Part shown: piece after piece, positions 1 to 64,000 of the stretch
Layout: every line of letters begins with the position of its first letter
How positions within the stretch are numbered: the first letter of the stretch is position 1
DNA from: Isosphaera sp.
Lineage (GTDB): Bacteria; Planctomycetota; Planctomycetia; Gemmatales; Gemmataceae
Reading direction: 5' to 3'
Assembly: GCA_013822345.1 (NCBI GenBank)
Contig: PNKH01000020.1
Location: 16,123 to 80,122 of the forward strand
Length of the DNA stretch: 64,000 nt
Made by a program: the position numbers and the translations under genes
The notes under the pieces: model-generated
Told to the model about the DNA's origin: nothing
What the model saw: the letters and a program-made list of their open reading frames with translations, nothing else
Databases searched by the model: none

Positions 1-2
1 CG

Positions 3-1226
3 CGGAAGCTGACCCAGCCGGCCGACACCGACCCGCCCGAGGCGGCCACCCAGAAGGCCCGGGTGCAGGCCAACGCGGTGGCGGTCGACCGGTTCCGCCA
101 GGACATCATCCTGGTCGGGTTCAAGCTCCGGTGCCTGCAGGGGAACGTGAAGGAGGCCCAGGCGATGCTCGACCGGCTGAAGGGGGCCGGCGGGGTGGAG
201 GGGAACCAGAAGGCGCTGGAGGGGGTGACCCGGGAGCTGGCGGCGAAGATCGCCGACCTGAAGAAGCAGGGGATGGCGAAGGAGGCGGACGGGGTCGGGG
301 CCGGCCTGGCCCTGTTGATCAAGGAGGTGTCCGCCCTGCCGAAGCTGGAGTCGACCACCGTCCTGTTCCTCGGCCAGACCCTGGCCGCGGTCGGCCGGTA
401 CGACGAGGCGGTGGCCGAGTTCAAGAAGATCCCGGTCCCGAGCGAGCCGGACTGGCCGACCCGGAACCCGGACGAGTACCCGCAGGAGAAGCGGGGGCAG
501 ATCCTGAAGGAGATCCGGGAGTACCGGTTCGCCCAGCTCAGCATCGCCAAGGCGTACCGCGGGGGCGGCAAGTTCGCGGAGGCCGAGGCCCTGCTGACGG
601 GGGCGATCGGGGCCCCGGACAAGCAGGGGTACGCGTACCGCAGCCTGGACTTCAAGAAGGAGCTGGCCACCCTGTACGAGGCGAAGGGGGCGGCGGCCGC
701 GGACCCGAAGGCGGCCGGGGCGGAGTGGGGCAAGGCGATGCGGGAGTGGACCGCCCTGACCAAGGTCGCCCAGGCGGTGATGGAGCTGCACCAGGGGCAG
801 GAGCCGAAGCTGCCGGACCCGGCGAAGCGGCCGCCCGACGCGGAGAAGGAGAAGCAGGCGGCGTTCGACAAGGAGGTGGCGTCGTTCCCGGACCGGAAGA
901 AGGGGTGGGACGAGCGGCGGCGGCAGCTCCAGGGGAACTACCTGGACGCGTTCTTCGAGACCAACCGGGTGGAGGTGGCGGCCAACACCCAGCTGGTCAA
1001 GGCCGGGCCGCGGATGGACGCCACCTACGAGCGGGTGGTGAAGAGTTGGATGTTCTTCGAGAACTCGTACAAGCTGGCCGAGCAGGAGGCGAAGGGGGAG
1101 GGGGTGGTGGCCCCGGCCGTCCGGGTCCGGTACGCCGACCTGCTCGACGCCCACCCCGGGCTGAAGGCCGCGTACAAGGCGGCCGGCGGGAAGTTCTTCC
1201 TGGACCGGCCGAAGCCGGCCGACTGA
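3..1226 (+). CDS. Hypothetical TPR-like protein, 5' end outside window
   Basis: The reading frame is open from the first bases of the window, so the true start lies upstream; a GTG at 63 is only an internal codon. The visible 408 or so residues are rich in Ala, Lys and Glu and look helical, with stretches such as LGQTLAAVGRYDEAVAEFKKI and FAQLSIAKAYRGGGKFAEAEALL that resemble tetratricopeptide repeats. The C-terminal third carries charged linker-like sequence (PDAEKEKQAAFDKEV). TPR proteins are protein-protein scaffolds; no catalytic motif is visible. The next gene follows 72 bases downstream on the same strand and is similar in composition, suggesting a pair. The specific role is unknown. 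Confidence 0.75.
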   Translation, partial: RKLTQPADTDPPEAATQKARVQANAVAVDRFRQDIILVGFKLRCLQGNVKEAQAMLDRLKGAGGVEGNQKALEGVTRELAAKIADLKKQGMAKEADGVGAGLALLIKEVSALPKLESTTVLFLGQTLAAVGRYDEAVAEFKKIPVPSEPDWPTRNPDEYPQEKRGQILKEIREYRFAQLSIAKAYRGGGKFAEAEALLTGAIGAPDKQGYAYRSLDFKKELATLYEAKGAAAADPKAAGAEWGKAMREWTALTKVAQAVMELHQGQEPKLPDPAKRPPDAEKEKQAAFDKEVASFPDRKKGWDERRRQLQGNYLDAFFETNRVEVAANTQLVKAGPRMDATYERVVKSWMFFENSYKLAEQEAKGEGVVAPAVRVRYADLLDAHPGLKAAYKAAGGKFFLDRPKPAD

Positions 1227-1298
1227 GGGGCGGTTCCCCGTCCGCCTTCCGACGAGACACCCCGGGTGCCGGGCGGCACCCACACCGAGGAGCACCCG

Positions 1299-2381
1299 AT
1301 GATCCGGTCGGCGGCGCGCGGGCTGGTGGCGATGACGGCGGTCGGCCTGGTCCTGCCGGCGGCGGCCCAGCCGCCGGCCGGGCCGGCGGACAAGGTCGTG
1401 GTCGCCCAGAAGGGCGGGACGACGAAGACGTTCGACGGGTACCTGAAGTTCACCCCGGCCGGGCTGCAGGTGGTCGGGACGGACGGGAAGTCGACCCCGG
1501 TCGCCCCGGCGGACGTGCTGAAGGTGACCCCGGCGGACTTCGGGCCGGTGGACACGACGGCGGTGCGGGCGGCGGAGCAGGCGGAGGAGAAGAAGACGAA
1601 GGCGGACTACGAGCGGGCGCACCAGATGTACCGGGACCTGCGGGCGAAGGCGGCCGGGGCCCCGGAGCGGGTGCAGCGGTACCTGGACTACAAGGCGGCG
1701 CTGACCAAGGGCCGGGCGGCGGACGAGACCGGGTACGACGAGCGGTGGGCGGAGGCGGCGGACGGGGCGGCGAAGGAGTGGGCGGCGTTCGTGGCCGGGG
1801 CGAAGGGGTGGGAGGTGTGGCCGGCGACCCGGGCGGCGGCCCGGGTGTACGCCGAGCTGGGGAAGCACAACGAGGCGGCCGGGGTGTGGGGGCGGCTGGC
1901 GAAGAACCCGGAGGTGTCCCCGGACCTGCGGCTGGAGGCGGCGATCCAGCAGGTCGACGCCCAGGTGCGGGCGAAGGCGTACGCCCCGGCGTCGACGGCC
2001 GCGAAGGCCCTGCTCGGGGCGACCCCGGCCCCGCCGGGCCAGGCCCGGGACCGGCTGCAGGTGCTGGAGGCGGCGGCGGCGGCGGCCGGGAACGGCGACT
2101 TCGCGAAGGGGGTGGCGGACGTGGGGAAGCTGGTGGCCGGGACGAAGGACCCGGTGGTGCGGGGGGTGGGGCACGGGATGCTGGGCGAGCTGCACCTGGC
2201 GGCCGGGAAGCCGCGGGAGGCGATGTGGGAGTTCCTGTGGGTGGAGACGGTGTACAACGCGGACCGGGACGAGGCGTTCAAGGCGATGTGCCGGCTGCCG
2301 GGGCTGTTCAAGGCGCAGGGGGACGAGGACCGGGAGAAGGCGTACCACGAGAAGCTGCGGCGGGCGCGCGGGGCGTTCTGA
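1299..2381 (+). CDS. Exported helical repeat (TPR-like) hypothetical protein
   Basis: This 360-residue protein starts at the ATG at 1299, preceded by a GAGGAG-type ribosome binding site; the open frame extends 11 codons further 5' but those codons read as leader. Residues 1-25 form a signal peptide ending near AAAQ, so the product is probably periplasmic. Residues about 35-75 form a small beta-type module (TKTFDGYLKFTPAGLQVVG), followed by helical repeats such as YAELGKHNEAAGVWGRLA and LGELHLAAGKPREAMWEF that look like TPR units. It follows another TPR-like gene on the same strand, so the two may be co-transcribed. No enzymatic motif is seen and no family name can be given with confidence. 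Confidence 0.8.
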   Translation: MIRSAARGLVAMTAVGLVLPAAAQPPAGPADKVVVAQKGGTTKTFDGYLKFTPAGLQVVGTDGKSTPVAPADVLKVTPADFGPVDTTAVRAAEQAEEKKTKADYERAHQMYRDLRAKAAGAPERVQRYLDYKAALTKGRAADETGYDERWAEAADGAAKEWAAFVAGAKGWEVWPATRAAARVYAELGKHNEAAGVWGRLAKNPEVSPDLRLEAAIQQVDAQVRAKAYAPASTAAKALLGATPAPPGQARDRLQVLEAAAAAAGNGDFAKGVADVGKLVAGTKDPVVRGVGHGMLGELHLAAGKPREAMWEFLWVETVYNADRDEAFKAMCRLPGLFKAQGDEDREKAYHEKLRRARGAF

Positions 2382-2408
2382 CGGGGCCGGCCGGCGGGTC
2401 GACTCCCC

Positions 2409-2436
2409 TTGCCGCGGCCCCGCCCGCCCTTAGAAT
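2409..2436 (+). promoter_or_regulatory. Candidate sigma70-type promoter of tRNA-Ala
   Basis: TTGCCG at 2409-2414 and TAGAAT at 2431-2436 are separated by 16 bases and sit 12 bases before the mature tRNA 5' end. Both hexamers are close to the consensus and stand out in this GC-rich background. Inferred from sequence only. Confidence 0.5.
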
Positions 2437-2448
2437 GAACCGTCTTGG

Positions 2449-2521
2449 GGGGCGGTAGCTCAGCTGGTAGAGCGCTTCGTTCGCAACGAAGAGGCCGGGA
2501 GTTCGACTCTCCTCCGCTCCA
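2449..2521 (+). tRNA. tRNA-Ala (anticodon CGC)
   Basis: A complete cloverleaf can be folded. The acceptor stem GGGGCGG pairs with CCGCTCC and includes the G3:U70 wobble that identifies alanine tRNAs; the D arm is GCTC...GAGC; the anticodon stem CTTCG/CGAAG closes the loop TTCGCAA with anticodon CGC at 2482-2484; the T arm is GGGAG-TTCGACT-CTCCT. The discriminator base is A at 2521. The CCA end is not encoded. The tRNA reads GCG alanine codons, which suits a genome this rich in GC. Confidence 0.97.
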
Positions 2522-2527
2522 CTGTGC

Positions 2528-2549
2528 CGGCCCGGGGTGACCCGGGCCG
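2528..2549 (+). terminator. Hairpin just downstream of tRNA-Ala
   Basis: A perfect 9-bp stem CGGCCCGGG / CCCGGGCCG with a GTGA loop lies six bases after the tRNA. There is no T-tract, but strong GC hairpins without a U run are common at 3' ends in such genomes. It probably ends or protects the tRNA transcript. Confidence 0.5.
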
Positions 2550-2638
2550 CCCGCGTTCCCGGCCCAGCCGAAGCCCTACAATTCCAAGCGCTTTCCGGCT
2601 CGACCAACCTCCCGCCCCGCGCCGCCCGGGGTGGGAGT

Positions 2639-2854
2639 TTACCAGCCCGCCGGGGGTTGTTCCGGCGTGGTTTGGTGCCAGTTTGGTGCCACCCCGGTCT
2701 GCCCGCCGCGGGTGCCGGTCCGGACCCTCCGCCGCGGCTCCGAGCGGTTTCCGTTCTGCTCGGCCCGGGTGGCCCAGCGGCAGTTCCCGGGCTCGTACCC
2801 GCGGCCGTTGTCGACCCGGTCGAGGCCCCGCCCGCCGCCCGGGTGGGGGGCCAC
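2639..2854 (-). pseudogene. Remnant of HNH/homing-type endonuclease
   Basis: On the minus strand, residues 7-37 of a 71-codon open stretch read LDRVDNGRGYEPGNCRWATR, a close match to the C-terminal signature of phage and mobile HNH/NUMOD-type endonucleases (LDRIDNDGPY.P.NCRWAT). The upstream catalytic part of an HNH protein is missing, and the sequence after the motif is not recognisable. It lies between a tRNA gene, a classic integration site, and a lower-GC palindrome. The reading is a decayed mobile-element gene. It could be a chance open frame, but the motif run is too specific to be likely noise. Confidence 0.55.
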
Positions 2855-2892
2855 GGGGCCCCGGAACGGCGGGTGCCGGTCCTACCGGGGAA

Positions 2893-3014
2893 CGAAGCAA
2901 TCGCACACGGATAAAGATGATGAAGACCGGATCAAAGGGATCAGACAGAATATTGATTTTGTCTGATCCTCTGCATCCTGCCTGAATCGTCTTTATCCGT
3001 GTGCGATTGCTTCG
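2893..3014. repeat. Nested lower-GC palindrome upstream of nitrate operon
   Basis: Two perfect 25-bp arms (2893-2917 and 2990-3014) enclose a second hairpin with 10-bp perfect arms (2938-2947 and 2960-2969) that continues with weaker pairing to about 14 bp. The 122-bp element is clearly AT-richer than its surroundings. Its right end runs into the ribosome binding site GAGGAG of the first nitrate assimilation gene, whose ATG begins 12 bases after the arm. It could form a cruciform or a large 5' leader hairpin. No second copy was seen in the window. Confidence 0.85.
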
Positions 3015-3025
3015 AGGAGCTACCC

Positions 3026-3355
3026 ATGACCGTGTCCGCCGTCCGCGTCCGCCTGTGCGTCCTCGACGACATCGCCACCGGGCTGGGCCGGGCGTTCGCG
3101 GTCGGCGGCCGGCGGCTGGCCGTGTTCCGCGGGCGGGCCGGGGAGGTGTTCGCGGTGGACGCGGAGTGCCCGCACAAGGGCGGGCCGCTGGCCGACGGGA
3201 TGCTGGTCGGCGGCCAGGTCGTCTGCCCGCTCCACACCGCCAGGTTCGACGGCCGGACCGGGGCGTGCGACCAGCCGGGGCTGTGCGGGGCGGTCGGGGC
3301 GTACCCGGCGGAGGTGCGCGACGGGGCGGTGTACGTCACGGTGCCGGCCGAATGA
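3026..3355 (+). CDS. nirD: Rieske [2Fe-2S] protein, NirD-like small subunit
   Basis: A 109-residue protein starting at the ATG at 3026, with GAGGAG six bases upstream; upstream in-frame codons belong to the palindrome. It is a single Rieske domain: residues around 49 read ECPHKGG and around 69 read CPLHTARFD, giving the two Cys-x-His pairs that bind a [2Fe-2S] cluster. Size and context fit the NirD family, the small subunit of NAD(P)H nitrite reductase. No siroheme NirB catalytic chain lies in the window, so it may instead pass electrons to the nitrate reductase encoded next, with which it shares an ATGA overlap. First gene of a five-frame operon. Confidence 0.8.
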   Translation: MTVSAVRVRLCVLDDIATGLGRAFAVGGRRLAVFRGRAGEVFAVDAECPHKGGPLADGMLVGGQVVCPLHTARFDGRTGACDQPGLCGAVGAYPAEVRDGAVYVTVPAE

Positions 3356-3975
3356 CGCCCGCCCCGCTAGCCCTGGCCGACGCCGCGCCCGCCGGGCTCG
3401 CGGTCCGCACCCACTGCCCGTACTGCGCGTTCCAGTGCGGGGTGCGGATCGGCGAGGGGTTCGGGACGGACGAGCTGAGCGTGTCCGGCGACCCGCACTT
3501 CCCGGTGAACAACGGCGAACTCTGCATCAAGGGGTGGACCTCGGCCGCGCTGCTCGGCCACCCGCGGCGGGTCACGTCGCCGCAGCTCCGGGCCGCGGAC
3601 GGGTCGTGGCAGGCGGCGTCGTGGGACCAGGCCCTCGACTTCGTCGCCGACCGGATGCGCGACCTCCGCGACCGGCACGGGCCGGACGCGAACGGCGTGT
3701 TCGGGTCGGGGGCGCTGACGAACGAGACGGCGTACCTGCTCGGGAAGTTCGCCCGGGTGGCCCTGGGCACCGCGAACATCGACTACAACGGCCGGTACTG
3801 CATGTCGTCCGCGGCGGCGGCCCAGAACCGGGCGTTCGGCCTCCACCGCGGGCTGCCGTTCCCGGTCGCCGACGTCGAGCACGCCGGGGTGGTGCTCCTC
3901 GCCGGGGCGAACCCGGCCGACACCCTCCCGCCGATGACCCAGTGGTTCGACCGGCGGCGGCGGGCGGCCGGATGA
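3352..3975 (+). CDS. nasC: Assimilatory nitrate reductase, N-terminal part (split gene)
   Basis: This 207-residue frame carries the N-terminal part of a molybdopterin nitrate reductase. Residues 19-30 read THCPYCAFQCGV, followed by CIKGW near residue 58: the C-x2-C-x3-C-xn-C pattern that binds a [4Fe-4S] cluster. The text then follows the family (GSGALTNETAYLLGKFAR, GRYCMSSAAAAQNRAFG, ANPADTLPPMTQWFD). It stops at a TGA at 3973-3975, in the middle of a region that is continuous in homologues, and the rest of the enzyme follows in another frame. A loss of about four bases in the GGCGGGCGG tract near 3965-3972 would explain this. The start ATG overlaps the nirD stop as ATGA. Sequencing error, real mutation or genuine split are all possible. 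Confidence 0.85.
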   Translation: MTPAPLALADAAPAGLAVRTHCPYCAFQCGVRIGEGFGTDELSVSGDPHFPVNNGELCIKGWTSAALLGHPRRVTSPQLRAADGSWQAASWDQALDFVADRMRDLRDRHGPDANGVFGSGALTNETAYLLGKFARVALGTANIDYNGRYCMSSAAAAQNRAFGLHRGLPFPVADVEHAGVVLLAGANPADTLPPMTQWFDRRRRAAG

Positions 3976-5474
3976 TCGTCGCCGACCCGCGCCGGACCGC
4001 CACCGCCCGCGCCGCCGACCTGTTCCTGCAACTCACCCCCGGCACCGACCTGGCTCTGGCGAACGGGCTCCTCTTCCTCGCGATCGAAGAGAACCTGGTC
4101 GACCGCCGGTACGTCGCCGACCGGACGACCGAGTTCGATGCCGCCCGGCGGGTCGCGCTGACGTACGACCCGGCGCGGGTCGAGCGGCTGACCGGCGTCC
4201 CGGAACTCGACCTGCGGAAGGCGGTGCGGTGGCTGGCCGCGGCGCGCGGGGCGATGATCCTGACCGGCCGCGGGGCGGAGCAGCATAGCAAGGGCGTGGA
4301 CACGGTCCACGCCTGGATCAACCTGGCCCTGGCGCCCGGCAAGGTCGGTAAGCCGAACGGCGGGTACGGGTGCCTGACCGGGCAGGGGAACGGGCAGGGC
4401 GGCCGCGAGCACGGGCAGAAGGCTGACCAACTCCCCGGTTACCGGCTGATCGAGAACGACGCCCACCGCGAGGCGGTGGCGCGGGTGTGGGGTGTCAGCT
4501 CGGTGTCACTGCCCCGGAAGGGGAAGAGCGCGTTCGAGTTGCTGGACGACGCGGCTGTCCGCGGGCTGTTCGTCATGGGGTCGAACGTGGCGGTCGCGTC
4601 GCCGCACCTGGCCCGCATCGAGCAGCGGCTGAAGGCGCTCGACCTGCTCGTCGTCTGTGACGCCTTCCCGAACGAGACATCGGACCTCGGCCACGTCTTC
4701 CTGCCGGTCCACCAGTGGGCGGAGCAGGAGGGGACGATGACCAACCTCGAGGGCCGGGTGATCCGCCGACGCGTGGTCGCCGACGCTCCCCGTGGGGTCG
4801 CCGGCGACCTCGACGTGCTGCGGGAGTTGGCCGAGCGCCTCGGCTGCGGCGAGCGGTTCGCGTTCCACACCCCGCGCGCGGTGTTCGACGAGTTCCGCCG
4901 CGCCACCGCCGGCCCGGCCGACTACGCGGGCATCACCTACGAGCGGATCGACGCCGAGGACGGCGTCTTCTGGCCGTGCCCGGCGGAAGACCACCCCGGC
5001 ACCCCGCGGCTGTTCGCGGACCGGTTCGCCCACCCCGACGGGCGGGCCAGGTTCTTCGCGGTCGAGCACCGGCCGGCGGGCGAGGAGCCGGACCCCGAGT
5101 ACCCGCTGTTCCTGACCACCGGGCGGTACAAGGAGCACTACAACTCCGGCGCCCAGACGCGGCTCGTCGAGAAGCTGCGGCGGGCGAAGCCGGTGCCGCG
5201 GCTGCAACTCCACCCGCGGCTCGCCCGGCAGCACGCGATCCGCCCGAACAGCCGGGTGGCGGTCGAGAGCCGGCGCGGGCGGGTCGAGTTCGCGGCCGAG
5301 GTGACGGCGGACATTCGGCCCGACACGGTGTTCGCCCCGTTCCACTGGGGCGGGCGGGAGGCGGCGAACCGGCTCACCGGGGCGGCCCTCGACCCGGTCA
5401 GCCGGATGCCGGAGTTCAAGCTGGCGGCGGTCCGGATCGCCGGCGTCCGCCCGGCCGCGGAGGGCGACCGGTGA
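3972..5474 (+). CDS. nasC: Assimilatory nitrate reductase, C-terminal part (split gene)
   Basis: This frame continues the nitrate reductase from MIVADPRRTATARAADLFLQ onward and contains the rest of the catalytic domain (LTPGTDLALANGLLFL, GKVGKPNGGYGCLTGQGN, NGQGGREHGQKADQLPGY, FLPVHQWAEQEGTMTNLEG) and the C-terminal molybdopterin dinucleotide-binding fold (FLTTGRYKEHYNSGAQT, FAPFHWGGREAANRLTG). The Mo-bis-MGD enzyme reduces nitrate to nitrite in the cytoplasm. The ATG at 3972 overlaps the stop of the first part as ATGA, so the two parts could be translated by coupling. The last codons overlap the next gene as GTGA. Together the parts total about 707 residues, normal for the family. Confidence 0.85.
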   Translation: MIVADPRRTATARAADLFLQLTPGTDLALANGLLFLAIEENLVDRRYVADRTTEFDAARRVALTYDPARVERLTGVPELDLRKAVRWLAAARGAMILTGRGAEQHSKGVDTVHAWINLALAPGKVGKPNGGYGCLTGQGNGQGGREHGQKADQLPGYRLIENDAHREAVARVWGVSSVSLPRKGKSAFELLDDAAVRGLFVMGSNVAVASPHLARIEQRLKALDLLVVCDAFPNETSDLGHVFLPVHQWAEQEGTMTNLEGRVIRRRVVADAPRGVAGDLDVLRELAERLGCGERFAFHTPRAVFDEFRRATAGPADYAGITYERIDAEDGVFWPCPAEDHPGTPRLFADRFAHPDGRARFFAVEHRPAGEEPDPEYPLFLTTGRYKEHYNSGAQTRLVEKLRRAKPVPRLQLHPRLARQHAIRPNSRVAVESRRGRVEFAAEVTADIRPDTVFAPFHWGGREAANRLTGAALDPVSRMPEFKLAAVRIAGVRPAAEGDR

Positions 5475-6889
5475 GGCGGCGACTCGCGATCCTCGGGAAC
5501 GGCCCGGCCGCCGGCCGGCTGCTCGACGACTTGGCCACCCGCGGCGGGCTCGGGGCGTTCGACGTGGCCGTGTACGGCGAGGAGCCGCACGGGAACTACA
5601 ACCGCATCCTGGTCGGCCGGGTGGTGACCGGGGCCGGGGTGGACGAGATCACGACGAAGCCGGCGGACTGGTACGCGACCCGCGGCGTCACGTTCCACCG
5701 CGGGGTGAAGGTCGAGCGGCTCGACCCCGCCGCCCGCCGGCTCGTCACCTCGACCGGCGAAGAACACCCCTACGACACCGCGGTGTTCGCGACCGGCAGC
5801 GCGGCGGCGGTCCCGCCGGTGGACGGGTTGCGCCAGCCCGACGGGTCGCCGCGCGGCGGGGTGCACGTCTTCCGCACCGCCGCCGACTGCGAGGCGATCC
5901 GCGGGCGGTCGCGGCCGGGGGCGAGTGCGGTGGTGGTCGGCGGCGGGCTGCTCGGGCTGGAGGCGGCGAAGGCGCTGTCGGACATCGGGCTGCACGTGAC
6001 GGTGCTGCACCGCGGCGAGACGCTGATGAACGCCCAACTCGACCGGTTCGGCGGCGGGCTGCTGCGGCGGGCGATCGAGGGCGTCGGGGTGTTCGTCCGG
6101 ACCGGGACGACGGCCGCGGAGGTGATCGGGAACGGGAAGGTCGAGGCGGTCCGGCTGGACGCCGGCGGGGTGCTGCCGGCGGACCTGGTGGTGTTCGCGT
6201 GCGGGGTGGTGCCGCGGGTCGAGGCGGCGAAGGCGTCGGGGGTGCCGGTCGGGCGGGGCATCCTGGTGAACGACCGGCTGGCGACGGCGGTGCCGGGGGT
6301 GTACGCGGTCGGCGAGTGCGCGGAGCACGCCGGGGTGGTGTACGGGCTGGTCGCGCCGATCTGGGAGCAGGCGGCGGTGCTGGCCGACGTGCTGACCGGG
6401 GCGAACCCGCAGGCCCGATACCGCGGGTCGAAGATGTACGCCCGGCTGAAGGTGGCCGGGGTCGAGGTGGCGAGCATGGGCCGGGTCGAGCCGGAGTTCG
6501 ACTCGGACGAGGTGGTGCAGGTGTTCGAGGACCGCCGCGGGGTGTACCGGAAGCTGATCGTCCGGGACGGCCGGCTGGTCGGGGCGATGCTCGTCGGGTG
6601 CACGGCGGCGGCCCCCGGCCTGGTGCAGCTGTTCGACCGCGGCGACCCGCTCCCGCCGAACCGCCTCGACGTGCTGGCGACCGCCGGCGGGTCGGCCGCT
6701 GACCCGGAGGTGTGCAACTGCCACCGGGTGACCGAGTCGGCGCTGGTGGCCGCGGTCCGCGGCGGGTGTTCTACCCTCCCGATGTTGGCCGACGCGACCC
6801 GGGCCGGGACCGGGTGCGGGTCGTGCCGCGGCCGGCTCGCCGGGCTGATCGCCGAGCACGCCCCGGGCGTTCCCACGAGGACGACATGA
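5471..6889 (+). CDS. nasB: NirB/NasB-like FAD/NAD(P) oxidoreductase with BFD [2Fe-2S] domain
   Basis: A 472-residue flavoprotein starting at a GTG that overlaps the nasC stop. Residues 4-10 (LAILGNGPAA) form the FAD-binding start and residues about 157-163 (VVVGGGLLGLE) the NAD(P)H-binding site, typical of the nitrite reductase large subunit N-terminus and rubredoxin reductases. HGNYNRILVGRVV and YAVGECAEHAGVVYGLVAP are family hallmarks. The C-terminus (CNCHRVTESAL...GTGCGSCRG) is a BFD-like [2Fe-2S] domain with four cysteines. The siroheme part of NirB is absent, so it probably feeds electrons from NAD(P)H to nitrate reductase, as NasB does in Bacillus. It ends in an ATGA overlap with the transporter. 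Confidence 0.85.
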   Translation: MRRRLAILGNGPAAGRLLDDLATRGGLGAFDVAVYGEEPHGNYNRILVGRVVTGAGVDEITTKPADWYATRGVTFHRGVKVERLDPAARRLVTSTGEEHPYDTAVFATGSAAAVPPVDGLRQPDGSPRGGVHVFRTAADCEAIRGRSRPGASAVVVGGGLLGLEAAKALSDIGLHVTVLHRGETLMNAQLDRFGGGLLRRAIEGVGVFVRTGTTAAEVIGNGKVEAVRLDAGGVLPADLVVFACGVVPRVEAAKASGVPVGRGILVNDRLATAVPGVYAVGECAEHAGVVYGLVAPIWEQAAVLADVLTGANPQARYRGSKMYARLKVAGVEVASMGRVEPEFDSDEVVQVFEDRRGVYRKLIVRDGRLVGAMLVGCTAAAPGLVQLFDRGDPLPPNRLDVLATAGGSAADPEVCNCHRVTESALVAAVRGGCSTLPMLADATRAGTGCGSCRGRLAGLIAEHAPGVPTRTT

Positions 6890-8139
6890 CCGAAGCCCCC
6901 GACTCCGACGCCGGCCCGCGGACCCGCGTGCTGTGGCTGTCCACGACCGCGTTCACCCTGCTGTTCGCCGTCTGGCTGATGCTCGGCGTCCTCGGCGTCC
7001 GGGTGCGCGACGAACTCCACCTCAGCCCGGCGCAGTTCGGCTGGCTCCTCGCCACCGCGATCCTGGCCGGGTCGCTGCCGCGGCTCCACTTCGGCATCTG
7101 GGCCGACCGGTACGGCGGCCGGCTCGTCCTCACCCTGCTGCTGCTCGGCTGCGCCGTCCCGACGGCCCTGCTGGCGTGGGCCACCACCTACCCGGAACTG
7201 CTGGTCTGTGCGGCGCTGTTCGGGCTGGCGGGGAACTCGTTCACGGCCGGCATCTCGTGGGTGTCGGCATGGTACCCGCAGCGGTCGAAGGGGACGGCGC
7301 TGGGGGTGTTCGGGGCGGGGAACGTCGGGGCGGCGGCGACGAAATTCCTCGGGCCGGTGATCCTGGCGGCGGTGCCGGCGGCGGGGTTCTTCGGCGGCCT
7401 GCTCCCGGGCGGGTGGCGGTTCGTCCCGGTCGCCTACGCGGTGATGCTGGTGGGGATGGCGGCGGCGGTGTGGTTCCTGAGCCCGCGTCCGGACCGGTGC
7501 CCCGGCCGCGGCCGGACGACGCGGGAACTCTTGGCCCCGATCCGGCACGCCCGGGTGTGGCGGTTCAGCCTGTACTACGTGATGGTGTTCGGGGCGTACG
7601 TGGCGCTGGCGGCGTACCTGCCGCGGTACTACGTGGACGTGTACGGGCTGCCGCTGGCGACCGCCGGGTACCTGACGGCGCTGTTCATCTTCCCGGCAAG
7701 CCTGCTGCGTCCGCTCGGGGGGTGGTTGTCGGACCGGTACGGGCCGCGGGCGGTGACGTACACGGTGTTCGTGACGATGGCGGCGGCGCTGGCGGTGGTA
7801 TCGGCGGTGGACCCGGGGCCGTGGGGGTTCACGGCGCTGATGGTGGTGGTCGGGTGCGGGATGGGGGTCGGCAAGGCGTCGGTGTTCAAGTACGTGCCGG
7901 ACTACTTCCCGCGGGACGTGGGGGCGGTGGGGGGCCTGGTGGGGATGCTCGGGGCACTGGGCGGGTTCGTCTTGCCGCCGGCGTTCGGGGCGCTGGGCCG
8001 GGCGACCGGGTCGCCGCAGGCGGCGTTCCTGGCGCTGTTGGGGCTGACGCTGGCGAGCCTGGGGTGGCTGCACCTGGCGGTCCGCCGTCTGACGGCCGCG
8101 GCGCGGGCGACCCCGGCGGCCGAGCCGGTCGCGGCCTGA
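6886..8139 (+). CDS. narK: MFS nitrate/nitrite transporter (NNP family)
   Basis: A 417-residue membrane protein starting at the ATG at 6886, overlapping the previous stop. About twelve hydrophobic segments are visible, the first at residues 15-35 (LSTTAFTLLFAVWLMLGVLG). The segment GVFGAGNVGAAATKFLGP near residue 140 matches the glycine-rich nitrate signature of NarK/NasA/NrtP transporters, and FGIWADRYGGR near residue 65 matches the major facilitator loop 2-3 motif. It imports nitrate (or exports nitrite) at the inner membrane for the reductase encoded just upstream. It is the last gene of the nitrate operon; no clear terminator hairpin follows. A broader anion MFS carrier is possible but the context argues for nitrate. 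Confidence 0.9.
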   Translation: MTEAPDSDAGPRTRVLWLSTTAFTLLFAVWLMLGVLGVRVRDELHLSPAQFGWLLATAILAGSLPRLHFGIWADRYGGRLVLTLLLLGCAVPTALLAWATTYPELLVCAALFGLAGNSFTAGISWVSAWYPQRSKGTALGVFGAGNVGAAATKFLGPVILAAVPAAGFFGGLLPGGWRFVPVAYAVMLVGMAAAVWFLSPRPDRCPGRGRTTRELLAPIRHARVWRFSLYYVMVFGAYVALAAYLPRYYVDVYGLPLATAGYLTALFIFPASLLRPLGGWLSDRYGPRAVTYTVFVTMAAALAVVSAVDPGPWGFTALMVVVGCGMGVGKASVFKYVPDYFPRDVGAVGGLVGMLGALGGFVLPPAFGALGRATGSPQAAFLALLGLTLASLGWLHLAVRRLTAAARATPAAEPVAA

Positions 8140-8360
8140 CCCGTGCCACGGCCGGACAGGGTGAAGGGGGCCCAGTGCGGGGGTTGCCGGACGCTGGGGC
8201 CTTCCGGTCAGTCCTCAGCGGCACCCCGGTCAGGTCCTATACCCCGGACTCGAACCCGCGGGCCGTGCTGAATTTGCCTCTATTGCACCTGCTCCACGTC
8301 TGGTTCGGCCGCCCGCTCGGGCCGGGAACCGATTTCTAGTGATTTATTCAGTAAAATCGC

Positions 8361-8392
8361 TATAATTCACTACAAGTCGGTATAATGCCTCC
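8361..8392 (+). promoter_or_regulatory. Two TATAAT boxes before the AAA ATPase
   Basis: Perfect TATAAT hexamers lie at 8361-8366 and 8381-8386, exactly 20 bases apart, in a lower-GC patch starting near 8335. The second ends six bases before the ATG at 8393, so transcription from it would begin at or next to the start codon, giving a leaderless mRNA. No -35 box close to consensus is visible. An inverted repeat TAGTGA (8337-8342) / TCACTA (8367-8372) spans the first box and may be an operator. Confidence 0.5.
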
Positions 8393-9577
8393 ATGGACCC
8401 AATCAAGAATCCGTTCTCACCGGGCGCCGGCTCCCCGCCACCGGAACTCGTCGGGCGAGATCCGATCCTGAACCAAGCCCGCACCCTCCTCGGCCGGGTG
8501 CGGGCGAAGAGGCCGGAAAAGAGCTTGATGTTGACCGGCCTCCGGGGGGTGGGCAAGACGGTCCTGCTGAACGAGATCGAGCGGCTGGCCAAGCAACAGG
8601 ACTACCGGACCGTCTTCATCGAGGCGCACGAGGATAAGCCGCTCGGCGCCCTATTCGCCCCTCACCTCCGCACTCTTCTGTTCGAGCTGAACCGGGTGAA
8701 AGGCGCGCTCGACAAGGTGAAGCGGGCGTGGGCGGCTTTCCGCAGCTTCGTCGGGGCCATCAAACTGAACGTGGGCGACATCTCGCTCGGGTTGGATGTG
8801 GAGCCGGAGAAGGGGTTGGCCGACAGCGGAGACCTCGAGGTCGACCTACCGGCCCTGTTCGTCGCGATCGGGGAGGCGGCGGAAGACCGGGCGTCGGCGG
8901 TCGCCGTCCTGATCGACGAGGTGCAGTACTTCAGCGCGAAGGAACTCGGCGCGCTGATCATGGCGATGCACAAGATGCAGCAGCGGCAGCTGCCGGTCGT
9001 GCTGCTCGGGGCCGGACTGCCGATCCTCCCCGCCCTGGCCGGGGAATCGAAGTCTTACGCCGAACGGTTGTTCGGCTTCCCGGATGTCGGGGCCCTCTCC
9101 GAAGTCGACGCGGCGAAGGCCCTGCAGGACCCGGCCCGGGCGGCCGGCGTGGCGTTCGACGCCGACGCCCTCGAGGAGGTCTACCGGCTGACCAAGGGGT
9201 ATCCGTACTTCATCCAGGAGTGGGGCTACCAAGCCTGGAACCACGCCGCCGACAGTCCGATCACCCGGGTAGACGTGGCGCAGGCGACCGCCACGGTCAT
9301 CGACCGGCTCGACCGGAACTTTTTCCGCGTCCGATTCGACCGGCTGACGCCCAGCGAGAAGACCTTCCTGAGGGCGATGGCCGACCTGGGCCCGGGCCCG
9401 TACCGAACAGGAGACATCGCGGCCAAGCTCAAGGTCAAGGTGACGAGTCTTGGTCCGAACCGAGCCAAGCTGATGAAGAAGGGGGCCGTGTACAGCCCGG
9501 CCCACGGCGAAATGGCCTTCACCGTCCCGCTGTTCGACGAGTTCATGACCCGGGCGATCCCGGAGTTTAACCCGTAG
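8393..9577 (+). CDS. AAA ATPase (Orc1/Cdc6-like, P-loop)
   Basis: A 394-residue ATPase. Residues 46-56 read LTGLRGVGKTVL (Walker A) and residues about 176-184 read AVAVLIDEVQYF (Walker B with the Asp-Glu pair), both typical of AAA-family STAND/Orc1-like ATPases. The C-terminal part (LTPSEKTFLRAMADLG...) looks like a winged-helix domain. There is no Shine-Dalgarno sequence; the ATG lies at the likely transcription start. The flanks have lower GC than the rest of the window and the gene stands alone between the nitrate operon and a kinase pseudogene, so it may have been acquired horizontally. Such single ATPases occur on mobile elements and in defence or regulatory settings; the target here is unknown. 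Confidence 0.85.
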   Translation: MDPIKNPFSPGAGSPPPELVGRDPILNQARTLLGRVRAKRPEKSLMLTGLRGVGKTVLLNEIERLAKQQDYRTVFIEAHEDKPLGALFAPHLRTLLFELNRVKGALDKVKRAWAAFRSFVGAIKLNVGDISLGLDVEPEKGLADSGDLEVDLPALFVAIGEAAEDRASAVAVLIDEVQYFSAKELGALIMAMHKMQQRQLPVVLLGAGLPILPALAGESKSYAERLFGFPDVGALSEVDAAKALQDPARAAGVAFDADALEEVYRLTKGYPYFIQEWGYQAWNHAADSPITRVDVAQATATVIDRLDRNFFRVRFDRLTPSEKTFLRAMADLGPGPYRTGDIAAKLKVKVTSLGPNRAKLMKKGAVYSPAHGEMAFTVPLFDEFMTRAIPEFNP

Positions 9578-9711
9578 GTCATCGCCCGCTCCTGGGGACC
9601 GGGCGGGCCCTGCCCCCCCCGGCGGTGACCCCGGCAGGTTGGTCACCTTGGCGCCGAACCTGCTCCCGCCGCTGTACGACCGGTTCGACCGCGTCCGGAC
9701 CCACCGCCGCC

Positions 9712-10266
9712 GTCGGCTTCCGCCGCGCCCACTTCGCCGCCCGCACGCTCACCGGCTCGCCCGCCAGGACCCGGCCCAGGTCCGCCGACACCTCCGCCGC
9801 CGTCGGGTACCGGTCCGCCGGGTCCTCCTCCAAACACTTCAGGCAGACCAACTCCAGCGCCCGCGGCACCGCCGGCACCACCTCCCGCGGCCGCACCGGG
9901 GCGGCGTGCAGCACCAGCGACAGGATCGACATCAGGTTCCCGCCGTCGAACCGCGGCCGGCCGGCAGGCACTCGTACAGCAGCACCCCCAGCGCCCACAC
10001 GTCGGCCGGCGGGCCGGCGAACTTCGACCGGCCCCCGGCCTGCTCCGGGGCCATGTACTGCGGCGTCCCCAGGGCCACCGCCGTCCGCGTCAGGTCCGCC
10101 CCCGCCCCCGCTTCGCCAGCCCGAAGTCCGCCGCGGGGAAGTCGCCGCGGGCGGGCTCGGCCGGCGGGTCGGGCGGGGAGGTGGAGAGCTTGCCGGGCGG
10201 GGCGGAGAGGTCGAGGTAGCGGGCGGCGGGGTCGTCGGCCGAACGGCTCGGGTCGGGGGCGGACAT
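9712..10266 (-). pseudogene. Degraded Ser/Thr protein kinase
   Basis: Read leftward from the ATG at 10266, the sequence starts as a kinase N-terminal leader ([20 protein letters not shown]), then jumps directly to ADFGLAKR, the DFG region, so the N-lobe and catalytic loop (HRD) are missing. It then shifts frame into [15 protein letters not shown]...[14 protein letters not shown], and shifts again into [16 protein letters not shown]...LKCLEEDPADRYPTAAEVSADL, ending near WARRKP. These are kinase subdomains VIII to XI in order, typical of planctomycete receptor kinases. One large internal deletion and at least two frameshifts make this a decayed gene. Confidence 0.75.
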
Positions 10267-10328
10267 CGGCCGACTCCGGTTGGGGGTCGGGGACGATCAT
10301 ACCCGGCCCGGCCCCGGGGTTCAAACGG

Positions 10329-11333
10329 TCACCCGGCCGCCGCCCGCACCCGGCCGAGCAGCCACGGCAGCAGCGTCCCCTCCCCGAACCGTCGCACCGC
10401 CTTGGCCGCCAGCACCGCCGCGTGCCGGGGCAGCCACCGCACCCGCTCCCACCCCCGGACGTTCCGCCAGAACACCCGCTCCTCGTTGCACGACTGCCGC
10501 TCCACCGCCCGCCACCCCCGGCCGGCCCCGTAACTCGACGACACCCGGTGCCACACCACCGACGCCGGGTCGTACACCACCCCGTACCCGAGCCGCCGCA
10601 GCCGGAACGACAGGTCCACGTCCTCGAAGTACGCCCGGAAGTGCTCCGGGAACCCACCCGCGGCCAACAGTGCGGCCCGGCGGTAGAACGCCGCCGCCGC
10701 CGACGCGCCCCACACCGGGCCGGCCACGCCGAGGTCCGTCCGAGCCGGACGCGTGAGCGACGGAAGAGGCAAGACCCGTCGCTCACGCGTCCGGCTCGGA
10801 AAGGCCAGGCCCGACCCGCGCTTCCGGGCGAACCCGCCCATGTCGTACTCGTCCCCGGCGGTGTCGATCCGCGGCGGCAGGCCGCGCGCCGCCCGGTCCG
10901 GCTCGGTCCGCAGCACCAGCGGGGCCACCGCCCCGACCCCCGGGTCCGCGAACCACCGCACCGCGGCCTCGGCCCACCCGGCCGTCACCTCCGCGTCGTC
11001 GTTCAGCAACTCCACCACCGGGGCCGTCGCCGCCGCCACCCCCGCGTTCGCCGCCGCACAGAACCCGCCCGCGTTCGCCCGCCGCACCACCCGCACCGCC
11101 GCGAACTCCGCCGCCGCCCGCGACACCACCGCCCCCCTCGACCCGTCGTCCACGACGACCACCTCGGTCCGCGGCGGGGCGAACCGGGCGACGCTCGCCA
11201 GGCACAGCCGGAGGAGGTCGGGGCGGGAGTGGGAGGGAATGACGATGGAGAGTGGGCAGTGGGCAGTGGGCAGTGGGCAGTGCGGAGACTCGGCCGGGGT
11301 TTCCTCTTCGGTCTTCAACTGTCCACTCCCCAC
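10329..11333 (-). CDS. Glycosyltransferase family 2
   Basis: A GT2 (GT-A fold) enzyme that transfers a sugar from a nucleotide-sugar to a surface polysaccharide. [19 protein letters not shown] starts the fold, followed by [17 protein letters not shown] (the DxD-type metal site) and [17 protein letters not shown] (the catalytic ED region). The first 27 or so codons are made of CAGTGGGCAGT repeats, so the GTG at 11333 is only the longest possible start and the native start seems to have been overwritten. A 62-bp hairpin (10739-10800) is inserted in frame, adding about 20 residues ([20 protein letters not shown]) between the DxD and ED regions. A second GT2 gene lies just upstream on the same strand. 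Confidence 0.8.
10739..10800. repeat. Hairpin element inside glycosyltransferase gene
   Basis: Perfect 25-bp arms (10739-10763, 10776-10800) with a 12-base spacer. The arm contains GAGCCGGACGCGTGAGCGAC. The same element, with three changes in one arm, lies at 20443-20503, and a related one at 32896-32962. Here the glycosyltransferase frame reads straight through it. Confidence 0.9.
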
Positions 11334-11348
11334 TGTCCACTGCCCACT
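11251..11348. repeat. AGTGGGC short tandem repeats with inverted partner
   Basis: Four tandem copies of AGTGGGC (11251-11282) face an imperfect inverted block of ACTGTCCACTCCCC-type units (11318-11348), so the region can fold back on itself. It replaces the 5' end of the GT2 gene at 10329-11333 and abuts the stop of the next GT2 gene at 11347. Confidence 0.85.
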
Positions 11349-12474
11349 ACGATGTGCGTCCGTCCTGCTCGGCGGCGACCGGGTCGAGGAACGCGGCGGC
11401 GTACCGGATCCGCCGGCGGGCGTCCTTGTCCCGGCCGGCGGCCACGTCCCCGACGAGGCGGCGGAGCTGGGCGTAGCACCGGCCGGCGTCCCAGTCCCCG
11501 CGGGCCGCCGCCCACGCCTGCCGCAGGCTCGCCTCCGCCCACACCACCGCCGACAACACCCGCGCCCGCCACCCGCCCCAGTGCTTCTTCCCGTAGGTCA
11601 GGAGGGCGTGCCGGGTCATCAGCCGCAAGGGCGCCGGCACCCGCCGGGCGTGCAGCGGCCAGTGGTGCGTCACCTCCAGCGACGGGTCGAACCACACCCC
11701 CCACCCGGCCGCCGCCGCCCGCCGGCAGAAGTCCACGTCCTCGTAGTAGAGGAAGAACGACTCGTCCAACCCGCCGAGCTGGCGGAAGCAGTCGCGGCGG
11801 ACCAGCAGGCACCCGCCGGTCACCCAGTCGACCGGCTGGCGGGTCGGCTCCGGGCGGTGCGTGCAGCGCCGCCGCGACCGCGGCAGGAACAGCCCGCCGA
11901 CCGTCCGCCCGAGCGTCGGGTACGGCCCGCTCGACGCCTGGTCCGACCCGTCCCGGTTCCGCAGCCGGAACCCGACCACCCCCGCCGACGGGTCCTGGGC
12001 GGTCAGCCGCTCGACCGCCGCCGACACGTCGTCCAGGAACTCGTCCGCGACCGTCACGTCCGGGTTCAAGAGCAGCACCCAGTCGCTCCCGTCACGGGAC
12101 CGGCGGCGGCCCGGCGGGCCGACCCCCTCGGTCACCCCGCGGTTCACCGCCCGGGCGAACCCGAGGTTCCGGCCGAACCGCCGGACCGTCACCCCGTGCA
12201 GCTTCTCGAGCTTCCGCGCCGCCGGGTGCGACGGGGAGTGGTTGTCGACGACGACGACCTCGGCCTCGCCGGCGCGGACGGCGACCGACCGGCGGAGCTG
12301 GCCGACCAGCCGGGCGGTGTTCTTCCACTGGCAGAAGTTGACGATGACGACGCGGACGGCGGGGGCGGGCGGTGCGGGCCGGCGGTGCGGGGCGAGGGGG
12401 CGGGGCGCGAGGGCGGGTTCCGGCGCGGGCGGGGCGGACCCCGGGGTGCCGCCGGGCGGGACTGCCAGAGCCAT
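11347..12474 (-). CDS. Glycosyltransferase family 2 (rhamnosyltransferase-like)
   Basis: A 375-residue GT2 enzyme starting at the ATG at 12474, with AGGGAAGGA well placed upstream; the frame is open further 5' but this start has the ribosome site. Residues 1-42 are a Pro/Ala-rich leader. The fold then reads VRVVIVNFCQWKNTARLVGQ, EVVVVDNHSPS, FGRNLGFARAVNRG, WVLLLNPDVTV (DxD-type region), WVTGGCLLVRRDCFRQLGG and FFLYYEDVDFCRRAAAAGWG. The NPDV and EDVD signatures are typical of rhamnosyl- and galactofuranosyl-type GT2 enzymes acting on surface glycans. It lies upstream of another GT2 gene on the same strand, from which it is separated only by a repeat tract. Confidence 0.88.
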   Translation of the reverse strand: MALAVPPGGTPGSAPPAPEPALAPRPLAPHRRPAPPAPAVRVVIVNFCQWKNTARLVGQLRRSVAVRAGEAEVVVVDNHSPSHPAARKLEKLHGVTVRRFGRNLGFARAVNRGVTEGVGPPGRRRSRDGSDWVLLLNPDVTVADEFLDDVSAAVERLTAQDPSAGVVGFRLRNRDGSDQASSGPYPTLGRTVGGLFLPRSRRRCTHRPEPTRQPVDWVTGGCLLVRRDCFRQLGGLDESFFLYYEDVDFCRRAAAAGWGVWFDPSLEVTHHWPLHARRVPAPLRLMTRHALLTYGKKHWGGWRARVLSAVVWAEASLRQAWAAARGDWDAGRCYAQLRRLVGDVAAGRDKDARRRIRYAAAFLDPVAAEQDGRTS

Positions 12475-12590
12475 GCCGGATTCCTTCCCTGCTGCCGGGC
12501 ACACCGGTCGCGGGTCCGTCCGCGAGGTGGGCGATTCTAGGCGCGAAATCCGGGCCGTGCAACCGCAACCCGGGCGGCCGGGCGACTTGG

Positions 12591-12624
12591 GCGAACCCGG
12601 GGCGTCAGCGACGGGGTGGCGGGG
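12591..12624 (+). repeat. 34-bp dispersed repeat fragment, copy 1
   Basis: The stretch GCGAACCCGGGGCGTCAGCG followed by ACGGGGTGGCGGGG recurs at 29183-29216 with a few mismatches. It contains the CGTxxGCGAC core seen in the hairpins at 10739 and 32896, so it may be a lone half of such an element. It lies between the start of one GT2 gene and the end of the SUMF1-like gene. Confidence 0.6.
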
Positions 12625-12626
12625 AG

Positions 12627-13547
12627 TTACCGATCCGGGCGGAAGCAGACCCGAAGCCCGATGAAGTCGTAGGCGGTGACGGGCGGGGTCCAGTGGCGGA
12701 ACGCGGTGCGGCAGTCCACGCCGCCGGTGCCCCACGACCCGCCGCGGAGTACGCGGCGATCTTTTGAATATTCGTTCTCGCACCATTCCCAAATATTCCC
12801 GATCATGTGCTGTAGCCCCCACGGGTGCCGCTCGTACTTCCCGCCGTTCGTGTCCTCCACCTGGCACGGGCGCTCCAGGTAACGCCCTTTCGTGTCTGTC
12901 CCATAGGGGTAGTTCCCGTTGCAGTTCGCCTCCGTCCCGTTCAGCCGGTCCCCCCAGTAGAACGCCTGCTTGTTGCCCTTGCCGCCGCGGGCGGCGTACT
13001 CCCACTCGTCCTCGTGCGGCAGGGCGAACGTCCCCGCCCCGCCGAACACCTTGGCCGCCCCCGCCCGCCCGTTCACCTTCGTCAGAAACCCCTGGCAGTC
13101 GTTCCAGCTCACCTGCTCGACCGGGAACCGGGCCGCGTCCAGCCCCTTCGCCTTGTTGTCCTGCTTCCCGTCGAAGTAGCTCGGGTTTTTGCCGGTGACG
13201 GCCGCCCACTCGGCCTGGGTGACCTCGTACTTGCCGAGCCAGAACCCCCTCGCCGTGTACTTCCCGCGCTTGTCCTCGGCCTCCGCCGCCAGCCAGTCCG
13301 GCTCCTTCGCATCGCTGAGTCGCTTCAGAACGGCGTCCCGCTCGGCCTTCGGGCTGCCGAGCTGGGCCTCGCCGGGCGGGATCCAGCAGAACACCATCTT
13401 CACCCCGTCCGCGATCTCGAAAGACCGCTCCTCCCCGGCCTTCGGCTCCGCCTTTTCCTTCGGCGCGTCCTGCGGTAGGGCCGCGAGCGGGAACAGCAGC
13501 ACCGGGAACAGGACCACGGCGGCGCGGAGGGCGCGGGCATAGAACAT
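12627..13547 (-). CDS. Exported SUMF1/formylglycine-generating-enzyme-like protein
   Basis: A 306-residue protein starting at the ATG at 13547, preceded by GGGGG; the open frame runs 21 codons further but this is the first Met before a clear signal peptide (AAVVLFPVLLFPLAALPQ). The body is a SUMF1-type (FGE-sulfatase) fold: VFCWIPPGEAQLGSPK, FWLGKYEVTQAEWAAVTG, FPVEQVSWNDCQGFLTKV, LPHEDEWEYAARGG, NIWEWCENEY, RVLRGGSWG and FIGLRVC. Family members oxidise a Cys to formylglycine in sulfatases or serve as generic C-type-lectin-like modules; planctomycetes carry many and most are of unknown function. The catalytic cysteine pair of true FGE cannot be confirmed by eye. Secreted, standing alone between a GT2 and an LRR gene. 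Confidence 0.85.
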   Translation of the reverse strand: MFYARALRAAVVLFPVLLFPLAALPQDAPKEKAEPKAGEERSFEIADGVKMVFCWIPPGEAQLGSPKAERDAVLKRLSDAKEPDWLAAEAEDKRGKYTARGFWLGKYEVTQAEWAAVTGKNPSYFDGKQDNKAKGLDAARFPVEQVSWNDCQGFLTKVNGRAGAAKVFGGAGTFALPHEDEWEYAARGGKGNKQAFYWGDRLNGTEANCNGNYPYGTDTKGRYLERPCQVEDTNGGKYERHPWGLQHMIGNIWEWCENEYSKDRRVLRGGSWGTGGVDCRTAFRHWTPPVTAYDFIGLRVCFRPDR

Positions 13548-13625
13548 GGCGAACCCCCGTCGGGAAGTCGGGACCCGGGTCAGAGTACCACCCGGGCCAC
13601 GGTCCCACAACGGCCGACCGCCGCG

Positions 13626-14294
13626 TCACCACGCCACCTTGCGGAGGTTAGGCATACCGTCGGCGAACTTGTCGGCCGCGTCCCCGGTCACCCGGCTGCC
13701 GCGGACGCTCAGCGTCCGCAGCCCGTCCAGCGACCGCAGCTCGGCCAGGCCCTTGTCGGTGACCGCCGTCTTGTTCAGGTTCAGCACCCGCAGCCGGTCG
13801 AACCCCTTCACCGTCGTCAGCCCCTTGTCGGTCACCAGCGGGTTGTCGGGAAGGGCGAGGTGCTCCAGCTTGGTCAGGTCCTTCAGCCCGGCGAGTTCGG
13901 CGTCGGCCACCCCGCACCCGACGAAGGCCAGGTGCCGCAGCTCCTTGCACTGCCCGACCGCCGCGACGGACGCCGGGGCCAGGGTCGCCTTCTCGACCGT
14001 CAGCTTCCGGAGGTGCGGCAGTTCCTTCAGCACCGCGAACCCCTTGTCCGACAGCCGGGTGGCGTCGAACACCCCGACCGCCCCGACCTGCGGCAGCTTC
14101 CGCAGCGCGAAGAAGGTGGCGTCGGTCGGGCCGTCGAACGTCGCCGCCACCCGGGCGTCCGCCGACAGCTTCGGGTCCACGACCGCCTTCCCGCCGAGCC
14201 GGGTCACGGCGTCGATCGCGGCCCGCTCGTCGGCGGGGTCGGCCGGGCGGGCGGTCGGGGCGACGACGAGAACGGCGAACGCGGCGGAACGCAT
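13626..14294 (-). CDS. Exported leucine-rich repeat protein
   Basis: A 222-residue protein starting at the ATG at 14294. Residues 1-18 are a short signal peptide (AAFAVLVVAPTARPA). The rest is built of about six LRR units of 23-24 residues of the planctomycete type, such as LSDKGFAVLKELPHLRKLTV, DAELAGLKDLTKLEHLAL, VTDKGLTTVKGFDRLRVLNL and VTDKGLAELRSLDGLRTLSV, with the DKGL motif repeating. Such proteins are presumed binding scaffolds. A 63-bp hairpin starts 44 bases upstream of its start codon, between it and the divergent DUF1501 gene, so the promoters of both genes must lie close to or on either side of that element. Confidence 0.85.
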   Translation of the reverse strand: MRSAAFAVLVVAPTARPADPADERAAIDAVTRLGGKAVVDPKLSADARVAATFDGPTDATFFALRKLPQVGAVGVFDATRLSDKGFAVLKELPHLRKLTVEKATLAPASVAAVGQCKELRHLAFVGCGVADAELAGLKDLTKLEHLALPDNPLVTDKGLTTVKGFDRLRVLNLNKTAVTDKGLAELRSLDGLRTLSVRGSRVTGDAADKFADGMPNLRKVAW

Positions 14295-14337
14295 GGCTCT
14301 CTCCGGCGACGGGCGGTCGGTGACAGTGTAGTACACG

Positions 14338-14400
14338 GCGTAGCCGCGACCCGAAGGGGAGCGCGTGCCTCCCGCGCTCCCCTTCGGGTCGCGGCTACGC
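14338..14400. repeat. 63-bp hairpin, perfect 28-bp arms
   Basis: Arms 14338-14365 and 14373-14400 are exact reverse complements with a 7-base spacer. The arm starts GCGTAGCCGCGACCCGAAGG. It sits between divergent genes, so it is not placed as a terminator; its TAGCCGCGAC word is shared with the hairpin inside the pfa synthase gene at 55991. Confidence 0.92.
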
Positions 14401-14510
14401 TTTCCGCTTGCCTTCGCCCCGCCCCGGCGGCAAACTGAGGTGGTCCGCCCGCCTGCCGCGACCGACCGAACACACCCTCCCACCTGGCACCTCCCCCGTC
14501 GGAGAACGGT

Positions 14511-15863
14511 ATGCTGCGCGTCGTCGGCGGTTCCGGCTCGGACTGCACCGGCCTGACCCGGCGGAACTTCGTCCAGGCCGGGCTGCTCGGCGGCCTCGGC
14601 CTCGGCGACCTCCTCCGCGCCCGGGCCGCGAACCCGGCCCCCGCCCGCCGCGACACCAGCGTCATCCTGTTCTGGATGAGCGGCGGCCCCGGGCACATGG
14701 AGACGTGGGACCCGAAGCCGGACGCCGTCGCCCAGTTCCGCGGCCCGTTCGGCTCGGTCCCGACCACCCTGCCCGGCGTCCGGTTCGGCGAACTCTGCCC
14801 CGAGCAGGCGAAGATCGCCGACAAGCTGGCGGTGGTGCGGTCGGTCACCCACGGGTCCGGCGACCACACCAAGGGCAACCACTGGATGCTGACCGGGTTC
14901 GAGGGGCCGGCGTTCAACGCCCCGGACTTCATGACCCAGCGGCGGCCGAGCATGGGGTCGGCGGCGGCGAAGCTCCGCGGCCCGAACGCCCCCGGCATGC
15001 CCGCCTACGCCGCCGTCCCGCACCTCAAGGGCGGGACCGACAACTTCTTCCACTACGCCGCCTACCTCGGCCGCGGGTCCAACCCGTTCAACACCGAGTC
15101 CGACCCGAACCTCCCCGAGTTCAGGGTGCGGAACCTGGCCCTCCCGGCCGACATGCCGATGGCCCGGCTGGAGGACCGCCGCACCCTGCTCGACACCCTC
15201 GACGCCCGCCGCCGGGCGGCCGACGCCCGCACCCCCGACCCCGACCCGTTCCGCGAGAAGGCGTTCGGCCTGCTCACCAGCCCGGCCGCCGCCAAGGCGT
15301 TCGACATCTCGGCCGAGCCGGCCAAGGTCCGCGACCGGTACGGCCGGCACACCTACGGCCAGAGCGCCCTGCTCGCCCGCCGGCTGGTCGAGGCCGGGGT
15401 CACGTTCGTGACGGTGAACTGCGTCCCGTGGGACCACCACGGGACCGCGAACCGGCTGAGCACCACCGACGGCGGCAACCAGTGCATCCCGCCGTTCGAC
15501 CGGGCGTTCGCGGCGCTGGTCCGCGACCTGATCGACCGCGGGCTGTACGGGAAGACGCTGGTGGTGGCGATGGGCGAGTTCGGCCGGACCCCGCGGATGA
15601 ACCCGGAGGGCGGCCGCGACCACTGGGGGAACGTATTCAGCCTGGTGATGGGCTGCGGGTCGATGAACATGGGCCGGACGGTCGGCCGGAGCAGCCCGAA
15701 GGGGGAGTACGTCGCGGACCGCCCGGTGACGCCGCAGGACGTGACCGCGACGGTGTTCCACCACCTCGGGGTCGACGCCCGGGCGGTCCACTTCCCGGAC
15801 ACCGAGGGCCGCCCGACCGCCCTGGTCGAGACCGGCGCCCCGGTCCGCGAGTTGGTGGGGTGA
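14511..15863 (+). CDS. DUF1501 domain-containing protein (Tat-exported)
   Basis: A 450-residue protein. Residues 15-40 (LTRRNFVQAGLLGGLGLGDL) form a twin-arginine-like leader, so the product is probably exported folded. The body follows the DUF1501 family, distantly related to alkaline phosphatase and sulfatases: VILFWMSGGPGHMETWDPKP near residue 50, VVRSVTHGSGDHTKGNHWML near 120, VTVNCVPWDHHG near 305, MGEFGRTPRMNPEGGRDHWG near 350. Asp and His residues in these motifs probably bind metal. DUF1501 genes in planctomycetes usually sit beside DUF1549/DUF1553 cytochrome genes; that partner is missing here. The substrate is not known. Confidence 0.9.
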   Translation: MLRVVGGSGSDCTGLTRRNFVQAGLLGGLGLGDLLRARAANPAPARRDTSVILFWMSGGPGHMETWDPKPDAVAQFRGPFGSVPTTLPGVRFGELCPEQAKIADKLAVVRSVTHGSGDHTKGNHWMLTGFEGPAFNAPDFMTQRRPSMGSAAAKLRGPNAPGMPAYAAVPHLKGGTDNFFHYAAYLGRGSNPFNTESDPNLPEFRVRNLALPADMPMARLEDRRTLLDTLDARRRAADARTPDPDPFREKAFGLLTSPAAAKAFDISAEPAKVRDRYGRHTYGQSALLARRLVEAGVTFVTVNCVPWDHHGTANRLSTTDGGNQCIPPFDRAFAALVRDLIDRGLYGKTLVVAMGEFGRTPRMNPEGGRDHWGNVFSLVMGCGSMNMGRTVGRSSPKGEYVADRPVTPQDVTATVFHHLGVDARAVHFPDTEGRPTALVETGAPVRELVG

Positions 15864-15870
15864 AGGGGTG

Positions 15871-16012
15871 TAGGGTGGGCCGAGCCGGCGCCTCGCCGGC
15901 GAGTCCCACCACCCCAGGCGCGGTGGGACTCGCCGGCGAGGCGCCGGCTCGGCCCACCTCCTCAGGCGCGGTGGGACTCGCCGGCGAGGCGCCGGCTCGG
16001 CCCACCCTACTA
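15871..16012. repeat. Hairpin element with duplicated right arm
   Basis: The left arm (15871-15910, TAGGGTGGGCCGAGCCGGCG...) is complementary to two right arms, 15922-15958 and 15970-16012. The right arms are direct repeats with a 48-bp period. A diverged copy of the element lies at 53664-53752. The element sits between the DUF1501 and kinase genes and could end transcription of the first. Confidence 0.92.
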
Positions 16013-16035
16013 CGGGACCGTCCGGAGCCGGACCG

Positions 16036-17730
16036 ATGTCGGACGCCCCGCCCGCCCCGCCGACCGCCGCCCCGCCCGACCTGACCGGCCGGACGCTGGG
16101 CGACTACCACCTGCTCCGCCGGCTCGGGGCCGGCGGGATGGGCCAGGTGTACCTCGCCCGGCAGCTGTCGCTGAAGCGGGACGTGGCGGTCAAGCTCTTG
16201 CGGAACGACCTCGCCGCCGACCCGACCGCCCTGGCCCGGTTCCAGGCCGAGGCCGAGGCGGTCGCCCGGCTGAACCACCCGAACATCGTCCACATCCACC
16301 AGGTCGGGGAGCACGACGGGCTGCGGTACATGGTGCTGGAGTACGTCGACGGGCGGAACCTGCGCGACTACCTCGCCCGCAAGGGGCCGCCCGAGCTGGG
16401 GGTGGCGGTGGCCGTCGCCCGGCAGGTCGCCCTGGCCCTCCAGAAGGCCCACGACCGCGGGATCGTCCACCGGGACGTGAAGCCGGAGAACATCCTGGTC
16501 ACCCGCCGGGCCGAGGTGAAGGTGACCGACTTCGGGCTGAGTCGGTTCTTCGCCCCGACCGACCGGCCGGTCAACCTGACCCAGAGCGGGGTGACCGTCG
16601 GCACCCCGCTGTACATGTCCCCGGAGCAGGTCCAGGGGAAGCCGACGGACCACCGGACGGACCTGTACTCCCTCGGGGTGACGTGCTACCACCTGCTCGC
16701 CGGCGAGCCGCCGTTCACCGGGGCGACGGCGTTCGACGTGGCCCTGAAGCACGTCCAGGAGCACCCCCGGCCGCTCGCCGACCTCCGCCCGGACCTCCCC
16801 CCCGAGCTGTGCGCCCTGGTCCACAAGCTGATGGCCAAGGACCCGGCCGACCGGTACCCGTCGGCCCGGGACGTGATCCGCGACCTGGCGAAGGTGCGGG
16901 ACGGGCTGTCCGCCGCCCCCGGGGCGACGGCCGGGCTCGCCCTGTCCGGGCCGCACCCGAACGGGGTGCCGGCGGACGGGGCCGCGTCGGCGGCGCTGTC
17001 CGGGGCGGTGCCGCCGGGCCGGCCGGCCCGGCGGGGGCGGTGGGCGCTGGCCGCCCTGGCCTGTGCGGCGGCCGCCGCCGGCGGGGTGCTCGGGTACGTG
17101 GTCACCAACCCGGGCCCCGGCCCGGCCCCGGCCGCCGCGGCCGGCCTCCCGGACGTCCGCCCGACGGAGAAGTTCGTCACCGCCCGGGAGCGGGAGCTGC
17201 TGGCCCTGCTCGGGAACCGGGAGAAGACGCCGCCGGAGGAGGTCGTCCGGGCGTCGGTCGAGCTCGGGCTGTTGTACGCCCGGGACCCGCGCCGGCAGGA
17301 CGACGCCGAGTACCGGTTCAAACGGCTGGAGGGGGAGAACTTCGTCCCGCCGTCCGGGCTGAAGAAGGGCGACCCGGAGCTGGTGAAGCTGACCCGGACC
17401 GCCGCCCTGGCCGGGGCGCTGGGGCGGGCGGTGGTGCTGGCCCACAAGGACACCCCGGGCGCGGCCAAGGATTCGAACGACGCGGTGATGAAGGCGATGG
17501 CCGACGCGGCCGCCCGGGTGCCGGCCGACAAGCTCCCGAAGGCGGACAAGCTGGACAAGTACGAGCGGGGATACCCGGTGGTGGCCGGGCTGTTGCTGAG
17601 GTACCCGGACCTGGCGCAGGCGGTGGCCGAGGGCCTGAACCGGAACGCCCTGACCCTCGGGGTCGCCACCCTCCCGGCCCCGCAGCTGGAGCTGCTCCGC
17701 TCCCCGCCGAAGGCCGGCAAGCGGGAGTGA
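16036..17730 (+). CDS. Membrane-anchored Ser/Thr protein kinase
   Basis: A 564-residue kinase of the bacterial Hanks (PknB) type. The kinase domain covers residues about 22-290: glycine loop LGAGGMGQVYLAR, catalytic Lys in VAVKLL near residue 53, HRDVKPENILV near 145, DFGLSRFF near 164 and the activation region GTPLYMSPEQVQG, all intact, so it should be active. A Pro/Ala-rich linker leads to one transmembrane helix near residues 332-355 (WALAALACAAAAAGGVLGYV), and about 200 residues follow on the outside without a recognised fold. It probably senses an envelope signal and phosphorylates cytoplasmic targets. It ends 11 bases from a convergent lipoprotein gene. Confidence 0.93.
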   Translation: MSDAPPAPPTAAPPDLTGRTLGDYHLLRRLGAGGMGQVYLARQLSLKRDVAVKLLRNDLAADPTALARFQAEAEAVARLNHPNIVHIHQVGEHDGLRYMVLEYVDGRNLRDYLARKGPPELGVAVAVARQVALALQKAHDRGIVHRDVKPENILVTRRAEVKVTDFGLSRFFAPTDRPVNLTQSGVTVGTPLYMSPEQVQGKPTDHRTDLYSLGVTCYHLLAGEPPFTGATAFDVALKHVQEHPRPLADLRPDLPPELCALVHKLMAKDPADRYPSARDVIRDLAKVRDGLSAAPGATAGLALSGPHPNGVPADGAASAALSGAVPPGRPARRGRWALAALACAAAAAGGVLGYVVTNPGPGPAPAAAAGLPDVRPTEKFVTARERELLALLGNREKTPPEEVVRASVELGLLYARDPRRQDDAEYRFKRLEGENFVPPSGLKKGDPELVKLTRTAALAGALGRAVVLAHKDTPGAAKDSNDAVMKAMADAAARVPADKLPKADKLDKYERGYPVVAGLLLRYPDLAQAVAEGLNRNALTLGVATLPAPQLELLRSPPKAGKRE

Positions 17731-17741
17731 CACGGGTCCCG

Positions 17742-18179
17742 TCACTCCAGGTTGATGTCGATCGTGTTCGGCCCCGGCTTGACCGGGTACGTCAGCCCGG
17801 ACTTGTGCGGGGTGTCGTACCTCCCGGGGATCGGGAACCACCCCTTGACCTCCGGCCGGGGCGGCGGGGGCGGGGCCCCCTCGCGCTGGATGACCTGGAA
17901 GTCGGAACTCTTCGGGTTGACGCTGCTGACGGCCACCTTCGCCTCGCCCGCCAGCACCCCCTGGACGGAGTAGGTGCCGTCGCTCCCGATGGTGCTCTGC
18001 TTCAGCCCGCCGTCGGGCCCCTCGAACTGCACCGTCCCCCACACCACCGTCTTCCCCTGGTAGGTGACCTTCCCGGTCACGTCGCCCCGGCCCGGCCCGC
18101 ACCCGGCCAGCGCGAGCAGCACGGCCGCGGCCGCCGGTCGGCACGCGGCCCGCACCCGGGCCGAACCTCGTGACCTCAT
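17742..18179 (-). CDS. Small lipoprotein with carboxypeptidase-regulatory-like fold
   Basis: A 145-residue protein; the ATG at 18179 has GGAGGGG upstream and is preferred over the GTG two codons earlier. Residues about 17-28 (AVLLALAGCGPG) end in a lipobox with Cys, so it is probably lipid-anchored. The mature part reads GDVTGKVTYQGKTVVWGTVQ and GTYSVQGVLAGEAKVAV, the beta-sandwich pattern of carboxypeptidase regulatory-like domains, followed by KGWFPIPGRYDTPHKSGLTY, a motif common to planctomycete lipoproteins encoded next to DUF1559 genes. It lies 30 bases downstream of such a gene, in the same direction, so the two are almost certainly one operon. Confidence 0.87.
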   Translation of the reverse strand: MRSRGSARVRAACRPAAAAVLLALAGCGPGRGDVTGKVTYQGKTVVWGTVQFEGPDGGLKQSTIGSDGTYSVQGVLAGEAKVAVSSVNPKSSDFQVIQREGAPPPPPRPEVKGWFPIPGRYDTPHKSGLTYPVKPGPNTIDINLE

Positions 18180-18209
18180 CGACACCCCTCCGGGCGAGCG
18201 GGCGGGCCG

Positions 18210-19175
18210 TCAGTCGACCCGGACGACCTCGCCCCCCGCCCGGGTGGCCAGGGCGGCCTGGGTGGAGGTCGGGGTGTTGTAGCTCAGGAACCGGACCGAC
18301 CCGTCGGCGAACGCCCAGTTCCCGCCGCCGGGGTGCTTGCTCCAGTAGTGGTGGGCGTCGCACCCGTTCGCCGGGTCCCCCGGCCCGAACCACTGGTTCC
18401 CGCTCGGGCACGGCCCCCCGGCCGGGTTCCGGGCCGCCATCCACAGCCGCGAGTTCGGCAACCCCATCGCGCTGTCCAGCTCGTTGTACCCCCAGAACCC
18501 GCTGAACGACCCGCCGGCGGCGGCCAGGTCCGGGTACGACGGCCGCTCCCCCACCATCAGGGTAGTCGACGTCCCGTCGGTGATCGACGGGAGGGTGACC
18601 ACGAAGTCCCACACGGCCGTCGTCCGGGTGCCGTCGGTGAAGTGGCCCCAGTACGCGAACACCCCCTGGACGTTCCGGTTGTGGCTGTCCCGCTGGTCCG
18701 TGTTCGGGGCGTTCACCGCGAGGTAGTTCCCCAGCCCGAACGTCCCGGTCGTCTTCCGCCCGTCGGACGGGCAGACGAGGAGTTTGGCGACGTAGTCGTT
18801 GCCGACCGCGTCGTTCCGGACGTGCGACCCGCTCGGGGCGTTCAGCCCCGGCCCGTAGGTGGTCGGCGGGGCCAGCTCGGTCGCCCGGAACGGCTGCTCG
18901 AAGTACGGGAACAGGAGGGCGAGCCAGTTGCACCGCGGGCTGTTGTTGATGTGGGTGTTCTCGGGCGGGAACTTCCCGAACGTGTCGTGGTAGTTGTGCA
19001 GGGCGACCCCGAGCTGCTTCAGGTTGTTCTGGCAGGTGCCGCGGGCGGCGGCCTCCCGCACCTTCTGCACCGCCGGCAGCAGCAGCCCGACCAGCACCGC
19101 GATGATGGCGATGACGACCAGCAGCTCGATCAGGGTGAAGGCCCTCGCCGGCCTCCGACGACACGGCCGCGGCAT
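18210..19175 (-). CDS. DUF1559 pseudopilin-like protein
   Basis: A 321-residue protein with the type IV pilin/type II secretion N-terminus: residues 11-35 read [20 protein letters not shown], with the cleavage and methylation site before Phe and Glu at +5 of the mature protein. [20 protein letters not shown] and the ending [13 protein letters not shown] are hallmarks of the DUF1559 (H-X9-DG) family, which is hugely expanded in planctomycetes. Members are thought to be surface or pseudopilus components. It is divergent from a GntR/LacI-type regulator with about 196 bases between the two starts, and is followed by a lipoprotein gene. Confidence 0.95.
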
Positions 19176-19308
19176 GACGGCGCCTCCGAAAGGGACGGAC
19201 CGGGGATGACGGCGACCCGCCCGGGCCGGGGCGGTCGGGGAGCGGTCCGGGCCGGCGGGGGAGGTGACCGGCCGGAGTCACCCTAGCCGGGCGGCGGCCG
19301 GGGTGCTA

Positions 19309-19347
19309 GGCGTATCGCCATTACACCACCGGGTTGTCAATGTGTCA
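19309..19347. promoter_or_regulatory. Candidate operator between DUF1559 gene and regulator
   Basis: The intergenic stretch holds an inverted repeat GGCG-TAT-CGCC (19309-19319) and a direct repeat TGTCA (19335-19339 and 19343-19347) in a slightly AT-richer patch. It lies 25-63 bases before the regulator start. A binding site for the adjacent GntR/LacI-type regulator is plausible but unproven. Confidence 0.3.
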
Positions 19348-19371
19348 TTCGCCCCGCCCCGGAGGCCCCGA

Positions 19372-20460
19372 GTGGACGACACCCCGCCCCTCGACCGCCC
19401 GCCGAGCCTGGTCGTCCAGGTCGAGCGGCTCCTCCGCCGGCAGGTCGCCGAGGGCCGGTTCCCCGGCGGCCGGCTCCCGACCGTGGTCGAGCTGGCCGAG
19501 CGGCTCGGGGTCAGCCGGGAGACGGTCCGGCTCGCCCAGGGGGTGCTCCAGCGGGACGGGCTGTTGGTCAAGACCCGCCGCCGCGGGACGTTCGTCCGGG
19601 CGGCCGCCCCGCCCCCGGCCGACCCGGCCCCCCGGGCGGTCGGGTACGTCCAGGCCGGGTACGCCGCCCGGGACGGGGAGGAGGGCGTCCTCGGGGTGGT
19701 CGACGGGCTGATGCTCCAGGGGGCGGTCGAGGAGGCCGGGCGGGCCGGGCTCGGGGTGCTCGTCCGCCACGTCCTGAACACCGAGGCCGGGCGGCTCCTC
19801 CCGCAGTTGGCCGGCTCGCCCCTGTGCGGGGTGGTGTTCGCCTCGTTCGGCGAGGAGAAGGTGCTCCGCCGGGCGGCCGGGCTCGGGCTGCCGATTGTCC
19901 TGCTCGACCACTCCGACCCGCGGGCCGGGGTGCCGTCCGTCCGGGACGACTCGTTCGCCGGGACCCGGGCGGCGGTCGCCCACCTGCTCGGCCTCGGGCA
20001 CCGGCGGGTGGCGTTCGTGAACTGGGCCCGGACCGAACTGAACCCGTGGCGGGCCCGGGGCTACCGGCAGGCGTTCCGGGACGCCGGGGTGGCGCGCCGG
20101 CGGGCGTGGGAGTTGGCCGCCGAGGTCACCCCGGCCGGCGCCCGCCGGGCCGTCCGGGAGGTGCTCGCCCTCAACCCCCGGCCGACCGCGGTCTACTGTT
20201 TCAACAACACCCTGGCCGCGCTGGTGGTGGCCGCCCTGTGGGACGCCGGGGTGCGGGTGCCGGCGGACGTGAGCGTGGTCGGCGGCGGCGGGGCGGCGGT
20301 CCCCGGGCTGGCCTGCCACCAGGCCGACTGGCAGGAGCTGGGGCGGGCGGCCGTCCGGCTGCTGTTGCGGTCCGCGGCCGGGCCGCCGCCACAGGTTCTC
20401 GGCCCGCACACCTTCCACACGGGGGAGACGGCCGCCCCGCCGTCCGAGCCGGAAACGTGA
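19372..20460 (+). CDS. GntR-type HTH regulator with LacI-type sensor domain
   Basis: A 362-residue regulator; the GTG at 19372 follows GGAGG and opens the conserved part, although the frame is open to 19264. Residues about 10-80 are a GntR winged helix (LLRRQVAEGRFPGGRLPTVV, AERLGVSRETVRLAQGVLQR, LVKTRRRGTFVR). The rest is a periplasmic-binding-protein-like sensor of the LacI/GalR kind (AVAHLLGLGHRRVAFVNWAR, RGYRQAFRDAGV, AVYCFNNTLAALVVAALWDA, GVRVPADVSVVG), the AraR-like arrangement that senses sugars. It is divergent from the DUF1559 gene and probably controls it and itself. Its last codons and stop lie inside a hairpin element. Confidence 0.88.
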   Translation: MDDTPPLDRPPSLVVQVERLLRRQVAEGRFPGGRLPTVVELAERLGVSRETVRLAQGVLQRDGLLVKTRRRGTFVRAAAPPPADPAPRAVGYVQAGYAARDGEEGVLGVVDGLMLQGAVEEAGRAGLGVLVRHVLNTEAGRLLPQLAGSPLCGVVFASFGEEKVLRRAAGLGLPIVLLDHSDPRAGVPSVRDDSFAGTRAAVAHLLGLGHRRVAFVNWARTELNPWRARGYRQAFRDAGVARRRAWELAAEVTPAGARRAVREVLALNPRPTAVYCFNNTLAALVVAALWDAGVRVPADVSVVGGGGAAVPGLACHQADWQELGRAAVRLLLRSAAGPPPQVLGPHTFHTGETAAPPSEPET

Positions 20461-20503
20461 GTGACGGACCCCGGCCCCCCGTCGCTCACGCGTCCGGCTC
20501 GGA
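20443..20503. repeat. Hairpin element overlapping regulator 3' end
   Basis: Arms 20443-20467 and 20479-20503 (25 bp, three mismatches). The right arm is identical to the right arm of the hairpin at 10776-10800. The left arm encodes the last residues SEPET and supplies the TGA stop of the regulator. The hairpin also separates the regulator from a convergent gene and may act as a terminator for both. Confidence 0.88.
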
Positions 20504-20511
20504 CGGCCCGC

Positions 20512-21627
20512 CTACGCCTTGTCGAGGTGCGACTGGAACGGCTCGTCGCAGGCGTCGGCGACCTTCCGGGCGGCCATCAGCCCGGCGAACACGCACCCGC
20601 TCAGGACCGCGTACGTCCCCATCCGGATGGTGGTGAACATCACCTTGGCGAACGTCCCCGACCCGGCGTGCGTCTCGACCACGACGACGGCGAACACCAG
20701 CACCCCGAGGGCCAGGAACCCGGGCCCGATCGTCGAGATCCCGGCCGCCCGGGTGCACTCGTGGCTCAGATCCTCGTCCCCGGTCGCCCGGGCCAGGCAC
20801 GACAGGAGCATCAGCAGCAGCATCGTCCGCACCAGCTCCGCCAGCCCGACCGCGATCGACAGCCCCATCTCCCCCTTCGGCACCAGCTCCTGGTCCCGGT
20901 ACACCGCCAGGGTGAGGTAGAAGGTGACGGCGTCCAGCCGGGTCGGGACGAGGCCCCACACGGCGGCCGGGCCGTTCGCCTCCGCCTCCCGCCCGGGGTT
21001 GTAGTCCGTCCCCTTCGCCACCGCCGCCCCGAGCAGGACGAGGTGGAGCCCGACGGCGACGGCGGCGGCGATCCCGTACCCCCAGTGGCCCGGGCTCGGC
21101 GGGCCGGACAGGCACAGCCCGACCCCGACCGCCCCCAGCACCCACCCGACCGCCCCGACCGCCCCGGCCCCGACGATGAACGCCGGGCTCGGGTCGCTGA
21201 CCGCCGACTGGAACCAGAACGCGATGATCAGCATCATCGACAGGGTGAACAGGACGAGCGACCCCCAGACCAGCTTGCACCCGACCGCCGCCCGGCCGAA
21301 CGCCGCCCGCAGGGCCGCCCGCTCGGCCGCCGAGAGCCCGTCGTCCTCGTCGGCCCGCCGCCGCTTCCGCGGCTTCTCGGCCGGGTCGATCGGGTCGAAG
21401 TCGCGGTTCTCCGGGGTCGCCGCCGGGGCCTTGGTGGGGGCGGGCTTCTTCCGCGGCGGGGCGGGCCGGCGGGCCGGCTTCCGCACCGGCTCCGGCGGCT
21501 CCTCCACCTCCTCCGCCTCCGGCGGGTCCGGGGCGAACACCTCCCGGCACGCCGGGCAGCGGACCAGGTCGGTGGTCCCGTCGGGCACCTCGAGTCCGGT
21601 CCGGCAGGTCGGGCAGGTGAGCCGCAC
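20512..21627 (-). CDS. Zinc-ribbon membrane protein, paralogue 1
   Basis: A 371-residue protein. The N-terminus is an MJ0042-type zinc ribbon (LTCPTCRTGLEVPDGTTDLVRCPACREVF) with two CxxC pairs. A Pro/Glu/Lys/Arg-rich linker follows to about residue 100, then six hydrophobic segments, for example VWGSLVLFTLSMMLIIAFWF and GLAELVRTMLLLMLLSCLA. It is a likely inner-membrane protein with a cytoplasmic zinc ribbon. It starts 18 bases after the stop of a similar gene (21646-22929), so the two are an operon and probably an old duplication. Planctomycete genomes hold many such proteins; function unknown. Confidence 0.85.
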   Translation of the reverse strand: MRLTCPTCRTGLEVPDGTTDLVRCPACREVFAPDPPEAEEVEEPPEPVRKPARRPAPPRKKPAPTKAPAATPENRDFDPIDPAEKPRKRRRADEDDGLSAAERAALRAAFGRAAVGCKLVWGSLVLFTLSMMLIIAFWFQSAVSDPSPAFIVGAGAVGAVGWVLGAVGVGLCLSGPPSPGHWGYGIAAAVAVGLHLVLLGAAVAKGTDYNPGREAEANGPAAVWGLVPTRLDAVTFYLTLAVYRDQELVPKGEMGLSIAVGLAELVRTMLLLMLLSCLARATGDEDLSHECTRAAGISTIGPGFLALGVLVFAVVVVETHAGSGTFAKVMFTTIRMGTYAVLSGCVFAGLMAARKVADACDEPFQSHLDKA

Positions 21628-21645
21628 GGGCGGCCTCCGAGTGGG

Positions 21646-22929
21646 TTACCCGCGGCGGGCCTTCCGGGCCAGCCGGGCCAGGCTGTCCTTGGCCGACATG
21701 GCGGCGAACACGGCCGGCAGGTTCATCAGGGCGTACCCGACGCACACCGCGGTCGCGGCCAGCCCGACGAGGTACTGGGCGGACGAGCCCATCTTCGCCT
21801 CGCTGACCAGGACGATGACGAGCAGGAAGAGGAGGGCGGCGGCGCCGCAGACGACCGCGGTGATCAGCACCCCGGTCCCGGCCTTCTGGGCCGCGTCGTG
21901 GTCCTTGGCCGCGGCCGCCGCCCCCTTCACCGCCACGTTCAGCATGATGCACCGGGCCACCTCGACGAGCCCGGCCAGGGCGAACAGGAACCCCTCCCCG
22001 CCGAGGCTCGCCCCCTTCGGCAGGTAGATCAGGGCCGGCAGGATCAGGTCGGTGATGACCAGGCTGTTCCCGAGGACGATCCAGTCGAACGGCAGGAGCC
22101 CGAGCCCGCCCCGCCCGCCCAGCCCGTCGGACACCTTGCTGTAGCAGATGACGACCACGATCAGGTGGACGGCGGCGACGCTCACCGCCCCGATCGCCAC
22201 CCCCTTCGCCCGGGCCGGCCCGGCGATGAGGAAGCTCAGCCCGACCAGGGCCAGGACCATGCTCCCGGCCCCGGTCAGCCCGGACACCGCGAACAGCCCA
22301 TCCGGCAGCTTCGAGAACATCCCGATCAGGCTGAGCACGGCGAGCAGGCTGAACGACCCGACGTACAGCCACTGCCCGATCGTCAGCAGCAGCATCCCGG
22401 TCGAGGCCGGGCCGTACCCCCCGCCGCCCTTCGCCGGCCGGCGGTCGTAGTCGTCGTCGTAGTCGTCCTCGTCGTCCCGCCGCCGGCCCCGGCCCCGCCG
22501 CGGCCGGCCGTCGTAGTCGTCCTCGTCGTCGTCCCGGCGGCCCCGGCCCCGCGACCGCGGGCGGTCGTCCTCGTCCTCCTCGTCGTCCCGCCGCCGCTTC
22601 CGCGGGCGGTCCCGGTCGTCGTCCTCCTCGTCCTCGTCGCGCCGCTTCTTCTTCCGCGGCGAGTCCTCGTCGAACTCGAACTCGGCCTTGCTCGGCGGTG
22701 GGGGCGGGGGCGGGGGCGGCGCGGCGGCCGACCTGGCCGTGGCGGCGGACTTCGGGGCGGCCCGGGGCGGGGGAGGTGGGGGGGCCGGCTCGTCGTCCAC
22801 CACCTCGAACGCCGGAGCGGCGGGGACGGCCGGGAACACGGCTTGGCACTTCGGGCACCGGACGTTCCCCTTCGACCCGTCCGGGACGCGGAGCTTCGTC
22901 GGGCACTTCGGGCAGGCGACGACGGGCAC
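21646..22929 (-). CDS. Zinc-ribbon membrane protein, paralogue 2, with Asp/Arg-rich linker
   Basis: A 427-residue protein; the GTG at 22929 is chosen because the conserved zinc ribbon starts two codons later (VACPKCPTKLRVPDGSKGNV, then RCPKCQAVF). A proline run and a highly charged, low-complexity stretch of alternating Asp/Glu and Arg/Lys blocks (residues about 75-165; EDEEDDDRDRPRKRRRDDEE) lead to about seven hydrophobic segments (GQWLYVGSFSLLAVLSL onward). It shares layout and position with the following gene. The charged linker may be disordered and bind nucleic acid or another protein; this is only an inference from composition. Expression probably starts upstream near the repeat at 23008-23180. 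Confidence 0.83.
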   Translation of the reverse strand: MPVVACPKCPTKLRVPDGSKGNVRCPKCQAVFPAVPAAPAFEVVDDEPAPPPPPPRAAPKSAATARSAAAPPPPPPPPPSKAEFEFDEDSPRKKKRRDEDEEDDDRDRPRKRRRDDEEDEDDRPRSRGRGRRDDDEDDYDGRPRRGRGRRRDDEDDYDDDYDRRPAKGGGGYGPASTGMLLLTIGQWLYVGSFSLLAVLSLIGMFSKLPDGLFAVSGLTGAGSMVLALVGLSFLIAGPARAKGVAIGAVSVAAVHLIVVVICYSKVSDGLGGRGGLGLLPFDWIVLGNSLVITDLILPALIYLPKGASLGGEGFLFALAGLVEVARCIMLNVAVKGAAAAAKDHDAAQKAGTGVLITAVVCGAAALLFLLVIVLVSEAKMGSSAQYLVGLAATAVCVGYALMNLPAVFAAMSAKDSLARLARKARRG

Positions 22930-23007
22930 GGGAGGGACCTCGGGGGGTGAACGAGGGCGGGTCGGAACCGCGTGTCTTCGGGCCGCGGGTGGATCCGTGT
23001 CGCGGAA

Positions 23008-23180
23008 CCCCTCACCCGGCCCCGCGCTTCGCGGGGCCGACCTCTCCCCGCTGGGGAGAGGTGGGGGCCGCGGGGTTCCTCGGCAGCTTCCCGAGTCGGC
23101 CTTCGGAGGGGCCGCACCGCCCCCACCTCTCCCCGCTGGGGAGAGGTCGCCGCCGGCGCCTCGCCGGCGGCGGGTGAGGG
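23008..23180. repeat. ~180-bp CTCTCCCC-type palindromic element, copy 1
   Basis: Outer arms CCCTCACCC / GGGTGAGGG enclose GC-rich side hairpins and two CTCTCCCCGCTGGGGAGAG stem-loops. The layout matches 29443-29621 and 31706-31877; a partial copy lies at 29702-29765. Elements of this kind occur in many high-GC bacteria. It lies upstream of the zinc-ribbon pair. Confidence 0.9.
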
Positions 23181-23259
23181 GCGCCACCTGCCGAGCCGAC
23201 CCGGGTGGCACCCCACCCCGCGGCACGAGCAAGGACGCTTGTGCGACGGGACCGCGGGG

Positions 23260-25485
23260 TCACTTCCCGCCGGGCGGGGCGTACTTCGCCAGCCAGCCGA
23301 ACACCTCCCGGTGCCAGAACTGGCCGTTCTTCGGCTTCAGCACCCAGTGGCCCTCGTCCGGGAAGTTGACGAACCGCGACGGCACCCCCTGCCGCTGGAG
23401 GGCGCTGAACAGCTCGTGACCTTGACCGATCGGGCACCGGAAGTCCAGGTCGTTGTGGATCACCAGCATCGGCGTCTTGTGCTTCGCCAGGTTCCCGGCT
23501 TTCTTGTGCGGGGAGAACTCGGCGTACTTCCCCGGCTTCTCCCACGGCAGCCCGCCGTGCTCCCACTCGTCGAACCACAGCTCGTCGGTCGTCCCCCACA
23601 TGCTCTCGAAGTTCCAGACCGAGCAGTGGGTGACCAGACACTTGAACCGCGGGGCGACGTCGCTGACGGCGAACCAGTTCATCATGTACCCGCCGAAGCT
23701 GCCGCCGGCGGACGCGATCCGCCCCTTATCCACGTAGGGCAACTTTTCGACGTAGTCCAGCCCGGCGACGAGGTCGCGGTAGCACTTCCCGCCCCAGTCG
23801 CCGGTGATCTCGTCGACGAACTTCTGTCCGAACCCGGTGCTTCCGCGCGGGTTCGGCAGGACGACGACGTAGCCTTGGGCGGCCCACACCTGCGGGTTCC
23901 AGCGGAAGCTCCAGTTGTCCTCCCACGCCCCCTGCGGCCCGCCGTGAACGAGGTACGCGACCGGCCACTTCTTCTTGTCGTCGAACCCCGGCGGCTTCAG
24001 GACCCACATCTGCATCCCGCGGTCGCCTTCGACCTCGACCGAGGCCGGCTCCGGCCGGGCCAGATCGAGGTCGGCGAGCAACGCGTCGTTCGCGCGGCTG
24101 AGGTTGAGGTTCGGGATCGCCAAGTCCCCGGGGGACGGCTTTCCCGTCCCGTCCCACTTCGGCTTCCCGGTGACGAACACCTCGGCAGGGCGCGACATGG
24201 TGGCGTTGGTGAACGCGACCGTGCCGTCCTTGGCCGCGGTGAGGGACCCGTAACTGCCGACCGCGGAGCCGACCCCGTTCGCGTGCAAGTGGGTGTTCTC
24301 CCCGACACCGGGGGACTCGGGGTACGCTCCGTAGACTCGGGTGGAGCCGTCCCAGTCGGCCGTCAGCCAGATTTCCTTGTCGGTCTTCCAGACGAATTCG
24401 TTGGCCGATCGGTCGAACGGCTGTCGACGGGGTTTAGCTCCGGGGGGCAGACCGGGCGGGTTCGGAAACTCCGCCTCGCGCGTCAGCCCGACCACCTTCC
24501 CCGCGAGCGTCCCGTCCGGCTTGCACTCCGCCACGAGGATGTCCCACTTGTCGGCCTCGTACCCGGCCGTCTTCTGGGCGCGCCACGCCAGCTTCTTGCC
24601 GTCCGGGCTGAACTTCGGCCCGCCGTCGGCGGCCGGGTTGTCCTTCGTCAGCGTCTCCCACTTCGGCGACGTGTTCGTGACCGAGACGCGGCACAGGTCG
24701 TAGTTGGTGCTCCACGCCTCGTCCTTCTCCGGGACGGCGGTGAACACCAGGTGCTTCGAGTCCGGGGTGAAGGTGAAGTCGTCGCCACTGGAGAACGTCG
24801 TGCTGGTCGGGTAGGCGTCGCGGTCGCCGGGGGTCACGTCCCGGCAGTCGTTCCCGTCGACGGTGACGACGAACAGGTGCTGCCGCTTGTCGTCCACGTA
24901 CTCGACCCAGTGGCGGTAGAACAGCCGGGTGAACACCTTCGCCTTCACCGGCGACTTCTCCCGCTCGTCGTCCTTCGCCTTGTTCAGCTTGTCGCTCTCG
25001 CGGAACGGCTTCTCGCTGTACTCCGGGTAGACCGCCGACACGAACGCGACCGACCGGCCGTCCGGCGAGAAGATGCCGGTGCCGGCCCCGGTGGAGATGT
25101 CGGTCAGCTGCCTGGGCTCGCCGCCGTCGGCCGACACGGTCCAGAGCTGGCCGGTGCCGGTGCGGGTCGACTCGAACAGGATCGTCCGGCCGTCCGGCGA
25201 CCACCGCGGGCCGGTGTCCTTCTTCCCCTTCGGGTCGGTCAGCTGCTTCGGCGGAGTCTTCCCGTCGGTCGCCGCGACCCACAGGGCGGTCGTCGACTTG
25301 TTCTCGTCCAGGCTGACGGTGGTGACCTGGTAGACGACGTGCTTGCCGTCCGGGCTGATCTGCGGGGCGGCGACCCGCTTGAACGCGTACAGGTCCTCGA
25401 CCGTCATCGGCCGCTTGTCGGCGGCGGCGAGGGCGGCGGGGATGAGGAGTGCGGCGACGACGGCCGCCCGGAGCGACGGGTGCAT
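23260..25485 (-). CDS. Secreted S9-family prolyl oligopeptidase
   Basis: A 741-residue serine peptidase starting at the ATG at 25485, with a signal peptide (AAVVAALLIPAALAAAD). Residues about 25-440 form a beta-propeller with TolB/WD-like blades (ISPDGKHVVYQV, WSPDGRTILFESTRTG, FSPDGRSVAFVSA). The C-terminal alpha/beta-hydrolase domain has YLVHGGPQGAWEDNWSFRWN, the nucleophile Ser in SAGGSFGGYMMNW near residue 580, the acid in VIHNDLDFRCPIGQG and His in FPDEGHWVLKPKN. The catalytic triad is complete, so it should act on short peptides, either dipeptidyl or acylaminoacyl, in the periplasm. It is divergent from a VPS10-like gene 207 bases away. Confidence 0.94.
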   Translation of the reverse strand: MHPSLRAAVVAALLIPAALAAADKRPMTVEDLYAFKRVAAPQISPDGKHVVYQVTTVSLDENKSTTALWVAATDGKTPPKQLTDPKGKKDTGPRWSPDGRTILFESTRTGTGQLWTVSADGGEPRQLTDISTGAGTGIFSPDGRSVAFVSAVYPEYSEKPFRESDKLNKAKDDEREKSPVKAKVFTRLFYRHWVEYVDDKRQHLFVVTVDGNDCRDVTPGDRDAYPTSTTFSSGDDFTFTPDSKHLVFTAVPEKDEAWSTNYDLCRVSVTNTSPKWETLTKDNPAADGGPKFSPDGKKLAWRAQKTAGYEADKWDILVAECKPDGTLAGKVVGLTREAEFPNPPGLPPGAKPRRQPFDRSANEFVWKTDKEIWLTADWDGSTRVYGAYPESPGVGENTHLHANGVGSAVGSYGSLTAAKDGTVAFTNATMSRPAEVFVTGKPKWDGTGKPSPGDLAIPNLNLSRANDALLADLDLARPEPASVEVEGDRGMQMWVLKPPGFDDKKKWPVAYLVHGGPQGAWEDNWSFRWNPQVWAAQGYVVVLPNPRGSTGFGQKFVDEITGDWGGKCYRDLVAGLDYVEKLPYVDKGRIASAGGSFGGYMMNWFAVSDVAPRFKCLVTHCSVWNFESMWGTTDELWFDEWEHGGLPWEKPGKYAEFSPHKKAGNLAKHKTPMLVIHNDLDFRCPIGQGHELFSALQRQGVPSRFVNFPDEGHWVLKPKNGQFWHREVFGWLAKYAPPGGK

Positions 25486-25692
25486 GCGGGGTCCTTGTCG
25501 GGTCGGGGTGCGGCCCCGGAGGGCAGAGTGTGTTGTACCCGACGGCGGCGACGGGCGGAAGTCGGCACGGCGGCACAACCCGCACGACCGCCCCGCCTCT
25601 TCCGCCTTCCCCAGCTTCCGCCGCTGGCGTCGCCGTCCGCCCCCGCCTACAATCGGCGCAACCCGAGCGCCCGCAACCCCGAGAGCCGCACC

Positions 25693-28600
25693 GTGAGCCC
25701 CCGCACGCCCCGCACCGGCCGCCGGCCGGCGTTCGCCCTCCTCGCCGCCGTCCTCCTCCTCGCCCCGACCACCCGGGCCGACGAGCTGGACGATGTCCGC
25801 AAGGAGATCGCCGACACCGAGAAGCAGCTCGCCGCCCTCCAGAAGAGGCTCGACGAGCTGAAGTCCCGCACCCCCGCGGCCGCCGGCACCGTCCCGACCG
25901 ACGCCGTCAAGAAGATGGCCTGGCGGTGCATCGGCCCGGCGAACATGGGCGGCCGCGTCACCGCCCTCGCCGTCGTCGAGAGCGACCCGACCACCTACTA
26001 CGTCGCCACCGCCTCCGGCGGCCTCCTCAAGACCACCAACAACGGCACCACCTTCTCCCACCTGTTCGACAAGGAAACCACCGTCTCCATCGGCGACGTG
26101 GCCGTCGCCCCGTCCGACCCGAAGATCGTCTGGGTCGGCACCGGCGAGGCCAACCCGCGCAACTCCGTCTCCTACGGCGACGGCGTCTACAAGAGCACCG
26201 ACGGCGGGCTGAAGTGGGAGAACATGGGGCTGAAGAAGTCGTTCCAGGTCGGCAAGATCATCATCCACCCGAAGGACCCGAACACCGTCTACGTCGCCGC
26301 CCTCGGCCGGCTGTACGGCCCGAACGACGAGCGCGGGGTGTTCAAGACGACCGACGGCGGGAAGACGTGGGCCAAGGTCCTGTACGTCGACGACAAGACC
26401 GGGGCCGTCGAGCTGGCGATGGACCCGTTCGACCCGAACGTCCTGCTCGCCGGGATGTGGGAGCGGAAGCGCGACGGGTTCGACGGGGTGTACGGCGACG
26501 CGTCCACCTGGCCGAGCCCGGACCAGTACGGACCGGAGGTCACCTACGGCCCCGGCGGCGGCCTCTTCCGCACCGCCGACGCCGGCAAGACGTGGGCGAA
26601 GCTCACCGGCGCGAAGGCCGCCGCCGGCCTGCCGACGGTCAACACCGGGCGCATCGGCCTCGACTTCTCCCGCAAGACGAAGGGCCTGGTGTACGCGATC
26701 ATCGACACCGAGAACGTCGGCAAGGGCCGCACCCCGCTGACCGTGTACATGGGGATGACCAGCGACACCGCCAAGGGCGGCGGGGTGCGGGTCGAGGAGG
26801 AGCCGGAGGCCGACACCCCGGTCGGCAAGGCCGGGCTGAAGAAGGGCGACGTGATCACCGCCCTCGATGGCACCACGGTCGCCGACTACGACGACCTGAT
26901 GGACTTCATGACCAAGAAGAAGCCGGACGACGTGGTCAAGTTCACGGCGAGGCGGGGCGACAAGGAGCAGGCGTTCGACGTGAAGCTCGACGCCAAGAAG
27001 GACGACCGACCGGCGGCCCCGCCGGTCATCGGGGTGCGGTTCGTCCGCCCCGGGCTGACCGTCGACCAGGTGACCGAGGGCGGGCCGGCGGCCAAGGCCG
27101 GGGTCAAGGCCGGGGACGTGGTCACCGCCGTCGGCGGGGCCAAGGTGGCCGACCAGAAGGAGGTGACCGTCGCCCTCGGGAAGCTGAAGGCCGGGGAGAA
27201 GGTGAAGGTCGCCCTGAACCGCGGCGGCACCCCGGTCGAGGTCGAGGTGGTGCCGACCGCCGGCCCGGTCCGGATCCCGCCGACCCGCCCGTTCCAGCTC
27301 GCCGCGGTCGTCGGCGGGCAGCAGCCGAACGTCCAGAAGGACCAGGGGAAGCAGGGGTTCCAGACCGGCGGGGTGTACCAGAGCGGCGACGGCGGGAAGA
27401 CGTGGAAGCGGGCGAACAGCCTGAACCCCCGGCCGTTCTACTTCAGCCAGGTCCGGTGCGACCCGAACGACGAGAAGGTGGTGTACGCCCTCGGCGACCT
27501 GCAGGTGTGGCGGTCGAGCAACGGCGGGGAGAAGTTCGCCGCGTCCCCGGCCCGCGGCGTCCACCCGGACCACCACGCCCTGTGGATCAACCCGAAGGAC
27601 AGCCGGCACATGATCCTCGGGTGCGACGGCGGGTTCTACGCCACCTACGACCGGGGCGACAACTGGGACCACCTGAACGTGCTGGCCCTCGGCCAGTTCT
27701 ACCACGTCGCGGTCGACAACAAGAAGCCTTACAACGTGTACGGCGGCTTGCAGGACAACGGCAGTTGGGGCGGGCCGAGCCGGACGCTCCGCGGCACCGG
27801 CCCGGTGAACGACGACTGGCTGTTCCTCCTCGGCGGGGACGGGTTCACCTGCCGGGTCGACCCGTCGGACCCGGACGTGGTCTACGCCACCAGCCAGAAC
27901 GGCGGGATGAACCGCCGCAACCTCCGGACCGGGGAGAGCCGCGGGATCGGCCGCGGGCCGGTGAAGGCGGACGAGCCGCTCCGGTGGAACTGGAACACCC
28001 CGTTCATCGTGTCGGCCCACAACCCCGGGATCTTCTACTGCGGGGCCCAGTACGTGTTCCGGTCGGTGAAGCGGGGCGAGGACCTGAAGGCGGTCAGCCC
28101 GGACCTGACGGCGTCGAAGAAGGGGACGCTGACGGCGATCGCCGAGAGCCCGCGGAACCCGGACGTGCTGTGGGCCGGGACCGACGACGGGAGCGTGTGG
28201 GTGACGAAGGACGGCGGCGGGAAGTGGGAGAACGTGCTGGACAAGCTGAAGGCGGCCGGGCTGCCGGGGCCGCGGTGGGTGTCGAGCATCGAGCCGAGCC
28301 GCCAGGCCGAGGGCCGGTGCTACGTCTGCCTGGACGGCCACCGGTCGGACGACGACAAGCCGTACCTGTACCTGACCGAGGACTACGGGGCGACGTGGAA
28401 GCCGGTTGTCGGGAACCTGCCGGCGTTCGGCTCGACCCGGGTGCTGCGGGAGGACACCACGAACCCGAGCGTGCTGTACTGCGGGACGGAGTTCGGGGTG
28501 TGGGCGTCGGTGAACCGCGGGACGAGTTGGGCGAACATCAACGGGAACCTGCCGACGGTGGCGGTGCACGAGGTGGCCCAGCCGACGACGGCGAGCGAGA

Positions 28601-29172
28601 TCGTGGTGGCGACGCACGGGCGGAGCGTGTGGGTGGTGGACGTGGCGAGCCTGCGGCAGATGTCGGCGAGGACGGTGAAGGCGGAGAAGGGCGAGACGAC
28701 GGTGGACCCGCTGAAGGAGGCGGTGACGCTGTTCGCCCCGCCGGTCGCGACGCGGTGGAAGCTGGAGGGCGGGCGGGAGTCGCCGTACTCGAAGGAGCTG
28801 CGGAAGTTCTACGGGACGAACCCGGCCCCGGGGGTGGCGTTCGAGTACCTGGTGACGAAGCCGGGGAAGGCGGCTTCCTTGAAGGTGACGGACGCCGGCG
28901 GGGCGGTGGTGCGGGAGTTCCGGACGGCCCCGGCGGAGGCCGGGTTCCACCGGCTGGCGTGGAACCTGGCCGGGCCGGGCGGGACGGTCTCGGCCGGGAC
29001 GTACCGGGTGGTGCTGACGGTGGACGGGAAGGAGTACGCGAGGACGCTGGTGGTCGAGAACGACCCGAAGGCGGACCCGAAGGCGGTGATCGGGTACGAC
29101 ATCCGGGTCCCGGGGACGGAGGACGACGAGGAGGAGGCGGTGCCGGCCCCGCGGGCGAAGGGGAAGGACTGA
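25693..29172 (+). CDS. VPS10/sortilin-like beta-propeller protein with two PDZ domains
   Basis: A 1159-residue exported protein starting at the GTG at 25693, directly before a signal peptide (PAFALLAAVLLLAPTTRA). A short coiled coil follows (residues about 30-60, IADTEKQLAALQKRLDEL). Blades of a VPS10/BNR-type propeller repeat the pattern GVYKSTDGGLKW, GVFKTTDGGKTWAKV, GLFRTADAGKTWAK and GVYQSGDGGKTWKR. Between blades, residues about 355-535 hold two PDZ-like domains (TPVGKAGLKKGDVITALDG and GGPAAKAGVKAGDVVTAVGG). The C-terminus (LAWNLAGPGGTVSAGTYRVV) is a beta-sandwich of the FlgD-like type. A role in binding or processing secreted proteins is suggested by the S9 peptidase gene next door. 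Confidence 0.9.
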   Translation: MSPRTPRTGRRPAFALLAAVLLLAPTTRADELDDVRKEIADTEKQLAALQKRLDELKSRTPAAAGTVPTDAVKKMAWRCIGPANMGGRVTALAVVESDPTTYYVATASGGLLKTTNNGTTFSHLFDKETTVSIGDVAVAPSDPKIVWVGTGEANPRNSVSYGDGVYKSTDGGLKWENMGLKKSFQVGKIIIHPKDPNTVYVAALGRLYGPNDERGVFKTTDGGKTWAKVLYVDDKTGAVELAMDPFDPNVLLAGMWERKRDGFDGVYGDASTWPSPDQYGPEVTYGPGGGLFRTADAGKTWAKLTGAKAAAGLPTVNTGRIGLDFSRKTKGLVYAIIDTENVGKGRTPLTVYMGMTSDTAKGGGVRVEEEPEADTPVGKAGLKKGDVITALDGTTVADYDDLMDFMTKKKPDDVVKFTARRGDKEQAFDVKLDAKKDDRPAAPPVIGVRFVRPGLTVDQVTEGGPAAKAGVKAGDVVTAVGGAKVADQKEVTVALGKLKAGEKVKVALNRGGTPVEVEVVPTAGPVRIPPTRPFQLAAVVGGQQPNVQKDQGKQGFQTGGVYQSGDGGKTWKRANSLNPRPFYFSQVRCDPNDEKVVYALGDLQVWRSSNGGEKFAASPARGVHPDHHALWINPKDSRHMILGCDGGFYATYDRGDNWDHLNVLALGQFYHVAVDNKKPYNVYGGLQDNGSWGGPSRTLRGTGPVNDDWLFLLGGDGFTCRVDPSDPDVVYATSQNGGMNRRNLRTGESRGIGRGPVKADEPLRWNWNTPFIVSAHNPGIFYCGAQYVFRSVKRGEDLKAVSPDLTASKKGTLTAIAESPRNPDVLWAGTDDGSVWVTKDGGGKWENVLDKLKAAGLPGPRWVSSIEPSRQAEGRCYVCLDGHRSDDDKPYLYLTEDYGATWKPVVGNLPAFGSTRVLREDTTNPSVLYCGTEFGVWASVNRGTSWANINGNLPTVAVHEVAQPTTASEIVVATHGRSVWVVDVASLRQMSARTVKAEKGETTVDPLKEAVTLFAPPVATRWKLEGGRESPYSKELRKFYGTNPAPGVAFEYLVTKPGKAASLKVTDAGGAVVREFRTAPAEAGFHRLAWNLAGPGGTVSAGTYRVVLTVDGKEYARTLVVENDPKADPKAVIGYDIRVPGTEDDEEEAVPAPRAKGKD

Positions 29173-29182
29173 CGGGGACCCG

Positions 29183-29216
29183 GGCGAACCCGGAGCGTCG
29201 GCGACGGGGTGGCGGG
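29183..29216 (+). repeat. 34-bp dispersed repeat fragment, copy 2
   Basis: A near copy of 12591-12624 (GCGAACCCGGAGCGTCGGCG and on). It sits just after the stop of the VPS10-like gene, at the start of a 676-base stretch without genes that is filled by repeats. Confidence 0.6.
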
Positions 29217-29248
29217 TGGTGAGAACCGGTTGCCCGGGTCCGGCTTGG

Positions 29249-29370
29249 TGATTGTTGATGACGGCCATACCCCTGGGTTTGGGGGTATCATCAATAAGAA
29301 CCCGACCCGGTTCTTTTATTGATGACGCCCCGAACCCCAGGGGTGTGGACGTCATCAATAAAAGAACCGG
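29249..29370. repeat. Two inverted copies of a lower-GC palindromic unit
   Basis: Unit 1 (about 29249-29303) and unit 2 (29307-29370) are roughly reverse complements of each other; both hold a TTGATGAC...CATCAATAA frame around an ACCCCTGGG core. Unit 2 alone has perfect 21-bp arms (29307-29327 and 29350-29370, CCGGTTCTTTTATTGATGAC). The region is much AT-richer than its surroundings. It resembles the 2893-3014 palindrome in style but not in sequence. Confidence 0.85.
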
Positions 29371-29442
29371 CCGGATTCTTCCCCCGTCAAAATCCGGGCC
29401 GCCGGGCGGGGTTCGCCCCCGACTTGCCTCCCGACGCGCCCC

Positions 29443-29621
29443 CCCTCACCCGCCGGCGAGGCGCCGGCGACCTCTCCCCCGAAGCAGGGGCGAGGTGGGG
29501 GCACCGCGGCCCCTCTTCAGGTCACCGACCCGGGAGGCTGATGAGTGGACCGGCGGCCCCCACCTCGCCCCGCGCCGGCGGGGAGAGGTCGGCCGCGAGT
29601 CCGCGAGCGGCCGGGTGAGGG
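29443..29621. repeat. ~180-bp CTCTCCCC-type palindromic element, copy 2
   Basis: Same outer arms (CCCTCACCC / GGGTGAGGG followed by GGCGCCAC) and inner CTCTCCCC and GGGGAGAGG blocks as at 23008. It is one of two copies in the intergenic stretch 29173-29848. Confidence 0.9.
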
Positions 29622-29701
29622 GCGCCACGCAGACGGTCGCCCGGCCGCCGACCCCGCCCACAACAGTCCCCGGCCCGGGAAGCTCCCGAGAAGACCGGAA
29701 G

Positions 29702-29765
29702 CCCCCACCTCGCCCCCGCTTCGGGGGAGAGTTCGGCCCGGCGCCCCGCCGGGCCGGGTGAGGGG
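29702..29765. repeat. Partial CTCTCCCC-type element
   Basis: A half element: CCCCCACCTCGCCCCCGCTT, then GGGGGAGAG and the GGGCCGGGTGAGGGGG end. It matches the right half of the 180-bp elements and lies about 80 bases after copy 2. Confidence 0.75.
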
Positions 29766-29848
29766 GAACCACCTCCCGGGACGACCCGCGCGACAGCCCA
29801 CCCCGGCCGCCCGCGGTACAATGGGGCCGGCCCGGGCGGGGGTCGGTC

Positions 29849-30748
29849 ATGCGGGTGCTGTCGGCGGGGAAGCGGGAGGTGGTGGCGGTCGGGTTCGCCC
29901 CGGGCGGGGCGGCCCTGGTCGGGCTGTACGACTGGGACGGGGCGTTCGTCTGGGACCCGGGTTCGGCCGACCCGCCGCGCCGGTGCCTCCCGGCCGGGCA
30001 CTTCTACCCGCGCGCCCTCGTCTTCACCCCGGCCGGCGGCCTGGTCCGCCCGGCCGGGCCCCGGCTGGTCGCGGTCGACCCGGCGACCGGCGACCGCTCG
30101 CCGCTGGGGCCGGTGGCCGACCGGTCGCCGGTCAACGACTTCGCCCTCGCCGACGGGCGGGTGGTCCTCCAGGCCGGGTCGTGGCACGCCCCGTCCCTGT
30201 CCGCGTGGCACCCGGCCGGGGACGGGTGGCGGCCGGGCTGGGCGGAGGACGTGGGCGGGCAGGCGGGCGGGCTGGCCCTGTCCCCGGCCGGGGACCGGTT
30301 GGCCTACCTGCGGCTCCGGTCGTACCGGCCGTGGCGGTACGAGCTGGCCGTCCGGGACGCCGCGACCGGGGACCCGGTCGCGGCCCGGGACTACCCGTAC
30401 CGGTCCTTCCGCCGGCTCCACTTCCGCCCCGACGGCCGGCAGCTGGTCGCCGTCTGCGAGATGACCCTCTTGGTCTGGGACCTCGACCGGGACGGCCCGC
30501 CGCGGGCCGTCCGGAACGACTCCCGGAAGCACTTCACCGCGGCCGCGTTCCACCCGTCCGGGCGGCACCTGTTCACCACCAGCAACGACACCACGGTGAC
30601 CGTCTGGGACGCCGCGACCTGGTCGCCGGTCGCCCGGTACACCTGGGAGGTCGGCCGGCTGCGGAGCGTGGCGGTCAGCCCGGACGGGGCGGTGGCGGCC
30701 GCCGGGAGCGACAAGGGCCAGGTGGTGGTGTGGGACGTGGACCTGTGA
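29849..30748 (+). CDS. WD40 repeat protein 1
   Basis: A 299-residue protein with no signal peptide. It reads as WD40 blades: VAVGFAPGGAALVGLYDWDG, AFVWDPGS, LHFRPDGRQLVAVCEMTLLV, AAAFHPSGRHLFTTSNDTTV, TVWDAATWSPVARYTWEVG and VAVSPDGAVAAAGSDKGQVV ending in VWDVDL. About six or seven blades would make one closed propeller. Such proteins are scaffolds. It is the first of three WD40 genes in tandem on the plus strand (next at 30800 and 31927), which are diverged paralogues rather than fragments of one gene, as each has its own start and stop. Cytoplasmic, partner unknown. Confidence 0.85.
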   Translation: MRVLSAGKREVVAVGFAPGGAALVGLYDWDGAFVWDPGSADPPRRCLPAGHFYPRALVFTPAGGLVRPAGPRLVAVDPATGDRSPLGPVADRSPVNDFALADGRVVLQAGSWHAPSLSAWHPAGDGWRPGWAEDVGGQAGGLALSPAGDRLAYLRLRSYRPWRYELAVRDAATGDPVAARDYPYRSFRRLHFRPDGRQLVAVCEMTLLVWDLDRDGPPRAVRNDSRKHFTAAAFHPSGRHLFTTSNDTTVTVWDAATWSPVARYTWEVGRLRSVAVSPDGAVAAAGSDKGQVVVWDVDL

Positions 30749-30799
30749 CCTCCACAGATAGCGGCGGGCTTGCCCGCCGTGCCGCGGGGGCGGTGACCG

Positions 30800-31660
30800 A
30801 TGCGGGTGATCGAGGCGTTCGACAGGCCGGTGCGGGCGGTCGCGTTCTCCCCGGACGGGCGGTTCCTGGCCGCCGCGGACCGGTACGAGGTGGCCGTCTG
30901 GCCGTGGCCGGCGGGCGCCCCCGCGGCTCGCGCCCGGTCCCCGGCCCCGGTCGGCCAAGTGGCGTTCACCGCCGACGGCGCCTGGGTGGTGTCGGCCGGC
31001 GACGCGGGGTTGTACTGTCACCCGACCGGGCCGGGCGACCGGGTCCTGCTGGCCACCTCCCGCCTCTCCGGCGGGGTCGCCGCGTCCCCGGACGGGAAGA
31101 CCGTGGCCGCCACCCGGGCCGGGCACCGCCGGCAGGTCCGGTTGGAGCGGTGGGGCCTGCCGGGGTTCGCCCCGAAGACCGGGTTCGACTTCTGGTCCCC
31201 GTTCGCCCGGCTGGCGTTCAGCCCGAACGGGGAGTTCCTGGCCGGGATCGGGCCGGACACGTTCGAGCTGCGGGTCGCGGTCAGCGGCGGGCTGAACGGG
31301 CGGCACCAGGTGCGGTACGTCGGGGACGGGTTCCTGGCGTTCTCCCGGGACAGCCTGACCGTGGTATTCGGGTGGGAGACGGACCTGCACGTGATGGAGA
31401 CGCGGGCCGGGAACCTGCTGCGGCGGGTGGCGTCGCCGGGGGAGGCGTTCCGGGGCGCGGCGTTCGTCGGCGGGCGGCACCTGGCGACGGTCGACGGGAC
31501 GCCGGAGCTGCGGGTGTGGTCGGCGGAGGGGTGGAAGGTGGAGCGCGGGTACGACTGGGGGGCCGGCGGGCTGACGTGCGTCGCCGCGGCCGCCGACGGG
31601 CTGGCCGGGGTGTGCGGGACGGAGGGCGGGAGCCTGGTCGTGTTCGACGTGGACGAGTAG
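30800..31660 (+). CDS. WD40 repeat protein 2
   Basis: A 286-residue WD40-type protein with blades such as VRAVAFSPDGRFLAAADRYE, VAVWPWPAG, VGQVAFTADGAWVVSAGDAG, VAASPDGKTVAATRAG, LAFSPNGEFLAGIGPD and LTCVAAAADGLAGVCGTEGG, ending VVFDVDE. No signal peptide or enzymatic motif is visible. It starts 51 bases after the first WD40 gene and is probably co-transcribed with it. Downstream, a 180-bp palindromic element separates it from the third WD40 gene. Ligand unknown. Confidence 0.83.
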   Translation: MRVIEAFDRPVRAVAFSPDGRFLAAADRYEVAVWPWPAGAPAARARSPAPVGQVAFTADGAWVVSAGDAGLYCHPTGPGDRVLLATSRLSGGVAASPDGKTVAATRAGHRRQVRLERWGLPGFAPKTGFDFWSPFARLAFSPNGEFLAGIGPDTFELRVAVSGGLNGRHQVRYVGDGFLAFSRDSLTVVFGWETDLHVMETRAGNLLRRVASPGEAFRGAAFVGGRHLATVDGTPELRVWSAEGWKVERGYDWGAGGLTCVAAAADGLAGVCGTEGGSLVVFDVDE

Positions 31661-31705
31661 CGGCCCGAACCGGGGCGGGCGTCCGGGCGTCCGTCTGCGT
31701 GGCGC

Positions 31706-31877
31706 CCCTCACCCGCCGGCGAAGCGCCGGCGACCTCTCCCCAGCGGGGAGAGGCGGGGGCTGGCTGGCCTTCTCGCCGGCTTCCCGAGTCGGGTGCGTG
31801 CGGAGGGGCCGCCCGGCCCCCACCTCTCCCCGCTGGGGAGAGGTCGGCTCCGGCGCTTCGCCGGAGCCGGGTGAGGG
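31706..31877. repeat. ~180-bp CTCTCCCC-type palindromic element, copy 3
   Basis: Outer arms CCCTCACCC / GGGTGAGGG, inner ACCTCTCCCCAGCGGGGAGA and CACCTCTCCCCGCTGGGGAG stem-loops. It fills the gap between WD40 genes 2 and 3 and may split their transcripts. Confidence 0.9.
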
Positions 31878-31926
31878 GCGCCACCCACCGAGTACCCCGG
31901 AGAGCCTCCCGCCCCGGAGGGCCGCC

Positions 31927-32892
31927 ATGTTCGCCGCCGCGACCGCGTCCACCCACCCGGTCACCCACCTCGCGTTCGACCCGGCCGGCACCACGCTCGC
32001 GGTCGGCCAGCCGAACTACGGCGTCACCCTGTTCGACCGGGCCACCGGCCTCCCGGCCCGCACCCTGCCGCTGCCGCGGGTCGCGGGGTACGGGTCGGTC
32101 GTGTTCTGCGCCGGCGGGGCGCGGCTGGCGGTCGGGTCGCTGAAGGGCGTCCACCTGTTCGACGCGGCCACCGGCGACCTGGTCGGGCACGGGGGCGGGT
32201 GGACGATGGCCGGGGCGGTGCTGGCCGAGGGCGGGGACGGGCTGGTGGCCGCGGTCCGGGGCGGGCTGCGGGACGTGCGGCCGTCCCCGCCCGCCGCCCG
32301 GTCGCTGTGGTCGCACGCCCGGCCGCTCCAGAGCCGGGCGGCGGTGGTCGCCCTGTCGCCGTGCGGGCGGTGGGGGTTCGGCGTCTACGAGCGGGTCCGG
32401 CCGTCGCTCATCGACCTCCGCACCGGCCGCGTCGCGGCCGCCCTCGACCACCGGTACCGGAGCCGGGCCGGGGTGGCGGTCACCTTCTCCCCCGACGGCG
32501 GGCGGTTCGCAGTGGCCGACGGGACCGACGTGACCGTCTTCGACACCCCCGCCGAGCCCGGGGCCGAGCCGGACGGCGACGACGACGACGCGCCGCCGAC
32601 CGTCGCCCCGCCGCCGCGGAAGCTGATCGAGCCGGTGTTCGTGCTGGGGCGGGCGGACGGGGAGCGGGGGCGGGAGTGGCGGCCGGCGGTGGCGTTCACC
32701 CCGGGCGGGGGCGGGCTCTTGGTGCGGCGGCCGCGGAACCGGGTGCAGCTGTGGGACGTGGCGGCCGGGGCGAGGGCGGCCGAGTGGGGCTGGCGGCTCG
32801 ACTCGGTGACCTGCCTGGCGGTCGCCCCGGACGGGCTGACGGCGGTCGCCGGGGCGCGGTTCGGCCGGGTGGTGGCGTGGGACCTGGAGTGA
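31927..32892 (+). CDS. WD40 repeat protein 3
   Basis: A 321-residue WD40-type protein starting at the ATG at 31927 after a GGAGGG site. Blades include VTHLAFDPAGTTLAVGQPNY, VTLFDRATG, VVFCAGGARLAVGSLKG, VAVTFSPDGGRFAVADGTDV and VAFTPGGGGLLVRRPRNR, ending VTCLAVAPDGLTAVAGARFG and VVAWDLE. An acidic loop (PDGDDDDAPPTV near residue 215) interrupts two blades. It is the last of the three tandem WD40 genes. A hairpin element begins four bases after its stop codon. Confidence 0.83.
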   Translation: MFAAATASTHPVTHLAFDPAGTTLAVGQPNYGVTLFDRATGLPARTLPLPRVAGYGSVVFCAGGARLAVGSLKGVHLFDAATGDLVGHGGGWTMAGAVLAEGGDGLVAAVRGGLRDVRPSPPAARSLWSHARPLQSRAAVVALSPCGRWGFGVYERVRPSLIDLRTGRVAAALDHRYRSRAGVAVTFSPDGGRFAVADGTDVTVFDTPAEPGAEPDGDDDDAPPTVAPPPRKLIEPVFVLGRADGERGREWRPAVAFTPGGGGLLVRRPRNRVQLWDVAAGARAAEWGWRLDSVTCLAVAPDGLTAVAGARFGRVVAWDLE

Positions 32893-32895
32893 CGG

Positions 32896-32962
32896 GGCGA
32901 GCCGGGAGCGTGAGCGACCGGAGGGCCTGACGTTCTCCGGCCGCTCACGCTCCCGGCTCGCC
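32896..32962. repeat. Hairpin element after WD40 gene 3
   Basis: 27-bp arms (32896-32922 and 32936-32962) with one mismatch and a 13-base spacer. The arm reads GGCGAGCCGGGAGCGTGAGC, the same word family as the hairpins at 10739 and 20443. It lies between convergent genes, where it could terminate both. Confidence 0.9.
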
Positions 32963-32979
32963 GCCGGAGTCCCGGCCGC

Positions 32980-33711
32980 TCACGCCGGGACCGCCGCGTA
33001 CCGCAACACCTCCAGCACCTCGGCCGGGTCGCAGCCGTAGATGCCGGCCCCCCACGCCGCGTTCTGCTCGACCACCGCCCAGCCGCGGCCGGCGATCACG
33101 CCGACGTCGAGCACCGCCGCCCGCGGCAGGTCGACCCGCCCGTCCGCGAGCACCGCCCGGACGAACGCCCCGGCCTCCGCCAGTTCCGCCCCGGACGCCT
33201 CGAACCCGTTGTCGCGCTGGAGTTCGCCGTCCCGCAGGTACACCGACAGCGCCCGGGCCTGGCGGTCGAGGACGAAGCAGCGGAACTCCTTCTCCCACCG
33301 CACGACCTCGGCGACGAGGACCGGGCCGTCCTCGTCGTACCCGTCGGGCAGGTTCGGGCCGGCGTACACCCGGGCGGGGAAGCTCTTGTCGTTCGGCGGC
33401 TTGACGAACGCCGGCTCGGCGAGTTGGCGGGCGGCGCGGAGGGTGGTGAGCGACACCCGCCGCTTGCGGAACTCGTCGGGGAGGCGCGGCAGCCAGTCGG
33501 TGGCCGGTTCGAGGAGTCGGAGGCCGAACTGCTCGGCGAGGGTCGGGCCGAACAGGGTTTCGAGGTAGAGGACGGGGTCGGGGACGGAGCGGAGTACGTC
33601 CGGGACGCGCCAGGTCGTGAGCCGTTCGACGCCCCAGCCGAGGCGGCCGGCGGCGCGCCACAGGGCCTGGGCGTCGTCGGTGAACCGGGGGGTGAGGATC
33701 AGGGTCGGCAT
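32980..33711 (-). CDS. ATP-grasp domain protein
   Basis: A 243-residue protein starting at the ATG at 33711. It reads LILTPRFTDDAQALWRAAGR at the N-terminus and then the central ATP-grasp text AFVKPPNDKSFPARVYAG (ATP-binding Lys), VLVAEVVRWEKEFRCFVLD (Glu and hydrophobic ATP-contact strand) and VLDVGVIAGRGWAVVEQNAA (metal-binding Asp/Glu/Asn). Family members ligate a carboxylate to an amine or thiol with ATP. Many small ATP-grasp proteins of this sort modify peptides or proteins. The small gene at 33728-33964, ending 17 bases before this start, could encode a partner or substrate. Confidence 0.82.
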   Translation of the reverse strand: MPTLILTPRFTDDAQALWRAAGRLGWGVERLTTWRVPDVLRSVPDPVLYLETLFGPTLAEQFGLRLLEPATDWLPRLPDEFRKRRVSLTTLRAARQLAEPAFVKPPNDKSFPARVYAGPNLPDGYDEDGPVLVAEVVRWEKEFRCFVLDRQARALSVYLRDGELQRDNGFEASGAELAEAGAFVRAVLADGRVDLPRAAVLDVGVIAGRGWAVVEQNAAWGAGIYGCDPAEVLEVLRYAAVPA

Positions 33712-33727
33712 CGGATCCGGCACCCGC

Positions 33728-33964
33728 TCAAGCGCGCCTTTGCCACAGCGGCAGTTCGCCCGGCTCGGCCGGGCGCCAAGCCGACGGGTCCACTCCCCAC
33801 TCGTCTTCGGCGCAGAGCAGACCCGTCGGCAGGTCGGGCTGGAGGTAGTCGTGGGTGTTCCGCCCGGCGGCGTAGCGGTAGACCAGCACACCCTCCCCGC
33901 CGCCGTCGTCGACGATCTCGAACCGCTCGTCCCCGCGCTCGGCGACGAGCAACACCTTTTCCAC
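33728..33964 (-). CDS. Small acidic hypothetical protein
   Basis: A 78-residue protein reading MEKVLLVAERGDERFEIVDD and then GVLVYRYAAGRNTHDYLQPD, ending GELPLWQRRA. It has no signal peptide or known motif. It ends 17 bases upstream of the ATP-grasp gene, in the same direction, and its composition and codon use fit a real gene. Co-transcription suggests a functional link, perhaps as a substrate or accessory protein, but this is inference from context only. Confidence 0.65.
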   Translation of the reverse strand: MEKVLLVAERGDERFEIVDDGGGEGVLVYRYAAGRNTHDYLQPDLPTGLLCAEDEWGVDPSAWRPAEPGELPLWQRRA

Positions 33965-34012
33965 CTCGTAGCCCCCCAGACCCGGAAGCGGGCGGCGGTG
34001 CCGGGCGGCCGG

Positions 34013-34228
34013 TCACCCCTCGGCGGGGGCGTCGCCCGCCGAGGGGTCGGGGATCAGGCCGAGTTGCTTGCGGATGACCTGGCCGAGGGTGTCCGCGACC
34101 TCCCGGTGCCGCGGGACGGGGGCCTGCGCCCCGGTCGCCGGGTTCCGGTACACGTCGTGCCGCCGGCCGTGGCGGACGAGCACGCACCCGGCCTGCTCCA
34201 ACTCCCGGATCAGGTCCCGGCGCTTCAC
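34013..34228 (-). CDS. hicA: HicA-type toxin (mRNA interferase)
   Basis: A 71-residue protein of the HicA/YcfA family. It reads KRRDLIRELEQAGCVLVRHG followed by RRHDVYRNPATG, the double-stranded-RNA-binding-like fold with the catalytic His in the RHD segment; PVPRHREVADTLGQVIRKQL matches the family's HxxL-T-x-I-x-K end. HicA toxins cleave mRNA and are held in check by HicB. The start overlaps the stop of hicB by four bases (ATGA), the antitoxin-first order. The C-terminal tail (DPSAGDAPAEG) is extra. Confidence 0.9.
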   Translation of the reverse strand: MKRRDLIRELEQAGCVLVRHGRRHDVYRNPATGAQAPVPRHREVADTLGQVIRKQLGLIPDPSAGDAPAEG

Positions 34229-34431
34229 ACCTCGAGCTCCACCGGCTCCCGCTCGGCGCCGGCCGGGGCCGGCGTGCGCTCCTGCGTCACCATCAGGTCG
34301 TAGGCGTCCTGGATGTTCTCCCGGAGTTCGTCCAGGGTCTCGCCCTGGCTGAACACCCCGGGCACCTCCAGCAGCCGGCCGACGTAGAAGTCGCCATCCC
34401 GCCAGAACTCGAGCGTGAACCGTCCGCTCAT
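34225..34431 (-). CDS. hicB: HicB-type antitoxin
   Basis: A 68-residue protein of the HicB family, starting at the ATG at 34431. The text FTLEFWRDGDFYVGRLLEVP, GVFSQGETLDELRENIQDAY is the partial RNase H-like fold of HicB antitoxins. No clear C-terminal DNA-binding domain follows (the tail is Pro/Glu-rich), so this may be a short form that neutralises HicA but regulates weakly. It is encoded just before hicA and overlaps it by four bases. Confidence 0.9.
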   Translation of the reverse strand: MSGRFTLEFWRDGDFYVGRLLEVPGVFSQGETLDELRENIQDAYDLMVTQERTPAPAGAEREPVELEV

Positions 34432-34472
34432 GACCTCCCCCTCGGAACCTCGGGTCGCCACGGGTGACAGGG

Positions 34473-37400
34473 TCACGGCCGGGCGGCGGTCAGGGCGTCG
34501 CGGACCGGGCCCTGGATCGGCGCCAACGCCGCGTTCACCACCCGCGTCGGGACCGTCGACGCCAGCTCCCGCACCGCACCCTGCCGGAAGTCGTCCCGGG
34601 CCTGGTCCGTCGAGCCGAGCCCCCACCGCGCCGCACCCAGGAAGTACCACCCCAGCGCGTCCGTCGGGTCGGCGTCCACCGCCGCCGCCAGGCTCGCCGC
34701 CGCGTCCGAATACCGCCCCAACTTGTACGCCGTGATCCCCGCGTCCAGAGCCCGCGCCGCCGCCGCCGCGTCCCGCCGCGGCAACTCCACCGGCCGACGG
34801 AACGGCGCCTGACGGTCCGTCACCGACGCCAGCCCGACGTCCGCCGCCGTCGCCCACAACACCTTCTCCCGCGCCGCCGGGCCGTGCGCCGGGTTCGCCC
34901 GGGCCGCCTCGAACTCCGCCTTCGCCCCCGCCAGGTCGCCCTTGAACAGCAGCGCCAGCCCGGCGACGGTGCGGGCCTTCCCCGCGTCCGCCGACCCCGG
35001 CGGGGCCGCCGCCTGCGCCTTCCGGGCGGTCCTCAGCGCCTCCTCCGCGTCCGACGCCCGCCGCAGCTCCACCAGGATCGGCAGCCACAGGTCCAGCGCC
35101 TGCCCCGGGCTGACCGCGTTCTCCCGGTCGGCCGCGATCTGCTTGTCCTTCTCGGCCACCCGCACCTTCTCCGCCGCCACCGCGGCGTTCAGCACCCGCA
35201 CCTTCTCCTCGAACCCCGCCGTCAGCTTCTTCGCGTCGGCCACGTACTTCTCGGCCGCCGCCTTCAGCTCCGCCGTCTGGTCGTCCTTCAGCTTGCCGAC
35301 GGCCGCGGCGTGCCCCTCGGCCAGCTTCTTCATCGCCAGGGTGTGGTCGGCCGCCAGCCGCTTCGTCTCGGCCTCCAGCTTCGCGTCCGCCGCCCGGACC
35401 GCCGCCTCGGACTTCGTCAGCCGGCCGGCCAGGTCGAGCAGTTGGGCGGAACTCAGCCCGCCCCCGCCGACCGCCATCATCCCCGGCGGGACCAGGGCGG
35501 ACAGGGTCGGCCCGGTCGCCCGCTCGGCCGCCACCTTCTGGGCCGCCCGCAGCTCGTCCGGGCCGAACTTCTCGCCCAGCAGCTTCGCCCCCTGCAGCTC
35601 CTTCGCCACCGCCGCCACCAGGTCGTCGGCCGCCTTCCGCGCCTTCTCCTCGGCGTCCAGCTTCTTCTCGGCCGCCGCCTTCGCGTCGGCCTCCTTCTTC
35701 ACCTCCCCCTTCAGGTCCGTCGCCAGGTCGCCGGCCACCTTCAGCTCCTTCATCGCGACGCCCAGCTTGTCGGACGTGTCCTTCAGGTCCTTCGTCGCGA
35801 TGGCCAGTTTGTCGGACGCGTCCTTGAGGTCGGTCTTCAGCCCCGGCACCCCGGCGGCGGCGGCCCGGTCGGCGGCCAGGGCGGCCACCGCCTTGTCCGC
35901 CCCGTCCTTCTTGAACAGGTCGGCGACCGGCTTGCTCCCGTAGATCGCCGCCCGCAGTTCCCAGTACGCCTTCAGGTCGTCGCAGGACCGGGCGAAGATC
36001 TGCTCCAGCGGGTCCGACAGCGGGTTCAGCCCGCGGCCGGGGTTCGCCTTCGCCTGCTTCAGGTGCGCCGCCTTCGCCTTCACGATCTCGGCGGCCGCCT
36101 CGGCGAACTTCTCGCCCGCCGCCAGGTTCACCGCCTTCCAGAAGTGCACCCCGGCCTCCACCTCATCGGCCCCGGCCTTCGGGTCCGGCTGGAGCAGGGT
36201 GACGGCGAGGAGCAGTTGGTGGGCGTCGGCCGGGGCGAGCCGGCGGGCAGCCCCTTCCGGCGGCGGGGGCGGGGCCGCCGCCGGGGCGGTCGCGGCGAGC
36301 CGGTCGAGGGCGGCGTCGAAGGTGGCGGCGTAGGCCGGGAACCGGGCCCGGGCGTCCTCGTACGCCTTACGGGCGGCGTCCCGGTCGCCGGCCAACTCGT
36401 GGGCCACCCCGACCTGCACCGCGGCCTTGACCGCCATCCGCACGTCCGCCTTGGCGTCGGCCGCCACCGCCTGCAGCTTCTCCCGGGCCGCCTTCAGCCC
36501 GGCGGCGTCCGGCTTCCCGGCCTGGACGACGGCGAACAGCTCGGCCTCGCCGACCGCCGCCCGGACCTCCGGGTCCGTGTCCGGGAGGGCGGCGGCGATC
36601 TTCCGGGCCCCGGCGAAGTCCCCGGCCCGGACGGCGGCCGTCACGTCGGCCGGCTTCGGCGGCGGGGCCTCGGGGGTCTTGGGGTCGGGGTCGGTCTTCC
36701 CGGGCTGCGGGCGGGGTTGGGGCGCCTGGGCGGTCGGCTCGGCGTTCGGCACCAGCCCGCCGAAGTACACCCCGGCGCACGCCCCGGCGGCCACCACCGC
36801 CCCGACCAGGGTGCCGCCGGCCCACGCCCCGGCCCGCCCGCGGGCCGGGCGGGCGACGGCCGCCGGGGCCGGGGCCGGGCGGGCGACGGCCACCGCCCGC
36901 GCCCGCCGCGCCGGGGCCGGCGCCGGCGCCGGGGGCGGGGTCGGCGGGGCGTCGGCCGGGACGACCGGGCCCTCGGCCGACGACCCGGACAGCCAGTCGA
37001 TCTCGACCGACGGGTCGTCCTCGTCCCCCGGGCCCGGCCCGGTCTTGCCGGCCGGGGTCTTCGGCCCGGCCGACCCCTTGCCGCGGCCGCTCAGCACCCC
37101 GGTCGGCGGGCCGGCGGCGGCGGCCGGGTCGGCCCCGAGCACGTCCGCCTCGCCCGCCCCCCAGTCGAGCATCCCGGCAATCGGGTCCGGTTCCGGCTCG
37201 GGGACCGGGGTCTTCCGCGGGACCGACCGGGACGGGCTGGGCGGCCCGAAGATCCGGGACGCGGCCGCCTCGTCCTCGGCCGACGGGTGGTCGGAGAACT
37301 CGACCGACGAGTCGTCCTCGGCCGGGACCACCGAGGACTCGCCGAGGGCGACATCAGACGACCCGCCCCGGGGCTTCGGCCCGGCCCCGGCGAAGATGCT

Positions 37401-38528
37401 CGACCGGGGGGCCGGCTGCTCGTCCGTCCGGTCCTCGTCCGGGTCGTGCAGCCCGAGGTCCGGGGCGGTCCGGCCGCCGGCCAGCGGGTCGGCCCCGCCG
37501 GCCGCGGCCGCCAGCTCCGGCGGGACCGGCAGGTCGTCGACCGGGGTCAGGTCGAACTCCGTCCCGCCCGGGTCGGGGAAGGTCCGCCCGACCCCCGGGG
37601 CCTCGATCCGGACGGCCGACCCGTCCGAGTCCACCTCCGGGCGGCCCGGCTCGGCCAGGTCGCCGAGGATGCTGGACGCGTCGTGGGTCGGGTCCGGGGT
37701 GGCCCCGTAGTCCGGGGCGTCGGCCCCCGGCGGGGGCGTCTCGACCGGGCCGAACGGCAGCTCGGCCGACGGCCCCAGGTCGAACAGGCTGTCCCCCTCC
37801 GGGAAGTCGTCCGCCTCCGGCAGGTCGTCGGCCAGCGGCAGGTCGTCCCCGGCCAGCTCGACCGGGACGGTGCTCCCGCCGGCCGGCGGGTCGAACAGCA
37901 GGGCGACCTCGGACGACCGCGGCCCGGCCGCCGCGGTGCCGGACGTGGACTCGTCGGCCGCCGCCACGATCACGTCCGACCCGCCGGTGACCGGGGGCGG
38001 GGCCGGGTGCGGGTACTGGTCGGCGAGCACGTCCGAGCTCTCGACCGCCGGCGGCGGGCTCTTGGCGATGTCCGCCTCCGGGGCGTCCGGCGGGGCGGCC
38101 GGGGGCGGCTGCCGCGTCCCGCTGTCCGAGGTCAGCCACCCGGACGCCGGGGCCACCGGCCGGACCGCCCCGCCCAGCAGGTTGAGCGAGGACGGGTCGG
38201 CCGGCAGCGCCTCGGGGATGATGTCGCTGGACGACTCGGCCAGGAACGGGTCGGACGCGTTGGCGCCGAGCTGCACCCCGGACGACCGCCCGAGGTCGAT
38301 CTCCTCCGACGCGGACTGGCCGGCGACCGGGACGTCGGCCCAGCTGTCCGCGGCCGCGGCCGCGGGCGGCCCGAAGTCGATCTCCTCCGACCCCGACAGG
38401 CCGGCGACCGGGACGTCGGCCCAGCTGTCCTCGGGCGGCGGCGGGGCGAGCGGGGCGGTCTCGTCGGTCGGGTCGTCCTTCGGGTCCGAGGCGGGCTTCC
38501 GGTCCGGGTCGTTCGGGTTGTTCGGCAT
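34473..38528 (-). CDS. Giant single-TM protein with Ser/Asp-rich head, coiled coil and TPR tail
   Basis: A 1351-residue protein. Residues 1 to about 540 are a disordered, Pro/Ala/Ser/Asp-rich head with a recurring short motif of Ser-Ser/Glu-hydrophobic type (SEEIDFG, SEEIDLG, SSDVALGESS, SVEFSD, SVEIDWLSG), including two near-identical copies of SWADVPVAG. One transmembrane helix lies near residues 563-585 (WAGGTLVGAVVAAGACAGVYF). The outer part has helical repeats, a long coiled coil near residues 850-1130 (KDASDKLAIATKDLKDTSDK) and TPR-like units at the end (AGITAYKLGRYSDAAASLAA). Such proteins occur only in Gemmata-like bacteria as far as I recognise; the repeated head motifs might be phosphorylated or bind a forkhead-like reader. 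Function unknown. Confidence 0.8.
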   Translation of the reverse strand: MPNNPNDPDRKPASDPKDDPTDETAPLAPPPPEDSWADVPVAGLSGSEEIDFGPPAAAAADSWADVPVAGQSASEEIDLGRSSGVQLGANASDPFLAESSSDIIPEALPADPSSLNLLGGAVRPVAPASGWLTSDSGTRQPPPAAPPDAPEADIAKSPPPAVESSDVLADQYPHPAPPPVTGGSDVIVAAADESTSGTAAAGPRSSEVALLFDPPAGGSTVPVELAGDDLPLADDLPEADDFPEGDSLFDLGPSAELPFGPVETPPPGADAPDYGATPDPTHDASSILGDLAEPGRPEVDSDGSAVRIEAPGVGRTFPDPGGTEFDLTPVDDLPVPPELAAAAGGADPLAGGRTAPDLGLHDPDEDRTDEQPAPRSSIFAGAGPKPRGGSSDVALGESSVVPAEDDSSVEFSDHPSAEDEAAASRIFGPPSPSRSVPRKTPVPEPEPDPIAGMLDWGAGEADVLGADPAAAAGPPTGVLSGRGKGSAGPKTPAGKTGPGPGDEDDPSVEIDWLSGSSAEGPVVPADAPPTPPPAPAPAPARRARAVAVARPAPAPAAVARPARGRAGAWAGGTLVGAVVAAGACAGVYFGGLVPNAEPTAQAPQPRPQPGKTDPDPKTPEAPPPKPADVTAAVRAGDFAGARKIAAALPDTDPEVRAAVGEAELFAVVQAGKPDAAGLKAAREKLQAVAADAKADVRMAVKAAVQVGVAHELAGDRDAARKAYEDARARFPAYAATFDAALDRLAATAPAAAPPPPPEGAARRLAPADAHQLLLAVTLLQPDPKAGADEVEAGVHFWKAVNLAAGEKFAEAAAEIVKAKAAHLKQAKANPGRGLNPLSDPLEQIFARSCDDLKAYWELRAAIYGSKPVADLFKKDGADKAVAALAADRAAAAGVPGLKTDLKDASDKLAIATKDLKDTSDKLGVAMKELKVAGDLATDLKGEVKKEADAKAAAEKKLDAEEKARKAADDLVAAVAKELQGAKLLGEKFGPDELRAAQKVAAERATGPTLSALVPPGMMAVGGGGLSSAQLLDLAGRLTKSEAAVRAADAKLEAETKRLAADHTLAMKKLAEGHAAAVGKLKDDQTAELKAAAEKYVADAKKLTAGFEEKVRVLNAAVAAEKVRVAEKDKQIAADRENAVSPGQALDLWLPILVELRRASDAEEALRTARKAQAAAPPGSADAGKARTVAGLALLFKGDLAGAKAEFEAARANPAHGPAAREKVLWATAADVGLASVTDRQAPFRRPVELPRRDAAAAARALDAGITAYKLGRYSDAAASLAAAVDADPTDALGWYFLGAARWGLGSTDQARDDFRQGAVRELASTVPTRVVNAALAPIQGPVRDALTAARP
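38295..38436 (-). repeat. 81-bp-spaced coding repeat in the giant protein
   Basis: Two near-identical ~60-base stretches (38295-38355 and 38376-38436) share the sequence GGCCGGCGACCGGGACGTCG and encode SWADVPVAG followed by SEEID. It is a recent internal duplication within the N-terminal head. Confidence 0.85.
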
Positions 38529-38763
38529 GGGGTGTCCGCTCCGCGGGTCGCGGGGTCCGCCGGGCGGCGGTCGGGGCGGGGCGCCGCGCCTGAAATGCTA
38601 TCCCGCATTGTCTCCCGCCGCGACGCCCGGGCCAACACCTTTCGCGCATTTCTCCGCACCCCCGGCGGAACCGTCGGAACCTCCCGCCCCCCCGCCGCCT
38701 CCCGGCCCCGCCCACCCCGCCAGGCTCCGGGGCCGGCACCTTCCCTCGGTCCGGGTCTGGTCT

Positions 38764-38833
38764 CGGTGTGGGAGGGCGAGGCTCCCGCCGAGCCGAAACG
38801 CCCGGCTCGGCGGGAGCCTCGCCTTCCACACCG
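38764..38833. repeat. Hairpin element (CGGTGTGGGAGG family), copy 1
   Basis: Arms 38764-38794 and 38804-38833 pair over about 30 bp with one mismatch and one extra base. The outer word CGGTGTGGGAGGGCG is shared with the hairpin at 40557-40628. It lies upstream of the giant protein gene. Confidence 0.88.
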
Positions 38834-39238
38834 GGGAGCCACCCCGGTCCGGGACGGATTGCCTAACCCCCCGGCAGGTCGTACACTCGTCCCGTCTGGC
38901 AGAGTCGAACCCGGCCGAATGCCCGAACGGAAACACCGTTTGCAATTGCTTTGGGCATCGCAACGGCGGCCGGACGGGAGGAGGGTCCGTCGACTCGAAC
39001 TAACCCTAACTCGGAGAAGCGGTTGCCTCGAACGCCAACGCCCCAGGGGTTTCTGGCATCACGGTTGCTTTAAGAGGATTAGCCAATCGGACCCGAACTC
39101 CCCGGTCGGTCAGGCCGCCACCACCAGCCTCAGTGGTACGGGGGGTTCGACGGACGGGACGGTCACCCGGCGCCGCCGGCGCCCCAACGGTTCGGACGGC
39201 AGGCCCGCGCCGCCCGGCCCTCACCCGCAGGTGACAAC
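38834..39238. other. Stretch without recognisable gene
   Basis: About 400 bases without a convincing open frame. It has patches of lower GC near 38930-38955 and 39055-39090 and a small AACGG...CCGTT stem. It may hold the promoter and leader of the short gene at 39239. No RNA gene could be folded. Confidence 0.4.
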
Positions 39239-39439
39239 GTGCAACCGCTGTTCGACGCCATTTCGGCCGACGGCCCCCGGGCCGACCAGGAAGTGGTGGA
39301 GCTGCCGCTGCTGCTCCCCCGCTGGCAAGCGATGGAACTGGAGGCCGCCGCCAGCCGCCGCGGGATGACGACCGGGCAGATGCTCCGGCGGGTGATCGGC
39401 GAGCTGCTGGCCGCCCGCCCGGCCCCCGCCCGCTCCTGA
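39239..39439 (+). CDS. Short helix-rich protein, ribbon-helix-helix-like
   Basis: A 66-residue open frame from a GTG at 39239. The conserved-looking core VELPLLLPRWQAMELEAAAS, then RRGMTTGQMLRRVIGELLA resembles a ribbon-helix-helix: one beta strand followed by two helices (MELEAAASRRG and TTGQMLRRVIGELL). Proteins of this kind bind DNA as dimers. A later start at 39332 (MELEAAAS) would lose the strand. No toxin partner gene follows. The assignment rests only on pattern and length. Confidence 0.55.
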   Translation: MQPLFDAISADGPRADQEVVELPLLLPRWQAMELEAAASRRGMTTGQMLRRVIGELLAARPAPARS

Positions 39440-39522
39440 CCGGCCCGAGGCCCCGGGGCGCCACCTCCACCCCGCGCCCCGGCTGGACCGCCCGTCCCGT
39501 TCCCCTACGCTATCCCCGCGCC

Positions 39523-39586
39523 CTCCCGTAGCAGTCGCCGCTTGCGGCGTTGCGCGCAACGCCGCAAGCGGCGACTGCTACGGGAG
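39523..39586. repeat. 64-bp perfect palindrome without spacer
   Basis: Positions 39523-39554 and 39555-39586 are exact reverse complements with no loop (centre TTGCGCGCAA; outer end CTCCCGTAGCAGTCGCCG). It lies between the short RHH-like gene and the esterase gene, 28 bases before the latter's start. Confidence 0.95.
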
Positions 39587-39614
39587 AACACCCCCTCCCG
39601 CGGACGAGTCCCCC

Positions 39615-40502
39615 ATGTTCGCCGTCCTCCTCTCCCTGGCCGCGGCCCAGCCGCCGGCCCACCCGGTCGTCCCGCTCTGGCCCGGCAAGGCCCCGCACGC
39701 GGTCGGCGACTCCGACGCGGACAAGCCGAGCCTGACGGTGTTCGCGGCCCCGAAGGGGAAGGCGAACGGGGCGGCGGTGGTGGTCTGCCCGGGCGGCGGG
39801 TACGGGGTGCTAGCCGCCGACCACGAGGGGAAGCAGGTGGCCGAGTGGCTGAACGGGATCGGGGTGTCGGCGTTCGTGCTGAAGTACCGGATCGCGACCA
39901 AGGACCGGCCCGGCCCGCTCCACCCGGCCCCGCTGGCCGACGCCCAGCGGGCGATCCGGCTGGTCCGGGCCAAGGCCGCCGACTACGGGGTCGACCCGGC
40001 CCGGGTCGGGGTCTGGGGGTTCTCGGCCGGCGGGCACCTGGCGAGCACCGCCGCCACCCACTTCGACGCCGGGCGGAAGGACGGCGACGAGGTGGAGCGG
40101 CAGAGCTGCCGCCCGGACTTCGCCATCCTCGCGTACCCGGTGGTCACGATGGAGGCGGGGGTGACGCACGGCGGGTCGCGGCGGAACCTGATCGGGGACA
40201 AGCCGGACGAGAAGCTGGTGGAGTTGCTGTCGAACGAGAAGCAGGTGACGAAGGAGACGCCGCCGGTGTTCCTGTTCCACACGTCGGAGGACAAGGCGGT
40301 GGTGCCGGAGCACGCGACGCGGTTCTACCTGGCGTGCAAGAGGGCGGGGGTGCCGGTCGAGCTGCACATCTACGAGAAGGGGCGGCACGGGGTCGGGCTG
40401 GGCCGCGACCCGAAGTGGACCGGGGGCGAGGCGTCGGTGGCGACGTGGCCGAACCGGCTGGCCGACTGGATGAAGTCGCGCGGACTGCTGGAGAAGAAGT
40501 GA
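39615..40502 (+). CDS. Secreted alpha/beta hydrolase (acetylxylan-esterase-like)
   Basis: A 295-residue alpha/beta hydrolase with a short signal peptide (MFAVLLSLAAAQ). Motifs: VVVCPGGGYGVLAADHEGKQ (oxyanion-hole HGGG-type turn near residue 58), VGVWGFSAGGHLASTAATH with the nucleophile Ser near residue 138, VFLFHTSEDKAVVPEHATR with the Asp, and YEKGRHGVGLG with the His near residue 258. The triad is complete. The closest named group is the BD-FAE/acetylxylan esterase-like hydrolases that remove acetyl groups from plant or algal polysaccharides. A perfect 64-bp palindrome lies just upstream. Confidence 0.9.
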   Translation: MFAVLLSLAAAQPPAHPVVPLWPGKAPHAVGDSDADKPSLTVFAAPKGKANGAAVVVCPGGGYGVLAADHEGKQVAEWLNGIGVSAFVLKYRIATKDRPGPLHPAPLADAQRAIRLVRAKAADYGVDPARVGVWGFSAGGHLASTAATHFDAGRKDGDEVERQSCRPDFAILAYPVVTMEAGVTHGGSRRNLIGDKPDEKLVELLSNEKQVTKETPPVFLFHTSEDKAVVPEHATRFYLACKRAGVPVELHIYEKGRHGVGLGRDPKWTGGEASVATWPNRLADWMKSRGLLEKK

Positions 40503-40556
40503 CCGACCACCACCGACTCGGGTCGCGAGCGACCAGGCGGTCGGTGGGTCGTGTCT

Positions 40557-40628
40557 CGGTGTGGGAGGGCGGGGCTCCGGCCGAGCCGGTGGCGCCCGGC
40601 TCGGCCGGAGCCCCGCCCGCCCGCACCG
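40557..40628. repeat. Hairpin element (CGGTGTGGGAGG family), copy 2
   Basis: 31-bp arms (40557-40587 and 40598-40628) with few mismatches and a 10-base spacer. It shares its outer end with the hairpin at 38764, while the inner part (CTCCGGCCGAGCC) is different. It follows the esterase gene by 54 bases. Confidence 0.88.
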
Positions 40629-40684
40629 GGGTGCGATCGGTCGGCGGCCGGGATCGGAACGGCTTGATCCGTGTCGTCAACTTC

Positions 40685-40713
40685 TTGCTGGCGGCCCTCT
40701 GCCGGGGTAATCT
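40685..40713 (+). promoter_or_regulatory. Candidate promoter of the 40786 gene
   Basis: TTGCTG (40685-40690) and TAATCT (40708-40713) with a 17-base spacer, about 70 bases before the start codon. They stand out in a short lower-GC stretch. Not otherwise supported. Confidence 0.4.
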
Positions 40714-40785
40714 GCTCTCTGCCGAGATTCGCACTCCCCGAGGCGTTCGCCCAGGGAGATCGGCAGAAGTGAGAAAGGACATCCC

Positions 40786-41577
40786 GTGACTTCGGTTTCG
40801 AGAATCTGTCTCGCGGCGCTCCTCTGCGCGGCCTCCGTGCAGGCGGCGGCACCCGTGCCCCTGTTCACCCAGAAGGGCACCGACCCCTCGTTCGCCGACG
40901 TGCTGAAGAGCGGCAAGCTGCCGCAAGGGAAGAACTCGACGACCGGCGTGACCGGGTCCACCATCGACGTGATGAATCAGCTCGTGGAACTCACCCCGGA
41001 AGCCCGGCGGCCGATCGCGAAGGACATCCGGATCCACACCCTGGGGAACAGCTTCATCCCGCGCAAGGATTTCGCGAAGTGGTCGAGGTGGTATCAGGAG
41101 GACGGCAGCACCCAGGTGTTCAGGCTGTTCGTGGGCGAGGAGAACGTGCGCAACACGCGCGAGAAGGCCGCGCGGATCGAAGCCTTCACTGCGCTGAACT
41201 GGAAGCGCGGCGCCTGGCACGAGTGGAGCGGCACCTACACCGTCGTCAAGCCGCACGGCGCGGCGGTTCTCCAGGTGATGAACAACGTCAACGAGTGGGC
41301 GATGCAACTCGGCATGAACGCACAAGGCGACATCACCCTCAACCACCGCCGGGCGGCGGACCAGGTGATCGCAACGGGCATGGTGGGAAGACCGTTCCAC
41401 ATCCGGGTCCGGGACAACGGGCACGACTACGAGGTCTACCTGGACGGACGGAAGGTCGGCGAGGGTATCTATGCGCGACCGGAGGGCGAGACGAATTTCC
41501 GTTGGGGCATGTACGTAGGAGGTACCGACGTGCGACAGGACGCCATGATCTTCGTTTCGGGTGCCACCGTCCGGTAA
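40786..41577 (+). CDS. Secreted beta-jelly-roll (lectin/polysaccharide-lyase-like) protein, probably acquired
   Basis: A 263-residue protein starting at the GTG at 40786, with AAAGGA upstream. Residues 1-22 are a signal peptide (ICLAALLCAASVQAAA). The body has a beta-sandwich rhythm seen in concanavalin-A-like polysaccharide lyases and glycan-binding domains: RIHTLGNSFIPRKDFAKWSR, VFRLFVGEENVRNTREKAAR, GRPFHIRVRDNGHDYEVYLD, GETNFRWGMYVGG. Base and codon use are visibly more relaxed (more A/T in third positions) than in all neighbours, a sign of recent transfer. Its job may be to bind or cut a polysaccharide. No catalytic residue can be named with confidence. Confidence 0.75.
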   Translation: MTSVSRICLAALLCAASVQAAAPVPLFTQKGTDPSFADVLKSGKLPQGKNSTTGVTGSTIDVMNQLVELTPEARRPIAKDIRIHTLGNSFIPRKDFAKWSRWYQEDGSTQVFRLFVGEENVRNTREKAARIEAFTALNWKRGAWHEWSGTYTVVKPHGAAVLQVMNNVNEWAMQLGMNAQGDITLNHRRAADQVIATGMVGRPFHIRVRDNGHDYEVYLDGRKVGEGIYARPEGETNFRWGMYVGGTDVRQDAMIFVSGATVR

Positions 41578-41612
41578 GCGACCGGGACATCGGGAAGCCG
41601 AAGTCGGTCGCG

Positions 41613-41660
41613 TTCGACCCTTCTCGCCGCCGGCCGCGGCCGGCGGCGAGAAGGGTCGAA
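41613..41660. repeat. 48-bp perfect palindrome without spacer
   Basis: Positions 41613-41636 and 41637-41660 are exact reverse complements (outer end TTCGACCCTTCTCGCCGCCG). It lies 36 bases after the jelly-roll gene and could terminate it. Confidence 0.92.
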
Positions 41661-41686
41661 TCGTCGTCTGGGACGCGGACGGGTGA
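41651..41686 (+). pseudogene. Tiny WD40 C-terminal remnant
   Basis: The stretch reads KGRIVVWDADG and a stop, matching the last blade of WD40 proteins such as the one at 29849 (DKGQVVVWDVDL). The palindrome at 41613-41660 overlaps its first codons. It may be the scar of a deleted WD40 gene; the match is short. Confidence 0.4.
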
Positions 41687-41790
41687 CGCCGGGACCCCGG
41701 CGGTTTTCCGGCTCACGCCGACCCGCCCGGCCCGTTACGTTACCGGCGGGTCACGTCCAGTGACCGACCGGCACGTCGCGAGGACCGGGG

Positions 41791-43713
41791 ATGAAACGGA
41801 CACACGGCGGCGCGGCCGCCCTCACGCTCGCCCTGGCCGCGGGGGTCGCCGGGCTGCGGCCGGCCGGGGCCGCCCCCGACGACGAGCCGGCGGCCGCCCC
41901 GCCGCCGCGGGCCTCGGCCCTGGCCGGCAGCGCGGTCGCCGCCGTCCTCGACGCCAACGGCGGGAAGCCGCCGGCCACCGGCGAGGACCTGGTCAAGGCC
42001 CTCGGCAAGCTCGGGACGTTCGCCCAACTGCCGGTCGTGTTCTCGGGCGTCCGGCTCGACTCCGGGGTCGGCAACCCGCGGGTCGTCATCGCCCAGGTGG
42101 TGGACGGGCTGGGGGACGCCGGCCCGGCCGACCCGAACCTGACCGGCCGGCTGTTCCTCGCGGCGAACATGGAGCGGGACCCGAAGGGCGGCGACCCGCG
42201 GGTCCGGTCGGTCGAGTTCATCTCCTGGAACACCCTCCGCCGGCGGTTCGACTTCGGGGTGATCGACGGGATGGGCGGGGACGCCGCCCCGGAGCTGCGG
42301 GTGGTGGACGGCGGGCGGTGCTTCGCCTGCCACAAGAACAAGGGGCCGATCCTCGGGGCCGCCCCGTGGACGAACTCCACCCACCACACCGGCCTCCGCA
42401 CCCTCACGATCAACCGGCTGCGGCTGGACCCGGCCGTCCCCGGGGGCCGGGACCGGGTCGACGGGATGGCCCTGGCCGCCCCGGCGGCGGCGGCGGTGGA
42501 CGGGGCGGTCCGGACCGGGGCGTCGCTCCGCCTGGCCCGGGAGACGTTCCGGCTGATGAACCGGTCGGACGGCGGGCGGAAGGCGTTCGTCGCCCTGCTG
42601 GTGGCGGTCGCCGCCCCGGGGCCGCTCGACCCGAACGACAAGCCGGTCCGGGCGGTGGTGGACGCCTGGGGGAACGACCCGTCGTGGACCCGGTTCGTCA
42701 CCGACTGGGTGGCCGTCGCCCGGGGGACGAACACCGGCACCCTGGTCGACTTCGCCCCGATCCCGAAGCCGCTGTACGCCGGGTGGGGGACGCACTTCGC
42801 GACGATCCAGCCGGTCCCCCAGCCCCCGCCCGGCGGGTTCCCGTCCCCGCAGGCCGCCGCCGCGTTCGCCAAGAAGGTGGAGACGGTCGTCGCCAGCAAC
42901 CAGCGGGTCGAGCAGCAGCACCAGGACCGGCTGCGGCAGCTCGCCCTGTTCGACGCGGCCCGGGCGGCCGGGGTGCACGGGGTCCCGAGCGTGGCCCAGC
43001 CGAGCAACCCGCGGGCGTTCGTCCCGCCGCAGCCGAAGGTCTCCCAGCGGCCGAGCGGGATGGTCAACCCGTACCTGCTGGCCGGGACGATCGGCCTGTC
43101 CGGCGGGGACCGGAAGTTCCTGTGGGAGTCGCTGGCCGCGGCGGCCGGGCGGGTGAAGAACCCGAAGGTGACGGCGGCGGTGCTGGCCCGGGCGGTGTTC
43201 GAGGGGGAGGAGTTCGCGGACGTGCTGGCCGGCGGCCCGCTCCCGGACCGGGACGAGTTCAAGGACCGGTTCGTCGCCGGGCTGGACGCGGTGCTGAGGA
43301 CCCGGCACGGGCTGGCCGGCGGGTTCGCCCCGGACCGGGCGGAGTACGCGGGCGGGCCGCGGCACGACCCGAAGGCGGCGGAGTCGGCCGAGGCGGCGGT
43401 GGTGCCGACGTCCGCGTGCCTGCGGTGCCACGACATCCGCCCGGCCGGCACGGCCCGCCCGTTCGAGCCGATCCCGGACCTGGCGTTCGACCCGTTCGAC
43501 AAGGCCGGGCGGGCGGCGTGGCTGGCCGGGGTGGCGGACCGGGCCCGGCGGAAGGCGGTGCTCGGGCGGCTGCTGGAGCGGATGGCGACGGACGCGGACA
43601 TGCCGCCGGAGGACGCCCCGGAGCACGATCTGTTCCGGGTGAAGGGGGCGGCCGCGTTCGCCGAGGCGCGGGCGTTCCTGGAGGCGGAGCTGGAGAAAAT
43701 CAAGAAGCCGTGA
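41791..43713 (+). CDS. Exported di-heme cytochrome c-like protein
   Basis: A 640-residue protein with a signal peptide (AAALTLALAAGVAGLRPAG) and a GAGGA ribosome site. Two CxxCH heme motifs are seen: GGRCFACHKNKGPILGAAPW near residue 176 and SACLRCHDIRPAG near residue 542. Each would bind a heme c in the periplasm. The rest of the sequence matches no common cytochrome family I recognise; the region around each CxxCH is like the cytochrome domains of planctomycete DUF1549/DUF1592-type proteins. A redox role outside the membrane is likely. The gene stands between two palindromes (41613 and 43718). Confidence 0.82.
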   Translation: MKRTHGGAAALTLALAAGVAGLRPAGAAPDDEPAAAPPPRASALAGSAVAAVLDANGGKPPATGEDLVKALGKLGTFAQLPVVFSGVRLDSGVGNPRVVIAQVVDGLGDAGPADPNLTGRLFLAANMERDPKGGDPRVRSVEFISWNTLRRRFDFGVIDGMGGDAAPELRVVDGGRCFACHKNKGPILGAAPWTNSTHHTGLRTLTINRLRLDPAVPGGRDRVDGMALAAPAAAAVDGAVRTGASLRLARETFRLMNRSDGGRKAFVALLVAVAAPGPLDPNDKPVRAVVDAWGNDPSWTRFVTDWVAVARGTNTGTLVDFAPIPKPLYAGWGTHFATIQPVPQPPPGGFPSPQAAAAFAKKVETVVASNQRVEQQHQDRLRQLALFDAARAAGVHGVPSVAQPSNPRAFVPPQPKVSQRPSGMVNPYLLAGTIGLSGGDRKFLWESLAAAAGRVKNPKVTAAVLARAVFEGEEFADVLAGGPLPDRDEFKDRFVAGLDAVLRTRHGLAGGFAPDRAEYAGGPRHDPKAAESAEAAVVPTSACLRCHDIRPAGTARPFEPIPDLAFDPFDKAGRAAWLAGVADRARRKAVLGRLLERMATDADMPPEDAPEHDLFRVKGAAAFAEARAFLEAELEKIKKP

Positions 43714-43717
43714 GATG

Positions 43718-43787
43718 GTAGCAGGCGCACTCCGTGTGCCGTCCGCCGGGCTCGGCGTGCGGACGGCACACGGCGTGCGCCTGCTAC
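43718..43787. repeat. Hairpin element between convergent genes
   Basis: 29-bp arms (43718-43746 and 43759-43787) with one mismatch and a 12-base spacer. Its outer end GTAGCAGGCGCAC resembles that of the palindrome at 39523 (GTAGCAGTCG). It lies between the cytochrome gene and the DUF4198 gene and could terminate both. Confidence 0.92.
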
Positions 43788-43793
43788 GCCCGG

Positions 43794-44600
43794 TCACGGG
43801 ACGGCGAACGTAACCGCCGCCCAGAAGCTCTCCCAGTCGGCCGGCGGGTCGGGGTTCTTCTCCGCGACCCGCCGCATGAACACCGCCCGCACCACCCACG
43901 CCCCCGACTTCGTCAACTTCAGGCTCGCCTGGCCGGCGCGGTCGGTGGTCGCGGTCGCGGCGGTGAGCGCGTCGCCGTCGCGGTGCCAGGCGGTCACCTT
44001 CGCCCCGGCGAGTGGCTTCCCGTCGAACGTCACCGTCACCGGCAGCGCGTCGCCGCCCTTCAGGGCGAACGGGTTCTTCGCCGGAGTGATCTCGAACCGC
44101 TGGCCGAGCGGCTTGGTCGGGGTGTCGTCGCCGTCCGGGCCGACCTGCACGACGGTCTTGAGGTAGCGGCGGTACCGCTCGCGGCCGTCGGCGCCGGCCT
44201 CGCCGGCCGCGTCCCGGGCCTTGAGCACGTCGTCGAACCCTTCCTCCTTCAGGTACGCGGCGAACTTGTCCGGCTTGAGGGCGATGCTGGACCAGTCGCG
44301 GTCGACGCGGAGGACGGCGGTGCCGGCCTTCGGGGCGGGGAACGCGAACGCCGGCTTGGCGCCGTCCTTGAGGCCGGGGAAGTCGGCGGTCAGCTGCTTG
44401 CCGGCGTGGAGTTCGAGCCTGGCCGTCCGCTTCGGCTGGTAGGCGACCTCCTGTTCGGGCTTGAACGCCTCGCCGACGTACATCCGCACCGGCACGTCCG
44501 CCCCGGCCTTCGGGGTGAAGGTGTCGGGGACGAGCCAGTAGTCGTGGGCGGCGGCCGGGGCCGCGGCGAGGAGGACGGCGAGGAGCGCGGCGCGGGTCAC
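43794..44600 (-). CDS. DUF4198 family exported protein
   Basis: A 268-residue protein with a signal peptide (ALLAVLLAAAPAAAHDYW). After cleavage the mature end starts with His, as in DUF4198 proteins linked to nickel or cobalt uptake. Motifs: AHDYWLVPDTFTPKAGADVP, VRMYVGEAFK, RVDRDWSSIALKPDKFAAYL, RERYRRYLKTVVQVG, NPFALKGGDALPVTVTFDGK and GAWVVRAVFMRRV, the family's beta-sandwich signature. It is probably a periplasmic metal- or complex-binding protein. It is the last of three same-strand genes with 44955 and 44610. Confidence 0.88.
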   Translation of the reverse strand: MTRAALLAVLLAAAPAAAHDYWLVPDTFTPKAGADVPVRMYVGEAFKPEQEVAYQPKRTARLELHAGKQLTADFPGLKDGAKPAFAFPAPKAGTAVLRVDRDWSSIALKPDKFAAYLKEEGFDDVLKARDAAGEAGADGRERYRRYLKTVVQVGPDGDDTPTKPLGQRFEITPAKNPFALKGGDALPVTVTFDGKPLAGAKVTAWHRDGDALTAATATTDRAGQASLKLTKSGAWVVRAVFMRRVAEKNPDPPADWESFWAAVTFAVP

Positions 44601-44609
44601 GGACCCTCC

Positions 44610-44951
44610 TCAGGCGGGGCGGCGCGCGAGGAACTGCTGCACCAGCGCGGCGAGTTGTTCGGCCGTCAGCCCGGTCGGCCGGGTGCGGACGTACTCGCTG
44701 ACCCGGTCGGCCAGCTCCCGGGCGAACGCGGCGTCAGGGTCCGGCGCCCGTGGCCGATCCGGGGGGGCCGGCGGCGTCCCCGGCGGGGCGGACGGGTCGT
44801 CGAAGTCGACCAACGCCCCGTCCCGCATTTCCGTGTCCGGGTTGCCCTCGAACGACGGCCGGGGCGGGCGAGGTGCCGGCGGCGTGCCCGGGGGGTCGAG
44901 TTCGAACCTCGCCTCGAAGGTGACCAGCGGCGGGTCGTCGTCGGGCTTCAT
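44610..44951 (-). CDS. Short proline/aspartate-rich hypothetical protein
   Basis: A 113-residue protein from the ATG at 44951, with AGGGGTG upstream; a GTG one codon earlier is possible. The N-terminal two thirds are Pro/Asp-rich and look disordered. The C-terminus (AFARELADRVSEYVRTRPTG, LTAEQLAALVQQFLARR) is helical and may be a small binding module. It starts right after the stop of the DUF6941-like gene and ends 10 bases before DUF4198, so the three form an operon. No function can be given. Confidence 0.7.
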   Translation of the reverse strand: MKPDDDPPLVTFEARFELDPPGTPPAPRPPRPSFEGNPDTEMRDGALVDFDDPSAPPGTPPAPPDRPRAPDPDAAFARELADRVSEYVRTRPTGLTAEQLAALVQQFLARRPA

Positions 44952-44954
44952 CAC

Positions 44955-45365
44955 TCACCCCTGAGGTCCGTACACCTGGATGGGCTGGTCGTCGAAGAAC
45001 TCGCCGTCGCAGAAGAACTCGACCGGGTACCGCCCGGCCGCGGGGAACACGACGTCTTCCAACAGGAACCGGCCGTAGACGGAGGCGTTCGGGTCGGTGA
45101 AGTCGTACTCGGAAACCCGGGCGTGGCCGACCCGGGCGCCGGTCGCCGTGCGGATCAGGTCGATCCGGAACGTCACCCTCCCCCGGCCGCCGCGCAGCCA
45201 CGCGAACACGCACAACTTCTTCAGCGTGTACGGGAACGTGCCCCCGGCGGGAACCCGGACGGCGTTCCACAGGTTCACGACCATCGGCTTGCCGCCGGCC
45301 GGGTTGGCGACCACGTCGTCGCACACGTACACGCCCTTCAGGACGGGCTTGATCGCGCCGGCCAT
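44955..45365 (-). CDS. DUF6941-like beta-sandwich protein
   Basis: A 136-residue protein with no signal peptide. It reads PVLKGVYVCDDVVANPAGGK, VVNLWNAVRVPAGGTFPYTL, KKLCVFAWLRGGRGRVTFRI and FLLEDVVFPAAGRYPVEFFC, a C2-like beta-sandwich typical of the DUF6941 family found across planctomycetes and actinobacteria. The family's function is not established. It opens a three-gene minus-strand operon with 44610 and 43794. Confidence 0.75.
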   Translation of the reverse strand: MAGAIKPVLKGVYVCDDVVANPAGGKPMVVNLWNAVRVPAGGTFPYTLKKLCVFAWLRGGRGRVTFRIDLIRTATGARVGHARVSEYDFTDPNASVYGRFLLEDVVFPAAGRYPVEFFCDGEFFDDQPIQVYGPQG

Positions 45366-45416
45366 GCCCGCCTCCTGAAGTTTACCCCGGCCCGCGACCG
45401 GCCCGCAACCGCCGGC

Positions 45417-46595
45417 TCACCCCTTCAGCGCCTCGTCGTGCTTCAGCCCGGACGGCGGCAGGTCCGCCTTCCGGCAGTTCGCCAGCGCCGCCCGCGCCCC
45501 CGCGAACTGGTCCGCGTCGTTGTCCTCCCACTCGATACTCACCGCCCCGTCGAACCCGACCCGGTTCAGCTCGATGAAGATCTCCTCCAAGGAGTTCGCG
45601 TCCCGCATCGTCCCCGCGGTCACGAACTTCCACCCGTTCGTCCAGTGCCCCATCCCCCGGTGCCCACCGAGCCGCCCGCCCCGGCAGTGCTCCCGCTCCA
45701 CCTGCACCCCCTTCACGTGGGCGCAGTGGATGAACGGGGCGAACTCCCGGATGAACTGGACCACCGACACGTTCTGCCACTCCATGTGGCTCCCGTCGAG
45801 GTTGAACCCGACCACCCCCTCGTACCCCGCCTTGCACATGTGGTTGATGTAGTCCGCCGCGCTCTCCAGGTCGCCCATCGCCCGCTCGCTCGGGTGGCAC
45901 TCCAGGTCGAACGTCACCCCGTACTTCTTGCACTCGTCCCACACCGGGCCGAACCGCTCGACCAGCAGCTCCAGCGACACCTGCCGGACGTCAGGCAGGT
46001 CGTACCCCTCGATGTTCCCCGGCAGCGGCGGGAACAGGAACCAGTGGCTCCAGCAGTTCGCCGGGCTGCCGACGAACCCCGGCAGGGCGACCTTCCGGCC
46101 CTGCAGCTTCGACAGGTGGCCGGCGACCCGGACGCACGCCAGCAGGTCCTTCTTCGCCTCCGCCTGGATCAGTTTGCCGACCTCCGGCGGGACGTAGTAC
46201 GGGTCGGTGCGCGGCGGGGCGTTGCCGGCGGCGCGCCACGCCTTGTACGCCGCCCGGGCCTCGCCGGGGCGGCAGAAGTTCAGCGTCTTGGCGCTCGGCT
46301 CGTCGCCGAGCACCTGGCCCTGCAGGTGGGTCGCCAGCGTGAAGATCTCCAGCCCGTGGGCCTTGGCCGTCTCGTACCGCTGCCGGGCGAACGCGGCGGC
46401 CCCGGCGTCGGTGTCGGCCTGGCGGAGGTCGAACTGCCCTTCCCAGGTCGCCTCCTCGTACCCGTCGAACCCGGCCTCCTGGACGAACTTCAGCCACTTG
46501 GCGAAGTCGACCCCGCCGAACTGCCCGCGGACCAGCCCGATCTGGTGGTAGCTGCCCTTGCCGCTGCGGTGCGCGTCGGTCTGCTTGAAGCCCAT
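45417..46595 (-). CDS. Sugar phosphate isomerase/epimerase-like TIM-barrel protein
   Basis: A 392-residue protein of the xylose-isomerase-like (AP endonuclease 2) TIM-barrel family, starting at the ATG at 46595. Metal-site segments are visible: FDLECHPSERAMGDLESAAD (Glu/His), FNLDGSHMEWQNV (Asp/His), FIHCAHVKGVQVEREHCRGG (His) and VSIEWEDNDADQF (Glu near the C-terminus). FAKWLKFVQEAGFDGYEEAT opens the barrel. These enzymes isomerise or epimerise sugars or inositols and often work with Gfo/Idh/MocA dehydrogenases; one is encoded nearby at 48432, though on the other strand. The exact substrate is unknown. Confidence 0.9.
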   Translation of the reverse strand: MGFKQTDAHRSGKGSYHQIGLVRGQFGGVDFAKWLKFVQEAGFDGYEEATWEGQFDLRQADTDAGAAAFARQRYETAKAHGLEIFTLATHLQGQVLGDEPSAKTLNFCRPGEARAAYKAWRAAGNAPPRTDPYYVPPEVGKLIQAEAKKDLLACVRVAGHLSKLQGRKVALPGFVGSPANCWSHWFLFPPLPGNIEGYDLPDVRQVSLELLVERFGPVWDECKKYGVTFDLECHPSERAMGDLESAADYINHMCKAGYEGVVGFNLDGSHMEWQNVSVVQFIREFAPFIHCAHVKGVQVEREHCRGGRLGGHRGMGHWTNGWKFVTAGTMRDANSLEEIFIELNRVGFDGAVSIEWEDNDADQFAGARAALANCRKADLPPSGLKHDEALKG

Positions 46596-46623
46596 CGGGG
46601 AACTCCGGAGAGGGTCAGGCGAG

Positions 46624-46643
46624 CCGGGGACGTGAGTCCCCGG
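46624..46643 (+). terminator. Short hairpin CCGGGGAC-GTGA-GTCCCCGG
   Basis: A perfect 8-bp stem with a GTGA tetraloop between the divergent genes at 46595 and 46734. No T run follows. It sits in a shared promoter region, so it may instead be a regulatory hairpin or a short relic of the palindromic elements. Confidence 0.4.
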
Positions 46644-46733
46644 TGGCGGACACGGATTACCGCAGACTGTACGGCCGCCGCGGACGGCGGGCAAGCGGTT
46701 GCGGGCCGCGCCCGCCGCCGCCAGAATGGCGGC

Positions 46734-47974
46734 ATGGACGAGCGCGAGGCTCTGGTGGCCGCGGTCGCCGCCGACCCGGACGACGACACCCCCCGGCTGG
46801 CGTTCGCCGACTGGCTGGACGAGCACGACGAGCCGGACCGGGCCGAGTTCGTCCGGCTCCAGGTCGCGGCGGCCCGGTCCGACCTGCCCCGGCCGTGGGA
46901 CCGGCGGAACACGCCCCCGCGGCGGCTGGAGTGGGACCGGCGGGCGGCGGAGCTGTTCGGCCCCGGGTGGCCGCGGTGGTTCGCCCCGTTCTTCGCCGCC
47001 CTCGGGATCGGGGCCGCCTGGCCCGGCCGGTACAAGACGCTGTTCCTGGACCGGGGGGCGTCCGACAAGGCGGTCCTTGCGGCCCGGGTGGACGAGGAAT
47101 ACCCGGCTGGCGGCCCGGTCCCGGCCGGCCGGCTGCACGTGAGCCGCGGGTTCGCGAGCTGGCTGATGCTTGACGTGCCCGGGGTGTCGCCGGCGGAAGC
47201 GTTCCGGCACGAGCCGCTGACCTCGGTCGGGTTCACCCTCACCCGGGCCGAGGAGTGGGCGCGGACGAGCGGGCCGGCCCTCCGCCAGGTCCGGACGATC
47301 GACCTGCGGTTCTCGTCCCGGGGCGACCCGGTCGCCCGGGTCGCCCCGGTGTTCGACGACCCGCACCTTTCCGGGGTCCGGGAACTGAGGCTCGGCCCGG
47401 CCTACCACTGGGTGGCCCCGGCGGCCCTCGACCGGCTGGTCCGGTCCCCGCTCGCGGCCCGGCTCCGGCGGGTCACCCTGACCACCGGGCCGGACGGGTT
47501 CGCCGCCCTGTCGGCCGCCCCGCCGGACCTGCCGTGGGAGGAGTTCGCCACCGAGTTCGGCGACTACGGGCTGTCGGCGGAGTCGGTCCGCCGACTGGTC
47601 GCCCTCCCGTTCCGCGGCAGCCTGCGGGAGCTCGCCCTGCCGAAGGCGTTTCTCGGGGACGCCGGGGTCGCGGCCCTGGCCGCGGCCGGCGGGTGGGACC
47701 GGTTGGAGCGACTCGACCTGACCAACACCCGGCTGACCGACGACGGCCTGCGGGCGCTGGCGGAAGCCCCGTTCGTCGGCCGGCTGACCCACCTGCGGGT
47801 CGGCCGGAACCGGGTGACCGCGGCCGGGGTGCGGGCCCTCGCCGCGGCCCTCGACCCGGCCCGGGTGCGGGAACTGGCGGTGCGGACCTACCCCGACTTC
47901 GACGAGCTGTCGGCCGGGACGTGGGCCGCCCCGCCCTGCGGGAGCGGTTCGGCTCGCGGCTGGTCGAGGACTGA
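46734..47974 (+). CDS. TIGR02996/LRR protein with 3'-end frameshift
   Basis: The N-terminal 50 residues are the TIGR02996 repeat-companion domain (VAAVAADPDDDTPRLAFADW, LDEHDEPDRAEFVRLQVAAA), highly typical of Gemmata. Leucine-rich repeats follow (LERLDLTNTRLTDDGLRALA, LTHLRVGRNRVTAAGVRALA). From about 47925 the family ending ALRERFGSRLVED is found in the +2 frame, closing at 47974, whereas the original frame runs on without a stop into the gene at 48432. So a one- or two-base frameshift near 47930 is likely. About 413 residues after correction. If no error exists, the product would be a fusion reaching 49556. Confidence 0.75.
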
Positions 47975-47994
47975 CCGCCGGGTATGCTGCCGGG

Positions 47995-48435
47995 GTGAGT
48001 CCGCGCGCCGCCGACGCCGTGCTGAAGTGGCTCCTCCGCGCCGTCGGCGGGGTCGAGCTGCTCGCCGTCCCGTTCGTCTTCTTCCCCGTCCCGTGGATGG
48101 ACCAGGTCCACCGCCGGGTCCTCGGCCTCGGCCCCCTCCCCGACGGCCCGATCGTCGAGTACATGGCCCGCAGCCTGTCGGTCCTGTACGCCGCCCACGG
48201 GGCCATGGTCTTCGCCCTGTCGTTCGACCTCCCCCGGTACCGACCCCTGATCCGCCTCGTCGGCGTCCTCCACCTGCTGATCGGGGCGGCCGTCCTCGCG
48301 ACCGACCTGGCCGCCGGGATGCCGACGCCGTGGGTGCTCGGCGAGGGGCCGGGGATCGCCGTCGGCGGGGCGCTGGTGCTCCTCCTGAACCGGGCCGCCG
48401 AACGGCCCGACCCCTCCCCCCCGGGTGTCCCATGA
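47995..48435 (+). CDS. Small four-helix membrane protein
   Basis: A 146-residue protein from a GTG at 47995. Four hydrophobic segments are visible: VGGVELLAVPFVFFPVPWM, SLSVLYAAHGAMVFALSF, LIRLVGVLHLLIGAAVLATD and GIAVGGALVLLLNRA. The composition and the ATGA overlap with the next gene support a real gene. It resembles small planctomycete inner-membrane proteins of unknown function encoded beside oxidoreductases. Confidence 0.72.
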   Translation: MSPRAADAVLKWLLRAVGGVELLAVPFVFFPVPWMDQVHRRVLGLGPLPDGPIVEYMARSLSVLYAAHGAMVFALSFDLPRYRPLIRLVGVLHLLIGAAVLATDLAAGMPTPWVLGEGPGIAVGGALVLLLNRAAERPDPSPPGVP

Positions 48436-49556
48436 CCGCCGACCGCCGCGCCTTCCTCGCCGCCGCCGCCGCCACCGCGGGCGCCGCCTGCCTCACCGCC
48501 GCCGACGGGGACCGCCTCCGGGTCGGGTTCGTCGGCGTCGGGAGCCGCGGCACCGCCCTCCTCCGCAACTTCCTCGACGCCAAGCTGGGGGACGTGGTCG
48601 CCGTCTGCGACCTCAAGCCGGAGCACGCGAAGCGGGCCGTCACCCTCGTCACCGGGGCCGGGCAGAAGGAGCCGGTCGTGGTCGACGAGTGGGCGAAGCT
48701 CCTGGCGATGAAGGACGTGCAGGCGGTGGTGTCGGCCCTGCCGTGCGACCTCCACGCGAAGAACTACCTGGACACCATCGCCGCCGGCAAGGATCTGTAC
48801 GGGGAGAAGCCGATGTGCCTCACCCCGGCCGACTGCGACGCGGTGGTGAAGGCCGCGAACGCCAGCAAGCAGGTCGTCCAGGTCGGGTTCCAGCGGCGGG
48901 CCGACCCGCGGTTCGTCCAGCCGATGAAGCTGATCCACGGCGGGGAGATCGGCGACCTGGTCGAGGGCCGGATCCTGTGGTCGAACGCGTGGGGGCCGCT
49001 CGGCGACTGGTTCGGCAAGCGGGCCCGGAGCGGGGACTGGATGGTCGAGCAGGCGTGCCACAACTGGGACGTCATTAACTGGGCGTGCAAGGGCCTGCCG
49101 GTCCGGGCGATGGGCCTCGGCCGGACCGGGCTGTACAAGGCGTTCCAGCCGGACCGCGACGTGCACGACTACTACTCGGCGGTGGTCGAGTACGACACCG
49201 GGTGCCTGGTGAACATCCTCCACTCGTGGGTCGCCCCGGGGCGGACCGGGAAGTTCGCCAAGGAGTTCAACGACGAGTACACCCGGCTGAACGGCGACAA
49301 GGGCGGGGTCGACTTCAACAGCGGGCTGTTCAGCTACCGGAAGGAGCTCGGCAAGCCGGACCGGGTCGGGCACGCGGTGGAGGGGGCGATCAACAACACC
49401 CGGCTCGGGCTGGAGGCGTTCGCCGCGAGCGTGAGGGGGCGGACCCCGCCGGTGGCGACGGTCGAGCACGGCCGGGACGCGGTGCTGGCGTGCCTGCTGG
49501 TCCGCGAGGCGGTGTACCAGAAGCGGCCGGTGACGATGAAGGAGCTGCGGGGCTGA
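48432..49556 (+). CDS. Gfo/Idh/MocA family dehydrogenase (Tat-type leader)
   Basis: A 374-residue oxidoreductase starting at the ATG at 48432. The N-terminus DRRAFLAAAAATAGAACLTA looks like a twin-arginine-type leader, so it may act outside the cytoplasm, as many planctomycete homologues do. RVGFVGVGSRGTALLRNFL is the NAD(P)-binding Rossmann start, DLYGEKPMCLTPADCD contains the conserved EKP, and WMVEQACHNWDVINWACKG carries the His-Asp-type catalytic segment. It would oxidise or reduce a sugar or inositol. It overlaps the upstream small membrane protein gene by four bases and precedes the monooxygenase gene. Confidence 0.92.
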   Translation: MTADRRAFLAAAAATAGAACLTAADGDRLRVGFVGVGSRGTALLRNFLDAKLGDVVAVCDLKPEHAKRAVTLVTGAGQKEPVVVDEWAKLLAMKDVQAVVSALPCDLHAKNYLDTIAAGKDLYGEKPMCLTPADCDAVVKAANASKQVVQVGFQRRADPRFVQPMKLIHGGEIGDLVEGRILWSNAWGPLGDWFGKRARSGDWMVEQACHNWDVINWACKGLPVRAMGLGRTGLYKAFQPDRDVHDYYSAVVEYDTGCLVNILHSWVAPGRTGKFAKEFNDEYTRLNGDKGGVDFNSGLFSYRKELGKPDRVGHAVEGAINNTRLGLEAFAASVRGRTPPVATVEHGRDAVLACLLVREAVYQKRPVTMKELRG

Positions 49557-49577
49557 CCGCCACCCGAGGGGGCCGAC

Positions 49578-49886
49578 ATGATCCACGTCGTCGCGACGAT
49601 CACGCTGAACCCCGGCACCCGGGCCGCGTTCCTGGACGTGTTCCGGTGGCTCACCCCGCTCGTCCGCGGCGAGGACGGGTGCGTCGAGTACCAGGCGACG
49701 GTGGACGTGCCGACGACGCTCGCGGTGCAGGACCCGCCGCGGGCCGACGTGGTCACCGTCGTGGAGAAGTGGTCGGGCGTGGAGGCGCTGTACGCGCACA
49801 CGACGGCCCCGCACATGGCCGAGTACCGGGCGCGGGTGAAGGACTACGTGGCCGGGGTGAAGTTGCAGGTGCTGGAGCCGGTGTAG
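49578..49886 (+). CDS. Antibiotic biosynthesis monooxygenase (ABM) domain protein
   Basis: A 102-residue single ABM domain: HVVATITLNPGTRAAFLDVF, GCVEYQATVDVPTTL, VTVVEKWSGVEALYAHTTAP and HMAEYRARVKDYV. ABM proteins are small dimeric ferredoxin-like folds that act as cofactor-free monooxygenases or as simple quinone or heme oxygenases. It follows the Gfo/Idh/MocA gene by 21 bases and is probably co-transcribed. Its stop TAG is the first three bases of a hairpin element. Confidence 0.85.
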   Translation: MIHVVATITLNPGTRAAFLDVFRWLTPLVRGEDGCVEYQATVDVPTTLAVQDPPRADVVTVVEKWSGVEALYAHTTAPHMAEYRARVKDYVAGVKLQVLEPV

Positions 49887-49960
49887 GGTCGGGTCCGAGC
49901 CCGAGCGCCAGCGAGGGGAAACGTCGTCCCTCGCTGGCGCTCGGGCTCGGACCCGACCTA
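49884..49960. repeat. Hairpin whose ends supply two opposing stop codons
   Basis: Arms of about 33 bp (49884-49917 and 49928-49960, one extra base) with a 10-base spacer; the arm reads TAGGTCGGGTCCGAGCCCGA. The leading TAG is the stop of the monooxygenase gene on the plus strand, and the same TAG in the other arm is the stop of oleD on the minus strand. It is a likely two-way terminator between convergent genes. Confidence 0.93.
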
Positions 49961-50953
49961 CCCCCGCCCGGCCCGCAGCCGCTCGCCGAGCCGCCGCAGC
50001 CCCTCCGCCACCGTCACCTTCGGCTCGTACCCGAGGTCGCGGCGCGCGGCCGAGATGTCGTACCAGTGCGACGTGGACAGCTGCACCGCCACGAACCGCG
50101 TCATCGGCGGCTCCCCGCTCAGCCGCAGCAGCCAGTACAGGTTCTCGAGCACCCGGCCGGCGAGCCGGGCCTTCCACGCGGTCACCGTCCGGGTCACCGG
50201 CGGCGCCCCCGCCTCGCTCAGCACCCGGTCGATGAACCCCCACAACTCGACCGGCTCGCCGTTCGAGATGAAGTAGTTCTTCCCCGCACACGCCGCCCCC
50301 ACGGCCAGGCGGTCGGCGGCGCACAGGTGGGCGTCGGCGGCGTTGTCGATGTACGTCACGTCGACCGTCACCGGGCGGGTGCCGATCCGGCGGAGCCGGC
50401 CCTTCCGGGCGGCGGCCACCACCCGCGGGATCAGGTGCGGGTCGCCGGGGCCGAAGATCAGGTGCGGGCGGAGCGACACCGTCGCCAGGTCCGGGCCGTT
50501 CGCCGCCACCACCGCCTTCTCGGCCGCCGCCTTCGTCTCCGGGTAGTCGGCGTCGAAGTGGGCGGGGTACGGGAGCGACTCGTCCCCGCCCTCGATGTCG
50601 GCCCGGGCGTGGACGACGCTCGGGGTGGAGGTGTACACGAGCTTGCGGACGCCGTGCTTCCGGCACGCGGCGATGACGTTCTCCGTCCCGGTCACGTTGG
50701 TGGCGACGAAGTCCCGGCGGCGGCCCCACACCCCGGCCTTGGCGGCGACGTGGAACACGATGTCGCACCCGGCGGCGGCCTTCTCGACCGCGGCCGGGTC
50801 GGCGAGGTCGCCGAGGCACTGCTCGACCCCGAACTCGTCCAGCCACGGGTACGCCGACCGGGTGAACGACCGGACGTGGTCCCCGCGCTGCCGGAGCAGC
50901 CGGGCCACCGCCCCGCCGAGGAACCCCCCGCCGCCGGTGACCAGTGCCCTCAT
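49958..50953 (-). CDS. oleD: OleD: NAD(P)-dependent 2-alkyl-3-ketoalkanoate reductase
   Basis: A 331-residue short-chain dehydrogenase/epimerase-type enzyme starting at the ATG at 50953. The Rossmann start is LVTGGGGFLGGAVARLLRQR, followed by NVTGTENVIAACRKHGVRKL and VYTSTPSVVHA; the catalytic Tyr-Lys pair is in DYPETKAAAEKAV. This is the 3-beta-HSD-like group to which OleD belongs. OleD reduces the 2-alkyl-3-keto acid made by OleA to the 2-alkyl-3-hydroxy acid. The start overlaps the oleC stop by four bases. Taken alone it could be a generic NAD-dependent epimerase, but the order A-B-C-D here fits OleD. Confidence 0.85.
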   Translation of the reverse strand: MRALVTGGGGFLGGAVARLLRQRGDHVRSFTRSAYPWLDEFGVEQCLGDLADPAAVEKAAAGCDIVFHVAAKAGVWGRRRDFVATNVTGTENVIAACRKHGVRKLVYTSTPSVVHARADIEGGDESLPYPAHFDADYPETKAAAEKAVVAANGPDLATVSLRPHLIFGPGDPHLIPRVVAAARKGRLRRIGTRPVTVDVTYIDNAADAHLCAADRLAVGAACAGKNYFISNGEPVELWGFIDRVLSEAGAPPVTRTVTAWKARLAGRVLENLYWLLRLSGEPPMTRFVAVQLSTSHWYDISAARRDLGYEPKVTVAEGLRRLGERLRAGRG

Positions 50954-52656
50954 CGGGCCGCCTCCGCCGCGACCGCCGGCCTCCACCGCCGGCCCAGCCT
51001 CTTGTTCGCCCACGCGGCCAGCTTCTCGCGGAAGATCTTCGAGTTGTGCCTCACGTCCACAGGGAACCCGGGGTGTTCGAGGAACGTGGTGACCGGGCGG
51101 ACGTGGTCGAGCCGTCGGCCGGCGTCGCGCAGCTCCCCCGCGAACCGCGCCCACCGCTTCCGCCGGTCGGCCCGGATCCCGACGGGGGTGAGCTCCACGC
51201 ACAGCACAGGGTACGTCCTCCCGCCACGCGCCACGCCGACGAGGGCGGTCCGGAACACGCCCGGGACGGTGTTGAAGACCGGCTCGACCATGTCGGTGAA
51301 CAGCGGCCCGTGCGGGGTCTCGACGCGGTGCGCCTTCCGCCCGCAGAACCACAGCCGGCCCTGTTCGTCCAGGTAGCCCACGTCGCCCATCCGGTGGAAC
51401 ACCTCGCCGGTCCGCGCGTCCCGGATCTTCGCCAGGCCCGTCGCTTCCGGGCGGTTGACGTACCGCCGGGTCACCACCGCCCCGCGGACCACGACCTCGC
51501 CGACCTCCCCGGCCGGCACCCGCAGCGTATCGTCCCACTCCGGGATCGGCCCGTCGGAGATGCGGATAATCCGCACCTCGACCCCCGGCACCGGCCGGCC
51601 CACGCAGACCCCCTTGCCCTGTTCCGTCAGGTGCCGCGTCTCCCCCAGAATCTCCCGGCTGCCGACGTTCGCCACCGGCAAGGCTTCCGTCGCCCCGTAC
51701 GGGGTGAACACCTCGGCCGTCGCGGGCAAGAGCTTCGCCAGCCGCTCGACCGCGGCGGCCGACGCCGGGGCGCCGGCCGAGATGACGCGGCGGAGCGTCG
51801 GGAGCGGGGCGGTCAGCTCGCCGAGCCGGCGGACCACCGCCGGCGAGCCGAACAGGTTCGTCACCCCGAACTGCCTCACCTGGGCGACGGCCTTCCGCGG
51901 GTCGATCCGGGCCGGGCGGGTGGCGTCCATGTCCGGGACGACGCACGTCATCCCGAGGGCCGGGCCGAACAGGGCGAACAGCGGGAACGTGCACAGGTCG
52001 ACCTCGCCCGGCTCGATCCGGTAGGTCGCCTTCAGCGCCTCGACCTGGGCGGCGAAGTTCCCGTGGGTGTACTCCGCCCCCTTCGCCGGCCCGGTGCTCC
52101 CGCTGGTGAACAGGACCGCCGCCGGCTCGTCCGCCGCCACGCCCGGCACCGGGTACGGGCCGCGACCCTTCCCCGACTCGCGGAGGTCGGCGAGCGCGTG
52201 GCGGCAGAAGAACCGCCCCCGGCCGACGTTCACCGTCGCCCGGACGGTGCGCTTCGCCCACCCGAGCAGCCGGCGGGCGAGGTGGGCCTTCGGGACGCCG
52301 ACGAACCCGACCGGCTCCGCCTCGGCCAGGCACCGGCCGAGGTTCCGCACGCCCATGCCCGGGTCGACCAGGACCGGGACCGCCGCGACCTTGAACAGGG
52401 CGAACGTGAGGGCGAAGAAGTCGGCCCCCGGCGGGACCATCAGGGCGGTGCGGACGCCGCGGCCGATGCCGCAGGCGGCGAGGCCGTGGGCGACCGCGTC
52501 GGCGTCGGCGTTCAGCCCGGCGAACGTCAGGGTGAGGTGTTCGGACGGGCCGTCGGGCTTGACGCCGCGGCGCGGGACGTGGACGGCCGGGCGGGCCGGG
52601 TGGTCGGCCGCCATCCGGGCCAGGTGCGCCGCGACGTTCAGCGGAGACGGGGGCAT
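50950..52656 (-). CDS. oleC: OleC: AMP-dependent beta-lactone synthetase
   Basis: A 568-residue ANL-superfamily adenylating enzyme. Motifs: AAVLFTSGSTGPAKGAEYTH (P-loop-like A3), FTPYGATEALPVAN (A5), RMGDVGYLDEQGRLWFCGRK (A7-A8) and the C-terminal VRHNSKIFREKLAAW with the A10 Lys. OleC proteins turn the 2-alkyl-3-hydroxy acid of OleD into a beta-lactone. The start is the ATG at 52656, five bases after the oleB stop. It overlaps oleD by four bases. A long-chain acyl-CoA ligase would look similar; the neighbours decide. Confidence 0.87.
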   Translation of the reverse strand: MPPSPLNVAAHLARMAADHPARPAVHVPRRGVKPDGPSEHLTLTFAGLNADADAVAHGLAACGIGRGVRTALMVPPGADFFALTFALFKVAAVPVLVDPGMGVRNLGRCLAEAEPVGFVGVPKAHLARRLLGWAKRTVRATVNVGRGRFFCRHALADLRESGKGRGPYPVPGVAADEPAAVLFTSGSTGPAKGAEYTHGNFAAQVEALKATYRIEPGEVDLCTFPLFALFGPALGMTCVVPDMDATRPARIDPRKAVAQVRQFGVTNLFGSPAVVRRLGELTAPLPTLRRVISAGAPASAAAVERLAKLLPATAEVFTPYGATEALPVANVGSREILGETRHLTEQGKGVCVGRPVPGVEVRIIRISDGPIPEWDDTLRVPAGEVGEVVVRGAVVTRRYVNRPEATGLAKIRDARTGEVFHRMGDVGYLDEQGRLWFCGRKAHRVETPHGPLFTDMVEPVFNTVPGVFRTALVGVARGGRTYPVLCVELTPVGIRADRRKRWARFAGELRDAGRRLDHVRPVTTFLEHPGFPVDVRHNSKIFREKLAAWANKRLGRRWRPAVAAEAAR

Positions 52657-52661
52657 GCGGT

Positions 52662-53645
52662 TCAGTTTAGCCGCGACGCGGGGCGGATCGGGTGCTTCGC
52701 CAGGAACTCCCGGACCCGCGGGACCACCTCGTCGGGCGCGTCTTCGAGCAGGTAGTGGCCGCAGTCCGGCCAGGTGTGCGCCTCGGCGTGCGGCAGGTGC
52801 CGTTGCCACTCCGCGAGGAAGTGGCGGTCGAACACGAAGTCCCGCATCCCCCACAGCAAGAATGTCGGCACCCCGGCGAACTTCGGCAGTGACAGGGCGG
52901 TGTCACGGACGACGTCGTACCCGGGGTCGGACTCCTTCAGCGGGATGGTCTGGACGAACTTGAGCACCGCGACGCGGTGCTCCGGGGTGTCGTACGGCCG
53001 CAGGTACATGTCGCGCACGTCCGGCGGGAGCGGCCGCCGCGTCACGCACCACTTCGCCGCCGCCCGGCAGAACGCGTTCCGCCTCAGGATCAGCCACGCC
53101 CCGAGGCGGGTGTTCCGGCCGACCCACAGCGACCACGGCAGCCGCTTCGCCGCCGGCAGCGGGAACGCGGCGGTGTTCGTCGCCACGATCCGCTTCACCC
53201 GGTCCGGGTGCCGGGCCGCGAACGCCATCCCGATCATCCCGCCCCAGTCGTGCAGGACGAGGGTCAGGTTCTCGCGAAGCCCGAGGTGGTCGAGGAGGGC
53301 TTCGAGGTCGTCCACCCGGGACTTCAGCGAGTAGTCGTAGACCGACTCCGGCGGCTTGTCCGACAGCCCGCACCCGATGTGGTCGGGCACCACACAGCGG
53401 TAGGCGTCGCGGAGGCCGAGGACCAGGTTGCGGTAGAGGAAGCTCCACGTCGGGTTGCCGTGGAGCATCACGACCGGGTCGCCGGCCCCCTCGTCGAGGT
53501 AGTTCATCGTCAGGTGCGGGCGCCCGAGCAGATCGGGGCGGACGAAATCGTGCGGGTGGAACGGGTACAGCCGGCGGAACTCGGGGTCGTCGAACGGGGG
53601 CATGAACAGGGTCGAAGTCCGGGAGATGACGTGGGCGTCGGGCAT
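52662..53645 (-). CDS. oleB: OleB: alpha/beta-hydrolase beta-lactone decarboxylase
   Basis: An alpha/beta hydrolase of the haloalkane dehalogenase type. It reads FRRLYPFHPHDF, VVMLHGNPTWSFLYRNLVLG (oxyanion turn), VVPDHIGCGLSDKP, LTLVLHDWGGMIGMAFAARH (nucleophile Asp in HDWGG), TFLLWGMRDFVFDRHFLAEW (acid) and DCGHYLLEDAPDEV (His). OleB of the olefin pathway has exactly this Asp-nucleophile layout and releases CO2 from the beta-lactone to give the alkene. The start at 53645 is a choice; an ATG at 53603 is also possible. The last residues ASRLN come from a fragment of a hairpin element (52666-52681 matches 55995-56010). Confidence 0.85.
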   Translation of the reverse strand: MPDAHVISRTSTLFMPPFDDPEFRRLYPFHPHDFVRPDLLGRPHLTMNYLDEGAGDPVVMLHGNPTWSFLYRNLVLGLRDAYRCVVPDHIGCGLSDKPPESVYDYSLKSRVDDLEALLDHLGLRENLTLVLHDWGGMIGMAFAARHPDRVKRIVATNTAAFPLPAAKRLPWSLWVGRNTRLGAWLILRRNAFCRAAAKWCVTRRPLPPDVRDMYLRPYDTPEHRVAVLKFVQTIPLKESDPGYDVVRDTALSLPKFAGVPTFLLWGMRDFVFDRHFLAEWQRHLPHAEAHTWPDCGHYLLEDAPDEVVPRVREFLAKHPIRPASRLN

Positions 53646-53663
53646 GAGGAGCCGGGACTTGTA

Positions 53664-53752
53664 GTAGGGTGGGCCGAGGCCGGCTTTGCGGCCGAGTCCC
53701 TCCACCGTGTCGCTCTGGTGGGACTCGCCGGCGAAGCGCCGGCTCGGCCTAC
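53664..53752. repeat. Diverged hairpin element between oleB and oleA
   Basis: An imperfect relative of the 15871-16012 element: GTAGGGTGGGCCGAGGCCGG on the left and GGTGGGACTCGCCGGCGAAG...CGGCTCGGCCTAC on the right (arms about 36 bp, roughly 80 percent paired). It sits inside the presumed operon, right after the oleA stop codon. Confidence 0.8.
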
Positions 53753-53756
53753 GGGA

Positions 53757-54881
53757 TTACCACTCGACCCCGAGCATCAGGCAGTTCAGCCCGCTGCCGA
53801 TCCCGAGCAGCCCGACCCGGTCGCCGGGCCGGAGGAACTCCCGCTCCTCGGCCAGGGCGGCGGTCAGCGGGAGCGACACCGTCCCGACGTTCCCGAGGAA
53901 CTCGAACGTGCTGAACTCCTTCTCGGCCGGGATCCCGAACGCCTTCAGCATCGCGTCCCGGTGCCCGGCCCCGACCTGGTGGCAGATCACCTTGTCCAGC
54001 TGGTCCGCCGCCCACCCGAGCTTGCCGAGGAACTTCTTCCACGTCCGCAGCCCGAGGTCGACCCCGTACTTCAGCACCTCGCCCGCCCGGGTCTCCATGA
54101 ACGGCACCATCACGTGCCGCAGGCCGAAGTCGATGCTCTTCTGGACCAGCGCCCCGGCCTGCTGGCCGAACACCTTCTCGACCGTGTGGACGGTGGCCGG
54201 GAGGAGCGACTTCATCCCCCACCGGCACAGGGCGTGGTACTCCGGGGCGTTCTGCGCCACCCCGCCGACCACCCGCCGCCGCTTCCCCCGCGACAGCTCC
54301 TCGCTCACGACCAGCACCGCCACCGCCCCGGACCCGCCGGTCAGCGTCGCCACCGACTCCCGGAACAGCTCGACCGACTTGGTCGACACCATCCGGTCGA
54401 TCACGTTCTCGTTGATCTCCCGGGCCGTCTCGGCCGACACCACCAGCCCGGCCCGGGCCTGCCCGAGCTCGATCCGGTTGGCCACCTCGACGATCCCGTT
54501 CAGCACCCCGAGGCAGGCGTTCGAGAGGTCGAACACCGCCGCGTCCGGGTTCAGCCCCAGCTCGTGGGCGACGGCGCAGGCGGTGGCCGGCTCGAACGCC
54601 TCCCGGCACACCCCGGCGTAGATCAGCACGTCCAGGTCGGCCCCGGTCAGCCCGGCCGCGGCCAGCGCCTTCTTCCCGGCGGCGGCCGCCCCCAGCGACA
54701 GCGGGTACCCCGGCTCCCACCACCGCCGCTCGTTGATCCCGGTCAGCAGCTCGAGCTGCCCGGGGCTCATCCGGAGGGCCTGGTACACGGGGGAGAGGCG
54801 CGACTCCAGCTCGGCCGTCGACACGACGACCGGCGGGAGCTCGTACCCGATCGCCTCGATGTGGACCTGGGTGTACTTCAT
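53757..54881 (-). CDS. oleA: OleA: thiolase-fold acyl-CoA condensing enzyme
   Basis: A 374-residue thiolase/KASIII-type enzyme starting at the ATG at 54881. It reads IEAIGYELPPVVVSTAELES at the N-terminus, the active-site Cys in VFDLSNACLGVLNGIVEV near residue 122, His in VICHQVGAGHRDAMLKAFG and Asn in FEFLGNVGTVSLPLTAAL. The layout and the flanking oleBCD genes identify OleA, which condenses two acyl-CoA (or acyl-ACP) chains head to head into a 2-alkyl-3-keto acid. It starts 56 bases after the pfa synthase stop, on the same strand, so the synthase may hand over its product. Confidence 0.9.
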   Translation of the reverse strand: MKYTQVHIEAIGYELPPVVVSTAELESRLSPVYQALRMSPGQLELLTGINERRWWEPGYPLSLGAAAAGKKALAAAGLTGADLDVLIYAGVCREAFEPATACAVAHELGLNPDAAVFDLSNACLGVLNGIVEVANRIELGQARAGLVVSAETAREINENVIDRMVSTKSVELFRESVATLTGGSGAVAVLVVSEELSRGKRRRVVGGVAQNAPEYHALCRWGMKSLLPATVHTVEKVFGQQAGALVQKSIDFGLRHVMVPFMETRAGEVLKYGVDLGLRTWKKFLGKLGWAADQLDKVICHQVGAGHRDAMLKAFGIPAEKEFSTFEFLGNVGTVSLPLTAALAEEREFLRPGDRVGLLGIGSGLNCLMLGVEW

Positions 54882-54937
54882 GCGCACGCGCGAGTCGGGC
54901 GAGGGGCCGGCCCCGGAATCCGGTCCGGAAGCGACTG

Positions 54938-57900
54938 CTAGTCTACGGCGAAGTCCGTCATTTGGTAGATGACCCGGCCGTCGACCGTCAGGAACCCGGC
55001 GGCCGTCAGCCGGCGGGCGGCGTCGTCCGCGGCCGTCACCTCCAGCACGACGGTGACCTCGCGGTCGGCCGGGAGGACCTGCCCGCGGTACGTCCAGGCG
55101 TGCGGCCGGTTCAGGGCCACGGCCGGGGCGGTCCCCCACCGCCGCCACGCGGCGTACTTGAGGAGTTGCAAAAACGATTCCAACCCGAGCGACCCGGGCC
55201 AGACCGGGTCCTGGTGGAAGTGGGCCTGGAAGAACCACGCGTCGGGGTCGACGGCGATCGTCCCGACGACCAGCCCGAGCCCGGCCCGCCCGCCGTCCGG
55301 GACGTAGGCGATGCGGTCGACCATCCGGAGCATCGGGGCCGGGAACGGGGCGTCGTGCGGCAGGGCGCCGGCCTCGGCGCGGCCCGCCTCGGCGGGGGTC
55401 GGCCACGGCACCGGCGCGTCGCGGATCCCGACCTGGTCGCGGAGCGCCGCCCTGGTGAAGAACCCGAAGTACGTCGTCCCGGCGTACACCGGCCCGACCC
55501 GGTCGCGGACCGCCAGGTCGTAGTGCTGGATCACCATCCCGGCCGAGTGCGACACGCCGGTCAGCTTCACCGCGGTCGTCAGGGTGCCGGTGTCGGGGGT
55601 CACCCGCCGGAACTGGGTGGCTTTCCCACCGAGGTTGCGGAACGACAGGTCGTCCGGGCTGGTGAGGGCCGACCCGCAGTACGCGGCGAGCCACCCGCAC
55701 GGCTGCAGGGCGACCTCCAGCAGGACCGCGAACGGCATCGCCCCGGACCGCTCGGCGGCGAAGTACCAGGCGTCGGGCGGGACCTCGTACTCGGCGAGGC
55801 ACGCCGCCCCGGCCTTCATGACGAACGGCTCGCCGGCGGTCGGGGTGGCGCGGGTGAGGAACTGGAACGGCGGGCCGGGCAGGCGGGCGATGACGCGGTC
55901 CCGGTCGAACACCCGGTACGGTTCGCCGAACGCCTCCGACGGGTTTCCGTTCGAGAACGCCAGGATGGAGGCGGAGTCGTACACCACCCGACCGTTTAGC
56001 CGCGACGCGGAGTCCTCGGAGCGGAGCGCGGGCGCGTCCCCCGCGCTCCGCTCCGAGGACTCCGCGTCGCGGCTAAACGGTGCCCACATCCGCTCGAGCT
56101 TCCCCCGCGTCAGCCCCGACATCCGCAGCGACATGCTCGTGATCTCGACGATCGGCTTCCCGTCGGCGGACATCAGCGCGTCGGCGAGGCAGTACGGCTC
56201 CGGGCCGTACCCCAGCTCCTTCACCGTCACCTCGTAGGTGACCGTCCGCGTGGTCCCGACCACCTGGCCGCGGCACTTCAGTCGGCTGTCGACGCCGGGG
56301 ACCGGCTCGCACACCACCCCGCCCGCCTCCCCCACCCACCCGAGCCGCATCAGGAGCACGCGGAGGGTGTGGAGGCAGCACTCGTACATCAGCGTGCCGG
56401 GCATCACCCGGTCGTCGACGAAGTGGCAGGTGAGGAACCAGTCGTCGGGGCGGATGTCGAACTCGGCCCGGACGTACCCGAGGCCGAACCGCCCGCCGGC
56501 CGGGTCGACGACCGGCACGCGGTCGACGAGCCGGAGCATCCCGCCGGGGAGCGTGGCGGGCGAACGGAGCGGCAGGCCGGCGAAGTCCGGGCCGAACGCC
56601 GCGGCGAGGTCGCCGGCGCGGAGCGCGGCCACCTGTTCCGCGGTCAGCGAACACGGCCGCGGCGGGGCGAGGTCGCGCCAGTCGGCCGGCCGCTTCCCGG
56701 GCAGCGGCTTCCGGTCGAGGGCGGTCTGGACGATCCCCTTGCCGGCCGCCAACGCTTCGGCGGTGAAGAACCCGGCGACGCCGTTCCGCATGGTGATGAA
56801 CGGTTGACCATTGACCGTGCCGTCGAACCGGAACCGAAACAGCCAGGCGTCGCCCTGTTGCGTGAACTCGTCGATGTGGATGTCGTAGACGACCGTCTCG
56901 CCGACCGCCGGCAGCCCGCGGTGGAACCGGACGACGGCGTCGAGCAGCCGGTAGACGGCGAGGCCGCGGGTCCGGAGGTCGATCCCGAGGTACCCGGACA
57001 GGAAGAGGTCGGCCTGCCCGGCCTCGACCGCGATCGCGGTCGGGATGCGGCCGGCGTCGAGATACCAGCGGTCGGGGCGGACGGCGTGCTCGGTGACGAC
57101 CCGGCCGCGGGTCAGCGACAGCGGCTCCCCCTCGATCCGGGTGATCCGGTCGACGAGTTGGAGCGGCCCGTCGGGCAGGCGGACGCGGGTCGGGAAGGTG
57201 TCGATCTCGGCGAAGGCCGGCCCGAGGGCGTCGGCGACCTTCCCGGCGGCGAAGGTGCAGCACTGCTCGTAGGTGAGGGACCGGAGCACCCCGTCTCGTG
57301 GGCGAGGCACTCCTGCCTCGCCCGGGTCGGTGCGAGGCAGGAGTGCCTCGCCCACGGGGGTGCCCGCGGCCAGCAGCAGGGTCTGGAACCGGATCACCCC
57401 GGCGACGGACTCGGTGAGCTTCCGGCTGACGCGCAGGAACGCCTCCTGGGCCTGCATGTTCAGCACCCGGACGTTCGCGACCGCCTCGATCACCGGGGCG
57501 AGTGACAACGTGGTGTCAGCGGAGATGGTAGCCGGGGCGGCGGGTCGCGGCGGCAGCCCGACCGGGACGACCACCACGTCCCGCCCGGCGGCGGCCGGCG
57601 GGCGGTGCCCGACGCACCGCGACTCCCCGCCGTACAGCGCCGCGAGGTCGACCGGCAACCGCTCGGCGGCCAGGTGGGCGACGACCCGCAGCACCTGTGA
57701 CGCGGCGTCCTGGCGGGCGGCGTGGGCCGCCCGGGCGAGGTGCGGGCGGTCGCCGAGGATCGCCCCGACCACCCGGGCGCACGAGTTCCCCGGCCCGACC
57801 TCGACGAACGCCCGCACACCGTCCCGGTACGCCGCCTCCACCACCGCCGGCACGTCGATCGGCCCGACCAGCCCGGCCGTGATCGACGCGGCACACTGTT

Positions 57901-60900
57901 CCTCGGTCGGGGTGTAGCTCCGACCCCACGCCCCGCTGTAGACGGTGACGCCGGACGGCGGGGTGACCGGCAGGGTGTGCAACTCCCGGTACGCGGCCTC
58001 GACCGGCCGCCCGGCCTCGCAGTGGGCGAGCGTCACCCCGGTCAGCGGCGTGACCGGCCTGCCGAGCGCGGCGGCCAGGCCGTCCACGTCCGCCCGCGCC
58101 CCGCCGACGACGCACTCGCCGGGGGTGTTCACGATCAGCAGGTACGCCCGGCGTCCGGGGCGGAGGTGGGCGGTCACCTCGTCGGGGCCGGCCGCGATCA
58201 CTCCGACCGCCCAATCGACCGCCTCTCCGAAGTGTGCCCGGGCCGCGTCGTAGGGCGGGGCGAGGTCGGACGCGAACAGCGTCGACCGCTGCATCCGCCG
58301 GAACATCTCGTCCCGGTCGCGCCACGCCCGCACCCCGAACAGCCCGGCACTCTCGCCCAGGCTCAGCCCGACCATCGCGTCGCACCGCACGCCGAGTGAC
58401 ACGAGGATATCACTCACGAGCGCGCCGACGGTGACCTGGCCGAACATCAGGTCGCGCGGCGGGGCGGCGTCGGCGGACCCGTCCCAGAAGTGGTCCGGGG
58501 CGAACTGGCCGCGCAGCAACCCGTTCTCGGCCTGCTGGCAGCGCAGCACCTCCGGCCACTGCGCCGACAGGTCGCGGCCCATCCCGTCGAACTGGTTGCC
58601 GGACCCGGGGAAGACGAACGCCACCTTCGCCGCCGGGCCGAGCGGCCGCGGGGCGTAGAACACCCGGTCGCGGACGGCCGGCCGGGCGCTCGCCGGGAGC
58701 GGCTCGTCGGGGTTCGTCCGGAGGTGGTCGGCCGCGAACCCGACCTGCTCCGCGAGTTCGTCCGCCGACCGGGCGACCAGCGCCGCGGCGAGCCGGCGGT
58801 CGGGCGCCGGCGGCGATGTGCGGAACCACTCCCGGGCGACCGCCTCGATGTTCCGGCCGGCGTGCCGCACCGCGAGGTCGCGGAGCCGCCCGAGACCGGC
58901 GACCAGGTCGGCCGGCGCGTCGCCCTCGACCGCGAACACCGCCTCGGCCCGCGCCCCGAGCGGCTGCCGCCGCTCCGGGTCGGCCGCGTCCCCGGCGTAC
59001 TCCTCCAACGCGATCGCGTAGTGCGTGCCGTCGGCGCCGGCCGCTTCCACCGCCGCCCGCCGCGGCCCGGCCTCGCGGTCGTGCAGCCAGTACCGGGCCG
59101 GCGTCTCCGGCAGAATCTCCTGCCGCAGCGCGACGCACGCCTTCGCCAGAGCCGCGGCCGCGGACGCCGCCCCGACCGCCCCGACGTCGGCCGCCGCGTC
59201 GAACCGCACCGCCCCGTCCGCGACCCCGGCCCGCGCCGCCGCGGTCGCCGCGTCGGCCGCCACCCCGACCCCGGTCACCACCGCGTAGACGCGGTCGCCG
59301 TCCCGCTCCGCGTCGGCCAACCGCTTCAGCACGAACGCCGCCGCCCCCTCGCCCGGCACCGCCACCCCGCCCGGCAGCACCGCCCGCGGGTCGCACGCCA
59401 AGTCGACCCCGCCGACCACGACCCGGTCGAGTTCGCCGGCCCGCAGCGCCCGCACCCCGAGTTCGACCGCCCGCGCCGCCGAGCCTTCTTCGCTGCAGAC
59501 GGTGTGGCTCGGCCCGCCGAAGTGGAACGCCCGCGCCACCCGGCTCGCGGCGATGCTCCCGAGCGCCCCCATCGTCCGGTCCGCGGTCAGCGGCGGCCCG
59601 CCGCCCGCCCCGCTCCACCTCAGGTGGAAGTTCGTCGTGTTCGGGTCCAAGGCCAGGCCGACGAACACCCCGGTCGTCGGGTCGCCCGCGGCGGGCGACG
59701 TGCCGCGGCAGTCGTCGAGGGCGGCGGCCGCGACGTTCAGCAGCAGCAACTGCTGCGGCAGCGTCTCGGCCAGCTCCTTCGGCGGGGTGCGGAACCGGCC
59801 GGCCGACACGGACAGCGACTCGATCCCGAACGCCGGCGGGCACGGCTCCGCGGCCTGGCCCCAGCCGTTCGCCTTCGGGGCCGGGACGGCCGGGTCGGCG
59901 GCGAAGACGTGCTCCTGGAACGTCCGCAGGTCGTCCCACGGCCCGAAGTGTGCCCCCACCCCGACCACCGCGACCGGCACCGCCTCACGCCGCGGCTCGG
60001 GGTAACTCACCTCGGCCGCCGACGCCCCGGTCCACTCCTCGATCAGGAGGTGGGCGTTCACCCCGCCGAACCCGAACCCGCTCACCGCCGCCCGCCGCGG
60101 TCCGCCCCCCCGCCGCTCCCACGGCTCCGGCGCCGACAGCACCCGGAACGGCCCGCCGGCGTACCGCAGCCCGTCCGCCGGGCCGGCGAAGTTCGCCTGC
60201 GGCGGCAACAACCCGGCCCGCATCGCCAGCAGCACCTTCCCGACCGCCGCCGCCCCGGCCCCGGTCAAGAGGTGGCCGACGGTCGACTTCACCGACCCGA
60301 TCGGGCAGCGGCCCGGCTCCCACCCGCTCTCGCCCCACAGCTCGCGCAGGCTGTCGAACTCGACCGCGTCGCCGACCGGGGTGCCGGTCGCGTGGCACTC
60401 GACCAGGTCCACGTCCGTCGGCCGCCACCCGGCCTTGGCGTAAGCGGACCGCATCGCCCGCAGTTGCCCCTCCTTCGCCGGGGCGAGCAGGTTGCCCCGC
60501 ATGTCGTTCGACACCCCCACCCCGGCGATCACCCCCAAGACCGTGTCGCCGTGCGCCAGCGCGTCCGACAGCCGCTTCAGCACGAACACGCCCGCCCCCT
60601 CGCCGACCATCAGCCCGTCGGCCGCGGCCGAGAACGGCGAGCACCGGCCGGACGCGGACAGCGCCCGCAGCTGCGAGAACCCCATCTGCGTGTACTGGCA
60701 GTCCGGCCGCGAGCACCCGCCGGCCAGGACCGCGTCGAGCCGGCCGGCGAGGAGGTCGTCGGCCGCCAGCTTCAGGGCGTACAGCGACGAGGCGCACGCC
60801 GCGTCGAGGGTGAAGCTCCCGCCGCCGAGGCCGAGGCCCTTCGCCAACAGGCCGGCCGGCAGCCCGGCGACGTACCGGTTCAGCGGGTGGGTGCGGCCGG

Positions 60901-61327
60901 GCGCCCCGCCGAGCACCTCGCGGCAGAGGGCGTTCGCCTTGTCCGTCGGCAGGCAGATGTTCCCGAGCACCACCCCGACCCGCGACCGGTCCACGGCGTC
61001 GGTCTTCGCCCCGCGCCACGCCCGGTTCCCGACATCAAGAACCAAGTGGAACAGCGGGTCGAGTTCGGCCACCAGGCCCGGGTCGAGGGCGAGGCCGGTG
61101 AGGTCCGGGGCGAACGGGTCGAGGTCGTACCCGCGGGCGGAGTACACCGTGTCCGGGTTGGCGATGCGGGGGTCGAGGCAGCGGTCCGGCGGCAGCGCCC
61201 ACCGCCCGGCCGGCACCTCGCGGGAGCAGTCGGCGGCGGCCGCGACGTTCGCCCAGAACCGGCCGAGGTCCGGGCCGGACCCGGGCAAGCGGGCGGAGAA
61301 GGAGACGATCGCGACGCGGTCGGTCAT
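54938..61327 (-). CDS. Pfa3/PfaC-like polyunsaturated fatty acid synthase: KS-CLF-AT-DH-DH
   Basis: A 2129-residue multidomain synthase. Residues about 5-430: ketosynthase with LDAACASSLYALKLAADDLL (active Cys near 177), ECHATGTPVGDAV and STVGHLLTGAG (His pair). Residues about 450-790: chain-length-factor-like KS in which the Cys site is HTVCSEEGSAARAV (Cys replaced by Glu). Residues about 890-1250: acyltransferase with VAFVFPGSGNQFDGMGRDLS and GLSLGESAGL (Ser near 990). Then two double-hotdog dehydratases: a His-less half (WYLDAGRIPTAIAVEAGQAD, near 1424), an active half (CHFVDDRVMPGTLMYE, near 1637), a His-less half (YFAAERSGAMPFAVLLEVA, near 1861) and an active half (AHFHQDPVWPGSLGLESFL, near 2037). 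This resembles Pfa3 of myxobacteria but without the terminal acyltransferase. Two hairpin elements are inserted in frame. Confidence 0.92.
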   Translation of the reverse strand: MTDRVAIVSFSARLPGSGPDLGRFWANVAAAADCSREVPAGRWALPPDRCLDPRIANPDTVYSARGYDLDPFAPDLTGLALDPGLVAELDPLFHLVLDVGNRAWRGAKTDAVDRSRVGVVLGNICLPTDKANALCREVLGGAPGRTHPLNRYVAGLPAGLLAKGLGLGGGSFTLDAACASSLYALKLAADDLLAGRLDAVLAGGCSRPDCQYTQMGFSQLRALSASGRCSPFSAAADGLMVGEGAGVFVLKRLSDALAHGDTVLGVIAGVGVSNDMRGNLLAPAKEGQLRAMRSAYAKAGWRPTDVDLVECHATGTPVGDAVEFDSLRELWGESGWEPGRCPIGSVKSTVGHLLTGAGAAAVGKVLLAMRAGLLPPQANFAGPADGLRYAGGPFRVLSAPEPWERRGGGPRRAAVSGFGFGGVNAHLLIEEWTGASAAEVSYPEPRREAVPVAVVGVGAHFGPWDDLRTFQEHVFAADPAVPAPKANGWGQAAEPCPPAFGIESLSVSAGRFRTPPKELAETLPQQLLLLNVAAAALDDCRGTSPAAGDPTTGVFVGLALDPNTTNFHLRWSGAGGGPPLTADRTMGALGSIAASRVARAFHFGGPSHTVCSEEGSAARAVELGVRALRAGELDRVVVGGVDLACDPRAVLPGGVAVPGEGAAAFVLKRLADAERDGDRVYAVVTGVGVAADAATAAARAGVADGAVRFDAAADVGAVGAASAAAALAKACVALRQEILPETPARYWLHDREAGPRRAAVEAAGADGTHYAIALEEYAGDAADPERRQPLGARAEAVFAVEGDAPADLVAGLGRLRDLAVRHAGRNIEAVAREWFRTSPPAPDRRLAAALVARSADELAEQVGFAADHLRTNPDEPLPASARPAVRDRVFYAPRPLGPAAKVAFVFPGSGNQFDGMGRDLSAQWPEVLRCQQAENGLLRGQFAPDHFWDGSADAAPPRDLMFGQVTVGALVSDILVSLGVRCDAMVGLSLGESAGLFGVRAWRDRDEMFRRMQRSTLFASDLAPPYDAARAHFGEAVDWAVGVIAAGPDEVTAHLRPGRRAYLLIVNTPGECVVGGARADVDGLAAALGRPVTPLTGVTLAHCEAGRPVEAAYRELHTLPVTPPSGVTVYSGAWGRSYTPTEEQCAASITAGLVGPIDVPAVVEAAYRDGVRAFVEVGPGNSCARVVGAILGDRPHLARAAHAARQDAASQVLRVVAHLAAERLPVDLAALYGGESRCVGHRPPAAAGRDVVVVPVGLPPRPAAPATISADTTLSLAPVIEAVANVRVLNMQAQEAFLRVSRKLTESVAGVIRFQTLLLAAGTPVGEALLPRTDPGEAGVPRPRDGVLRSLTYEQCCTFAAGKVADALGPAFAEIDTFPTRVRLPDGPLQLVDRITRIEGEPLSLTRGRVVTEHAVRPDRWYLDAGRIPTAIAVEAGQADLFLSGYLGIDLRTRGLAVYRLLDAVVRFHRGLPAVGETVVYDIHIDEFTQQGDAWLFRFRFDGTVNGQPFITMRNGVAGFFTAEALAAGKGIVQTALDRKPLPGKRPADWRDLAPPRPCSLTAEQVAALRAGDLAAAFGPDFAGLPLRSPATLPGGMLRLVDRVPVVDPAGGRFGLGYVRAEFDIRPDDWFLTCHFVDDRVMPGTLMYECCLHTLRVLLMRLGWVGEAGGVVCEPVPGVDSRLKCRGQVVGTTRTVTYEVTVKELGYGPEPYCLADALMSADGKPIVEITSMSLRMSGLTRGKLERMWAPFSRDAESSERSAGDAPALRSEDSASRLNGRVVYDSASILAFSNGNPSEAFGEPYRVFDRDRVIARLPGPPFQFLTRATPTAGEPFVMKAGAACLAEYEVPPDAWYFAAERSGAMPFAVLLEVALQPCGWLAAYCGSALTSPDDLSFRNLGGKATQFRRVTPDTGTLTTAVKLTGVSHSAGMVIQHYDLAVRDRVGPVYAGTTYFGFFTRAALRDQVGIRDAPVPWPTPAEAGRAEAGALPHDAPFPAPMLRMVDRIAYVPDGGRAGLGLVVGTIAVDPDAWFFQAHFHQDPVWPGSLGLESFLQLLKYAAWRRWGTAPAVALNRPHAWTYRGQVLPADREVTVVLEVTAADDAARRLTAAGFLTVDGRVIYQMTDFAVD
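55991..56081. repeat. 91-bp hairpin inserted in frame in the pfa synthase gene
   Basis: Perfect 41-bp arms (55991-56031 and 56041-56081) with a 9-base spacer, the longest perfect arms in the window. It encodes about 30 residues (RDAESSERSAGDAPALRSED in the middle) that are rich in Ser/Arg/Asp and absent from family text, between the active DH1 half and DH2. Confidence 0.95.
57297..57356. repeat. 60-bp hairpin inserted in frame in the pfa synthase gene
   Basis: Perfect 25-bp arms (57297-57321 and 57332-57356) with a 10-base spacer. The 60-base length keeps the frame. It encodes VGEALLPRTDPGEAGVPRPR, in the linker between the acyltransferase and the first dehydratase. Confidence 0.95.
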
Positions 61328-61334
61328 ACGGATC

Positions 61335-61443
61335 CCGGGAAGGAACGGCCGGGCGAACCGCGACCGTCAGGGAGCGGGTGTGGGGCGTGACACCCGCTCC
61401 CTGACGGTCGCGGTTCGCCCGGCACCCGGCCGTTCTTTCCCGG
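61335..61443. repeat. Two-part hairpin between the two pfa genes
   Basis: Inner perfect 33-bp arms (61349-61381 and 61390-61422, 8-base spacer) inside an outer 16-bp stem (61335-61350 and 61428-61443, one mismatch). It fills almost the whole 124-base gap between the two synthase genes. It would attenuate or process the message rather than simply end it if both genes are one operon. Confidence 0.93.
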
Positions 61444-61451
61444 AAGGCGGG

Positions 61452-64000
61452 TCACTGCTTGACGAGCTGGTTGCGGCGGAACGCCTGGTTCAGCGTCTTC
61501 TCCATGACGCACTCGTAGTCCTGCATCTGGGCCACCACCCGGCCGTCCGAATCCAGGTAGTCGATGTCGGCCCGGGCGAACGTCCCGTCGTCCCGGCGGA
61601 TCCGGATCACCACCGTCGTCGGGTCGCTCGGGAAGCTCTTGCGGTACTGCCGGTACCGGCCGGCGAAGCACGGGAGCGACCCGGTGTCGTGCCGGGCCTG
61701 GGTCCACAGGATCATCATCTGGAAGCTGGCGTCGAGCACCAGCGGGTCGGCCACCCACCCGGACCGGAGCGGCGCCCGGAACCACCCGGCAGGGGCCGGG
61801 GCCGGCCGGGCGGTGCCGATGAACGCGTCGTAAGACGCCCCCTCGATCGCCTCGATCCCGCGCAGCCCCGGGCCGTGGAACAGCCGGTCCCGGTACGCCT
61901 CGGCGACCGAGTACGGGACCGCCGTCACCGGCGGCGGGCGGTCGGCCGGCGGGGCCGGCGGGAGGGCCGCGGCCAGCACCACCTCCGCCCGGGAGTGGAC
62001 CGCGTCCCGCCCGTCCCGCCGCCGCCCGCGCAGCTCGACCGGGACGACGAACGTCTTCCCCTGCTTCACCGCCTTGCCGGCCAGCGCCCGCAGGTGGACC
62101 GGGCCGGACCCGTCCACCTGCACCGCGCTGGTCACCCGCAGGTCGTTGAACCCGTGGAACACCAGGCCCGGGTTCCCGTGCAGGGCGGCGTGGGCCAGCC
62201 ACTCCAGGTGGACGGCCAAGGGGAGGACCGCCCGGCCGTCCAGGACGTGGGCGGCCAGGACCGGGTGGGTGTCGGCGTCCACCACCCGCTCGAACGCCGG
62301 GGCGAGGTCCGGGGCCGGGGCCGGCGGGGTGGCGGCCGGCGGCGGGGTCACCCCCGACCCGGCCGGGGCCGGGACGATCCCGGACCCCGGGGCCCCCGGC
62401 GGGCGGGCCAGGGCGACCACCTCGACCGCCCGCCCGGCGGCCCCCAGCTCGTCCACCAGGAACCGGGCCCCGTCGGCCGGCGGGATCAGCCCGACCCCCT
62501 CGGCCTCGAACAGCTTCCGCAGCCCGGGGGTGACCATCCCGCCGTCCCACGGCCCCCAGTTCACCGCCACCACCCGGCACCCGGGGCGGCGGCGGGCCTC
62601 GGCCTGGGCCGTCTTGTTCAGCACCTCGTTCGCGCAGGCGTAGGCGGCCTGGCCGACCCGCCCGAGCCGGGCCGTCGTCGAGCTGAACAGGGCCAGGACC
62701 TTCAGGTCGTCCGGGCCGAGCAGGTCGAGCAGGTTCCGCAGGCCCCCGACCTTCGTCCCGTAGACGTGGTCGAACTGCTCCGGCGTCAGGTCCTCGACCC
62801 GCCGGTCGGCCAGCACCCCGGCCCCGTGGACGACCGCCGTCACCGGGCCGAACTTCGCCCGCACCTGCCGGACCAGCTCGGCCACCGCCAGCCGGTCGGT
62901 GATGTCGACCGCGAAGTACGCCGCCCGGTGCCCGGCGAGCCGGTCCAGGGTGCGGCGGACCTCCCGCCCGGCCACCACCCGGTGGTACTGCTCCCCGACC
63001 TGCCGCGGCCCGGCGGACGGGCCGAGGTGCTCGGCGATCGCCTTCTTCAGCTCCGCCTCCCCGGTCACCCCGGCCAGCCAGGCCGGTTCCGGGGCCGGGG
63101 TCGCGGTCCGGCCGGTCAGCACCAGGGTAACCGGGAACGCCTCGGCCAGGGCGACCGCGGCCTCGGCCGTCACCCCGCGGGCCCCGCCGGTCACCAGCAC
63201 CACGTCCTTCGGCCCGAGGTCCGGCGGCGACCCCGGGCGGCGCACGGCCCGGGCTAGCTCCAGGGTGCAGCGGTGGGTGGCGGTCACCCCGACCTCGGCC
63301 GGCCCGACGGCCAGCACCTCGTCGGCGACGGCGGCGGCCGCGGCCCGGGCGTCGGCGAACCCGGGGTCCACGTCCAGGGCCTTGCACGCCACCTCCGGCC
63401 ACTCGTGCCGGGCGGTCTTGGCCAGCCCGGCGAGCCCGCCGGCGGTCGGGTCGGCGTCGGCCGCCAGGTTCGCCAGCCCGAACGCCCCGTCGAGCCGGGC
63501 GACGGTGGCCAGGAGCGCCCCGGCGGCGCGCCCGGCCTGCCGGAGCCGCGGCCCGGCCGCCTTCACCCACCCGAACGCCCGGCGGTTCAGCCCGGGGTCG
63601 GTGTCGCGCCCGGCCGGGGCGACCAGGACCAGCCCGGCGACCGACCCCGGGACCGCGTCCGGGACCGGGTCGGCCCAGCCGAACGCCTTCGGCCGCAGCC
63701 CGCGCCCGGTCAGGGCGACCGCCACCGCCGCCGGGAGCGGGTCGCCGCCGCCGACCACCCACACCTCGGCCCCGGCCGGGACCTGGACCCGCCCGCGCGG
63801 GGCGGCCGGGTCCAGGTCCGCGACCCGGAGGACGCTCCGGTCGATGACCGCGGCGGCCGGGGCCTCGGCCGGCGGGCGGCGGGCCCCGGAACCAGATACC
63901 GGGGCCGGCTCGGCCGGGGGCGGCGGCTCCGGGGCGGCGGGGGCGGGGTTGTACGGCTGGATCGGGATCTTGGCCGTGGTCGGGCCGGGGTCGGGCCTGG
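61452..64000 (-). CDS. Pfa2/PfaA-like synthase, C-terminal part (KR and DH), 5' end outside window
   Basis: The frame is open to the window end, so only the C-terminal 849 or so residues are seen; the GTG at 63764 is an internal codon. Upstream is a Pro/Ala linker (YNPAPAAPEPPPPAEPAPVS) of the kind that separates ACP domains. A KR follows: VVLVTGGARGVTAEAAVALA (NADPH loop near 63190) and LFSSTTARLGRVGQAAYACA with the Ser/Tyr/Asn site. A PKS-type dehydratase follows: HPVLAAHVLDGRAVLPLAVH (catalytic His) and PLVLDASFQMMILW (catalytic Asp). This is the end of a Pfa2-type protein (KS-AT-ACPs-KR-DH), working with the downstream synthase. An enoyl reductase partner must lie outside the window. Confidence 0.88.
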   Translation of the reverse strand, partial: RPDPGPTTAKIPIQPYNPAPAAPEPPPPAEPAPVSGSGARRPPAEAPAAAVIDRSVLRVADLDPAAPRGRVQVPAGAEVWVVGGGDPLPAAVAVALTGRGLRPKAFGWADPVPDAVPGSVAGLVLVAPAGRDTDPGLNRRAFGWVKAAGPRLRQAGRAAGALLATVARLDGAFGLANLAADADPTAGGLAGLAKTARHEWPEVACKALDVDPGFADARAAAAAVADEVLAVGPAEVGVTATHRCTLELARAVRRPGSPPDLGPKDVVLVTGGARGVTAEAAVALAEAFPVTLVLTGRTATPAPEPAWLAGVTGEAELKKAIAEHLGPSAGPRQVGEQYHRVVAGREVRRTLDRLAGHRAAYFAVDITDRLAVAELVRQVRAKFGPVTAVVHGAGVLADRRVEDLTPEQFDHVYGTKVGGLRNLLDLLGPDDLKVLALFSSTTARLGRVGQAAYACANEVLNKTAQAEARRRPGCRVVAVNWGPWDGGMVTPGLRKLFEAEGVGLIPPADGARFLVDELGAAGRAVEVVALARPPGAPGSGIVPAPAGSGVTPPPAATPPAPAPDLAPAFERVVDADTHPVLAAHVLDGRAVLPLAVHLEWLAHAALHGNPGLVFHGFNDLRVTSAVQVDGSGPVHLRALAGKAVKQGKTFVVPVELRGRRRDGRDAVHSRAEVVLAAALPPAPPADRPPPVTAVPYSVAEAYRDRLFHGPGLRGIEAIEGASYDAFIGTARPAPAPAGWFRAPLRSGWVADPLVLDASFQMMILWTQARHDTGSLPCFAGRYRQYRKSFPSDPTTVVIRIRRDDGTFARADIDYLDSDGRVVAQMQDYECVMEKTLNQAFRRNQLVKQ

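Follow-up and report, generated by a model that had tools for sequence, protein, structure and literature searches.

A polyunsaturated fatty acid synthase beside oleABCD in Gemmataceae: a conserved neighbourhood and a predicted hydrocarbon product

A locus in which a polyunsaturated fatty acid (Pfa) synthase is placed directly beside the four ole genes raises the question of whether the two systems serve one pathway and how chains would pass from one to the other. The locus lies in a stretch of 64,000 nucleotides from Isosphaera sp., hereafter the window, and the direct juxtaposition leads to the prediction of a long polyunsaturated hydrocarbon in the cell. We consider it likely (probability about 0.8) that in the pfaA-pfaBC-oleA-oleB-oleC-oleD set the synthase builds a polyunsaturated chain and the Ole enzymes convert such chains into one long polyunsaturated olefin. 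The conserved neighbourhood, the co-occurrence of the two systems, the active-site residues of OleA and published precedent all favour the shared pathway towards a polyunsaturated hydrocarbon that was originally predicted.

Read 5' to 3' on the minus strand, the open reading frames comprise the C-terminal part of pfaA (61452-63998, open at the window end), a pfaBC fusion of 2129 aa (54938-61327; KS, CLF, PfaB-type AT and DH'-DH-DH'-DH by domain and structure matches), oleA (53757-54881, 374 aa), oleB (52662-53645, an alpha/beta hydrolase of haloalkane dehalogenase type), oleC (50950-52656, AMP-binding and olefin beta-lactone synthetase-like) and oleD (49958-50953, 2-alkyl-3-oxoalkanoate reductase-like, with an ATGA overlap with oleC). 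The successive gaps from pfaA to oleD are 124, 56, 111, 5 and -4 bases. Gene order, gaps and domains agree with the original prediction, as confirmed by coordinates and by Pfam and NCBIfam matches, and mis-called frames in GC-rich DNA were ruled out, since six of six frames match the expected kinds of families. The gaps are small, yet a perfect 34-bp palindrome with a loop of 8 (61348..61423) occupies the pfaA-pfaBC gap and a perfect 31-bp palindrome with a loop of 10 and no T-run (49887..49958) lies directly 3' of oleD, so that a single operon is putative and not certain from the sequence. The former is a dispersed repeat of the window's genome, and the entire gap folds as RNA at -105.7 kcal/mol; with such a hyperstable palindrome between them, co-transcription of pfaA and pfaBC is not certain. 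Scans for sigma-70 promoters (0 matches, 0.1 expected) and terminators (4 matches, 2.4 expected) are uninformative at such GC content.

The first gene of the window is a C-terminal pfaA fragment because the window end is also the end of its contig (C20, 80122 bases). Its part of pfaA matches KR, PS-DH and the PfaA model TIGR02813 (model positions 1861-2581). The N-terminal KS-MAT part (L046:11076-14315) was found together with pfaD at the end of another contig of the same genome, C10, and runs off it. The KS, MAT and KR required of pfaA are thus present, KR-DH in the window and KS-MAT on C10, while the TIGR02813 cut-off of 1010 bits was passed by neither piece alone nor by any match in the genome. 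The PfaD-type enoyl reductase sought upstream by the original prediction is encoded on C10 (TIGR02814, 623.6 bits against a cut-off of 449.25). Relatives that carry the whole gene set in one piece, on one contig, lead us to infer that the window is adjoined by the first part of pfaA and by pfaD; the stretch upstream of pfaD was inspected in the window's own genome only. No ACP was recognised in either pfaA piece, the ACP region not being assembled in this genome, and of 12 related stretches, some of them truncated at contig ends, 10 had one or two copies of the ACP motif. The genome has three matches to PF01648 (phosphopantetheinyl transferase), on contigs C118, C115 and C206 and none on C10 or C20. 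Another synthase of the same superfamily is also present in this genome.

In PfaBC, Pfam and NCBIfam models marked two ketosynthase-type stretches, FabA-like stretches and, weakly, an acyltransferase (AT). The KS has Cys178, and in the CLF, read by eye, Glu replaces the Cys. The dehydratase part consists of four FabA-like folds, two without the catalytic His and two with it, the latter recognised by structure and domain matches on the minus strand at 55958..56575 (His1635) and 54941..55375 (His2036). These two dehydratases and PfaD constitute a PUFA-synthase set, which argues against a different long chain, whether hydroxylated, saturated or aryl-linked, of the kind made by related secondary lipid synthases. 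Such a product appears improbable; the second synthase of the superfamily in the genome would fit it, as would the inclusion of Type I clusters, to which the fusion points, among the types with products uncharacterised as of 2011 (PMC3098273). Against it, the same source credits Geobacter bemidjiensis, which has a Type I cluster, with hentriacontanonaene (PMC3098273).

The AT domain (57548..58690, minus strand) carries Ser989 in the motif GLSLGE. Its best match among solved structures is chain PfaBs of PDB entry 9ry8 (E 1e-16; next 2e-7), which we take to be the PfaB structure of the 2026 paper on PfaB as terminal acyltransferase. The domain aligns over residues 12-353 of the 381 of PfaBs, keeps the catalytic Ser and, like PfaBs, lacks Gln at the malonyl-specific Gln position (by eye). 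It differs in being fused inside PfaBC and in having, by eye, Arg where PfaBs has Asn, at a place that varies: of the 86 listed proteins with one motif match, that of the window among them, 25 have Arg there. PfaB was named a terminal acyltransferase in 2026 (PMC12895367). A PF01553-type acyltransferase domain is absent from PfaBC and from the 120 homologues listed of 4436. In myxobacterial Pfa3 a terminal acyltransferase of this type is the defining feature; the KS-CLF-AT-DH order originally described is shared with Pfa3, whereas PfaBC is without the terminal domain. The original claim of a missing terminal acyltransferase therefore holds for the myxobacterial-type PF01553 domain and fails in that a PfaB-type AT, best matched by 9ry8, is present. 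Since none of the 120 listed homologues has the PF01553-type domain, its absence is no mark of ole linkage and was rejected as such, also in view of the PfaB-type AT.

These observations bear on a proposal that follows from the original prediction, in which release is the work of OleA, which would take chains straight off the ACPs of PfaA with no other off-loading enzyme. No thioesterase or PF01553-type domain was found in the cluster proteins, and in E. coli without fadD, OleA still made a 31:8 ketone from Pfa chains (PMC6463001), both of which would suit direct release. The PfaB-type AT with its catalytic Ser and the lack of the same domain in all 120 listed homologues speak against it, and we regard it as doubtful; the argument that OleA takes over release for want of a terminal acyltransferase is not sustained, PfaBC having a PfaB-type AT. 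Release was also approached through six relatives without oleA downstream of pfaBC (G055, G054, G010, G077, G013 and G017), by eye, taking frames of >=130 aa and reading 150 residues from the start of each, and in G055 as far as 4 kb short of the contig end. Within this scope no alternative release gene was recognised downstream of pfaBC, nor any gene shared by the six or any thioesterase.

The neighbourhood is widely conserved. Among the 71 Gemmataceae genomes with both pfaBC and oleA, the two are neighbours on the same contig and strand in 65, with match edges 10-524 bases apart, and this recurrence indicates that the arrangement is more than chance. In 29 genomes pfaD and oleA share a contig, their matches starting 12.9-17.1 kb from each other. 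Of the six genomes in which pfaBC and oleA have no shared contig, at least five seem truly to have them apart, other genes following pfaBC. In Limnoglobus relatives and in genome G096, oleA is not accompanied by oleC and oleD, which are located elsewhere. Of 95 Gemmataceae genomes, 73 had oleA and a pfa gene, one oleA only, six pfa only and 15 neither (Fisher P 7e-12, kinship ignored). Across a sample of the phylum, oleA was present in 27 of 29 pfaD-bearing genomes against 27 of 119 without pfaD (a hand count, with a Fisher test that ignores kinship). Plasmid carriage was considered and rejected (7 records, 28-37% identity).

No oleA was found in the two remaining pfaD-bearing genomes of the phylum sample or in the six Gemmataceae with pfa only, and in genome G055 pfaD-pfaA-pfaBC is complete and the next gene lies on the opposite strand. 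Either the synthase can exist alone or the assemblies are incomplete. The six genomes, and a PfaB-type AT that could pass chains into general lipid synthesis (PMC12895367), would fit a cell in which pfa yielded polyunsaturated fatty acid, free or in membranes, and ole drew on the usual type II fatty acids, with shared regulation alone behind the neighbourhood. This is unlikely in view of the adjacency in 65 of 71 genomes and of the OleA lineage described below, and the OleA of PUFA-producing marine bacteria is said to use the predicted Pfa chain exclusively despite a type II FAS (PMC6463001).

In a tree of OleA from the sampled Planctomycetota, two groups separated with 100/100 support. One, of 40 rows, contains the OleA of the window and consists of 38 pfa-bearing rows and 2 without pfa; the other comprises 26 rows, all without pfaD. 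Within the sample, G237 is the one pfaD-bearing genome of family f2, and its OleA is of the pfa type, against the other type in 11 further f2 rows. By its sequence, the putatively chain-joining OleA beside pfa is thus a lineage of its own that tracks pfa, once against taxonomy. Residues fixed differently between the 40 and the 26 rows, chosen after the tree was made, are Q42/R, E94/D, I156/L, T179/S and G182/I; position 182 is Gly in the pfa group, Ile in the other and Leu in solved OleA. These differences point to positions that may set chain choice. A 2010 study by Sukovich reportedly sorted OleA sequences according to product.

The ole genes were assigned from family models and, for oleA, also from the tree and an alignment. 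OleA passes NF006720 (NCBIfam; 459.7 against 285 bits), and its Glu97, Cys123, His301 and Asn331 align, read by eye, with solved OleA (3fk5). The olefin models are the best or second-best for OleC and OleD, with strong matches below the equivalog cut-offs (669 against 900 and 448 against 580), and for OleB the matches are to models of haloalkane dehalogenases, again short of the cut-off (182.8 against 241). On this basis PfaA (KS-MAT-ACP-KR-DH), PfaBC (KS-CLF-AT-DH-DH) and PfaD would build the chain on ACPs, with all domains but the ACPs observed and the chemistry taken from Pfa synthases that have been characterised. Off-loading of the chain, to CoA or another ACP, would likely fall to the PfaB-type AT, as its match to PfaB suggests, and OleA, by its active-site residues, would condense two presumed polyunsaturated chains head to head. 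In keeping with the roles of their families, OleD would then reduce the product, OleC close a beta-lactone and OleB decarboxylate it to the olefin, predicted to be close to C31, the size known from Shewanella and Geobacter. Polyunsaturated C31 alkenes are reported in some descriptions of planctomycetes; a literature search, mostly without full texts, met no published planctomycete C31 alkenes. Gemmata cells have unusual internal membranes, which makes a dedicated membrane hydrocarbon worth seeking. More tentatively, the planctomycete synthase might be a dedicated hydrocarbon maker in which the separate OleA lineage, with a changed pocket (e.g. Gly182), takes chains from the built-in PfaB-type AT, so that polyunsaturated chains would end up in a membrane hydrocarbon and not as free fatty acid.

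In Shewanella and in Photobacterium profundum SS9, PfaB and PfaC are separate proteins, whereas they are fused in the window locus. The systems are alike in combining a Pfa synthase with OleABCD, and there Allemann 2019 showed OleA joining Pfa chains, predicted to be 16:4 (PMC6463001). The pfa and ole operons of SS9 are adjacent, with a thioesterase gene (pfaT, orf6) between them, where the window has no gene at all separating pfaBC from oleA, and hydrocarbon was undetectable in SS9 in that study (PMC6463001). Closer to the window locus is the Type I secondary lipid synthase of Shulse & Allen 2011, who assign Gemmata obscuriglobus to the Type I clusters, marked by fusion of pfaB and pfaC, the feature on which our assignment of the window locus to this type rests, and describe ole genes as often linked to such synthases, proposing olefin synthesis (PMC3098273). 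Likenesses are the fusion, the Gemmata member, the co-occurrence with ole and the proposed olefin precursor; in the text available, the type has one Planctomycete, without a planctomycete product, and ole linkage in G. obscuriglobus itself is not stated (PMC3098273). With this linkage published in 2011 and the SS9 operons adjacent, the joining of pfa and ole is not the novelty that the original prediction had supposed (PMC3098273, PMC6463001). Already known, then, is the pairing proposed for the planctomycete group in 2011; different here are the pfaD-pfaA-pfaBC-oleABCD order and its recurrence as measured over 95 genomes. The adjacency of pfaBC and oleA in most relatives with both and the separate OleA lineage are what the present analysis contributes, and the 65 of 71 neighbourhoods together with an OleA group that follows pfa make the 2011 proposal directly testable.

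The original prediction that a PUFA-type synthase (pfa) and the olefin genes oleABCD form one gene set at the right end of the window was confirmed, and Pfam and NCBIfam placed the six reading frames in the families proposed. On the minus strand these frames follow in the order pfaA C-terminal part (61452-63998), pfaBC (54938-61327), oleA, oleB, oleC and oleD, with gaps of 124, 56, 111, 5 and -4 bases. PfaBC consists of KS-CLF-AT and four FabA-like folds; the catalytic His is present in two of these folds (His1635, His2036) and missing from the others, the same pattern as in PUFA synthases. The window (C20:16123-80122) ends where its contig ends, and the PfaD sought beyond it is encoded on contig C10 of the same genome (97520-98821 of 102316 bases; TIGR02814 623.6 bits, above the cut-off), where a pfaA KS-MAT fragment also runs from 99075 off the contig end. 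An ACP was recognised neither in this fragment nor in the pfaA piece of the window, while pfaA of another genome (G003), read through, is a single frame of 2317 residues with two ACP motifs. The contig break is therefore taken to lie near the ACP region, and we infer that C10 and C20 adjoin. Upstream of the pfa cluster, in the end stretch of C10 (L046:2918-5713), frames resemble by eye the genes for ribosomal protein S4, RNA polymerase alpha and L17. The genome has a second synthase of this superfamily on contig C2 (L043:6221-13642), a frame of 2473 residues with an NMO (PfaD-like) domain ahead of KS-AT-ACP-KR. Gemmata sp. IIL30 (G018) belongs to the same genus as the window's genome, and its pfaD was read as two overlapping frame pieces (L052, G018:C4:768126-769438), possibly from a frameshift or a sequencing error.

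Conservation of the neighbourhood in other Gemmataceae, which the original prediction had called for, was found in a family search of all 95 genomes examined. The counts were 74 for oleA, 77 for pfaD and 73 for the pfaBC end; 73 genomes combined oleA with one or more pfa genes, 1 had oleA alone, 6 pfa alone and 15 neither (Fisher P 7e-12, kinship uncorrected). The sole oleA-only genome (G078) is 79% complete, and several of the pfa-only genomes (G014, G038, G045, G055, G085, G090) are incomplete or carry their pfa gene at the edge of a contig. Where both pfaBC and oleA were present they lay on one contig and strand in 65 of 71 genomes, with match edges 10-524 bases apart, and on different contigs in six (G010, G013, G016, G017, G054, G077). 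Other genes follow pfaBC in five of the six, and in G016 no oleA occurs within 817 bases after it, so these separations look real. In 29 genomes a single contig carries both pfaD and oleA, with match starts 12.9-17.1 kb apart. Among 21 extracted loci pfaBC precedes oleA in 19; one exception starts within oleA (L031) and the other (L030, from G017) extends 1.27 kb ahead of oleA and shows no pfaBC there. A complete pfaD-pfaA-pfaBC run was observed in G055 (L056, G055:C235:10000-29999); no ole gene was seen in the 3.4 kb read after its pfaBC, and no oleA was found in this 90% complete genome.

The placement of the ole genes varies. Of 12 genomes searched for OleC and OleD, all gave an OleC match and 11 an OleD match; none for OleD came from G088, where oleC sits at a contig end. 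In Limnoglobus relatives (locus L051; G061:C2, G062:C15) the oleC-oleD pair is found upstream of pfaD, parted from oleA-oleB as if moved as a unit, and in G060 and G096 they are about 1 Mb from oleA. Both oleA and oleB are kept with pfaBC in three loci (L025, L028, L029), and only oleA was found in G010 and in the oleA stretch L060. In Limnoglobus roseus, oleA and oleB are separated by an opposite-strand frame (L025:11844-12725) whose N-terminus looks prepilin-like by eye.

A single transcript across the gene set, as originally predicted, is plausible. Between pfaA and pfaBC lies a perfect 34-bp palindrome (61348-61423; predicted fold of the gap -105.7 kcal/mol, z -11.4), and a perfect 31-bp palindrome follows oleD (49887-49958; -78.4, z -10.9). 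Neither has a T-run. The arm of the 34-bp palindrome recurs exactly, mostly paired, in other stretches of the same genome (L002, L004, L034/L043, L044, L046), which marks it as a dispersed repeat. One copy lies at L043:9931-9975, inside the frame of the second synthase on C2.

Of 148 Planctomycetota genomes sampled, 54 had oleA and 29 pfaD; by hand count, oleA was present in 27 of the 29 pfaD-bearing genomes (not found in G107 and G246) versus 27 of the 119 others. Sixteen of the 27 genomes with both, from ten other families, carry pfaD and oleA on a single contig in the same orientation, at distances of 13-37 kb. OleA was placed in a tree of 66 rows, none dropped: the window and 5 loci, 53 sample genes (all except the window's own) and 7 divergent Gemmataceae genes. 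The tree splits, at 100/100 support, into one side of 26 rows that all lack pfaD and another of 40, of which 38 have pfaD and two do not (G205, 91% complete; G078). The pfaD label changes 3 times versus 21.5 in shuffles, with 0 of 500 shuffles as low. Since close kin make such labels cluster, a stronger point is G237, the sole pfaD-bearing member of one family (f2) in the sample, whose OleA falls on the pfa side, opposite the 11 other f2 rows. Among residues chosen after the tree was built, five are fixed differently between the sides (pfa/other: Q42/R, E94/D, I156/L, T179/S, G182/I) and further positions nearly so; position 182 presumably lines the acyl pocket, judging by FabH. The solved OleA 3fk5 has V42, D94, V156, A179 and L182 in an alignment read by eye. 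Stretch 222-268 is variable on the pfa side, with 20-74 residues versus 15-21 on the other.

The original interpretation is partly supported; its idea that OleA replaces an absent terminal acyltransferase is not supported. A PF01553-type domain is indeed absent, but it is equally lacking in the 120 homologues listed of 4436. The AT of PfaBC resembles PfaB: it has Ser989 in GLSLGE, and its best solved match is PfaBs (9ry8, E 1e-16; next match 2e-7). By eye, the malonyl-specific Gln position is replaced, and the Arg is kept in the window protein and variable in relatives (Arg in 25 of 86 listed proteins with a single motif match, the window protein included). PfaB from Shewanella baltica and from Moritella marina has been named the terminal acyltransferase in a study that demonstrated transfer from acyl-CoA to ACP in vitro and did not settle whether off-loading occurs in vivo (PMC12895367). 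Direct capture of the chains by OleA, itself then the release step, would agree with the function of OleA in fadD-deficient E. coli, as described in the accessible text of PMC6463001, and is a rival reading; given Ser989, the PfaBs match and the lack of a PF01553-type domain in the listed homologues, PfaB-type release by the PfaBC AT is the simpler one.

A literature search, mostly without full texts, pointed to no planctomycete product, and the terms sought were absent from PMC12078418 and PMC10896814. From the portions available, Gemmata obscuriglobus is the planctomycete member of the Type I clusters with a pfaBC fusion, and ole genes accompany such synthases in 44 of 80 genomes, frequently as linked genes, with an olefin role suggested (PMC3098273). 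Planctomycetes and Gemmataceae of a lake are described as carrying olefin genes, traced by oleC (PMC10176705). In Photobacterium profundum SS9 pfa and ole are adjacent and no detectable hydrocarbon is made, and OleA is held to link the Pfa and olefin pathways (PMC6463001, as available). The pfa-ole arrangement itself has already been proposed in earlier literature; new beyond it are the measured recurrence of the pfaBC-oleA neighbourhood and the separate, pfa-associated OleA lineage.
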